Shown here: positions 1 to 41,083 of the stretch, in pieces
Numbering within the stretch: the first letter of the stretch is position 1
Layout of the letters: each line of letters starts with the position of its first letter
Translations under genes and position numbers: made by a program
Notes under the pieces: generated by a model
What the model was told of the DNA's origin: nothing
What the model saw: only the letters and a program-made list of their open reading frames with translations
Databases searched by the model: none
Assembly (NCBI GenBank): GCA_035528715.1
Contig: DATKYB010000074.1
Coordinates: forward strand, 1-41,083
Length of the DNA stretch: 41,083 nucleotides
Direction of reading: 5' to 3'
Source of the DNA: Nitrospinota bacterium
Lineage (GTDB): Bacteria > JADFOP01 > DATKYB01

Positions 1-551
1 TCAAATGGGCAGAAGATTTTCTCTTTAAAAGAGGTGTAATGAAGGACGATTTATTGATAGGAATAAATCCAGGAGCTGCCTATGGGATTACTAAGAGGTG
101 GTTTCCAGAAAGATATGCAGGGCTTATAGAGAAATTATTGGCTCTGAAAAGAGTAAAAATTATGATTGTTGGTGCAAGGGAAGAGGGAGACTTTTTTGAT
201 TACTTAAAAAAAGAGATCAAAGATAAAATAGTCGATACAGTAGGTAAGACAGATCTCATTGAATTGGCTGCTCTTCTAAGTAAGTGCCATGTTTTGGTAA
301 CGAACGATTCTGGACCCATGCATATTGGAGCATCTGTCAATACTCCTATTATTGCTATTTTTGGGTCTACTGATCCATTCCAAACAGGCCCTCTGGGGGA
401 AAATCATCTGATTATTAAAAAGGATCTTTCATGCAGCCCCTGTTTTGAAAGGGATTGCGATACATTAGAATGTTTTCATGCGATTACGGTTGAAGAGGTC
501 TATCATTATGTAAAAGATCATATAAATAAGATTTACGGTCTTTCATTATGA
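1..551 (+). CDS. waaF: LPS heptosyltransferase II-like, GT9 (5'-truncated by window edge)
   Basis: The C-terminal half of an ADP-heptose:LPS heptosyltransferase, which adds heptose to the inner core of LPS at the cytoplasmic face of the inner membrane. An ATG at 39 is internal: the frame stays open leftwards to the first base, and the upstream codons continue plausible protein, so the true start lies outside the window. Seen: NPGAAYG followed by KRW, the start of the second Rossmann domain typical of WaaF, then TNDSGPMHIGA and FGSTDP of the nucleotide-sugar site, and a terminal Cys cluster C-x2-C-x4-C-x4-C. About 180 residues are visible against roughly 340-350 for the family. WaaF rather than WaaC or WaaQ is inferred from the NPGAAYG motif. 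Confidence 0.88.
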   Translation, partial: KWAEDFLFKRGVMKDDLLIGINPGAAYGITKRWFPERYAGLIEKLLALKRVKIMIVGAREEGDFFDYLKKEIKDKIVDTVGKTDLIELAALLSKCHVLVTNDSGPMHIGASVNTPIIAIFGSTDPFQTGPLGENHLIIKKDLSCSPCFERDCDTLECFHAITVEEVYHYVKDHINKIYGLSL

Positions 552-876
552 ATGGCTGGCTTGAGTGCAAAAGGGATATAAGATTGGATTGGTTTGTAAA
601 TTAGACCAAAGGTTTTAAAGATATAACTGGAAGATATTTTTGCCAGTAAATATTTTTTTAAAACAACATATATCCTTTTAATATTTGATAGGGTATAATA
701 TTTTTATTATAAATATAACCAGTATTCTTAGAAAATACTTAAGTGTTATAAAAAAATAAAAATGATTTGACTTGTTATTTTAAATACAAATCAGCATAAT
801 TTTAGAAAAGTTTTTGAATTCTTATATGAAAAGATAAGACATTATACTAAAGAAGACAAAGTAGAAGTCTAATACA
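552..876 (+). promoter_or_regulatory. 325-bp AT-rich intergenic region with candidate sigma-70 promoter (772-800)
   Basis: No ORF or RNA gene is visible here. The best promoter-like match is TTGTTA (772-777), a 17-bp spacer, then CATAAT (795-800), which would start transcription about 70 bases before the double glycosyltransferase gene. The -35 matches consensus at only four of six bases, so this is weak evidence. No strong terminator hairpin follows the preceding heptosyltransferase gene, so read-through into the downstream glycan genes is possible. Confidence 0.35.
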
Positions 877-2994
877 ATGAATGTACTTTTTTTACTCGAA
901 AGTAGAAAAACACCGAGCAGCAGATTTAGGGGCTATAACTATACAAAATATTTAGAAAAGATAGGGGTAAAGTATAGAGTCATTGCTATACCAAAAAACT
1001 TTATTTGGCGACTCTCTATATTTTTTCCTATACTTTTTTATGATGTAGTTTTCATTCAAAAGAAGGTATTTCATATCTGGGAGCTGGCACTCATTAGAAT
1101 ATTAGCATCAAAGGTTATCTATGATATTGATGATGCTATCATGTTTATTGAAAAGGCTACAGAAGAAAAGAAGGAAAGAAGAAATATTAATAGGAATAAA
1201 AGACTATTTAAAACCTTAAATACTGCAGATTATATCATAGCGGGAAACAATTATCTGGCAGAATTTATACGGAAATTTAACACTAATATCAAAATTATTC
1301 CGACTCCTGTTGATACAAAAGCTTATCATGTAATTAAGCATAAACTTAATAATAGAGATATAGTAATAGGATGGATTGGCACAGAAGGGAATTTAAAATA
1401 TTTATTTTTATTGAAACACGTTTTTAAAAATCTTAAAGAAAAATATAATAACATAATTTTAAAAATTGTATGTGATAAGTTTATTGATTTGGATAAGTTT
1501 TCTATTCAAAAGAAGTTTTGGAAATTAGAGGATGAGGTAAGAGATCTTCAAAGCTTTGATATTGGTATCATGCCTTTAAAAGATGATGAGTGGACAAGGG
1601 GAAAATGTGGGTTTAAGATACTTCAGTACATGGCAGTTGGTATACCCTCCGTTTCATCTCCTGTAGGTGTCAATTCTGAGATTGTTCAGGATGGTTTTAA
1701 TGGATTTTTAGCGAAGGATGATGAGGAGTGGATTGAGAAACTCTCTTTCTTGATTGAAAACAGAGATTTGAGGATAAAGATGGGTAAAAGGGGAAGGGAG
1801 TATGTTGAACGTAACTATTCGTTGGATATCACATTCCCTGAATTTAAAGGGGTCTTAGAGGATGTCTTTTTAGATAAATATAAAAAAGATAAAAAACCTC
1901 ATATTCTACATACAGAAAGCTCTGATGGTTGGGGTGGACAGGAAATGAGAATACTTATGGAGGCTGAAGAGTTTTCTAAGAGAGGATATAAGGTATTATT
2001 GGGCTGTTATCCCAACAGCGGTCTTATGAAAAATGCAGAAAAAAGAGGCATCAGAACTGTTCCTATCGCTATTAAGAACTACTTTGATTTCTTATCTATT
2101 TTTAAGATTTATCGATTGATTAAAAGAGAAAAGATAGATATTGTCAATACCCATAGCTCCAAAGATAGTTGGGTAGCTTCTTTTTCCTCAAGGATGATAG
2201 GAAAAAGAAAACCCTTGCTTATTAGAACAAGACATCTTTCTGTTCCTATTTCAACACATTTTTTTAATTTTATTTATAAGATGCCTGATATGATTATCAC
2301 AACCTGTGAATCAACTAGAAAAGAAATTATTCATACAAACAAGGTTAAAGAAAATCAGATTATTTCCATTCCAACAGGAGTTGTGTTAGAAAAATTTAAT
2401 ATACAAAATAATAGCACTGATGGGTTAAAAGAAAGCTTTGGAATTGATGATAAATCTCCAATTATCTGTAAAATAGCTGTTTTAAGAAGCTGGAAAAGAC
2501 ATGATATATTTTTAGAGGCTGCTCGAGAGATTGTTCAGGAAATACCAAAAGCAAGGTTTTTAATTGTTGGAGAAGGCCCACAGAAAAAAAATATAGAGGA
2601 TAAAATCAAACAACTAGAGCTTGAGTGTAATGTAATTATGACTGGATATAGAGAAGATATTCCAGGGATTCTTGCCATATCAGACATATCCGTATTAGTC
2701 TCTGATTCTGCAGAAGGGGTTCCGCAGGCAGTGGTTCAATCTCTCGCTATGAGAAAACCAGTAATAGGCACAAAGGTTGGAGGAGTTTCAGAACTTATTA
2801 TAGATGGAGAGACAGGAATAGTGATAGAACCTAATAATCCAGAAATCCTGGCAGAGAAAATCCTTATGTTATTAAGAAATAGGGAGTACGCAAAAAGATT
2901 AGGAGAAGCAGGGAGAAAAATGGTAGAGGAGAGGTTTAGCTGTCAGATGATGGTAGAGAAGTTAGAAAAACTATACCAGGAATCTTTAAAATAA
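877..2994 (+). CDS. Tandem double glycosyltransferase (two fused GT4/GT-B units)
   Basis: A 705-residue protein made of two complete GT4-type glycosyltransferases in one chain, about twice the normal length. The N-terminal unit (about 1-335) begins MNVLFLLES and ends with a GT-B donor-site region (GFKILQYMAVGIPSV, then SPVGVNSEIV). The C-terminal unit begins near residue 341 (HILHTESSDGWGGQEMR) and carries SIPTGVV, VGEGPQ, and EGVPQAVVQSLA followed by GTKVGGVSELI. In the second unit the E-x7-E donor motif reads E-x7-Q. The two halves are not close copies of each other, so this looks like fusion of two different enzymes rather than internal duplication. It probably adds two successive sugars of LPS core or a related glycan, because the genes on both sides are LPS glycosyltransferases. 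Donor and acceptor cannot be read from sequence. The Shine-Dalgarno before the ATG is weak. Confidence 0.85.
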   Translation: MNVLFLLESRKTPSSRFRGYNYTKYLEKIGVKYRVIAIPKNFIWRLSIFFPILFYDVVFIQKKVFHIWELALIRILASKVIYDIDDAIMFIEKATEEKKERRNINRNKRLFKTLNTADYIIAGNNYLAEFIRKFNTNIKIIPTPVDTKAYHVIKHKLNNRDIVIGWIGTEGNLKYLFLLKHVFKNLKEKYNNIILKIVCDKFIDLDKFSIQKKFWKLEDEVRDLQSFDIGIMPLKDDEWTRGKCGFKILQYMAVGIPSVSSPVGVNSEIVQDGFNGFLAKDDEEWIEKLSFLIENRDLRIKMGKRGREYVERNYSLDITFPEFKGVLEDVFLDKYKKDKKPHILHTESSDGWGGQEMRILMEAEEFSKRGYKVLLGCYPNSGLMKNAEKRGIRTVPIAIKNYFDFLSIFKIYRLIKREKIDIVNTHSSKDSWVASFSSRMIGKRKPLLIRTRHLSVPISTHFFNFIYKMPDMIITTCESTRKEIIHTNKVKENQIISIPTGVVLEKFNIQNNSTDGLKESFGIDDKSPIICKIAVLRSWKRHDIFLEAAREIVQEIPKARFLIVGEGPQKKNIEDKIKQLELECNVIMTGYREDIPGILAISDISVLVSDSAEGVPQAVVQSLAMRKPVIGTKVGGVSELIIDGETGIVIEPNNPEILAEKILMLLRNREYAKRLGEAGRKMVEERFSCQMMVEKLEKLYQESLK

Positions 2995-3022
2995 TCATAT
3001 ACATTTTTAATTAGAGAAATCA

Positions 3023-3772
3023 ATGAAAGGACTTACAGTTACTGTCATAACATATAATGAAGAAGAAAATATACGAGCCTCTCTTGAGAGTGTCAAATGG
3101 GCTGATGAGATTGTTATCATTGATTCTTACAGCAATGACAATACTGTAAAAATATGCAAGGAGTATACTGAAAAGATATTTTTTAATGAATGGCTTGGAT
3201 TTGGATTGCAGAAGAACCTCTGCATTGACAAGGCAAGTTGCGATTGGATTTTGAATCTAGATGCGGATGAGAGGATCACTTCTGAGCTGAGAGAAGAAAT
3301 AGCAGATACCCTCTCTCAGGAAAACTCGGTTGATGGGTATTATATACCAAGAAAAAATTTTTTTGATAAGAAATGGATTAGATATGGTGGATGGTATCCT
3401 GATTATAATCTGAGACTCTTTAAAAAGAATAAGGGGAGGTTCAAAGAGAGACAAGTTCATGAAAAAATTGATTTAAACGGAAAAGCAGGTTATTTGAAAA
3501 ACCCTTTAGAGCATCATACCTATAAAAATATAACTGATTTTTTAAAAAGGATGAATAAATATTCTACCTTATCAGCTGAAGAATTGTATAAGAACAAAAA
3601 AAAAGTCAGTTATCTTGATATAATGTTTCGTCCTCCTTTTACTTTCCTCAAAATGTATATCTTAAAAAGAGGATTTCTCGATGGATATCTGGGTTTTCTT
3701 CTTGCTCTTTTATACTCATTTTATACCTTTGCGAAATACATTAAGTTAAAAGAGCTCTATGAAAATGCATAG
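3023..3772 (+). CDS. GT2 glycosyltransferase, WaaE/KdtX-type LPS core enzyme
   Basis: A 249-residue family 2 glycosyltransferase. The N-terminal GT-A fold shows VTVITYNEEENI, the DSYSNDNT segment, and the metal-binding acidic motif in NLDADERI near residue 80. GGWYPDYNLRLF and the following VHEKI are typical of the WaaE branch, whose characterised members transfer glucose to heptose I of the LPS inner core. The C-terminus ends in a hydrophobic stretch (about 205-235) that probably lies against the membrane. The gene starts 28 bases after the double glycosyltransferase and overlaps the next gene by 14 bases, consistent with one transcript. The family is clear; the sugar transferred is inferred only. 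Confidence 0.85.
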   Translation: MKGLTVTVITYNEEENIRASLESVKWADEIVIIDSYSNDNTVKICKEYTEKIFFNEWLGFGLQKNLCIDKASCDWILNLDADERITSELREEIADTLSQENSVDGYYIPRKNFFDKKWIRYGGWYPDYNLRLFKKNKGRFKERQVHEKIDLNGKAGYLKNPLEHHTYKNITDFLKRMNKYSTLSAEELYKNKKKVSYLDIMFRPPFTFLKMYILKRGFLDGYLGFLLALLYSFYTFAKYIKLKELYENA

Positions 3773-4874
3773 TAAAATATCAAAAGAGTCTTTAAATAAA
3801 ATTTTGCTCATTAAGCAACGAAATATTGGTGATGTCTTGCTTTTGGTGCCTACTATAATGGCTCTTAGAGAGAGTTTTCCAAATACCTATATAGCGGTTC
3901 TTGTGAACTCAGGTACTGAGGAGATGCTCACCTTTAATCCGGCTATTGATGAAATTATAGTCTTTGATAGGAAATGGAAAGGTATGCCTTTTTTAAAGAG
4001 ATGGATAAAAGAGATAAGTTTTGTAAGAAATATCCATAAAAAAAAATTTGATATGGTCATCAACCTTACCGAAGGAGACAGGGGAGCCATTTTCTCCTTA
4101 TTGAGCGGTGCAAAATACAGATTAGGATTTAATCCTTCAGGGAAAGGTTTTTTGGGAAAGAAGCATATCTTTACCCATTTAGAGGAAGTTCCTGATAAAA
4201 AGTTCCATGTGGTCGACTATAATCTAGCACTTCTAAAGGTTTTGGAAATAAAACCCTCAAACAAAGATATATCCATTTACTTTTCTGAAGAAGACGCGAA
4301 ATATATAGAAGAAATCTTTTATAAAAATAGTATTCAAAAAGAGGATATATTAGTTCATATCCATCCTACCTCCCGTTGGTTATTTAAATGTTGGTCAGAC
4401 AGAAAGATGGCTGAAGTAATAGACTATTTACGACTTGAGAAGAAGACAAAGGTTTTTTTAACCGCTGCTCCTTCTAAAAAGGAATTAGAGAAAATAGAAA
4501 ATATATTGAGCTATACCACCTCTGAGCCAATTAATTTAGCAGGAAGCACCACATTAAAACAGCTTGTGGCTTTATCCAGTAAATGCGACCTCTTTTTTGG
4601 TATTGATTCAGCACCCATGCATATTGCAGCAGCTGTTAAGACCCCTGTTATTGCACTCTTCGGGCCTTCGGGTGAATTTAATTGGGGTCCGTGGGGTAAT
4701 GGACATACCGTCATCACAAAAGAGATGGACTGTCGTCCTTGTGGAAAGGATGGATGTAATGGGACGAAGAGAAGCCTCTGTCTTGAAACAATAGAACTTG
4801 ATGATGTATTGGATGTGATAAATAGGAAACTGGAAGCTATTAATGAAAGTCGCTTTTATAAGAAAGAAGTATAG
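3759..4874 (+). CDS. GT9 heptosyltransferase family protein (WaaQ/RfaQ-like)
   Basis: A full-length GT9 enzyme of 371 residues. The N-terminal Rossmann domain has ILLIKQRNIGDVLLLVPT, followed by VNLTEGDRG in the acceptor half. The donor half has IHPTSRW with KCWSD, then FGIDSAPMHIAAAV and FGPSGE. The arrangement resembles the putative heptosyltransferase III (RfaQ) branch, so a side-branch heptose on the core is the likeliest product, but substrate assignment within GT9 is unreliable. The C-terminus carries four cysteines (C-x2-C-x4-C-x7-C), a cluster shared with three of the other four GT9 proteins in this window. It overlaps the genes on both sides (14 and 32 bases), implying translational coupling. 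Confidence 0.85.
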   Translation: MKMHSKISKESLNKILLIKQRNIGDVLLLVPTIMALRESFPNTYIAVLVNSGTEEMLTFNPAIDEIIVFDRKWKGMPFLKRWIKEISFVRNIHKKKFDMVINLTEGDRGAIFSLLSGAKYRLGFNPSGKGFLGKKHIFTHLEEVPDKKFHVVDYNLALLKVLEIKPSNKDISIYFSEEDAKYIEEIFYKNSIQKEDILVHIHPTSRWLFKCWSDRKMAEVIDYLRLEKKTKVFLTAAPSKKELEKIENILSYTTSEPINLAGSTTLKQLVALSSKCDLFFGIDSAPMHIAAAVKTPVIALFGPSGEFNWGPWGNGHTVITKEMDCRPCGKDGCNGTKRSLCLETIELDDVLDVINRKLEAINESRFYKKEV

Positions 4875-5985
4875 TGATTTTGGAGGGGCAGAGCTTTATA
4901 TTAGAAGGTTGGCGGAGAGATTAGCTGAATCTGGGAATGAGGTTCATCTCTTCGCAAACAGCTGGAAAATCAAATCAGAGGCCAAAGGAATCATATTTCA
5001 TAAAATTCCCATTCTTAAAGGACTCTCCCTTTTTTCTCTTTTGAGCTTCCTTCTTTTTCTGAAAATAAAATTAAAGAAAAACGAATTTGATATTGTCCAC
5101 AGCTTTGAAAAGACATTATCCCAAGATATTTATAGGGCAGGAGATGGGTGTCATAGAGAATGGCTTTTACAGAGGTCTCGATACAGAAGCTTCTTGAAAA
5201 ATCTGATTATTAGGATTAATCCTTTTCATATCTGCATGTTGTATATAGAAAAAAAGATTTTTAAAGAAAGAAATTATAAATTTATCATTGCCAATTCAAA
5301 AATGGTCAAAGAGAACATTATGAAACATTACAATGTTCCTGAAAAAAAGATTAGGATCATTTATAATAGTATCGATACAGAGAAATTCAATCCTGATCAT
5401 ATAGAGAGATTCAGAAAAGAAGTGAGAGAAAAATATGGAGTAGGGTATAATGATATCCTCATCTCTTTTATCGGTTCTGGGTTTGAGAGAAAGGGACTAG
5501 GATATGCAATAAGAGCTGTAAAAGAATTAAGGGATAAAAAATACAAGCTTATTATCGTGGGCAAAGGTAATCCAAAGAGATACAAAAGATTGGCAGATCA
5601 TCTCTCGATAAAGAAAAAAATAGTATTTGCAGGTCCCATGCTTGACACCTATCCTATCTATGGTGCCAGTGATGTCTTTCTTCTTCCCACAATTTATGAT
5701 CCCTTTAGTAATGCCTGTTTGGAAGCCATAGCTACTGGCATACCTGTATTGACAACGAGGATGAACGGTGCCTTTGAAACTGTCGTTCAAGGCAAGAATG
5801 GATTTGTAATAGAGGACCCAAGGAATACAAAAGAAATCGCTGAAAAGATAAATCTATCTGTTCAGTTAGACAGAGAAGAATTAAGCAGGACAAACAGAGA
5901 CATCCTTGAAAGATTTTCAAAGCAAAGAGATGTAAGAGAGACGATTTCCCTCTATAAAGAGGTTTTAAATGAACCCTGTCATTAG
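4843..5985 (+). CDS. waaG: WaaG-like GT4 glycosyltransferase (LPS core glucosyltransferase I type)
   Basis: A 380-residue GT-B enzyme. Its start VAFIRKKYSDFGGAE, the AGDGCHREWL segment near residue 100, and FIGSGFERKGL at the start of the second domain match the layout of WaaG, which adds the first glucose of the LPS outer core to heptose II. The donor-site region reads PTIYDPFSNACLEAIATGIP, containing the E of the E-x7-E region, followed by TTRMNGAFE. It overlaps the preceding GT9 gene by 32 bases and the next GT2 gene by 17 bases. The GT4 family call is firm. The WaaG name rests on overall resemblance and on its place among heptosyltransferases. Confidence 0.8.
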   Translation: MKVAFIRKKYSDFGGAELYIRRLAERLAESGNEVHLFANSWKIKSEAKGIIFHKIPILKGLSLFSLLSFLLFLKIKLKKNEFDIVHSFEKTLSQDIYRAGDGCHREWLLQRSRYRSFLKNLIIRINPFHICMLYIEKKIFKERNYKFIIANSKMVKENIMKHYNVPEKKIRIIYNSIDTEKFNPDHIERFRKEVREKYGVGYNDILISFIGSGFERKGLGYAIRAVKELRDKKYKLIIVGKGNPKRYKRLADHLSIKKKIVFAGPMLDTYPIYGASDVFLLPTIYDPFSNACLEAIATGIPVLTTRMNGAFETVVQGKNGFVIEDPRNTKEIAEKINLSVQLDREELSRTNRDILERFSKQRDVRETISLYKEVLNEPCH

Positions 5986-6940
5986 TGTTGTGATTCCAAA
6001 CTGGAATGGAGAGGATGTTATCGGAGACTGTTTGGAATCTTTGAGAAAGCAGACCTTCAGAAATTTTGAGATGATTGTTGTAGATAATGGGTCAAGCGAT
6101 TCCTCATTGGATTTGATCAAAACGAAATATCCTGAGGTAAAAGTAATTTCTCTATCAGAGAATAAAGGGTTCTGTATAGCGGTCAATACTGGAATAAAAT
6201 ATTCTCAGGGGGAATTTATTGCAATATTGAATAATGATACAGAGGTGGTAACAAACTGGCTTGAGGAATTGTATATGGCATTTGAGAATCATCCAGAAAT
6301 ATCCTTTTGTTCTTCAAAGATGCTTTACCATGAACAAAGAGATAAGATCAATACAGTGGGAATTAAGATAAAGAGAAACGGCGATTCATCAAGCATTGGC
6401 ACTGGTCAACCTGATGGCCCTCGGTTTGAAAAAGAGGGTGAGGTATTCGGAGCATGTGCCGGAGCCGCAGTTTACAGAAAAAGACTTTTTGATGATATCG
6501 GTTTGTTTGACGAGTCCTTCTTTGCATATCTGGATGATGTGGACCTGAGTTATCGAGCTCAACTCTCTGGTCACAGATGCCTCTTTGTACCCAAGGCAAT
6601 TGTGTATCATAAAAAGGGATATTCCCTGAAAAGGCATGATAGTCCAAACGAACTCGAGGTCTTATTAAACAGCAGAAATAGCGTTTACTGTCTGTTGAAG
6701 AACTGGCCCACAAACCTTATTCTTAAGAATCTGCATTGGATCTTATTGAGAAGGCTCGAGCTTGCTGTTCGATATACGATACAGAGAATCCATAAAGGCA
6801 CAGCCATTCCATTTATAAAAGGGAAACTGGATGCGTATAAAAATATTGGTAATATTTTTAAAAAAAGGAAAGAGATCTTATCGCAAAAAAAGGTTCCGGA
6901 TAGTTATATAGCCAGTATTATGAATAAGGAGTTCTTTTAA
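5969..6940 (+). CDS. GT2 glycosyltransferase, rhamnosyltransferase (WbbL)-like
   Basis: A 323-residue family 2 glycosyltransferase. Visible motifs are VVIPNWNGEDVIGDCLESL at the N-terminus, DNGSSDSS, ENKGFCIAVNTGI, ILNNDTEV at the metal site, FGACAGAAVYRK, and LDDVDLSYRAQLSGHRC near residue 190. This set is typical of WbbL/RfbF-like rhamnosyltransferases acting on cell-surface glycans. No transmembrane anchor is obvious, but the C-terminus is basic and may bind membrane. It overlaps the upstream WaaG-like gene by 17 bases and converges with the opposite-strand membrane protein by 23 bases, so it ends the first glycan operon. The sugar is not determinable. Confidence 0.85.
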   Translation: MNPVISVVIPNWNGEDVIGDCLESLRKQTFRNFEMIVVDNGSSDSSLDLIKTKYPEVKVISLSENKGFCIAVNTGIKYSQGEFIAILNNDTEVVTNWLEELYMAFENHPEISFCSSKMLYHEQRDKINTVGIKIKRNGDSSSIGTGQPDGPRFEKEGEVFGACAGAAVYRKRLFDDIGLFDESFFAYLDDVDLSYRAQLSGHRCLFVPKAIVYHKKGYSLKRHDSPNELEVLLNSRNSVYCLLKNWPTNLILKNLHWILLRRLELAVRYTIQRIHKGTAIPFIKGKLDAYKNIGNIFKKRKEILSQKKVPDSYIASIMNKEFF

Positions 6941-8639
6941 GGCCGGAATGAATGTAATCTGAAGTTCGATCAATAATCTCTCCGTTTACATAATCAAAAA
7001 CAAATATCTTTTCTTCATTCTCTCGGCTCTTTTTTTGGATGTTTATCTTGCCTGTTTTGCTTGAAAAGGTTTTGAGAGTTGGATTAAAAAAGACATGCAT
7101 CAGGGCTTTAACGTGTACCTCTCCTGTTGAGATATTGAGAAAGTAGATTTTACTGTTATCAGGAAAATTGTCGTATTGGGTTTTAAGAGTATGAATTATT
7201 TTTCTCCAGTCAGGTTTTTTTCCAAAGAACTGTTCGCGATGGTATATTTGAAAAGAATTCGAGAGAATAATGACCACTGTTATCATAATCAGAGAAGCTT
7301 TAAATCTTCCCCATGATTGCTTGTCTGTTGTTTGTATTAATTTTGTTCCTGCTTGATAGAAACTGTAGATCAAGAAACTCAGAAGGATTGAACTGCCGAT
7401 TGATGGTGTATAAAAGTATCGTGAAGCGACAATAGTTGTATTTTGAAAGAAACTAAAGGGGATTAAAGTTATTGGTATCCAGATAAAGGAAAAGATCACC
7501 ACTGGGTTATTGAATAAATCTTTCAATAATTGTCTGGTGATGTAATTTCTTATAATGATAACTGAGAGTATAAGAACAGGAATAATCCATTCATTAATCG
7601 TAATCGTACTTCTAAAAATCTTATAAGGAACATGAAAATTGATTGCGATATCGTTTCGAGCTATAAGCGGAGAATCTGACTGTATATAATACTGAAATAG
7701 CAAATAGGGTATTAACAAAATAATAAAAACAGCGTATCTTCTTATAAACTGAGAGATATTTGAAATATTTAATCTTTCGTGAAAAATGACATCGTATAGA
7801 AACATTATGGGTAATAGTGTGACTGTTCCTTCATAAGTAAGCAGAGAGAGGCCAAAGGTTATAGCTGAGGCGAAATAGCTTGCTTTGCTTTTTGATATCA
7901 AATACTTTGAGAAAAGTATAAGAGCTGTAAGATATAACATGGCAGCTTGCAAACTAGCTATTTCGCTGACCTTCATAATAGCCTGGTAGTGTTCGAAATT
8001 GACTGCGAAGAGAAGAGAAGCCAGAAAGCTGATAGATCTATTGTTTGTTAATAAGTATGCGAAATAGAAGAGAAGGAGAGAGTTGACGATATGCAAGAGA
8101 TAATTGATAATGTAATAACCAGATGGATCCAGACCAAATAGTTTATAATTGAATAAAAAAACAAGGTTGTATAATGGCCTGAAGAAATGTCCCAATTTCA
8201 AACTGAATAAATTTAAGATATTACCACTTGATTTAACTGACTCTTCTAAAAGATTAAAATCATCCCATAGAAAGAAATTATTAAAGATTCTTACATAAGG
8301 GAAAAGGGTAATAACAGAAATAATGAGAAGATATATCAAAAGCTCTTTATTTGTATCTTTGCCGATGAATTCACAGTAATTCTCAGAGAGTTTTAAAACC
8401 GCCCTGTCTACCACGGAATCTGAATCCCTGAAAAGTGATAGTCTTAACGCCAAGAGAATAGAAAAAATCAGGAGAGGGTTGTGGAGGTGGTTGAGCCTGA
8501 TTTTCACACTGCTGATATAAAGCGTTTGTCCGCCAGAGATAAGTATATAAATAATAACAAGCAAAGATAATAAAATAAAAAGATTTAAGAGGTTTTTTAG
8601 GATTCTGGATGTCATGATTAAGCTATATATTCTTTTCAT
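6918..8639 (-). CDS. Polytopic membrane protein, GT-C/PMT-like glycosyltransferase
   Basis: A 573-residue, strongly hydrophobic protein with about a dozen predicted membrane helices and a short soluble C-terminus (about the last 100 residues). The first loop carries FFLWDDFNLLEE, resembling the acidic-pair loop of GT-C enzymes (ArnT, PMT, TMTC families), which use polyprenyl-phosphate sugars on the periplasmic side. Later it has a FRPLYNLVFLFNYKLFG segment also seen in that superfamily. It is encoded on the opposite strand to the surrounding glycan operons and overlaps the 3' end of the rhamnosyltransferase-like gene by 23 bases, so transcription converges there. Membrane topology is certain by eye; GT-C membership is probable; substrate is unknown. 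Confidence 0.7.
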   Translation of the reverse strand: MKRIYSLIMTSRILKNLLNLFILLSLLVIIYILISGGQTLYISSVKIRLNHLHNPLLIFSILLALRLSLFRDSDSVVDRAVLKLSENYCEFIGKDTNKELLIYLLIISVITLFPYVRIFNNFFLWDDFNLLEESVKSSGNILNLFSLKLGHFFRPLYNLVFLFNYKLFGLDPSGYYIINYLLHIVNSLLLFYFAYLLTNNRSISFLASLLFAVNFEHYQAIMKVSEIASLQAAMLYLTALILFSKYLISKSKASYFASAITFGLSLLTYEGTVTLLPIMFLYDVIFHERLNISNISQFIRRYAVFIILLIPYLLFQYYIQSDSPLIARNDIAINFHVPYKIFRSTITINEWIIPVLILSVIIIRNYITRQLLKDLFNNPVVIFSFIWIPITLIPFSFFQNTTIVASRYFYTPSIGSSILLSFLIYSFYQAGTKLIQTTDKQSWGRFKASLIMITVVIILSNSFQIYHREQFFGKKPDWRKIIHTLKTQYDNFPDNSKIYFLNISTGEVHVKALMHVFFNPTLKTFSSKTGKINIQKKSRENEEKIFVFDYVNGEIIDRTSDYIHSGLKRTPYS

Positions 8640-8706
8640 TATGTTTTGTATTATAATTTTTTAATATTCTGAGTCAATCTATTATTTTTAAAGTGGCATT
8701 ATAACG

Positions 8707-8735
8707 CTCATTTCAATTCGGTGAATTCAAATGAG
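8707..8735. repeat. Imperfect palindrome/hairpin in divergent intergenic region
   Basis: CTCATTT and AAATGAG bracket a second arm pair AATTC/GAATT around a three-base loop, giving 12 paired positions with one mismatch. It lies in the 212-bp gap between the divergent GT-C-like gene and the methyltransferase gene. A T6 run follows eight bases later on the plus strand. That distance is long for an intrinsic terminator, so an operator or other regulatory role is as likely. Confidence 0.35.
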
Positions 8736-8851
8736 GGAAAATGTTTTTTAATAACATAAAAAAATTAAGACAAAAGAGATATTAAACTTGATTGCACCAT
8801 TGTCTTTTGATATAAAATTCATAATATATTTAGAATAAGGGGGAGATATTT

Positions 8852-9577
8852 TTGGGTAGATTTACAGATAATTGGATCGAGTATTGGAATCAGGATCAGT
8901 TTTGGAGCCGAAATATCCTATGGAAAATAAATTCCGAATTACTCTTACATAGAGCTAGTCAATTTCTCACTTTTAAAAAGGATGATTCTATTCTTGACAT
9001 CGGCTGTGGATCGGGACACATTGGTGAACTTCTTGCTCCTATGGTTGAATCAATATTAGCTGTTGATGTCGCAGAACAGTTTGTAAAATTGTGCAAACAA
9101 AGATGCATGAACTATAGCAATGTCTCCACTCAACTTCTAAATGATGATTATACAAAACTGCATTTTTTGAAGAAGCAATTTTCGCTAATACTTTGTGTTA
9201 GTGTTGTACAATATTACAATAATATAAAGGAAATAGAGACTCTTATTCGTTCAATACAAAAGATTGCATTGCCTGGGGCGAAAATGTTAATTGCCGACTT
9301 GCCTCTCAAAAGAGGGGTGTTCGGATTTGCATGGGATTCTTTATGTTCTTTTCTTTTGAGCATCAAGGAAGGTTATACCTTTCACCTATTGAGTACTGCC
9401 TTCAGTCGGTGGTGCTGGAAATCTGTCTATAAATCGTTTTGCAAAAACAATAAAACATTAGAATTTTCTATTCAGGACATTGAAGAATTGATTAAACGTA
9501 TGGATTTGAAAGCAAAGATTATCACTAAAAGTTTTTCCATCTATGCCAATCGACCCAGTATTCTGATTCAGCTTTGA
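8852..9577 (+). CDS. Class I SAM-dependent methyltransferase
   Basis: A 241-residue Rossmann-fold methyltransferase. Motif I is ILDIGCGSGHIG (residues 47-58), and the acidic residue ending strand 2 is in ILAVDVAEQF. A post-motif ILCVSVVQYY and an ADLPLKRG segment follow. The start is a TTG, chosen because a strong AAGGGGGAGA Shine-Dalgarno (8837-8846) sits just upstream and no in-frame ATG fits. The target is unknown. The gene lies among glycan genes and next to a second, larger methyltransferase, so a sugar or lipid-linked glycan is plausible. It is flanked by genes on the opposite strand and so is probably its own transcription unit. Confidence 0.85.
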   Translation: MGRFTDNWIEYWNQDQFWSRNILWKINSELLLHRASQFLTFKKDDSILDIGCGSGHIGELLAPMVESILAVDVAEQFVKLCKQRCMNYSNVSTQLLNDDYTKLHFLKKQFSLILCVSVVQYYNNIKEIETLIRSIQKIALPGAKMLIADLPLKRGVFGFAWDSLCSFLLSIKEGYTFHLLSTAFSRWCWKSVYKSFCKNNKTLEFSIQDIEELIKRMDLKAKIITKSFSIYANRPSILIQL

Positions 9578-9656
9578 CCTTCCCAAAAAGCCAATTGAAT
9601 CACTAATATTCTTTGCACAATCTCCTTTTTTAATTATAATAAAGTTATCTATGCTG

Positions 9657-11363
9657 TTATTTCTTTCTTAAAAATTTAAATTTTTTTGTCAAGGTTTTAT
9701 GATGTAAACCAGTTCGTACCATCACAAGATCTTGAAATGAGTCTTCTAACAGCTTATTTTTATTATTTCTTTTTTTACCATAATTCGGAAAAAAGGATTT
9801 TATTAACTCAATGGTAAACTTCTTTGTGTTTCTAATCCTCTTTCTCATCCATGGTCTCTGCCTTTCTGATGTTATGTCATAAATAATGGCTCTGTAGATC
9901 ACAAAATCTGCTGGAATGTATTTTTCCGCAACCCATTCAGTGTCAATATGGTATAACTTGCCCGTTCTGTTTTTTATTAAATTACCGAAGTGAAAATCAA
10001 AAGATTCTCCTTTCAAAAGAGGGTAGCCTTCTTCATCATCCATCCCAGTGTAATATCTATTGATTAATTCTTTATGATAGATTTCCAATATCTCTAGGAG
10101 TTTTCTTTTAAAATTGTTTTCGCAGATTGCCTTAAAGATATCAATTGTTAATAAATCACCTTCATACCAAGGGCTGTCGTTAACTATCTGTTTGATTTTG
10201 ATTTTATTGCTCACGATTATATGGTTTTCTTTATCCCCGAAAATTCTCTTTTTCTCAATATATGGTTTCTGATTTATTCTTGCTGTTGTAATGCAGCTGA
10301 ATTTTTTTCTTCTTTTCAGGGAAAATTTTTTAGCAATCCAATCTGATTTTTTGATTATATCAGACTTGCCTTGGCTGGCGACCACTAAAAAAGAATTTGC
10401 AAATTCCCCAAGCAATTCTGCCTCATATAATGTTTTATTCACAAGCCCCTCATGAAAAATGTGATCTCTTTGTAGATTATATGAGATGAATGGCACATCT
10501 ATCCAGTTATGTAAATAATAGCCTTTTTCGATGCCAATATCGCTGAATATGGTAGAAGCAAATTTATAATCAGGGAAACAATAGTAAAAAGAGATATTAG
10601 AAAAACCGGTTGCCTTTAAGAGAGCTTCTAACTCCTTTTTAGAAAAGGTTGCTAGGATTCTGTTACCGGTATATCCATGGAGGCTATCAAACATCTTCCT
10701 TGTATGATCTTCAGGACATCCACTCCAATACTTTAATCCAATCTTGTTTTCTATCGCAATTATCAAAGCACCATTTTCACTAAGAGCAGTTTTAGCAAGT
10801 TTAAGGAGGGATAAACAAGATTCCTTTACATTGATTTGATCTGTAATATATAAAGGAGCATATTCCAGAACACCAATCAAAGTGACTATGTCGTATATAG
10901 GTGCAAATTTAATATGCTTCACATTTGAACAAATCACCCTAACATTCTCTAGATCTCTGCATCTTTCTCGCGTGATTTGTGCACGTAGAGGGCTACCCTC
11001 AATAGCATCAACTAATTCAAAATTTTCGCCCAAATATCTTGTTGTAGCTCCACATCCAGAGCCAAATTCTAAAATTTTAATATTGTCAGATAATTCGAGA
11101 CACTTTAAGATATTTGATCTTCCTATACCCAAATGATAATAAGATGGCCAATCTTTTACTGCATGCATAAGCTCTTCTGAATCATTGTTAATTTCTTTAG
11201 CATTTTTAATGGCATTCAATATGTAATCTTCAGTTTTAGGACCATCAGAATAATTAATCGTATGCACCCTTTGTTCGGGCGATACAAAAATCCCATTCTC
11301 TTTATCATATTTAAATTCTGATAACGACCAGTAGCTATCTAATCCCTCTTTTTCTGTTTCCAT
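9657..11363 (-). CDS. Methyltransferase-kinase fusion (WbdD-like architecture)
   Basis: A 568-residue protein. The N-terminal part (about 70-265) is a class I SAM methyltransferase with ILEFGSGCGATTRYLG at 97-112, acidic E122 at the end of strand 2, and an LIGVLEYAPLY segment. The C-terminal part (about 335-500) looks like an APH/choline-kinase-type phosphotransferase: FDFHFGNL (D456, N461) matches the HxDxxxxN catalytic loop without the first His, and YHIDTEW (D474) matches the metal-binding Asp motif. A methyltransferase joined to a kinase is the layout of WbdD, which phosphorylates and methylates the non-reducing end of O9a antigen and so stops chain growth. Here the function is inferred from architecture and location only. 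The last 70 residues are very basic and may bind membrane. Confidence 0.72.
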   Translation of the reverse strand: METEKEGLDSYWSLSEFKYDKENGIFVSPEQRVHTINYSDGPKTEDYILNAIKNAKEINNDSEELMHAVKDWPSYYHLGIGRSNILKCLELSDNIKILEFGSGCGATTRYLGENFELVDAIEGSPLRAQITRERCRDLENVRVICSNVKHIKFAPIYDIVTLIGVLEYAPLYITDQINVKESCLSLLKLAKTALSENGALIIAIENKIGLKYWSGCPEDHTRKMFDSLHGYTGNRILATFSKKELEALLKATGFSNISFYYCFPDYKFASTIFSDIGIEKGYYLHNWIDVPFISYNLQRDHIFHEGLVNKTLYEAELLGEFANSFLVVASQGKSDIIKKSDWIAKKFSLKRRKKFSCITTARINQKPYIEKKRIFGDKENHIIVSNKIKIKQIVNDSPWYEGDLLTIDIFKAICENNFKRKLLEILEIYHKELINRYYTGMDDEEGYPLLKGESFDFHFGNLIKNRTGKLYHIDTEWVAEKYIPADFVIYRAIIYDITSERQRPWMRKRIRNTKKFTIELIKSFFPNYGKKRNNKNKLLEDSFQDLVMVRTGLHHKTLTKKFKFLRKK

Positions 11364-11420
11364 TTCTCTCCTTTACCTTCTTCTACACCAACGCATCAAA
11401 ATATATATGCAATACTTATG

Positions 11421-11660
11421 AGGGTTACCTTGTATATAAAGAGATTTTTCTGTATAATTCAATGACTGCTAAAAAATATATCTCAAGAATTTAGTATTAA
11501 TTTATCTATAATAAGTTATTAATATATTCCGGTCAATCTTTTAGTTTAGTGGTTTCAATCTAAGGGAATACTAATGGCTAAGCTCATACAGATTGTTTTC
11601 ATAATCATCCTTTTTTTGATAAAATATTTCCTGTCCATAAAAGCAAAGAAATATTACGAG
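11421..11660 (+). repeat. Direct repeat copy A: duplicated promoter and gene start (partner of 13327-13560)
   Basis: This stretch aligns in the same orientation with 13327-13560. Shared blocks include GATTTTTCTGTATAAT, GAATTTAGTATTAATTTATC, GGTCAATCTTTTAG and GGTTTCAATCT, followed by related coding starts. Both copies contain TTGTAT or TTGTGT, a 17-bp spacer, and TATAAT (here 11430-11435 and 11453-11458), so the duplicated unit includes a likely promoter. The copies have diverged by substitutions and small indels, so the duplication is not recent. Confidence 0.85.
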
Positions 11661-11708
11661 GCCGGTTTCTTCACTGTTTATCATAAAGGTTTTCATTCTA
11701 ATTTTTAG
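11574..11708 (+). pseudogene. Fossil 5' end of a GT9 heptosyltransferase gene
   Basis: An ATG-initiated frame of 44 codons whose first 25 or so residues match the start of the intact GT9 gene at 13480: MAKLIQIVFIIILF here against MTRLIQFVFRIILF there, with an aligned KAKKY/GSKES segment after that. Similarity then stops and the frame soon ends at TAG. The promoter-like sequence is duplicated with it. It is best read as the remnant of a lost tandem GT9 gene. A functional 44-residue hydrophobic peptide is the less likely alternative. Confidence 0.7.
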
Positions 11709-11797
11709 ATACCTCATATGGGATTTCCTTGAGATGAAAAATTAGTAGAAAAATGTGCTTCGCCTCCGTTCAAAGACAAGCATTTTTAAACATTTGT

Positions 11798-13156
11798 TCA
11801 AAAAGTTTTTAAAAACCGCTTATAAGCAATTTTTAAATTATTTATGATATAGTTTCTAAAAAAATTTCTTATTTTTCTTTTTAAATACATTACTTTTTTT
11901 GAAGGGCGCTTTATCTCCTTCATAATTTCACTTAGCAATTCATAGTCAATCCCTTTTATCTTGGGTTCTGAGCCATATCTGTGCATTCTATCGAACTCGT
12001 AAGGAAGCAAGTTCAAATCCTTGTATTTTTCATATGCATAGGTTCCAGGATAAATCGTATACCATGATATCGAGAGAACATCAGGATTCATCCTGTTAAT
12101 CATCTCAACGGTTTGGTGGGTTTCCTCCGGTGTTTCATTCGGAGCACCGAACATGAAGTTTCCGACAATCTTAAGCTCATTATCTCTTAGTATTTCAGCG
12201 GCTCTATAGTTCATTTCGGCCGATGTCCCTTTTTGAATCTGCTTTAGTCCCCTGTCATATCCAAGCTCAAATCCTACAGAGACGGCATGGCATTTCGCTT
12301 TTTTGAGGCGTTCAAACATCCTGGGTCTTTTTGCAATAATATCGGGCCTGCTTGAAATAACAAAAGGGGTTTTCATTCCAGAATTTTCATAGGTTTCACA
12401 AAAATTATTAACCCATTTTTCGTTAACAGCAAACAGGTCGTCAATAAAATCCCAGTAGGCTGCGTTCCATTTTTCTTTTAATTCTTTCATTTCTCCTATG
12501 ATATTTAAAGGAGATCTCTGCCGGCATTTTTGGGCCATCATCATAGGTTGGGGAGCGCAGAAGTCACACTTGCCAACACACCCTCTTCCCGAAATGAGAG
12601 TTACATAAGGAACCCGTCCTTTCCACAGAGGATTGATGAGCTCGCCTTCTTCATAGGGAATAAGAGACCGGTCTATATAAGGAAGAAGATCCAGATTTTC
12701 AACGGGACTTCCTATGAATATTTTTTCTTTATCTGGTCGTATTTTGCCTCCCACAATATTTACAATATCACTCTCTGCTTCACATGTGATAACCATATCG
12801 ATATAATCTTTCTGAGCTGCGTCTTGGGGGGCAATGGTTGCGTGAATCCCTCCAATAAATGTCAACGAACCGCATGTTTTTTTAGCCAGTCTCAATGATT
12901 CCAGAGCATAACCAAAATCAACAGACATGGCGGTTGCTCCAACAAAGTCAGGCTTAAATTCGTTAAGCTTATCCTGATATTCATCCCATCCTGTTAGTGT
13001 CCTTAAATCAATAATTTTCGCTTCATGACCGCTATTATTCAGGATGGTTGCCAGAAGAAGAATCCCGTGATGAAGAGAACAGTACTTCCTTTCTTTTCTC
13101 CAATAAGAATCCCATCCGTTGATTGCTATCATTGGATTGACAAAAATAACTTTCAT
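11798..13156 (-). CDS. B12-binding-domain radical SAM protein
   Basis: A 452-residue protein of the cobalamin-binding radical SAM group. The N-terminal Rossmann-like domain (about 1-145) has VIFVNPMI, the leucine-rich LLLATILNNSGHEAKIIDLR, and GGIHATIAP at 102-110, a typical landmark. The canonical DxHxxG cobalamin-ligand motif is not evident. The radical SAM domain follows, with the 4Fe-4S cysteines C193, C197 and C200 in GRGCVGKCDFC, and later GFELGYDRGLKQIQKGTS and GNFMFGAPNETPEET. Relatives include C- and P-methylating enzymes and enzymes of lipid or natural-product synthesis. The reaction is not predictable here. It is on the minus strand, flanked by the two copies of the duplicated promoter/gene-start sequence. 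The C-terminus is strongly basic. Confidence 0.85.
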   Translation of the reverse strand: MKVIFVNPMIAINGWDSYWRKERKYCSLHHGILLLATILNNSGHEAKIIDLRTLTGWDEYQDKLNEFKPDFVGATAMSVDFGYALESLRLAKKTCGSLTFIGGIHATIAPQDAAQKDYIDMVITCEAESDIVNIVGGKIRPDKEKIFIGSPVENLDLLPYIDRSLIPYEEGELINPLWKGRVPYVTLISGRGCVGKCDFCAPQPMMMAQKCRQRSPLNIIGEMKELKEKWNAAYWDFIDDLFAVNEKWVNNFCETYENSGMKTPFVISSRPDIIAKRPRMFERLKKAKCHAVSVGFELGYDRGLKQIQKGTSAEMNYRAAEILRDNELKIVGNFMFGAPNETPEETHQTVEMINRMNPDVLSISWYTIYPGTYAYEKYKDLNLLPYEFDRMHRYGSEPKIKGIDYELLSEIMKEIKRPSKKVMYLKRKIRNFFRNYIINNLKIAYKRFLKTF

Positions 13157-13479
13157 ATCAAGTCCTATTTTTTTATCATATTTATTTATCTATGAGGATT
13201 GTTAAATATATTTTCTTAGACAGTCATCATTAATTCTTTGCAATTAAATCACTGATCGAATATAAAAAATCATATAGTATCTTGGTCTTATAGCAATGGT
13301 GATTTTAAATTTTCCTTAAACATTGCCGGGCTACCTAAATATTGTGTATAAAAAGATTTTTCTGTATAATCTAATCATTGCTAAAAAACAATCTAAAGAA
13401 TTTAGTATTAATTTATCTTATAATAAATTAATAATTTTTTCGGGTCAATCTTTTAGAGGTTTCAATCTTAGGAAATAAT
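13157..13479 (+). promoter_or_regulatory. Intergenic region with promoter (13342-13370), conserved in repeat copy A
   Basis: A 323-bp gap between divergent genes. TTGTGT (13342-13347), a 17-bp spacer and a perfect TATAAT (13365-13370) form a likely sigma-70 promoter for the plus-strand heptosyltransferase operon, with a leader of about 100 bases. The same layout survives in the diverged duplicate at 11430-11458, with TTGTAT as -35. Conservation of both hexamers and of the spacer length between diverged copies strengthens the call. Confidence 0.6.
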
Positions 13480-13560
13480 ATGACGAGGCTCATTCAGTTT
13501 GTTTTCAGAATCATTCTTTTTTTTGATACAAGATTTCTTACTCAAGGAAGCAAAGAGTCT
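13327..13560 (+). repeat. Direct repeat copy B: promoter and start of the GT9 gene
   Basis: The intact partner of the repeat at 11421-11660, in the same orientation and about 1.9 kb away. It covers the promoter, leader and first 25 or so codons of the heptosyltransferase gene at 13480. The intervening DNA is occupied by the minus-strand radical SAM gene. Confidence 0.85.
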
Positions 13561-14577
13561 CTCAATCGAAAAGAAATAAAAAGAATTCTCTTGGTAAATA
13601 CCACAGCTATGGGGGATACTCTCTTGTCAACCCCAGCTATCAGGGCAGTGAGAAAAGAATTCTCAGAGGCCTATATAGCCTCATTGGTGCATGTAAAACA
13701 GAAAGATGTGCTTAAGAATAATCCCAGGATAAATGAGTTGGTCATATATTCTGGCAAATACAAGGGATTACTGAGACTTATTCGCAGGCTGAGAAAGAAA
13801 AAATTCGATTTAGTCATTGTTTTGCATGCAAATGATCCTGATATTGTGCCAATAATATACTTAACGGGAGCTAGGTATAGAGTGGGTTGGGCTGAAAGCA
13901 AATTTAGTTTTTTATTTACTCATACGTTTAAAAGACCTGAAAATAAGATACTGCATACTATTGATCAAAGATTCGGTATATTGGAAAGCATAGGAATAGA
14001 ACCTGATAGTATTGACATGGAATATTTTTTGGATGAAAAAGATGAAAAATCCTCATATGATTTTTTAAGAGAAAATAGAATTACAGAAACAGACATTTTG
14101 ATAGGATTACATCCCTTTGGGAGTTTAGAATCAAAAGCATGGCCTAATTACATTGATTTCCTAGAGAAGATATCAAAGAGTGATCGTTTTAAATTAGTAT
14201 TGATTGGAGGAAAGAGACATGAAAGAGAGGTCTTGGAGAATTGGCCAAGGATAGGGAATAAAATCATATCAACAGTTGGAAAAACGTATGTTGGAGAAAC
14301 CGCTGCCTTAATAAAAAAATGCAGAGTTTTCGTTACAACAGACAGCGGTCCTTTCCATCTGGCTGTGGCCTTAAAAAGACCTACGATTTTGTTAGTTGGT
14401 CCTACTTTAATTGAGGTTACAGGACCCTATCAAGATAGAGAGTTACATCGGATCATCAAAGAGGATGTTAATTGTGCTCCTTGCAGATTAAGGTCTTGTG
14501 ATGAGCATATATGCATGCGAAAAATCACACCAGAAAGGGTTATTTCGGAATTAGATAAAGTTTTAGCTTTAAAATAA
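13480..14577 (+). CDS. GT9 heptosyltransferase family protein
   Basis: A complete GT9 glycosyltransferase of 365 residues that probably transfers heptose or a related sugar to LPS core. Seen are ILLVNTTAMGDTLLSTPAIRA near residue 35, KKFDLVIVLHANDPD, LIGLHPFGSLESKAWP starting the second domain, FVTTDSGPFHLAVAL at the donor site, and a terminal cysteine cluster C-x2-C-x4-C-x4-C. A hydrophobic, basic N-terminal extension of about 30 residues precedes the Rossmann start. The first 25 or so codons are duplicated as a fossil at 11574. It heads the second glycan operon and is followed 13 bases later by another GT9 gene. Confidence 0.85.
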   Translation: MTRLIQFVFRIILFFDTRFLTQGSKESLNRKEIKRILLVNTTAMGDTLLSTPAIRAVRKEFSEAYIASLVHVKQKDVLKNNPRINELVIYSGKYKGLLRLIRRLRKKKFDLVIVLHANDPDIVPIIYLTGARYRVGWAESKFSFLFTHTFKRPENKILHTIDQRFGILESIGIEPDSIDMEYFLDEKDEKSSYDFLRENRITETDILIGLHPFGSLESKAWPNYIDFLEKISKSDRFKLVLIGGKRHEREVLENWPRIGNKIISTVGKTYVGETAALIKKCRVFVTTDSGPFHLAVALKRPTILLVGPTLIEVTGPYQDRELHRIIKEDVNCAPCRLRSCDEHICMRKITPERVISELDKVLALK

Positions 14578-14590
14578 GGATTCTTCGTTT

Positions 14591-15697
14591 TTGTTTACTA
14601 TGGAACTGCAATCGAAAATCTTACACTTTCTCTATACTATTTCCATTCATGGGAAAATAAGAGAAAAAAAAGAAGAGTTCATTAAGGAGAATATCAGTAA
14701 AATTTTAGTTGTGAGAAACGATAATGTGGGTGATGTTATCTGTTCAACACCAGCCATACAGGCCTTAAGTGAGAATTTTCCTAAAGCCTATATTGCAATA
14801 CTCGTAGCTTCCTACAGCAAAGATGCAATCATCGGAAATCCCTATATAGATGAGGTATTCGTATATGATAAATACAAACATGGAAAATATAAGAGCCGGT
14901 GGGCTGCATGGTGGAATCAGTTTAAGATTTTGAGATCATTGAGAAAGAAGAAGTTTGATCTGGCCATTGGTCTTCGGTCCACATTTTCTCCATCCCAAGG
15001 GTGGCTCGTATATTTTACAGGGGCCACTTTTAGGCTGGGAACCTATCCATCTAAAAAGAAACATATAAATTTCAAATTCTTTTATAATCTCTTTTCAGAA
15101 GAGATTATAAATAAGTCTCATGAGGTAGAAAAGAACTGCAAAATGCTGGAGACGATAGATGTAAAGATTGGGGAGAAAAGGTTAAGTGTATATATCCCTC
15201 AAGAAGATTTTTCTAGGGTAGATAAATTTTTAGCTGAAAATCAGATTGAGGACAAGTTATTAATAGGCTTGTATATCTCCTCAAGACTTAGAGAAAACAA
15301 CCTGGAGGATGAGAAGATTGCTGAGCTTGCAGACAAATTAATTGAAAGGTGCAGAGCAGAGATATTATTAACCCGTGCGCCATGGGAGAGGGAAAGAGCA
15401 CAGAAGATTTCTGAACTCACCAATAATCACATATATATATTTGATACACATACACTTAAAAGTTTAGGTGCCCTGCAAAAGAGGTGTTCACTCTTTATAA
15501 GTGTGGATGGAGGGCCTATGCATCTCTCAGCTGCAATGGGAGTGCCGACCATAGGCCTCTTTGGTAAGACAAGTCCTGATGCTTGGAGACCTTGGGGAGA
15601 GAAGAATTTTGTTCTTAAGAAAGGAGATAATGTAAATAATCTCAGTGTTGAGGATATATTAAGAATTACAGACCAAGCCTTGAAAGATTTTGTCTGA
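14591..15697 (+). CDS. GT9 family glycosyltransferase, divergent member
   Basis: A GT9 protein of 368 residues. The N-terminal domain has ILVVRNDNVGDVICSTPAIQAL, then KKFDLAIGLRSTFSPSQGW. The donor site reads ISVDGGPMHLSAAMGVP, with G in place of the usual S of DSGPMH, then FGKTSPDAWRPWG. The C-terminal cysteine cluster found in the other four GT9 proteins here is absent, so it likely uses a different donor or acceptor. I favour the TTG at 14591 as start because AAGGA (14576-14580) is well spaced from it. An ATG at 14600, three codons later, is the alternative. It belongs to the same operon as the preceding GT9 gene. Confidence 0.82.
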   Translation: MFTMELQSKILHFLYTISIHGKIREKKEEFIKENISKILVVRNDNVGDVICSTPAIQALSENFPKAYIAILVASYSKDAIIGNPYIDEVFVYDKYKHGKYKSRWAAWWNQFKILRSLRKKKFDLAIGLRSTFSPSQGWLVYFTGATFRLGTYPSKKKHINFKFFYNLFSEEIINKSHEVEKNCKMLETIDVKIGEKRLSVYIPQEDFSRVDKFLAENQIEDKLLIGLYISSRLRENNLEDEKIAELADKLIERCRAEILLTRAPWERERAQKISELTNNHIYIFDTHTLKSLGALQKRCSLFISVDGGPMHLSAAMGVPTIGLFGKTSPDAWRPWGEKNFVLKKGDNVNNLSVEDILRITDQALKDFV

Positions 15698-15816
15698 TTC
15701 GCTAATAAAAAATCTTATGAACATTGAGTATTTCGAGGAAACAGGTTGAAAAAATGCCTCTAAATACTATAATATAAAAAAATTCTGTTTGAAAGGAATG
15801 AGAACAGGTCTTAGTT

Positions 15817-16866
15817 ATGAATCCGAAGAATATACTCATTATTAAGCCAAGCAGTCTCGGGGATGTTATCCATTCCTTACCAGTATTAAAAATCCTGAAG
15901 AAAAGATATCCAGAGGCAAGGATTTCTTGGGTTATCAATAAAGAATTGAGCGAATTAATTGAAGGGAGTCCCTATATAGATGAGATCTTTTTGTTTCAAA
16001 GAAAAAAATGGGATCGATGGTTGAAATTACCCTCCAATATTATTGAATTGATGAGATTTGTTATAAAGATTCGAAAGAAAGGATTTGATACAGTCATCGA
16101 CCTCCAGGGATTATTGAGAAGCGGACTTATTACCTTTTTATCAGGTTCTTCTCGTCGAATAGGTTTTAAAAGTGCAAGAGAATTCAGCCCATTATTTTAT
16201 ACCGATAAAATTTCACTTCCGGATAAAAAAATCCATTCAGTAGAAAGATATATTTCCGCTGTAAAATTTCTATCTGCTGATGGTTCAGAAAGAGATTTTA
16301 CGATTAGTATCCCAAAAGAAGATATCGATTATGTTGATAGATTTTTAAAAGAGAAAGGAATCAATGATTCAAAAAAGATGGTTGTTGTCAATCCCTGGGC
16401 CAGATGGAGGACAAAATGTTGGCCCATTAAAAATTACCTCTCAATGATAAAAAGGCTAAAGGAAGAGGGATTTTTGCCCATTATTATCAGCAGCAATGAG
16501 TTTAAAGCGATTACAGATGATCTGATGGAGGGCTTTTCAGATCCTCCCATAGCCTTTGTGGGACAGCCCTTGAAAAGGCTAACAGAGCTTATAAAGAGAT
16601 CAAGCCTTATGGTTACCAATGATAGTGGTCCTATGCATATTGCAGCAGCTGTAAATACACCTGTGATTGCTCTGTTTGGACCTACAGATCCTCTCTTAAC
16701 AGGACCGTATGGAGAGGGGCATATTGTTATTCAAAAGAATATGGATTGTGTCCCTTGTCTTGAGAGAGAATGTTCAAAAGAGCACGTTTGTATGGAGATG
16801 ATAACTGTTGACGAGGTGATAGAAAAGGTCCGGAAAAGGATTTACGAGAATGGGGACAGGATTTAA
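15817..16866 (+). CDS. waaC: LPS heptosyltransferase I-like GT9 protein
   Basis: A 349-residue GT9 enzyme. ILIIKPSSLGDVIHSLPVL opens the first domain. VIDLQGLLRSGLIT, RRIGFKSARE and LFYTDK resemble heptosyltransferase I, which links the first heptose to Kdo. The second domain has VNPWARWRTKCWP, TNDSGPMHIAAAVNTPVIALFGPTDP in segments, and a C-terminal cluster C-x2-C-x4-C-x5-C. The ATG is 119 bases beyond the previous gene, with only a weak Shine-Dalgarno. The gmhB gene 47 bases downstream makes a precursor of the ADP-heptose donor, which supports the assignment. WaaC is the best guess by motif, with other heptosyltransferases possible. Confidence 0.82.
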   Translation: MNPKNILIIKPSSLGDVIHSLPVLKILKKRYPEARISWVINKELSELIEGSPYIDEIFLFQRKKWDRWLKLPSNIIELMRFVIKIRKKGFDTVIDLQGLLRSGLITFLSGSSRRIGFKSAREFSPLFYTDKISLPDKKIHSVERYISAVKFLSADGSERDFTISIPKEDIDYVDRFLKEKGINDSKKMVVVNPWARWRTKCWPIKNYLSMIKRLKEEGFLPIIISSNEFKAITDDLMEGFSDPPIAFVGQPLKRLTELIKRSSLMVTNDSGPMHIAAAVNTPVIALFGPTDPLLTGPYGEGHIVIQKNMDCVPCLERECSKEHVCMEMITVDEVIEKVRKRIYENGDRI

Positions 16867-16913
16867 GACTCTTTGAAAAATAGAAATAATCAAACTAAAT
16901 AACGGAGAGGAAA

Positions 16914-17498
16914 ATGGGTGTGCCAGCAGTCTTTATGGATAGAGATGGAACCATTAATGATGAGATGGGGTATATCAATCATATCTCTCGCTTTAAGCTT
17001 TTGCCGAGAAGTGCGGCAGCCATTCGGTTGATTAATCAAAATAGCTTTAAGACTGTTATTATAACAAATCAGTCAGGAGTTGGAAGGGGATATTTTCCTG
17101 AAAAGCTTGTAGAGGAAATCCATGATAATCTTAAAAGAGGCCTCTCCCAAGAGGGCGCTCATATTGATGGAATATACTACTGTCCACATCACCCTTTTTT
17201 GGGGATGGGTAAATACAAAAAGGATTGTGAATGCAGAAAGCCAAAGATAGGGATGATTAAAAAGGCAGCGAAAGAGCTGGATATTGACCTTTCTCGTTCC
17301 TATATGGTCGGTGACAGGGGTGCTGATATACAGATGGCAAAGGAATTTGGTGGTAAAGGCGTTCTTGTCCTTACAGGGTACGGAAAGGGTGAGTATGAAT
17401 ATTTGAACCATACATGGCCGAAAAAACCGGATTATATTGCCGAAGATCTTTATGATGCTGTGGAGTGGATATTAAGGGATGCTAAAAAGCAAGATTAA
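16914..17498 (+). CDS. gmhB: D-glycero-D-manno-heptose 1,7-bisphosphate 7-phosphatase
   Basis: A 194-residue HAD phosphatase that removes the 7-phosphate of heptose bisphosphate on the way to ADP-heptose. The catalytic motif DRDGT is at residues 9-13 (nucleophile D9, acid/base D11). TNQSGVGRGYF is motif II. The zinc loop is CPHHP followed by CECRKP, and YMVGDRGADIQMA carries the late acidic residues. All key residues are intact and the length is normal. A good Shine-Dalgarno (GGAGAGGA) precedes the ATG. It sits directly after a heptosyltransferase and overlaps the next glycosyltransferase gene by 20 bases. Confidence 0.95.
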   Translation: MGVPAVFMDRDGTINDEMGYINHISRFKLLPRSAAAIRLINQNSFKTVIITNQSGVGRGYFPEKLVEEIHDNLKRGLSQEGAHIDGIYYCPHHPFLGMGKYKKDCECRKPKIGMIKKAAKELDIDLSRSYMVGDRGADIQMAKEFGGKGVLVLTGYGKGEYEYLNHTWPKKPDYIAEDLYDAVEWILRDAKKQD

Positions 17499-18621
17499 TA
17501 TCGCTTATGTGGTTTTAGATTTCAAGCTAAGCGGGGTTCCTATACACATTCTTGATCTCGTGAAATGCCTTGAGAAAGATAAATACAACCCTCTAATCTG
17601 TTGTATTAGAGAAAGAGGAGAATTGGCAGGTGATGCAGAGGCATTAGGATGTGAGGTTATTGTTTTAAACAGAGCTAAATCTAAACAATTTGACCTCTTA
17701 GCCTTATTAGATATTTGGAGGCTTTTTAGAAAAAGGAAGATTGACATTGTTCACACTCATATGCACCATGCATCCCGATACAGCCATCTTGCAGCTAAAC
17801 TTGCAGGTGTGCCAGTGATTCTTACCTCTGTTCATGATATTATTGGAGAAAAGAGATTTAAAAGAAACCTTACCAACAAGGTGCTGTCTCTCTTTACGGA
17901 TAAAGTAATAACTCCCTCACATGCTGTAAAGGAAGATATCTGTAGGTATGATAGGATTGCTCCTGATAAGATAATGGTACTTCCCTATGGTATTGATGTG
18001 GACCGCTTTGTCATGAATGTAGATAAAAAAGAAATAAGAAAGAAACTAGGATTACCACTTGATGCCATCATTGTGGGGAATGCTGGAAGGTTCGCTACCA
18101 ATAAAAGACATCATATCCTTATAAAGGCGATGAAAAGAGTGATTGATAGATTTCCCTCTGCCCTACTCATGATTGTCGGAACAGGCAAGACAGAAGATAA
18201 GCTGAAACAGGTGATAGAGGAGCTGCATATTGCTGACCATGTTCTTTTTATGGGTCTGCGAAAGGATATCCCGCTCGTTCTCTCAGCAATGGACATATTT
18301 GCATTGCCTTCAGTTGGAGACCCTTTTCCCATAGCATTGCTGGAGGCTGGAGTCAGTGCCTTACCTACTGTGGGAGTAAGGGACGGAGGAATCCCAGAGT
18401 CTATTGAAGACGGCAAAACAGGGTTATTGGTTTCCAAAGATAATCCAGAAGAATTAGCAAATGCCCTGATCTATTGAATAGAAAATAGAGATAAAGCTCT
18501 TGAAATAGGACAGGGGAGGAGAAGGTATATCCAATCACGATATACCCTGAGGCACCAAAATGAAAATTTCCAAGGGCTTTATGAGTCAATTTTAAAGAGC
18601 AAAGGTTTTCTGTTTAATTAA
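17479..18621 (+). pseudogene. GT4 glycosyltransferase interrupted by in-frame UGA
   Basis: A GT4 enzyme of 332 residues up to a TGA at 18475-18477. The same frame continues for another 47 codons to TAA (18619-18621), and the continuation (IENRDKALEIGQGRRRYIQS, then RYTLRH) is exactly the C-terminal helix region expected in GT4 proteins. Read through, the protein is about 380 residues, the normal family length. The rest looks intact: SGVPIHILDL, HTHMHHASRY, LPYGIDVDRF, GNAGRFATNKRH, and PSVGDPFPIALLEAGVSALP at the donor site. The TGA probably replaces a leucine codon such as TTA or TTG. Possible readings are recent mutation, sequencing or assembly error, or a shortened but active enzyme. Recoding is unlikely because other genes here (for example pyrG) end in TGA. 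Confidence 0.78.
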
Positions 18622-18667
18622 TGATGTTTAGAGAAATATTATTTTTTATTGAGAAGGGGCTTAATTC

Positions 18668-19606
18668 ATGAGATGTTTGGTAACAGGCGTTGCTGGATTT
18701 ATTGGTTCTCATTTGTCTGAAGCTTTGATAAAAGGGGGACATACTGTCACAGGAATAGACTGCTTTACAAACTATTATCCTCGAACTTTGAAAGAAAAAA
18801 ATATAAAGATGCTGAGAAAAGATAAGAATTTTACTTTTATCGAAGGAAACTTGCTCGACTTCAATCTCAAGGAGATTGTTTCTCAGACAGATTATATATT
18901 TCATCAGGCAGCTCAGGCAGGAGTGAGAGCAAGCTGGGGAGATGATTTCAAAATCTATACAGAAAATAATATAAATGCTACACAGCGTTTATTAGAAGCA
19001 TCTATTGGAACAAAACTTAAAAGGTTTATCTTTGCCTCTTCTTCTTCTGTTTACGGAGATATCAAAAATTTTCCGATGAGGGAAGGAGATACCCTCTATC
19101 CTTTATCTCCTTATGGCGTGAGTAAAATGGCCAGTGAATCCCTTTGTTATCTATACTGGAAAAGCTTTTCTCTCCCCGTTATTTCTCTTCGCTATTTTAC
19201 GGTTTATGGCCCAAGGCAAAGGCCAGATATGGCGTTTCATCGATTTGTCAAATCGATATTGAAGGATAAAGAAATTTCGATATATGGCGATGGAAACCAG
19301 ACCAGAGACTTTACCTATGTATCTGACATAATAAAGGCAAATATATTAGCTATGGAAAGGGGGGATGAGGGTAATACATACAATATTGGAGGCGGTTCTA
19401 AGGTCTCAATTAATGAGGTATTGAAGATTTTGGAAAAGATTTCGGGGAAAAATATCAAGGTTAAATATAATGAGCCTGAAAAAGGTGATATGAGGCATAC
19501 CTGGGCCGATATTAATAAGGCTAAGAATGATCTCGGTTATTTCCCAACCGTAGGTCTTGAGGATGGATTAGAAAAAGAATTTAAATGGTTAAAAGGAGAG
19601 ATTTAA
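18668..19606 (+). CDS. NAD-dependent NDP-sugar epimerase (extended SDR)
   Basis: A 312-residue extended short-chain dehydrogenase. The NAD site is TGVAGFIGSHL near residue 6. The catalytic Ser region is FASSSSVYG, the YxxxK motif is in SPYGVSKMASE, and RYFTVYGPRQRPDMA, YGDGNQTRDFTYVSD and YNIGGG follow. IDCFTNYYPRTLKEKNI is typical of UDP-glucuronate 4-epimerase-like and WbpP-like members, so a UDP-uronate or UDP-hexose epimerase supplying a nearby glycosyltransferase is likely. A strong purine-rich Shine-Dalgarno (GAGAAGGGG) precedes the ATG. One base separates it from the Trm112-like gene. Confidence 0.87.
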   Translation: MRCLVTGVAGFIGSHLSEALIKGGHTVTGIDCFTNYYPRTLKEKNIKMLRKDKNFTFIEGNLLDFNLKEIVSQTDYIFHQAAQAGVRASWGDDFKIYTENNINATQRLLEASIGTKLKRFIFASSSSVYGDIKNFPMREGDTLYPLSPYGVSKMASESLCYLYWKSFSLPVISLRYFTVYGPRQRPDMAFHRFVKSILKDKEISIYGDGNQTRDFTYVSDIIKANILAMERGDEGNTYNIGGGSKVSINEVLKILEKISGKNIKVKYNEPEKGDMRHTWADINKAKNDLGYFPTVGLEDGLEKEFKWLKGEI

Positions 19607-19607
19607 T

Positions 19608-19814
19608 ATGGCTATTGATAAAGAATTATTAGACATATTGGCATGCCCTAAATGTAAAGGTGATATCTATATCAATAAAAAAGAGGATGGTCTCATATGC
19701 GATGCTTGTCAGTTATTGTATGAGATCAAAGATGAGATACCTATCATGTTAATAGATGAAGCGCTTCCACTCGATAAGGTTGAAGAAGAAAGAAAATCCA
19801 GGAAAGAGGGCTAG
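19608..19814 (+). CDS. Trm112/UPF0434 (YcaR-like) small zinc-ribbon protein
   Basis: A 68-residue protein with the Trm112-like pattern: LLDILACPKCKGDI, a second cysteine pair position in ICDACQLLYEI, and DEIPIMLIDEA. In E. coli ycaR lies in the msbA-lpxK-kdsB neighbourhood, and here the gene is near msbA and kdsB, so the association is partly conserved. Its role in bacteria is poorly defined; the eukaryotic and archaeal relatives activate methyltransferases. AAGGAGAG is well placed upstream of the ATG. It begins one base after the epimerase gene and is surely cotranscribed. Confidence 0.88.
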   Translation: MAIDKELLDILACPKCKGDIYINKKEDGLICDACQLLYEIKDEIPIMLIDEALPLDKVEEERKSRKEG

Positions 19815-19919
19815 AATAGTTTTTCTAGTTTTTTAAAAAAGTATTAAAAAATCTTTTTTGTATTATGCAATATTCGTAAGAAAGTTCTTATTTATCAAAT
19901 GAGGACTTGAATCTTTTAA

Positions 19920-21011
19920 ATGAAAAAGATTTTGTTTTATCTACATAGGATTCAGGATGTATCTGTTCTCTCGCCCCTTATCTATTCCTTTAGCCCTGAA
20001 GAGATTATCGTGCAGGCAGACCTGAAAAAGGGTTTTAAAGGAAAAAGGAAATATGGCGAGAGGCTTCTAAAACATTATCATATTGATTATATAGAAGAAC
20101 TTAGTTTCAAAAAAGAGAAGGATAAAGTAGGGATTATCATTACTGCCTCTGAGAGTTCTATGAGGACCCACAAAAATGCCGCACTTCTTGTAAAAAAGGC
20201 CAGAAAATGGAAGATACCTACACACTCACTCTTCAACATGGGATAACCCACGAGATAAATGAAAATAAGCCTCTAAAGTTCTATTCAGACCTTATTGCTC
20301 TTTGGGGGCCCTATCAGAGGGATTTTTTTTGCAACAAAAGAATATAGCCTCTTAGAGAAAAGACTCTTCTGGAGGCGGACAAACAGCTCTACAGATAAAA
20401 AAAGATTTATCATTGCCGGAGCTCCAAAGTTTGATTCACTTTTTCAACCCAAAGAAGTTGACAAGGCCTCCTTAGGTATGCCTGAGGACAAAAGGGTTGT
20501 GAGCGTTTTTACGAATACCCATTGGTACAGATATTCTGATGAAGAAAACCAGAGATTTTTTGATAAAGTGGAGTCTTTAGTCAAGAAATTCAATGACCTC
20601 TTTTGGGTATTTAAGCTCCATCCCGATGAGAAACCGGATGCCTACCATTTTAGGTTTTACAATCATAATCATTGTAAAGTGATTTATCCAAGGGAGGAAG
20701 AGTTTGACCTTGATACTCAGGATATCTTAAGGGTATCTGATGTGGTTATTATGATGTTGAGTACGGTTGCTCTGGAGGCCGCAATACTTAAAAAGCCTGT
20801 TATTTCCATAAACTTTACGAACCAACCTAGCTATAGAGACCTCTTGGAATACCGGAACAATATAGACGAGGTATTGATTGAAGCCCTTAAGAATCCCCAA
20901 AAGTTTATTGAACAGCAAAGGGCATTTGTAGAGGGGTATCATTCGGGGAAGGGGAATGCTGTAAGTTATTTAAAAGAAATGATTTTAGACATTTTGAAAG
21001 GTGGTAAATAG
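19920..21011 (+). pseudogene. GT-B polysaccharide transferase gene with two frameshifts
   Basis: Two frames, 19920-20246 and 20295-21011, plus a connecting stretch in a different frame make one protein of about 363 residues. The first break is near 20226-20236, where a CT repeat (ACTCACTCTTCAAC) appears two bases too long. Restoring it gives THSLQHGITHEINENK. The second break is the T8 run at 20323-20330, one base too long, after which ATKEYSLLEKRL resumes. The reconstructed protein resembles CDP-glycerol-transferase/capsule-type GT-B proteins: LQHGI, FTNTHWYRYSDEE, VFKLHPDE, and SDVVIMMLSTVALEAAILKKP. Both breaks are in slippery sequence, so sequencing or assembly error is as plausible as real decay. 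Confidence 0.78.
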
Positions 21012-21094
21012 GTGAAAAGTTATTATTAATTGACAAGCCCCCAGTTTTAATATAATTTAGAAAAAATTTATAAAAACATTATAGGAAATATAAA

Positions 21095-22816
21095 TTGAAT
21101 ATTTATATTCGCATCCTAAGTTATATGCGGCCTTACTGGAAGGCATTTATTTTTGCCTTTGTTTGTATGGTTGTCGTTTCAGCAACTACAGGGCTCACCG
21201 CTTGGATTGTACAGCCGGTTCTCGATGATATCTTCATTAAAAAAGATGTTTTTATGCTGAAGCTTCTCCCTTTTGCGGTTGTCGTATTATATTTAGGAAG
21301 GGGCATCTTTAGATATCTAGCAAGCTATACGATGAACTCCATCGGCATTGTTGTTGTCATGAAGATAAGAAACGATTTATACAATCATCTCCAAACCCTT
21401 TCTCTCAATTTTTTCCACGGGAAAAGAACAGGGGAGCTTATGTCAAGGATCACAAGCGATGTTAGCCTTATTGAGGGTTCAGCATCCAATCTTTTGAGTG
21501 ACTTTGTCAGAGAGATCTTGAGTATGGCAGGTCTTATTTTTGTTATATTTTATAGGGATTGGGAGCTGGCTATCATTGCTTTGCTGGTTTTTCCTCCCTC
21601 ACTTTATTTTCTTGTAAAGATTGGCGAAAAGCTGAAAAGATTAAGCCGAAAGAGTCAAGAAAAGATGGCAGATATGGCTTCTGTTCTTCAGGAAAACTTT
21701 ACCGGCATTCGTGTGATTAAGGCCTTTAATAAAGAGGAATACGAGAGCAGAAGATTTTCTGAAGAGAATTCGAGATTCTTTAATCTTGCTAAAAAGACTG
21801 TTAAATATGTTGAAATTTCTTCCCCTTTGATGGAATTTGTAGGGGCCTTTGGATTGGCAATGATCGTATGGTATGGGGGGATGAAGGTCATAAATGACCA
21901 GATAAGCCCCGGTTCTTTTTTCTCCTTTATGGCAGCCCTTTTTATGCTTTATGCTCCTGTAAGAAAACTGAGCAGATCAAATAACAAGCTCCAGCAGGCC
22001 ATAGCCGCTGCCTTAAGGGTCTTCTATATCATAGATACAAAACCGGAGATTGTAGACAAGGATGATGCTGTTGCTCTTCCTTCTCTTTCCAAGAGGATCG
22101 AATTTAGAGATGTAGGATTTCGATATGATACAGAACCTGTTTTAAAAGATATAAACCTTAAGATCAATAAAGGAGAGATCATTGCTATTGTTGGAGTAAG
22201 TGGTGTAGGTAAAACTACTCTTGTTGATTTGATCCCTAGATTTTATGATGTTACAGGAGGAAGTATAAAGATAGATGATATTGATATCAGGAATGTAGCC
22301 TTAAAGTCTTTGAGAGATCAAATTGGGATCGTTACACAGGAAATTTTTCTTTTTAATCATACAGTAAGATACAATATAGCTTATGGCAAACAGGATGCTT
22401 CTATGGAAGAAATTATCCAGACTGCCAAGGCTGCCTACGCCCATGACTTTATAATGAAAATGCCTGATCAATACGATACTGTGATTGGAGAAAGAGGGGT
22501 AAAACTATCGGGTGGTCAAAGACAAAGAATTGCTATTGCTAGGGCTTTGACCAAAGACCCCCCCATATTAATTCTTGATGAAGCTACTTCTTCTTTAGAT
22601 ACAGAATCAGAACAGATTGTTCAGAAAGCATTGCAAAATCTTATGAAGAATCGTACAACTTTTGTAATTGCCCATAGACTTTCTACTATCGTTAGAGCCG
22701 ATAGGATTGTTGTTTTAGATGAAGGAACGATCATTGATATTGGAAGTCATGAAGAGCTACTTAAAAGAGGCGGTTTATATCATAAATTACATGAAATGCA
22801 GTTTCAGTATACATAG
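21095..22816 (+). CDS. msbA: Lipid A export ABC transporter (MsbA-type, half-transporter)
   Basis: A 573-residue fused permease-ATPase that flips lipid A-core across the inner membrane as a homodimer. Six hydrophobic helices occupy about residues 15-320. The ATPase has Walker A GVSGVGKTT near residue 366, the Q-loop ivTQEIFLF, signature LSGGQRQR near 470, Walker B ILILDEATSSLD near 490, and the switch histidine in VIAHRLST. The length is normal for MsbA. The start is a TTG (21095) with AGGA eight bases upstream. It is followed 17 bases later by kdsB, the usual LPS-assembly context, which favours MsbA over other exporters of this family. Confidence 0.92.
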   Translation: MNIYIRILSYMRPYWKAFIFAFVCMVVVSATTGLTAWIVQPVLDDIFIKKDVFMLKLLPFAVVVLYLGRGIFRYLASYTMNSIGIVVVMKIRNDLYNHLQTLSLNFFHGKRTGELMSRITSDVSLIEGSASNLLSDFVREILSMAGLIFVIFYRDWELAIIALLVFPPSLYFLVKIGEKLKRLSRKSQEKMADMASVLQENFTGIRVIKAFNKEEYESRRFSEENSRFFNLAKKTVKYVEISSPLMEFVGAFGLAMIVWYGGMKVINDQISPGSFFSFMAALFMLYAPVRKLSRSNNKLQQAIAAALRVFYIIDTKPEIVDKDDAVALPSLSKRIEFRDVGFRYDTEPVLKDINLKINKGEIIAIVGVSGVGKTTLVDLIPRFYDVTGGSIKIDDIDIRNVALKSLRDQIGIVTQEIFLFNHTVRYNIAYGKQDASMEEIIQTAKAAYAHDFIMKMPDQYDTVIGERGVKLSGGQRQRIAIARALTKDPPILILDEATSSLDTESEQIVQKALQNLMKNRTTFVIAHRLSTIVRADRIVVLDEGTIIDIGSHEELLKRGGLYHKLHEMQFQYT

Positions 22817-22833
22817 GATATATCTTAAAATTT

Positions 22834-23592
22834 ATGGATATAACAGTTATAATTCCAGCAAGATATTACTCAACGAGATTTCCAGGTAAGCCTTTAGCAA
22901 AGCTAAAGGGAAAAACATTGATTCAGCATGTATATGAGAGAACTTTGCAATCGAAATTGACAAAAAAAGTTGTTGTAGCTACAGATGATAAGCGTATTTT
23001 AGATGAGGTGAAAAGTTTTGGAGGAGAAGCATATATGACCTCTAAAGACCATTTAACGGGAACTGACAGGATAGCAGAATTGGCCAGAGAAATAGATTCG
23101 TCTATAATCGTTAATGTTCAAGGAGACGAACCATTTATTGAATCTGATTCAATCGATATCACCATTAAGCCATTATTGGAGGAAAACTCTCTGGTGATGA
23201 GCACTATAAAAGTTAAAATAGAGGATATAAAAGAAATTTTTGATTTTAACGTGGTTAAGGTGGTTACTGATAAAGATGATTTTGCACTATATTTTTCTAG
23301 ATGGCCTATTCCTTTCTTGAGGGAAAAATGGTGTAATATATTGAATAGTGAAAAAAATAAGGATGTATTATCTCATCCAACTCATCTTTTTAAACATTTA
23401 GGACTTTATGCTTATAAAAGAGATTTTTTATTACAGTATACAAAATGGCCTCGAACTCCGTTAGAAAAAATAGAAAACTTAGAACAATTACGAGTTTTAG
23501 AAAATGGATATAAGATAAAAGTTGTAGAGGGGAAGTATGATTCTATTGGGATAGATACACCTCAAGATTTGGAAAGATTGGAATGTTCTTAA
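22834..23592 (+). CDS. kdsB: 3-deoxy-manno-octulosonate (CMP-Kdo) cytidylyltransferase
   Basis: A 252-residue nucleotidyltransferase that activates Kdo with CTP to CMP-Kdo for LPS inner-core synthesis. The N-terminal signature IIPARYYSTRFPGKPLA binds CTP. KVVVATDD, GTDRIAEL, VNVQGDEPFIE and HLGLYAYKRDFL are characteristic landmarks, and the C-terminus has IGIDTPQDLE. All are intact and the length is typical. It lies between msbA and pyrG; PyrG makes the CTP that KdsB uses, and kdsA downstream makes Kdo 8-phosphate. Confidence 0.95.
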   Translation: MDITVIIPARYYSTRFPGKPLAKLKGKTLIQHVYERTLQSKLTKKVVVATDDKRILDEVKSFGGEAYMTSKDHLTGTDRIAELAREIDSSIIVNVQGDEPFIESDSIDITIKPLLEENSLVMSTIKVKIEDIKEIFDFNVVKVVTDKDDFALYFSRWPIPFLREKWCNILNSEKNKDVLSHPTHLFKHLGLYAYKRDFLLQYTKWPRTPLEKIENLEQLRVLENGYKIKVVEGKYDSIGIDTPQDLERLECS

Positions 23593-23619
23593 TAGAAAAG
23601 AAAAGATAAACTTTTTTAA

Positions 23620-25260
<1,641 letters not shown>

Positions 25261-25272
25261 ATTTAGAAAGTC

Positions 25273-26118
25273 GTGACAAAAAAAATCATGGTTAAAGAGA
25301 TTAATATCTCAGGAGTACGGATTGGAGGTAAAGGAAATCCTATGGTTCTCATTGCAGGACCATGCGTTATCGAAAATGAGGATGAGATCCTTTTTTCTGC
25401 CGAAAGATTAAAGCAGATAGCTGAGAATGTTAACATACCGTTAATATTTAAATCCTCTTATGACAAAGCTAATCGGAGTTCGATTAGCTCTTTCAGAGGA
25501 CCTGGTATTGAAAAAGGTCTAAAGATCTTAAGAAAGGTAAAAGAAGAGTTTAGGATTCCTATCTTATCAGACGTTCATGATAAGGAGGAGATAAAAGAAG
25601 CTGCAGAAGTTCTTGATATTATTCAAATCCCAGCATTTTTATGTCGACAAACAGACCTTGTTCTCTCTGCTGCGTCTTCAAAGAGGGTCATAAATGTAAA
25701 GAAAGCCCAGTTTCTCGCTCCTTGGGATGTTAAAAATATAATAGAAAAGATAGAATCTGTAGGTAACACCAATATCATCTTGACTGAAAGGGGATTTTCA
25801 TTTGGATACAATAACCTCGTTTCTGATATGAGGTCTATTGTAATAATGCGCGACCTTGGTTATCCTGTAGCCTTTGACGTGTCCCATAGCCTTCAGCTCC
25901 CAGGAGGGCTTGGAAAATCATCAGGTGGACAGAGAGAATTTATACCATATTTAACGAGAGCTGCGGTTGCTACGGGTTGTGATGCTATTTTTATGGAGAT
26001 ACACAGAGAACCTGAGAGGGCATTGTGTGATGGGCCCAACATGATAAAGTTAGACGATTTACCCCCTTTGCTGACTCAGATTAAGATGATTGATGAAATT
26101 GTAAAAAGCAGTGACTAA
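25273..26118 (+). CDS. kdsA: 3-deoxy-8-phosphooctulonate (Kdo-8-P) synthase
   Basis: A 281-residue (beta/alpha)8 enzyme that condenses arabinose 5-phosphate with phosphoenolpyruvate to Kdo 8-phosphate. Landmarks are LIAGPCVIE at the N-terminus, FKSSYDKANRSS, PILSDVH, IQIPAFLCRQTDL, TERGFSFGYNNLV, FDVSHSLQ, and FMEIHREPERALCDGPNM. The cysteine of the final motif and the one in IAGPCVIE suggest the metal-dependent class, which I infer only. The start is GTG at 25273 or ATG at 25288; neither has a strong Shine-Dalgarno. It converges with the slipin gene, with only nine bases between the stops and no visible terminator. Confidence 0.95.
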   Translation: MTKKIMVKEINISGVRIGGKGNPMVLIAGPCVIENEDEILFSAERLKQIAENVNIPLIFKSSYDKANRSSISSFRGPGIEKGLKILRKVKEEFRIPILSDVHDKEEIKEAAEVLDIIQIPAFLCRQTDLVLSAASSKRVINVKKAQFLAPWDVKNIIEKIESVGNTNIILTERGFSFGYNNLVSDMRSIVIMRDLGYPVAFDVSHSLQLPGGLGKSSGGQREFIPYLTRAAVATGCDAIFMEIHREPERALCDGPNMIKLDDLPPLLTQIKMIDEIVKSSD

Positions 26119-26127
26119 TTAAAACTA

Positions 26128-26901
26128 TTAAGTCTTCTCATCCTCTTTTTTCTTATATAGATCCTTAAAGGGCTTAAAGATATCTATAGGTATCGGAAAA
26201 AGAGTTACTGAATTATTCTCAGTCGCAATCTCACTCAAAGTCTGTAAGTACCTTAACTGCAAAGCGATAGGGTGTTTTTCTATAACAGCAGCAGCCTGTA
26301 CCATCTTATCAGCTGCCTGGTATTCTCCTTCTGCATTGATAACTTTGGCCCTTCTTTCTCTCTCTGCCTCTGCCTGCTTGGCGATTGCCCTTTGCATCTC
26401 TTGGGGAAGGTCCACATGTTTTATTTCTACATTGGTTACCTTAATTCCCCATGGGTCTGTATGTTTATCAAGGATGGATTGTAATTTGCTATTTATATTT
26501 TCTCTCTCAGATAAGAGTCCATCCAGTTCTACCTGTCCCAGCACACTTCTAAGGGTGGTTTGGGCCAATTGAGAGGTTGCGTAGATATAGTCTTCTACCT
26601 CAATCACTGCTTTTTCAGTGGACATGACCCTGAAATAAACAACAGCATTTACCTTTACTGATACATTATCCTTTGTAATGATATCTTGGGGAGGGACATC
26701 CATGACTATCAATCTGAGACTGACTTTTACCATTCTATCAATGATGGGCCACACAATGATTAATCCGGGTCCCTTTGGTTTGTAGTATCTTCCCAGTCTA
26801 AATATAACCCCTCTTTCATATTCTCTAAGCACCCTTAGAGAACTCAGTATTAACATGAAAAGGAATAAAAGGATTATTGGGAGACTAAAAAAAAGTTCCA
26901 T
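26128..26901 (-). CDS. Slipin (prokaryotic stomatin, SPFH/band 7 protein)
   Basis: A 257-residue membrane-anchored SPFH protein. One N-terminal hydrophobic helix (about 3-24) is followed by the band 7 domain: [31 protein letters not shown], and [21 protein letters not shown] in segments. Then comes the charged coiled coil [20 protein letters not shown] and a C-terminal [11 protein letters not shown]. It has the size and pattern of the PH1511-like slipins that pair with an NfeD-type membrane protease. The start codon directly follows the nfeD stop, and its AAGGAGGAAGAG Shine-Dalgarno lies inside the nfeD end, so the pair is translationally coupled. Confidence 0.93.
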
Positions 26902-28191
26902 TTACTCTTCCTCCTTAGATTTTGTGATAAATAATTTTAAACCCTCAACCTTAACAACTTTTATCTTTTCTCCTTTTTTTAGGGGCATATCGCTTATGGC
27001 ATCCCATATCTCCGCATGAATAAAGACCTTGCCTCCTTTCTCTATATCCTCCTGAGCAATTCCAACTTCTCCTACAAGCCCTTCTGTTCCTGTTACTGCC
27101 TTTTTTTGATGTGTTCTGATGACAGCCCCAAAAAGGAAGAAGAAGAATGCTGCAGTAGCCAATGTCGTTGGAATAATGATCTTTAAGGATATTCTCAGAA
27201 AAGGGTAGGGTGAATCAATGAGCATAATGGAACCAATCACCATAGAAACGACTCCTCCCATGGTCAGCGCTCCATAGCTTACAACCTTAATCTCAAGCAG
27301 AAACATAACAATAGCAAGAATAATGAGTAGTAATCCAGCATAATTTATGGGTAACAACTGGAGGGCATAACCGCCTAAAATAAGGGCTATGGCTCCTATA
27401 AGTCCCGGGAAGACTACACCAGGATTTGATAATTCGAAAAACAGACCATAAAACCCAAGAATGATTAATAGAAAAGCTATGTTTGGGTCGGATATTACTG
27501 CGAGTATCTTTTGATGCCATTCCATTTCAAAATATTCAATCTTTACATCTTTCGTATTGATCGTGTAGATCTTTGAATCTATAGTAACCTTTTTCTTGTC
27601 TATTTTTTTTACTAATTCAGAGAGATCATTAGCTATGAGATCGATAACGCCTTTTTTCAATGCCTCGGTTTCAGAGATTGAAACACTTTTTCTAACAGCC
27701 TCCTCAGCCCATTTAGAATTTCGTCCCCTCTTTTCAGCGATTGACTTGATGTAAGCTACGGCATCATTATGAATCTTCTTTTTCATCTCTTCATCAATCT
27801 TGCCTGCACCAAGGGCAACAGGGGTAGCCGCACCCATATTTGTTCCGGGAGCCATTGCAGCGATATGAGCAGCAAGGGTAATATATGTACCTGCTGATGC
27901 TGCTCTGGAGCCGCTTGGAGCAACATATACTATAATAGGAATTTTAGAATTGAGGATTTTTTTAATTATGATCCTCATGGATTTATCTAAACCTCCAGGG
28001 GTATCCATTTGGATAATAAGGGCAACGGAATTTCTGCTAGAGGCTTTATCGATCCCATCCGTTATATATTCTGCAGTGATAGGATTGATAACTCCTTCAA
28101 CCTTGAGGACATTAATTTCATTTTGCGCGTATAAAAAAGAGGGTGGAAGAATTATAATAAAAGTTAAAAGAGTAATTATTTTAGATTTCAT
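26902..28191 (-). CDS. NfeD-type membrane-bound ClpP-class serine protease
   Basis: A 429-residue protein of the NfeD1b/PH1510 type, which cleaves stomatin in the characterised archaeal pair. A signal peptide of about 22 residues is followed by a ClpP-like domain: VALIIQMDTPGGL, then the SRAASAGTYI segment with Ser99 as probable nucleophile and Lys139 as candidate base, giving a Ser-Lys dyad. About five membrane helices follow (about 230-350), ending in a C-terminal OB-fold NfeD domain (about 365-429, GLVGEVGIA, KGEKIKVV). The catalytic segment is intact. The upstream member of a two-gene operon with slipin. A promoter with TTGTAA-17-TATATT lies just upstream. Confidence 0.92.
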   Translation of the reverse strand: MKSKIITLLTFIIILPPSFLYAQNEINVLKVEGVINPITAEYITDGIDKASSRNSVALIIQMDTPGGLDKSMRIIIKKILNSKIPIIVYVAPSGSRAASAGTYITLAAHIAAMAPGTNMGAATPVALGAGKIDEEMKKKIHNDAVAYIKSIAEKRGRNSKWAEEAVRKSVSISETEALKKGVIDLIANDLSELVKKIDKKKVTIDSKIYTINTKDVKIEYFEMEWHQKILAVISDPNIAFLLIILGFYGLFFELSNPGVVFPGLIGAIALILGGYALQLLPINYAGLLLIILAIVMFLLEIKVVSYGALTMGGVVSMVIGSIMLIDSPYPFLRISLKIIIPTTLATAAFFFFLFGAVIRTHQKKAVTGTEGLVGEVGIAQEDIEKGGKVFIHAEIWDAISDMPLKKGEKIKVVKVEGLKLFITKSKEEE

Positions 28192-28582
28192 ATTTAAACT
28201 TTAGATATCATTTAATAAAATCTTATTAAAATATACCACAATAAAATAAATTTTACAACTTGTTATCTTTTGGAAAGTTACTAAATTTTTTGACCAAAAA
28301 ATTTAGAGTTCGGATACTTAAAAACTTTATTTCTTATTGAAATGATTAAAACTCGTTCTTCTTATTCATAAGTTTTCTTCTTTTTCCCTTGCTTCTTCCT
28401 GAGAATCTAAAGAGTTTAAACTAAAACTTTTGATACTAATTTTGGAAAATGACTAAGCATTTATTTTTACTATATATTTTTGAAAGATACCTTCTACAAA
28501 TACCTCTTGACAATTGAGGCTAATTATATTATAAAAATAAGTAATTATAAGAACTTAGCGACTCCTTAAAGGAGGAAATAGT
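28192..28582. promoter_or_regulatory. 391-bp divergent regulatory region between nfeD and the coiled-coil gene
   Basis: No gene is visible. Minus strand: -35 TTGTAA (28253-28258), a 17-bp spacer and -10 TATATT (28230-28235), about 40 bases before the nfeD start. Plus strand: the strong promoter at 28507-28535, listed separately. The middle (about 28260-28500) is AT-rich with no structure I could identify. Confidence 0.5.
28507..28535 (+). promoter_or_regulatory. Near-consensus sigma-70 promoter of the coiled-coil gene
   Basis: TTGACA (28507-28512) matches the -35 consensus fully. After exactly 17 bases comes TATAAA (28530-28535), five of six for the -10. Transcription would start near 28542. 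AAAGGAGGAAA follows about 10 bases ahead of the ATG at 28583, a near-ideal Shine-Dalgarno. Strong promoter plus strong ribosome site predicts abundant expression. Confidence 0.75.
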
Positions 28583-30877
28583 ATGTCAGATAAAGATCAA
28601 CCTACCGATCTTACAAATCCCCAACAATCTAAAGATACTTCAGAACAAGAGCTTTCTGAGTTAAAAGAATTAGTAAAAGATGCATCTCAGGAGAGAAAAA
28701 ATCTTAAGACACTCATAGAATATGTTGAGGGCAAATCCAAAGAGATTTTAGAAAAAAGAGACACGATTGAGGGTATAGATGAAAAGGTATCACGTTTCAG
28801 TGCCATACTAGAAACGTTGGAGAGAAAAAGTAAAGATTTCTCTTGGATGGAAGAGAGGTTAAAAGAAACAGAAAAAACGACCAAAACATTAGAGAAAGTT
28901 TTCGAAGAGACTAAGAGACAAATCGATCGCCTTAATATACTTTCAGAACATGTAAATTCAAAGATACAAGATTTATCCCTTCAGCGAGGGGTGGTAGAGA
29001 AGGCTAATGAAGATGCTGGAAAGCTCAATGTACTCTTATGGGATATGGAATCAAAGATGAGAAAGTTATCTGAAGAGAACAAATTAATCAAGAAGACGGA
29101 TAGGAGTATTGTCAAATTAGAAGGGATGTTAGAAGAGACTTCAGCCAAGGCAAAGATGTTTGAAGATTTTAAGTTATTAATGAAGGAAGCCTCTGGAAAG
29201 ATTACTAATCTTCAGGCTCTTACAGGTGATCTGGATAGTAAAATATTAAGAATTTCTAGGGAAAAAGAAGTGATAGGTAACTTAACTGCCGATACAGAAA
29301 GACTGCAGTCTATGTTAGATAATATGCAGGTAAGTATAGACCAGTTGATAAAACAGGATATTACAGTTGAAGATACAAGAAAAGAGATTGGAAATATGAC
29401 TCCAATGTTGGAAGATCTGAAGGTTGAAATTAAAACTGTATTGGAGAAGACAGGTCTTATAAAGAAAGTGAATGAACGTTTAAATGAGTTAGAATCCGTT
29501 AATGAGAAATTAGAAATGGATATTGTTCAAATTATTGAAGAGAAGAAAGATGTGGATAATATAGGAACAAGGGTAGATCAATTAAAGTCTCTATTAAAAG
29601 ATGATATTGAGGTGAAGGTTGAAGAGTTGAAAGAAGAAATTCAGATTGCTGATATTCTTAAAGAAAGGATCTCTGGATTTCATGACTTAGCTGAGGATAT
29701 ACAAGGCAAGATTGATAGATTTAATGAGGAGATGAAGATCGCTGATGAGATTGAAGAAAGATTAGCTCAGTTAAGGAATCTCTTTGATGAAACAAAAGAA
29801 CAACTCGAAAACATATCGAGCGGAAGACAATTAGTAGAAGAAGTGAATAAAAAGATCAGTGACTTAAATAACATGGTATTAAATCTCGATATAAAGTTGG
29901 AGAGCCAGCTCCAAAGAAAATCTGCATTAGAAAAGATGGAAAAAAGGCTAGATGGTTTAGACTTTTTTATGGAAGAAGCAAATTTAAAGGCAGATCGAAC
30001 AGCCAAAAAGTTGGAATTTATTGAAAAGATAGAAAAGAGAATTGAAAATTTAAGCCCGATTTTAGAAGACATAGAAGGGAAGATCCTTGATCTTACTAAA
30101 GAAAAGGCAGCGGTTGATGCACAGGAGAAAAGAATAAACCAGTTTACTTCTCAGATGTCAACTCTCACTGACGAAATCAATAAAAAACTTGAAGAAATTC
30201 AAGCAGGAAAAGAAGATTTCATAAAACTGCATGAAATAAAAGATAGTTTAGATACAACTTTGGATGATCTGAGGAATAAGTCAGATGAGATTGCAAAAAA
30301 AGAGGAAATGGTGATAAAGGTCGAGAATAAGATATCAGCTCTAGATAATATTGCCGAAGACATAGAAAAAAGAATTGAGACTTTAAAGGAAGAAGAAGAG
30401 TTCGTAATTAAAACTGAAAAGAGGGTAAGTACTTTAGATTCAATATCTAAGAATGTTGAGAAGAGGATGGCTGAAATACAAAAAGAGAAAGAGACCATTG
30501 TGAATACACAAGAAAGTGTTGCGACTCTTCAATCATTAATCCAAGATATAAAGGCACAAATGAAGAGGATTACAAAAGAAAATGAAAACTTAGAAGGAAT
30601 TGGAGACCAGGTAGATAAACTTTCCTCAATAATGAATGAGGTTGAAAATAGAATTGGTTTCTTAAATCAAAAAATTAAAATAATTGATGAAGCAGAGCTG
30701 AGAATAGACAATTTAAGTCTCTTAATGGAAGATGTAAAGGTAAAGACAACAAATCTTCAGAAGGAGGAAAAACTGATTAATATGGCTAGCGAACAATCTG
30801 CAAGGCTTAGGTTTCTCCTTGGAGAAGTTGAGAAAAAGATAGAGGAATATTCTAATATGAAAGGTTCAAAGTCCTGA
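28583..30877 (+). CDS. Long coiled-coil protein built of 31-residue tandem repeats
   Basis: A 764-residue, highly charged protein with no signal peptide and no membrane helix. From about residue 40 to the end it is continuous predicted coiled coil organised in units of 31 residues. Most units begin with a variant of E-x-R-[IV]-x-x-L, have an acidic E-D-[IV]-E-x-[KR] centre, and end in a charged K-E-x segment before an [IVL]-x-x pair. Seven units in a row end the protein. Occasional units are 32 or 35 residues. Thirty-one equals four heptads plus three, so a regular stammer in the supercoil is expected. I do not recognise the family. A rod-like cytoplasmic scaffold or a spacer is a reasonable inference. 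It precedes a class A PBP gene by 67 bases. Confidence 0.82.
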   Translation: MSDKDQPTDLTNPQQSKDTSEQELSELKELVKDASQERKNLKTLIEYVEGKSKEILEKRDTIEGIDEKVSRFSAILETLERKSKDFSWMEERLKETEKTTKTLEKVFEETKRQIDRLNILSEHVNSKIQDLSLQRGVVEKANEDAGKLNVLLWDMESKMRKLSEENKLIKKTDRSIVKLEGMLEETSAKAKMFEDFKLLMKEASGKITNLQALTGDLDSKILRISREKEVIGNLTADTERLQSMLDNMQVSIDQLIKQDITVEDTRKEIGNMTPMLEDLKVEIKTVLEKTGLIKKVNERLNELESVNEKLEMDIVQIIEEKKDVDNIGTRVDQLKSLLKDDIEVKVEELKEEIQIADILKERISGFHDLAEDIQGKIDRFNEEMKIADEIEERLAQLRNLFDETKEQLENISSGRQLVEEVNKKISDLNNMVLNLDIKLESQLQRKSALEKMEKRLDGLDFFMEEANLKADRTAKKLEFIEKIEKRIENLSPILEDIEGKILDLTKEKAAVDAQEKRINQFTSQMSTLTDEINKKLEEIQAGKEDFIKLHEIKDSLDTTLDDLRNKSDEIAKKEEMVIKVENKISALDNIAEDIEKRIETLKEEEEFVIKTEKRVSTLDSISKNVEKRMAEIQKEKETIVNTQESVATLQSLIQDIKAQMKRITKENENLEGIGDQVDKLSSIMNEVENRIGFLNQKIKIIDEAELRIDNLSLLMEDVKVKTTNLQKEEKLINMASEQSARLRFLLGEVEKKIEEYSNMKGSKS
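28700..30850 (+). repeat. Protein-level tandem repeat, 93-bp period (31 codons)
   Basis: About twenty diverged 93-bp units inside the coiled-coil gene. At protein level the register is exact over long runs; at DNA level the units are strongly diverged, so recent slippage expansion is unlikely and the spacing seems to be under selection. Confidence 0.7.
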
Positions 30878-30944
30878 TTGAGAAGAAAGGAGTGATTTTG
30901 TAACTTATCATTTCTTAAGTAATTAATTTCTCGGGGTACGATAT

Positions 30945-33062
30945 ATGTTTTTTAAAAAAAGAAAAAAGGTATATGCCTTTTGGATATCAGAGACTCCGAG
31001 GATTAGAAAAAGAAAAGTCCTGTGTCTCTATATTCCTTTATCAATTTCTGGTATTTTGTCAATATTTCTTATTACGGCCTTCCTTTTTTATTTTATTTTT
31101 AAGATCCCAAGTATTGAAGATTTTCAAAGCTACAAACTTCCTCTCGCTTCAAAAGTATATTCTGATGACGGAGAATTAATCGGAGAATTTTTTCTCGAAA
31201 AGAGGATTTTCGTACCGCTATCAAAAGTCCCCAGACATTTCAAAGAGGCAATCATTTCTGTTGAAGATACACGTTTTTATAGTCATAGAGGAATTGACCT
31301 TTTAGGGATATTAAGAGCCTTTTACTCAAATATTAAAGCGGGTGAGGTTGTTGAGGGAGGAAGCACTATAACGCAACAATTAGTAAGATCATTATTTTTT
31401 AATAGAGAAAAGAAATTATCTAGAAAGATTAAAGAGATATTGCTTGCCATTAAGTTAGAAAGAAAGATATCAAAAGATAAGATATTAGAACTGTATCTTA
31501 ATCAGATATATTTTGGTCATGGGGCTTATGGTATTGAAGCTGCGTCTCAGGCTTATTTTGGAAAATCTGTAGATGAAATAGATTTACAAGAAAGTGCTCT
31601 GTTAGCAGGGCTGCCTCAGGCCCCAAGCGCCTATTCTCCATTTATTAATCCCAAAAAGGCTTTTAAAAGAAGAAACCATGTATTGAAAAGAATGATGATG
31701 GAAAAAAAGATTTCATCCTCAGACTTCAAAATTACAGAAAAAAGCCCTCTTGGACTTAATGTTCGTAATGAGAGAAAAGTAGGCAATTATTTCATTGAAT
31801 ATGTGAGACAGCAGTTGGAGGAAAAATATAAAAATTCTCTGCTTTATAAGGGGGGGTTGCATATATATACAACATTAAATAAAGAAATGCAAGAAAATGC
31901 AGAAGATGCTTTAAGAGAAGGCTTATTAAAATTGGATAAAAGACAAAGAATGTTAAACATTGTGAATGGAGATAATTCTGTTCCAGAAGCAGAAGGTTCA
32001 TTACTAGCCTGTGAACCTAAAACAGGATATATCAAGGCGTTGGTGGGAGGATTTGATTTCAATAGAAGTAAATTTAATAGAGCTATTCAGGCTAAGAGAC
32101 AACCTGGATCAGCCTTCAAACCAATACTCTATCTTGCAGCTTTAGATAACGGTTTTACCCCTGCTGATATTATAATCGATTCTCCTATTGTACATGTTAA
32201 TTTAGATACACAAAGAAACTGGAAGCCAAATAATTATAATAGGATGTTTTCAGGCAAGACAACTCTAAGAAATGCATTAGCTTTTTCCAGAAATGTGATT
32301 TCAGTTAAATTATTAGAAAGGGTCGGGATTGATAGAGTTATAGAATATGCAAAAATTTTGGGTATTAAAAGCCCATTAACAAGAAACCTTTCTCTTGCTT
32401 TAGGCACATCGGAAGTTTCTTTATTGGAGCTAACCTCGTCTTTTGGGGTTTTTGCTAGTGGTGGCTTTAAGGCGGAACCTATTCCAATAAAGTATATTTT
32501 GGATAGGGATGGAAAAATCCTCGATGTTTTTGAGATTAAAAAGAAGAGAGTTATTAGCGAAGAAACGGCCTATCTTATGACAAGTATGTTAGAGGAGGTA
32601 GTTAAAAACGGTACAGGTAGAAATGCCAGATCAATTAAAAGACCCATAGCAGGGAAAACAGGAACGACTGATAATTTTATGGATTCTTGGTTTATAGGTT
32701 TTACTCCAAATTTAGTAGCTGGTGTTTGGGTTGGTTTTGATGAGCCAAGAAGTCTTGGACCTCAAGAAACTGGTTCAAAAACAGCCTTGCCCATTTTTGT
32801 GAAATTTATGAAAAAATCTTTAAAAGATGTCCCAATACAAAATTTTTCTCCTCCCAATGACGTCACTTTTGTTAAGATAGATAAAGAAACAGGACAATTG
32901 GCAACCAAGGATTGTCCTACTAAAAATGTTATATTTGAGGTGTTTAAAAAAGGAACAGAACCAACAAGGTATTGTGATATTCACAGTAAGAGCAAAGGTA
33001 ATTTTTTACAAACTGATTTCATTAGAATAACTGACCAATCTTTATCAGATAGCATCCACTAG
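30945..33062 (+). CDS. mrcA: Class A penicillin-binding protein 1A (peptidoglycan glycosyltransferase/transpeptidase)
   Basis: A 705-residue bifunctional peptidoglycan synthase. A basic cytoplasmic N-terminus is followed by one membrane helix (about 28-53). The GT51 domain has the catalytic EDTRFYSHRG with E107, then EGGSTITQQLVR and KIKEILLAIKLE. The transpeptidase has SxxK as S389-x-x-K392 in QPGSAFKP, SRN at 448-450, and KTGTT from 571. All catalytic motifs are present. It is somewhat shorter than E. coli PBP1A, so inserted accessory domains between the two enzymes are probably reduced. It follows the repeat protein gene, and its stop lies one base from the stop of the opposite-strand small membrane protein. 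Confidence 0.95.
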   Translation: MFFKKRKKVYAFWISETPRIRKRKVLCLYIPLSISGILSIFLITAFLFYFIFKIPSIEDFQSYKLPLASKVYSDDGELIGEFFLEKRIFVPLSKVPRHFKEAIISVEDTRFYSHRGIDLLGILRAFYSNIKAGEVVEGGSTITQQLVRSLFFNREKKLSRKIKEILLAIKLERKISKDKILELYLNQIYFGHGAYGIEAASQAYFGKSVDEIDLQESALLAGLPQAPSAYSPFINPKKAFKRRNHVLKRMMMEKKISSSDFKITEKSPLGLNVRNERKVGNYFIEYVRQQLEEKYKNSLLYKGGLHIYTTLNKEMQENAEDALREGLLKLDKRQRMLNIVNGDNSVPEAEGSLLACEPKTGYIKALVGGFDFNRSKFNRAIQAKRQPGSAFKPILYLAALDNGFTPADIIIDSPIVHVNLDTQRNWKPNNYNRMFSGKTTLRNALAFSRNVISVKLLERVGIDRVIEYAKILGIKSPLTRNLSLALGTSEVSLLELTSSFGVFASGGFKAEPIPIKYILDRDGKILDVFEIKKKRVISEETAYLMTSMLEEVVKNGTGRNARSIKRPIAGKTGTTDNFMDSWFIGFTPNLVAGVWVGFDEPRSLGPQETGSKTALPIFVKFMKKSLKDVPIQNFSPPNDVTFVKIDKETGQLATKDCPTKNVIFEVFKKGTEPTRYCDIHSKSKGNFLQTDFIRITDQSLSDSIH

Positions 33063-33063
33063 C

Positions 33064-33369
33064 TTAATCTTCTTCGCTACCCAAATGATTTGAATCTTTT
33101 CTACCTTCTTTATCGTGTTTGGTCTGAGATTCAGAAGTAATAAGAAGGTCAATTTTCCTCTCGATTTTTTCAATGCTTTTTAGGCATTTTTTGATTTCTC
33201 TTTGTTCTAATATTATTTCTTTAATAAGTCTTTTAATACCAAATATAGAGAAGGGCAGAATAGTCCATACTATAAAAGATAGTATACAAATAAGAAGGAT
33301 AAAAATTAAAAGACCGCCCAAAATATGACCTATGCCACCCAAATCAATTAAATCAATAGTATTTCCCAT
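33064..33369 (-). CDS. Small single-pass membrane protein with cytoplasmic coiled coil
   Basis: A 101-residue protein of no family I recognise. It has one long hydrophobic segment (about 15-45, GGLLIFILLICILSFIVW), followed by an amphipathic charged stretch (IKEIILEQREIKKCLKSIEK) likely to form a short coiled coil, and a polar tail. A GGAGGA Shine-Dalgarno (minus strand, about 33373-33378) precedes the ATG, and TATAAT on the minus strand (33394-33399) fits a -10. The 16-bp palindrome at 33398-33437 overlaps that promoter region. Convergent with the PBP gene. Confidence 0.7.
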   Translation of the reverse strand: MGNTIDLIDLGGIGHILGGLLIFILLICILSFIVWTILPFSIFGIKRLIKEIILEQREIKKCLKSIEKIERKIDLLITSESQTKHDKEGRKDSNHLGSEED

Positions 33370-33397
33370 AAGTCCTCCTTCTTAAATTACAAAATTA

Positions 33398-33437
33398 TAA
33401 GTCAAAAAATTGTCAAGAAAAACAATTTTTTGACTTA
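33398..33437. promoter_or_regulatory. Perfect 16-bp inverted repeat (candidate operator or enhancer site)
   Basis: TAAGTCAAAAAATTGT (33398-33413) and ACAATTTTTTGACTTA (33422-33437) are exact reverse complements around an 8-base spacer. The element overlaps the likely promoter of the minus-strand small membrane protein, and lies about 95 bases upstream of the sigma-54 promoter at 33533 on the plus strand, the usual distance for an activator (bEBP) site. An intrinsic terminator is unlikely because it sits between divergent gene starts. Confidence 0.6.
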
Positions 33438-33532
33438 AACAAAAGTTTTTTCTAAATAAAAAATACTATCAATAATTCTTAATAATTGTTTTATTTCTCA
33501 AAAATGCTTTTTAAATTACATTCATCTTTTTC

Positions 33533-33548
33533 TGGCACAGAATTTGCG
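33533..33548 (+). promoter_or_regulatory. Sigma-54 (RpoN) promoter
   Basis: TGGCACAGAATTTGCG matches the -24/-12 consensus TGGCACRNNNNTTGCW at every position except the final base. The invariant GG and GC are separated by the required 10 bases. It points towards the gene at 33698, giving a leader of roughly 140 bases. Such promoters depend on an ATP-dependent activator, and the palindrome at 33398-33437 is a candidate site for one. The rest of the 33370-33697 gap holds no gene. Confidence 0.7.
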
Positions 33549-33697
33549 TATTTACCTTTTTAGTAAAAAGATTAATTACTATTAGTTTAGTAAAAAAGGC
33601 TTAATGGGTCAATAAAATAAGAAATAGCCGGGCAATTAATTCCTTTAGTGAATAAGTAAATATTTCCTAATTCAAAAATATTAAAAAGGAATCTGTA

Positions 33698-34060
33698 ATG
33701 TTTGAAGAAGATTCAAGGGAAGAATTTAAGGATCTTATAGAAGCAGTTACAGAAGCAATTAAAAGCTCAGAGAAGGTAAAAGAAATACTTTATAAACTTT
33801 ATCAAGAAAAAACGATTTCTCCAAAAGCTATTTTGGCTTTATTTCTTAAAATGCACGTAAGTTTTTTGGAAAACGAGGTAAATCAAGAAAGAATAAAAGA
33901 GAATGATGGGAGTATCGATGATATTAAAGTTTCACCCTACCCAAAAACTATTGATGGGAGGTTGATGAGTCCTAGAGAAGCGGCATTTGAGGATTATTGT
34001 AGAGAGAAATTTGATGAAAAAAAATGGCTCAAACAATTAGGTATCAAGTTTGAAAATTAA
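33698..34060 (+). CDS. Hypothetical protein, 120 aa, under a sigma-54 promoter
   Basis: A soluble, charged protein with no signal peptide or membrane helix and no family I recognise. The first 70 residues are probably helical (EEFKDLIEAVTEAIKSSEKV, then AILALFLKMHVSFLENEVNQ). The second half is polar with a PYPKTIDGRLMSPREAAFED segment. AAAAAGGAA lies about eight bases before the ATG. Its promoter is the sigma-54 type element at 33533, which suggests regulated expression with functions such as motility, nitrogen or envelope stress. The neighbouring PilZ and flgM genes make motility the leading guess. Confidence 0.65.
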   Translation: MFEEDSREEFKDLIEAVTEAIKSSEKVKEILYKLYQEKTISPKAILALFLKMHVSFLENEVNQERIKENDGSIDDIKVSPYPKTIDGRLMSPREAAFEDYCREKFDEKKWLKQLGIKFEN

Positions 34061-34401
34061 AAATTCCTTCCATGATATAATTATTAAACCATTTTTAGAT
34101 AAAAATTAATCCTGTTTTATATTCCCAGATCTGTTATCTATTTGAATAAATTCCACAGTCATATAATTACCCTTTAACGATAAAAGACCTATATATCTAA
34201 AGGGTCAATGAGGCTTTTAGAATAATTATCTATTCTTAAAAATCAATTTTTACTTGAAATGTATTGAGTGAGATGTTAGATTACAAAAAACATATCAAAT
34301 TCTTCCATAAACTTAAAGAGGTGGGAAACTATTTCTTTATCTTTAACTTTTTTAAAAGATATTATCTTTTTTTAAAAATTATCTATAAATGAGGTGTTGT
34401 T
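34061..34401. other. 341-bp AT-rich gap with a weak inverted repeat
   Basis: No gene or clear promoter is visible. ACCCTTTA (34169-34176) and TAAAGGGT (34198-34205) form an 8-bp inverted repeat with a 21-base loop and no following T run, so it is at most a weak operator. The Shine-Dalgarno GAGGTG before the next gene is at 34391-34396. Confidence 0.4.
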
Positions 34402-34992
34402 ATGACTAACCTAAAACAACAAATGTATAAAGAATTTGCCCAAGAAGGTATCAATCAACTTATAGAAGAATATAAAAGGAAATATAAACCTAAGAAAGAA
34501 GATAGATTTAATTATAATGGTATCACTTATGAAATTGGGCCAATAAAAATAACAGATGGTATAGAATTTGAGATTAGTTCAAAGATTCCTCAAGAAGAAC
34601 TGTCAAAGAAAGCTACTTTAACTACCTATTTCAGAGAGGTGAAGAAAATAATCTCGAACGCAGAGAAAAAACCTTATTCTATAGATAAAGAAAATATCAT
34701 TCGAGAAATAAGTGAGGATGAAAAAAAAGAAAGAGACTATGTAAAGCTGAGATACGTTTATTTGGACAACGAATTATATAACAATGAAGAAATATTAAAA
34801 AGGTCTGAGGAAATAATAAAGAACCCACAAAAACATAAAATTCCAGAAATCTATGGTATTAACACTTTAGCTGGTAAGTTAGTTGTATTATCTATAAGAG
34901 ATGCAATTTATAAAAAAGCCAAAGAAAATATGAATGATTTAATCAGTGCAAATGAGCAAGTAAGAAAGAAATTTAAAAAAGATGGCAAGTAG
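34402..34992 (+). CDS. Hypothetical protein, 196 aa, coupled to PilZ gene
   Basis: A lysine- and glutamate-rich soluble protein that I do not recognise. A helical N-terminus (QMYKEFAQEGINQLIEEYKR) is followed by a short beta-rich segment (FNYNGITYEIGPIKITDGIE) and a mostly helical C-terminal half that ends very basic (NEQVRKKFKKDGK). GAGGTG precedes the ATG. Its last 11 bases overlap the start of the PilZ gene, so the two are translationally coupled and probably act together. Confidence 0.65.
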   Translation: MTNLKQQMYKEFAQEGINQLIEEYKRKYKPKKEDRFNYNGITYEIGPIKITDGIEFEISSKIPQEELSKKATLTTYFREVKKIISNAEKKPYSIDKENIIREISEDEKKERDYVKLRYVYLDNELYNNEEILKRSEEIIKNPQKHKIPEIYGINTLAGKLVVLSIRDAIYKKAKENMNDLISANEQVRKKFKKDGK

Positions 34993-35452
34993 ATTTATAA
35001 AAGAAAAGGAGAATAAAATTAATAATGTATTTAAAGAAAGAAGAAAGTTTCAAAGAATAAATGCACCTCTAAGCGTTGAATTTGTAGTTAAGAGTAAGTC
35101 CTCTAAAGATGGTAATGAAAAAGCATCAGGTATTTTCATGGGAAAAATTGGGGATTTAAGCGAAGGAGGGCTTTCTTTAAATACAACAACCTTACAATAT
35201 ATGAACAGAGAAGATATCTTTGAAGATATCTCAAATTTTCTTAATACAGATGTTTTAATTAACAGTAAAATTTCTATAAAAATTCCTATATTGAATAAGG
35301 AAATAGATGGAGAAATTAAAAGAGCTGAATGTATACCTATAAAAAATAAACCTTATAATTTTATAACAATTGGTGTTGCTTTTGAAAAATTAGAGAAAGT
35401 TGATTTTGAGTTTCTAAAAAGATATATTTTACCAAAACAGAAAAAAGAATAA
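34982..35452 (+). CDS. PilZ-domain c-di-GMP-binding protein
   Basis: A 156-residue single-domain PilZ protein. The c-di-GMP-binding motifs are both present: RxxxR as R21 to R25 in RRKFQR, and D/NxSxxG as D58-L-S60-E-G-G63 in GDLSEGGLSL. The rest has the expected beta pattern, with ISIKIPILNKEIDGEI and FITIGVAFEKL. A loop of about 20 residues between the middle strands (MNREDIFEDISNFLNTDVL) is longer than in minimal PilZ proteins. It overlaps the upstream hypothetical gene by 11 bases. The diguanylate cyclase gene at 36177 could provide its ligand. Confidence 0.88.
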   Translation: MASRFIKEKENKINNVFKERRKFQRINAPLSVEFVVKSKSSKDGNEKASGIFMGKIGDLSEGGLSLNTTTLQYMNREDIFEDISNFLNTDVLINSKISIKIPILNKEIDGEIKRAECIPIKNKPYNFITIGVAFEKLEKVDFEFLKRYILPKQKKE

Positions 35453-35493
35453 ATAAGTCTTTATTTAGATAGAAGGGAAATTTAATTCAATCA

Positions 35494-35793
35494 TTATTCT
35501 AATGATTCTAATATCATCTTTTCGGCAATTTTTTTTGAGTCAGTTTGGTAGGTTCCTTTTTTAATAGCCTGTTTAAGTTCCCTAATCTTTTCTTCTCTGA
35601 TATCAGGGGTCTCCTTTAAAATCTCAGTTATTTTATGGAGATTTTTTGCTTTAGAGGATAAATGAACACTATCAGTCGAAGCAGACTTGGAGTGATTAAT
35701 ATCCGTTTTCCCAAGTTTGTTCTTGTCCTTAGTACGTTGAATATTTTTTAATATTTCGCTATTTATACCTGATTTATCATTATGAATCTTCAT
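35494..35793 (-). CDS. flgM: Anti-sigma-28 factor FlgM
   Basis: A 99-residue FlgM-type anti-sigma factor, which holds sigma-28 (FliA) inactive until the flagellar hook is built and FlgM is exported. The N-terminal half is polar and probably disordered. The C-terminal half has the family signature: DSVHLSSKAKNL, then PDIREEKIRELKQAIKKGTY and DSKKIAEKMI. A purine-rich Shine-Dalgarno (AAAGGGAGAAAGAG) precedes the ATG. It is transcribed opposite to its neighbours and no other flagellar gene is in the window. A weak sigma-28-like promoter lies upstream (35834-35858), which would give the usual feedback. Confidence 0.88.
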   Translation of the reverse strand: MKIHNDKSGINSEILKNIQRTKDKNKLGKTDINHSKSASTDSVHLSSKAKNLHKITEILKETPDIREEKIRELKQAIKKGTYQTDSKKIAEKMILESLE

Positions 35794-35833
35794 TGAAAAG
35801 CCTCTCTTTCTCCCTTTAAGATTTTCTAACTTT

Positions 35834-35858
35834 TAATCGGTAAAATATATTAAATTTA
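35834..35858 (-). promoter_or_regulatory. Imperfect sigma-28-like promoter before flgM
   Basis: On the minus strand, TAAA (35855-35858), a 13-base spacer and ACCGATTA (35834-35841) resemble the sigma-28 pattern TAAA-N15-GCCGATAA. The -10 matches six of eight bases, and the spacer is two bases short. Autoregulation of flgM by sigma-28 is common, which raises plausibility, but the match alone is weak. The remaining gap up to 36176 is AT-rich and contains the TGACA pair at 36081-36096. Confidence 0.3.
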
Positions 35859-36080
35859 GAATATTTTTTATAAGTATCTTATTCTCAAGATAAAATTTGT
35901 TATACCGATAATGTTTAAAACTGCTTTTGTTATAATAGTTTTTTAAATATACATCTTTATTTTTATAAAGTCAAATTTTGCAAAATATATGCCAGTGGTT
36001 TTATTTAAAAGATAACTTTGATAACCTATTAATTTTATGGTAGTTACAGATGAATAAAGTTTTAAATTGGAAAGAGAAAG

Positions 36081-36096
36081 TGACAATAAGTTGACA
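36081..36096. promoter_or_regulatory. TGACA direct pair with 11-bp period upstream of the GGDEF gene
   Basis: TGACA at 36081-36085 and again at 36092-36096, 80 bases before the diguanylate cyclase gene. Read on the minus strand this is TGTCA-N6-TGTCA, the spacing of OmpR/PhoB-family half-sites, and the same motif and period as the array at 39682-39718. The second copy is also part of a TTGACA hexamer, so it may simply be a -35. Confidence 0.3.
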
Positions 36097-36176
36097 CGAA
36101 TTGAATGAAATAAAAAATTATGTTAAAATAATATTGCTAAATCATTAAAATACTTACAGATATAAAGAGATTACCA

Positions 36177-37601
36177 ATGATACATAACACTGTTTTAATT
36201 ATAGATAATAATGACGATAATATAAAATATATAAAAGACAATTTATCTGCTTCAGGCTATAAACCGATTATTGCAGATAAAAGAGATGGGATTATAGAAA
36301 GTATATTAGATCTAAGACCTGATCTCGTTATTTTAAATGATGAGATTCTAAAAAATAAATTTGAGAAATTCTGTAATGACTTTAAATCCAATTCTGACCT
36401 GAAGTATACTCCCATAATTTTTATCTCTTTTAAAAAGGATATTGAAAAACTCAAAATTATCTCTAATGAGTTAGTATTTGACTATGTTCTTCGCCCTTTT
36501 GATTTTGAAGAACTGAATAGCAAAATACAGATATTTTTAAGAATAAAAGCCCTTCAAACCGAGGTTGATTCAAAAATTAAATCATTAGCACATAATTTGT
36601 CTTTATCACATGATTTAGCTGAGTTTACTAATAAAATAAATTCTTTAAATTTAGATGATATCGTTAAGACGGTTAAGGAAAGGATTCCTTCCTTAATAAA
36701 TGTAAAATATTTTACGTTATATACGTATGATGAAAAAGAGGATAATTTAAAAGTATTAGTTCATAACTATAAGAGATTGAAGAAAAATGAAAAAATTATT
36801 TGTCACGCATCAAAGAATAAGATTATAACCCCTTTTCTCTTAAATAAAGATAAGTTATTAAGGAAGAAAAAATTATTAATTATTCCTCTATATTTGGAAA
36901 GAAGACTCTTAGGAGTTTTAAATCTAAAAGAGCCACTTGAAGGTCAATTTGATGAGGAGGATATAGATAAAGCTAATAGGATTTCACAGCAACTAGCAAG
37001 TGCTATTAGAAACTGTCAGAAGTATAAAAGAATAGAGAATTTATCTATTACTGATGAATTAACAGGACTTTATAACTATAGATACTTTCAGGAAAGATTA
37101 TCTGAGGAGTTTAAAAGGGTCAAGAGATCTGAACGGCCGTTTTCTATCATATTAATAGATATAGATCATTTTAAAAATATTAACGATACTTACGGACATA
37201 AACAAGGAGACAAGGTACTGAGGGAGATTGCTGAGATAATCAAATTTGGTTTGCGGGATTTTGATATTGCCGCCAGATATGGAGGAGAGGAATTTGCATT
37301 ACTTCTGCCAGATACTGATTTATTAGAATCTGTTATCGTTGCTGAAAGAACGAGGAAAAGAATTCAGAATCATGGTTTTTCAAAAAATGATATTCACTTT
37401 AAAGTTACGATAAGTCTAGGCGTAACGACTTATCATTATGGAGATAAAATAAATCAAGATCGACTGCTAGAAGAGGCTGATAGGCTTCTATACAAGGCTA
37501 AAAAAAGTGGGAGAAATCGAGTGTGTCATCCGAAATTAATCAGTGAAAGGCCAAGGAGGAAGACAGAGGTTACAAAAGAAGAAAAAAGAGAACTGTTTTG
37601 A
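36177..37601 (+). CDS. REC-GAF-GGDEF diguanylate cyclase with degenerate receiver
   Basis: A 474-residue signalling protein. A receiver-like domain (about 4-125) starts VLIIDNNDDN, but the phosphorylated Asp position reads Asn54 (VILNDE) and the conserved Lys before P-F is Arg106 (LRPFDF). A GAF-like domain follows (about 150-285). The GGDEF domain (about 290-450) has DELTGLYNYRYF, IDIDHFKNINDTYGH, the active GGEEF at 369-373, and the inhibitory RxxD site RDFD at 360-363, so cyclase activity and product inhibition should be intact. Control by classical phosphorylation at the usual residue is unlikely; Asp55 might substitute, or the GAF domain may sense the signal. It is probably a source of c-di-GMP for the PilZ protein 0.7 kb upstream. 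Confidence 0.9.
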   Translation: MIHNTVLIIDNNDDNIKYIKDNLSASGYKPIIADKRDGIIESILDLRPDLVILNDEILKNKFEKFCNDFKSNSDLKYTPIIFISFKKDIEKLKIISNELVFDYVLRPFDFEELNSKIQIFLRIKALQTEVDSKIKSLAHNLSLSHDLAEFTNKINSLNLDDIVKTVKERIPSLINVKYFTLYTYDEKEDNLKVLVHNYKRLKKNEKIICHASKNKIITPFLLNKDKLLRKKKLLIIPLYLERRLLGVLNLKEPLEGQFDEEDIDKANRISQQLASAIRNCQKYKRIENLSITDELTGLYNYRYFQERLSEEFKRVKRSERPFSIILIDIDHFKNINDTYGHKQGDKVLREIAEIIKFGLRDFDIAARYGGEEFALLLPDTDLLESVIVAERTRKRIQNHGFSKNDIHFKVTISLGVTTYHYGDKINQDRLLEEADRLLYKAKKSGRNRVCHPKLISERPRRKTEVTKEEKRELF

Positions 37602-37675
37602 TTTATAATCATTGATCTCCTTTATATTTTTTAAAATTTTCAAATCATTTCACCTTCTAAAATTATAATGATTCC

Positions 37676-38683
37676 TTACACCTGAATAGCAAGTTTTTGA
37701 TTGCAATATTGACAATTATTATTATTAAGATAGGTCTTACTTGTAAATCCAAATCGCTTTATGACTATTTTATTACAATGAGGACAGAATGTATTTTCAA
37801 ATTCATTTCCAGGAACATTGCCAGCATAAATATACCGAAGACCTTTGGATTTTCCAATTTCTATAGCTTTATAAATGGTATCAACAGGTGTAGGACTGAG
37901 ATGAAGCAACTTATATGAAGGATGAAATCTAGAGATGTGCCAAGGGATATCCCTGCTCATTTTACTAATAAAAGTGGCAATATCTCTTAACTCTTCTTCG
38001 CTATCATTACTACCAGGGATAATGAGTGTGGTAATTTCTATAAATATCCCTTGATGAAAACACCACTCAATGCAATCCAATACAGGTTTTAAGCTTCCCT
38101 TTGTTATTTTTTTGTAAAAATCTTCTCGAAAAGATTTGAGGTCTATATTTGCAGCATCTAAATAAGGCCTTATCGTTTCCAATGCTTCTCTTGTTATATA
38201 GCCATTGGTCACAAAGATATTTTTGATGCCTTTTTTATTTGCAAGGATTGCCGTATCATATGCATATTCAAAAAAGATGGTTGGCTCCGTATAAGTATAA
38301 GCGATGCTTTGACATCTTTCCGTTTCTGCGCCTTTTACCAGTTCCTCTGGAGGCATGTCACGACCAATGATTCTAAAGTATTTTTCAGAACCTACTTGGG
38401 ATATTTCAGCATTTTGACAATTGAGACATCTGAGGTTGCATCCAACCGTAGCAACAGAAAAGGCCCTGCTCTTTGGATAAAAATGAAATAATGGTTTTTT
38501 TTCAATAGGGTCTACATGAACGGCTACTGCCTTTCCATATACCAATGAGTACAAGATTCCATTTTGATTTTCTCTAACACCACAAAATCCTCTTTTGCCT
38601 TGAACAATCTTACAATAATGAGGACAGAGATAGCATCTAACCGTTTTATCACCTATATTCTCATAGAACATTGCTTCTTTCAT
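37676..38683 (-). CDS. amrS: AmrS-type radical SAM enzyme (AmmeMemoRadiSam system)
   Basis: A 335-residue radical SAM protein of the AmrS family, formerly annotated as a pyruvate formate-lyase activating enzyme homologue. An N-terminal cysteine motif (C17, C20, C24, C34) precedes the radical SAM cluster CNLRCLNC with C82, C86 and C89. ATVGCN, AYTYTEPTIFFEYAYD, NIDLKSF, PWHISRFHPSY and YAGNVPG are hallmarks. The C-terminus has two further CxxC pairs (CPHC, CQYC), forming a zinc-ribbon-like tail. The AmrA and Memo/AmrB partners, which often accompany it, are not in the window. The substrate of the system is not established. Confidence 0.88.
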   Translation of the reverse strand: MKEAMFYENIGDKTVRCYLCPHYCKIVQGKRGFCGVRENQNGILYSLVYGKAVAVHVDPIEKKPLFHFYPKSRAFSVATVGCNLRCLNCQNAEISQVGSEKYFRIIGRDMPPEELVKGAETERCQSIAYTYTEPTIFFEYAYDTAILANKKGIKNIFVTNGYITREALETIRPYLDAANIDLKSFREDFYKKITKGSLKPVLDCIEWCFHQGIFIEITTLIIPGSNDSEEELRDIATFISKMSRDIPWHISRFHPSYKLLHLSPTPVDTIYKAIEIGKSKGLRYIYAGNVPGNEFENTFCPHCNKIVIKRFGFTSKTYLNNNNCQYCNQKLAIQV

Positions 38684-38887
38684 ATTTTTATCACTCTTTC
38701 AATTCTATTGTTTAGAAAAAAATTATAATTTTTAATTGTATAAAGAGACAAAACTATTGTCAAAGAGAAATTGTCTTCAAGAGGATCTATAGAAACATCG
38801 GAGAATTCGAAAATTAATGAAGACTAAGGACAGATAAGCTAAGGTAAATATATGGATTGAGATCTAAAAATTATTAAGATAAATGGA

Positions 38888-39265
38888 TTAATTTTTTTTG
38901 AGATTAAAAAGGGAGAGTAATTTGAAAACAATATTATTCTTTTTAAATTCAGGATTCGTTTCGATATCCAGCATTTTAATGTTTCCTTGATAGCTTACAA
39001 TATTTGGATTTATGGTGATATTTGCCAGTTTTCGTGTTACGTTTTTTATTTTTTGGGATTCTTTCTGGATTACCTTAAGTTTATTAACTATCTTTTTGTT
39101 AAGATCATTTTCTTTTTGCAACAGAAGTTCTAAATTTAGCAAGACTACCATTAAAGGCGTATTGATTTCATGATTGATTGTTGCAGCAATCTGAGTTATT
39201 GCATCAAACCTTTCTTTTTCAATTGATTCTTTATCCTGTTTTAAGAAATTTTCTTTCAATAGCAA
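38888..39265 (-). CDS. Stand-alone HisKA (dimerisation/phosphoacceptor) protein
   Basis: A 125-residue protein consisting of a short coiled N-terminus and one HisKA helical hairpin. The H-box is IAATINHEINTPLMVV with His32, and the second helix runs KLKVIQKESQKIKNVTRKLA. There is no sensor region upstream and no HATPase domain after it: the frame ends about 30 residues past the hairpin. It therefore cannot phosphorylate itself and would need a partner kinase, or be an inactive remnant. The hairpin itself looks well conserved, including E-x-N-x-P after the His, which argues against random decay. An HTH gene lies 41 bases upstream on the same strand. Confidence 0.75.
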   Translation of the reverse strand: MLLKENFLKQDKESIEKERFDAITQIAATINHEINTPLMVVLLNLELLLQKENDLNKKIVNKLKVIQKESQKIKNVTRKLANITINPNIVSYQGNIKMLDIETNPEFKKNNIVFKLLSLFNLKKN

Positions 39266-39306
39266 TCACCCTCTACTAAAATTTCTGGACTAAATAAAAA
39301 AAATTT

Positions 39307-39480
39307 TTAAACTTTTTTGATCCTTCCACCTATTAATAATTTATTTATTTCTTCTTTATTGAATCTCCATTGCTTTCCTATTTTGTATCCTGGTATTTTG
39401 CCTTCTTTTGCATATTTATAAACAGTTACTTCATTCAATTTAAGATAATCAGCGAGTTCTTGAGCAGTTATTATTTCCAT
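39307..39480 (-). CDS. Excisionase-family helix-turn-helix protein (57 aa)
   Basis: A short gene found by translating the gap. The 57-residue product begins MEIITAQELADYLKLNEVTV and continues through YKYAKEGKIPGYKIG, KQWRF and NKEEINKLL. This is the compact MerR-like winged HTH of the excisionase (helix_turn_helix_17) family: recognition helix in LNEVTVYKYAKEG, wing around IPGYKIGKQWRF. The size and every landmark are as expected. Such proteins act as excisionases of integrated elements or as small transcription factors in signalling operons. No integrase is nearby, so the second role is favoured. It precedes the HisKA-only gene and lies about 200 bases downstream of the TGTCA array. Confidence 0.85.
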   Translation of the reverse strand: MEIITAQELADYLKLNEVTVYKYAKEGKIPGYKIGKQWRFNKEEINKLLIGGRIKKV

Positions 39481-39833
39481 AACTCTATTTTTTTATTCTG
39501 AAGAAGTACAATAGAATTTAAATTTCTCAATATAAACTCTTTTAAGTAAATTTGAGCAATATTCATACCAATTGAGTCAAATTAATATAAAATGAGTGAG
39601 AAAGTGATATTAATCAATTAATTTATAAAGAGTTAATGAAATGATAATAATTCTGATAAAAGTAATAAAAAATTTTATAATTGTCAAAATATTGTCACAA
39701 TTTGTCAGATAACTGTCAGTATTTAGAGCAAAAATCAGTCTAAATCATACTTTTTAATTTTTGGGGAAGGTTAATTTTTGTGATTGACAAAATTCTTAAA
39801 GGAGGGTTGTTTATTATAAATTTATTTAGATTT
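39481..39833. promoter_or_regulatory. 353-bp regulatory gap with phased repeats and an orphan ribosome-binding site
   Basis: Between the HTH gene and the MORN-repeat gene. It holds the TGTCA array (39682-39718). It also has an AAAGGAGGG on the plus strand (39798-39806), a near-perfect Shine-Dalgarno with no credible gene behind it: the only downstream frame (TTG 39807 or ATT 39813) ends after about 30 codons and runs antisense to the MORN gene. I found no convincing sigma-70 promoter for the HTH gene. Confidence 0.5.
39682..39718 (+). repeat. Four phased TGTCA direct repeats (Pho-box-like array)
   Basis: TGTCA occurs at 39682, 39693, 39703 and 39714, i.e. at 11-, 10- and 11-bp intervals, one helical turn each. 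The PhoB box of enterobacteria is two CTGTCA-type units at an 11-bp interval, so four units in a row look like two adjacent boxes. The array may bind an OmpR/PhoB-family response regulator. The genes nearby that read away from it on the minus strand are the HTH and HisKA-only genes. Confidence 0.55.
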
Positions 39834-40274
39834 TCATCTGTAAACTTTATATATCCGTTTAATCTTTTTACCATCTTTAAAATAATCTATAAATTTTAAA
39901 TTTCCATTTTCTTGGTACATCTTAAATGGACCATCTAATTTTCCATCTCTATAGCTCATCTCTGCCCTTAAATTTCCGTTCCAGTAATATACCTTGTGTA
40001 TACCATCAGGCTTACCATTTTTGTAAATTTTCTCTACGCCTAATGTTCCGTTTTCATTATATATTACTTCTGTAGCTACTCCTTTAATTTTGTCGTAGTT
40101 AATTATTTTAATTAATTTTCCATTCTTATAATATTTTTTTATGGTAGCTTTATATTTTAAACCAAAAACAGACGCTTTAGTCCTGTAAAAAAAATTTTTA
40201 ATTACCCTCATTAATCTACGATTTTTATTGATTCTTTCAACCGCAAGGCTAAAGGATAATTCAGCGGGAGACAT
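39834..40274 (-). CDS. MORN-repeat (YwqK-like) protein
   Basis: A 146-residue protein. From about residue 45 it is composed of MORN_2-type repeats with the pattern Y-x-N-G-x-L and Y-x-x-G-K-x-x-G: IKKYYKNGKLIKI, VIYNENGTLGVEKIYKNGKP, KVYYWNGNLRAEMSYRDGKL, KMYQENGNLKFIDYFKDGKK. Proteins of this kind are often annotated as YwqK-family antitoxins, but repeat content alone does not establish a toxin-antitoxin role, and no toxin gene is adjacent. The basic N-terminal 40 residues do not match the repeats; an internal ATG at residue 22 (40209-40211) is an alternative start. Neither start has a clear Shine-Dalgarno. Confidence 0.75.
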   Translation of the reverse strand: MSPAELSFSLAVERINKNRRLMRVIKNFFYRTKASVFGLKYKATIKKYYKNGKLIKIINYDKIKGVATEVIYNENGTLGVEKIYKNGKPDGIHKVYYWNGNLRAEMSYRDGKLDGPFKMYQENGNLKFIDYFKDGKKIKRIYKVYR

Positions 40275-40530
40275 CTGTTAATTTCTTTTTATATATCTGA
40301 TATAATTAACTTTATTAAGATCTTTTTAGTGTACACACATTGGATAAAATATAATAAGCAAAAATAAAAATGACAAATAAAATCTTCTTTTTTTGTATGA
40401 TTTTTATAAAAATTAAGATTTATAAATTTGGCTGGATAAAAGAAGTGAAATATTTTTTAGAGGCTATACTAAGAAGGGTATATATAGTCTAAATCTTTTA
40501 TAAAATTAGTTAAAGTCGGAGAAAGAGAAT

Positions 40531-41083
40531 TCAACTACTGCTTACAGGCAGTTTTATGGTAAAGGTTGTTCCTTTCTTTTCTTTGCTCTTAACCAAAATA
40601 TCCCCATTATGAGCCTTGATAATCCCATAAGAAATAGAAAGACCCAATCCCGTCCCCTTCTCCCTCTTCTTCGTGCTAAAAAAGGGCTCAAAGATCTTGT
40701 CCCTTATCTCCTCAGGGATGCCTAAACCTGTATCACTGACATTAATATGGACCACCCCATTATCCTCCCCTGTCTGAATCCTTATTTCACCACCCTCTTG
40801 CATCGCATCCTGGGCATTTAAGATGAGATTTAATAAAACCTGATGCATCTGCTGGGAAGAAACCATCACCTTCGGCAGGTCAGATGAAAACTCCTCCACC
40901 ACCTTTATATTACTCAGAGAAAGCTGGTTCTTTGTTAGAGATAGGGTCTTCTTTACAATACTGTTGATATCCTCTAAACTCCTTGCCTCTGTTTCAGGAC
41001 GATGAAAGGCTAAGAGCTGTTTGACGATCTTGGCAATCCTGTTGATTCCCTCCTGGGTTAATCCCAAAAGCTCCCTGCTCTTC
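40531..41083 (-). CDS. Histidine kinase, C-terminal part (5'-truncated by window edge)
   Basis: The C-terminal region of a sensor histidine kinase. The frame stays open to the right edge, so the start, sensor and H-box lie outside. Visible are the second HisKA helix (INRIAKIVKQLLAFHRPETE), then the complete HATPase domain: N-box NLILNAQDAM, G1 box DTGLGIPEEI, F-box FEPFFSTKK and G2 box GTGLGLSISYGII. It ends KLPVSSS. The catalytic elements are intact. The stretch is visibly richer in G and C than the surrounding DNA, so it may have a different history from its neighbours. Confidence 0.9.
   Translation of the reverse strand, partial: KSRELLGLTQEGINRIAKIVKQLLAFHRPETEARSLEDINSIVKKTLSLTKNQLSLSNIKVVEEFSSDLPKVMVSSQQMHQVLLNLILNAQDAMQEGGEIRIQTGEDNGVVHINVSDTGLGIPEEIRDKIFEPFFSTKKREKGTGLGLSISYGIIKAHNGDILVKSKEKKGTTFTIKLPVSSS

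Follow-up and report, generated by a model that had tools for sequence, protein, structure and literature searches.

A 31-residue-periodic coiled-coil rod protein, probably a remote SpiroCoCo relative, whose gene adjoins that of a class A PBP in two lineages

Introduction

Bacteria contain several coiled-coil proteins with architectural or adaptor functions. Crescentin is a coiled-coil dimer with a stutter that forms shape-determining filaments (PMC10873595), while GpsB is a cytosolic adaptor that binds the cytoplasmic mini-domains of class A PBPs via arginine-containing motifs (PMC6335420). The Leptospira protein Scc is reported to be DNA-binding and filament-forming (cited in PMC2680258). 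In spirochaetes, the SpiroCoCo proteins (NF047515 / NF047514) are, like the protein analyzed here, long coiled coils, with a 31-residue register in their C-terminal domain. Our literature search found nothing under the name ‘SpiroCoCo’ and no report of a 31-residue coiled-coil periodicity.

Here we analyze a gene for a long coiled coil (the rod) in a stretch of 41,083 nucleotides (the window) from a Nitrospinota bacterium, following up an earlier note made from the sequence of this stretch. The rod family is conserved and previously uncharacterized, and occurs in phyla with barely known cell biology, including relatives of the marine nitrite oxidizer Nitrospina.

Results

Gene and expression signals

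The features of the locus are collected in Table 1. The rod gene starts with ATG and encodes a protein of 764 aa with no cysteine, four prolines and a net charge of -38. Since neither a transmembrane segment nor a signal peptide was found (maximum 19-residue hydropathy 0.39), the protein is presumably cytoplasmic. The Pfam search gave no enzyme domain.

A direct pattern search of the window located a sigma-70-type promoter for which the chance expectation is 0.21 over the whole window (shuffling). Together with the Shine-Dalgarno sequence, it agrees with the near-perfect promoter and ribosome site noticed earlier, and the promoter is conserved among homologues: 18 out of 37 have an upstream site that deviates from TTGACA/TATAAT by no more than two bases, compared to about 4% expected from resampled sequence, a count in which kinship among Nitrospinia reduces the number of independent cases. 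The hexamers appear to be selected because the spacers between them have diverged from one homologue to the next. These signals support a rod gene that is transcribed strongly and independently, from its own conserved promoter. The codon usage of the gene is typical of the window and gives no sign of high expression, but codon bias is useless as an expression test here because the genome has almost none.

Table 1. Features of the rod locus, with positions in the window.
Feature	Position	Strand	Basis and remarks
Sigma-70-type promoter TTGACA-N17-TATAAA	28507..28535	+	11/12 consensus bases; starts 76 bp upstream of ATG
Shine-Dalgarno AAGGAGG	28569..28575	+	Sequence; 7 nt 5' of rod ATG
Rod protein, 31-residue-repeat coiled coil	28583..30877	+	ORF list, autocorrelation, register model, AlphaFold2
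Register block 1, residues 104-340	28892..29602	+	Register model; constant 31-residue phase
Most conserved segment, residues 138-155, VEKANEDAGKLNVLLWDM	28994..29047	+	39-sequence alignment; W153 invariant
Register block 2, residues 341-512	29603..30118	+	Register model; 1-residue insertion before, 4-residue insertion after
Second conserved segment, residues 420-470	29840..29992	+	Alignment, AlphaFold2; just past predicted break 402-415
Register block 3, residues 513-753	30119..30841	+	Register model, profile search; SpiroCoCo_C-matching region
C-terminal motif LRFLLGEVEKK	30806..30838	+	Alignment; ELRFLLGEVExK in many relatives
Class A PBP, transglycosylase + transpeptidase, no OB insertion	30945..33062	+	67 bp downstream of rod, same strand
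YAFWI in basic N-terminal cytoplasmic tail of the PBP	30972..30986	+	Tail comparison; candidate docking site

The 31-residue repeat

The earlier note had read an exact 31-residue periodicity from the sequence. The period itself is confirmed: the autocorrelation of residue similarity reaches z = 16.6 at lag 31 against composition shuffles, with harmonics at lags 62 (z = 12.7), 93 (z = 11.1) and 124, while the heptad lags are far weaker (lag 7, z = 5.5). The hydrophobic Fourier peak lies at 3.455 residues (31/9 = 3.444), and a register model scores the rod at 314, versus -195 +/- 15 for shuffles. The exactness holds within three blocks but not over the whole length, which is broken by shifts of +1 near residue 340 and +4 near residue 512, and we count about 24 units instead of about twenty. 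Phase changes of -1 and -4 recur at corresponding places in Nitrospinota and Tectomicrobia homologues. FilP and Scy contain a variant repeat of 51 residues; in the rod, the top 25 lags, led by 31 and its multiples, do not include 51.

The anatomy of the unit was derived by training a cyclic profile of 31 positions on the rod family. Core positions are 18, 21, 25, 28, 0/1, 4, 8 and 11, and position 14 is a weak one. The resulting spacing of 3-4-3-4-3-4-3-3-4 represents four heptads plus one stammer per unit, which falls at the polar, Glu/Lys-rich positions 12-16 of every unit and thus at a constant place, as anticipated in the earlier note. The DNA of the units was correctly seen as diverged: Tandem Repeats Finder found no DNA tandem repeat inside the gene, and the units share about 19% amino acid identity with each other (at lag 31). 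As this is well below the 37% identity between the window rod and its Tectomicrobia orthologue, the repeat array is older than the split of the lineages.

Predicted structure

AlphaFold2 predicts, with moderate confidence (pLDDT 68.5, pTM 0.25; monomer), two helices (residues 21-401 and 416-762) with a sole break at residues 402-415, in keeping with the continuous helical rod proposed earlier, a structural reading that is largely correct. Foldseek gave 0 matches in the PDB with this low-confidence model as query, and a PDB sequence search with the rod returned no informative relative. A straight helix has about 3.62 residues per turn, and the mean supercoil pitch calculated from 31/9 or 3.455 is about 71-76 residues (10.5-11.3 nm), compared to about 106 residues (about 15 nm) for a plain heptad coil. 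The rod would be about 110 nm long. Because Leu is favored at several d-type core positions and Ile/Val at several a-type ones, the rod probably oligomerizes with itself in parallel, most probably as a dimer.

Homologues and conserved segments

A scan of named genomes, seeded on the motifs LWDMESK and VEKANE, identified 37 rod loci, most of them in Nitrospinota and the others in Candidatus Tectomicrobia, Fibrobacterota and one Acidobacteria MAG. Full-length homologues from Nitrospinota, Tectomicrobia and several other lineages are mostly 745-780 aa long with 30-43% identity, and the Fibrobacterota/Acidobacteria branch is longer (860-890 aa, with about 100-120 aa extra). Irregular homologue lengths or a lost register had been set beforehand as findings that would speak against a defined 31-residue rod family; the period is present in all homologues from the scan, and the family withstood this check. 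Since every homologue is 31-periodic with shared shifts at 30-43% identity, register and length are under selection. With a full-length profile, the rod was found in 10 out of 386 broadly sampled genomes, and the family is thus sparse yet spread over several lineages. The same search found no rod in the two class-mates of the window genome.

W153 is present in 39/39 aligned sequences, within the motif VEKANEEAGRLNxLxW. The conservation of this segment is partly by construction because the scan was seeded on LWDMESK and VEKANE; W153 is also kept in seven aligned sequences that were found by the full-length profile and not by motif. The near-constant length, the register shifts fixed across lineages, the two hyperconserved segments and the conserved C-terminal motif would also suit a spacer or tether, i.e., a fixed-length ruler that links two partners by its conserved ends and forms no filament. 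The length is, however, not universal, given the longer Fibrobacterota and Acidobacteriota forms, and no terminal binding domain was recognized in the rod. We judge a ruler to be improbable.

In some loci, the rod gene reads as disrupted. In the Nitrospinota-like genome G007 (L003:1469-1718), the promoter and start are kept and followed by an out-of-frame jump to the last ~70 rod residues. This remnant, located between asd and mtnP, results either from an internal deletion or from collapse of the repetitive gene during assembly, and the rod may be dispensable in G007 because most of the gene is lost there. The rod frame is split around residue 421-423 in G456 (L150), close to the predicted helix break, and farther downstream in G455 (L149), by gene fission, frameshift or assembly error.

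Relation to SpiroCoCo and other named families

The earlier note knew of no named family that fits. That statement is not supported, as the NCBIfam profile SpiroCoCo_C (NF047515) matches the rod with an E-value of 7.5e-49 and contains the same 31-residue repeat. Its 166.6 bits, summed over repeat stretches, exceed the cut-off of 125; among all profiles it has the widest reach over the rod members (27/27 scanned), and it ranks first for the window rod. In 60 spirochaete genomes, the strongest matches to the rod profile are mostly SpiroCoCo_C loci (E down to 2.6e-14). Thirteen spirochaete SpiroCoCo members score z values of 8.7-14.7 with the 31-residue profile of the rod, versus -0.5 to 5.2 for generic coiled coils, which have no such register. 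Open frames with above-cut-off SpiroCoCo matches vary from a few hundred to more than 9000 aa; one spirochaete match (G117:C1 near 81863-82843; L082) lies within an open frame of 9127 residues.

These matches, and a register shared over up to 130-160 residues of SpiroCoCo_C, could mean that the rod is itself a divergent spirochaetal SpiroCoCo member, possibly with a role as a nucleoid or DNA-binding filament as reported for Scc (cited in PMC2680258). Yet the bit score is a sum, the best single stretch reaching 84.1 bits, below the cut-off, and the match stops at profile position 234 of 313. The rod does not have the helix-turn-helix-like C-terminal tail of SpiroCoCo (profile positions ~235-313), and the ending ...GWxxxEIAxxLxxSxxEVExIL... 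of the spirochaete members is not found in the window rod. It also lacks the N-terminal TM segment of the SpiroCoCo member of G019, which starts with MGTLFSFLFPTMVSVFLIFYF, and the regions upstream of SpiroCoCo_C show lags of 11 and 29, not 31. Full membership with a Scc-like role is quite unlikely in our view. Because the tail and the membrane segment are missing, the rod is treated here as a remote SpiroCoCo relative with the 31-residue module in common and not as a family member. Common descent of the rod and SpiroCoCo_C is likely, though unproven because repetitive coiled coils can converge.

Membership in an SMC- or chemoreceptor-like family had also been named as a finding that would refute a separate rod family. 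ATPase heads, MCP domain and anchor are all missing: Pfam shows no ATPase head match and the SMC and Rad50 profile scores are far under the curated cut-offs, and the rod has neither the MCP signalling domain (Pfam) nor a membrane anchor. Sequence similarity to solved crescentin or IF rods was not found either: the PDB search gave no crescentin match and only a marginal keratin-14 fragment (E 0.036). Compared to a crescentin-type single stutter, the +4 shift near residue 512 is conserved in the rod and comes in addition to the +1 shift near residue 340. No DivIVA/GpsB match was found in Pfam at E <= 1.

The neighboring class A PBP

In the window, no intrinsic terminator was found in the gap between the rod gene and the class A PBP gene. 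The same rod-PBP1A order occurs in a second phylum, that of genome G198 (18 species), in which eight genomes encode the rod and a class A PBP of the same type directly follows it on the same strand in 7/7 genomes with a checkable contig. These PBPs are ~45-48% identical to the window PBP, and the gap is ~15-35 bp where both ends are readable on intact ORFs. In the rod tree, in which the deepest forks are weakly supported, the window rod groups next to the Nitrospinota clade, and the closest branch to the G198 group is Tectomicrobia. As the two group apart, the common order does not stem from a recent joint transfer; it is either old or gained twice.

The rod-adjacent PBPs also share a motif, Y(A/S)F(F/W/Y)(V/I), which is present in the short basic cytoplasmic tail of 7/7 such PBPs examined (YAFWI in the window; YAFFV, YAFYV, YSFFV and YAFFI in the others), a single one of them having Ser at the second position. 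It was found in none of the readable PBP tails from a non-exhaustive set of genomes that lack the rod or encode it away from the PBP, and the two other class A PBPs of the window genome do not have it. In the rod-less lineages G001/G002 and g295/G453, we found only a longer PBP type, whose two domains are separated by an insertion (split match). Genome G124 contains the rod, and no short PBP was found there.

The arrangement differs in other carriers. In Nitrospinia, the gene order is leuB-asd-rod-mtnP-hemL, and a conserved operon partner was rejected for Nitrospinota because the neighbors are metabolic housekeeping genes. The rod adjoins an nnrD-type gene in G124, G264 and G393. In Nitrospinota, Tectomicrobia and Fibrobacterota, the rod gene has no PBP gene next to it, and the same is true of most other carriers.

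Two further genes of the window were considered. A FlgM-like anti-sigma-28 factor is encoded at 35494-35793, with two more copies on other contigs of the genome. A 196-aa protein without Pfam match is encoded at 34402-34992; its homologue (49% identical; L043:13250-13852) is located ~1 kb downstream of the Tectomicrobia rod gene, and no other was found among the loci examined.

The PBP neighbor could be coincidental or merely reflect an ancestral gene order, with the rod serving motility, the nucleoid, storage or stress. The rod neighbors indeed differ across most lineages, and the tail motif could have been inherited from the ancestor of this PBP subfamily and retained for other reasons. On the other hand, two distinct regions of the tree, whose rods share 30% identity, both keep the adjacency while the other neighbors changed, and the motif is confined to rod-adjacent PBPs among those examined. 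Nor does another partner point elsewhere: FlgM is near the rod in the window yet missing in several rod carriers, which argues against a flagellar link, and MreB occurs in every tested genome, whether or not it encodes the rod. We rate this alternative as rather unlikely.

The idea of an envelope scaffold raised in the earlier note has accordingly gained ground, through the adjacency in a second phylum and the shared tail motif, while most other carriers show no link. Adjacency and motif speak most clearly for a role in the envelope and give it partial support, strengthening the hypothesis short of proof. This evidence is limited by G124, with a rod but no short PBP, and by the different gene layout in Nitrospinota.

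Discussion

We propose that the rod is a cytoplasmic scaffold, remotely related to SpiroCoCo, to which some lineages tether a class A PBP, a reading we give an even chance of being right. Rods may join at their ends or along their sides to build filaments or a lattice in the cytoplasm, with residues 138-155 and 420-470 and the C-terminus binding partners or adjacent rods. In the window lineage and one other phylum, one of these partners would be the class A PBP whose gene comes immediately after that of the rod. Its basic tail with the YAF(F/W/Y)(V/I) motif could dock onto the acidic rod and thereby position peptidoglycan synthesis. Elsewhere, the rod would work without a dedicated PBP.

A bolder reading, which we put forward tentatively and regard as doubtful, is that of an undescribed kind of peptidoglycan-synthesis scaffold, in which an abundant, overwound rod captures a class A PBP via this tail motif in a manner similar to GpsB in Firmicutes, and the 31-residue repeat defines a class of coiled coils that includes SpiroCoCo. 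If the PBP link is true, the rod would represent a cytoplasmic class A PBP scaffold, without sequence kinship to GpsB, for lineages that have no known one. The 31-residue register, kept across deep divergence and shared with a spirochaete family, also forms a natural test of the effect of regular stammers on a superhelix.

The rod is rated among the long bacterial coiled-coil scaffold proteins. Like crescentin, FilP and Scy, it is a long, presumably cytoplasmic coiled coil that could plausibly form filaments, and the crescentin stutter can be compared to the discontinuity of the rod (PMC10873595), but a regular stammer each 31 residues sets the rod apart from crescentin and IF-like proteins. 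SMC, Rad50 and ASRP match the rod weakly at the profile level via generic coiled-coil similarity, and the rod has no ATPase heads. GpsB and DivIVA, cytoplasmic coiled coils as well, serve as a functional comparison only: the partners of GpsB are class A PBPs with basic tails (PMC6335420), as proposed for the rod, which is many times longer. The tail motif bound by GpsB is SRxxR(R/K), whereas the PBPs adjacent to the rod carry YAF(F/W/Y)(V/I) as putative docking motif. SpiroCoCo has 31-residue units in its C-terminal part only, whereas the rod has them throughout and occurs outside the spirochaetes.
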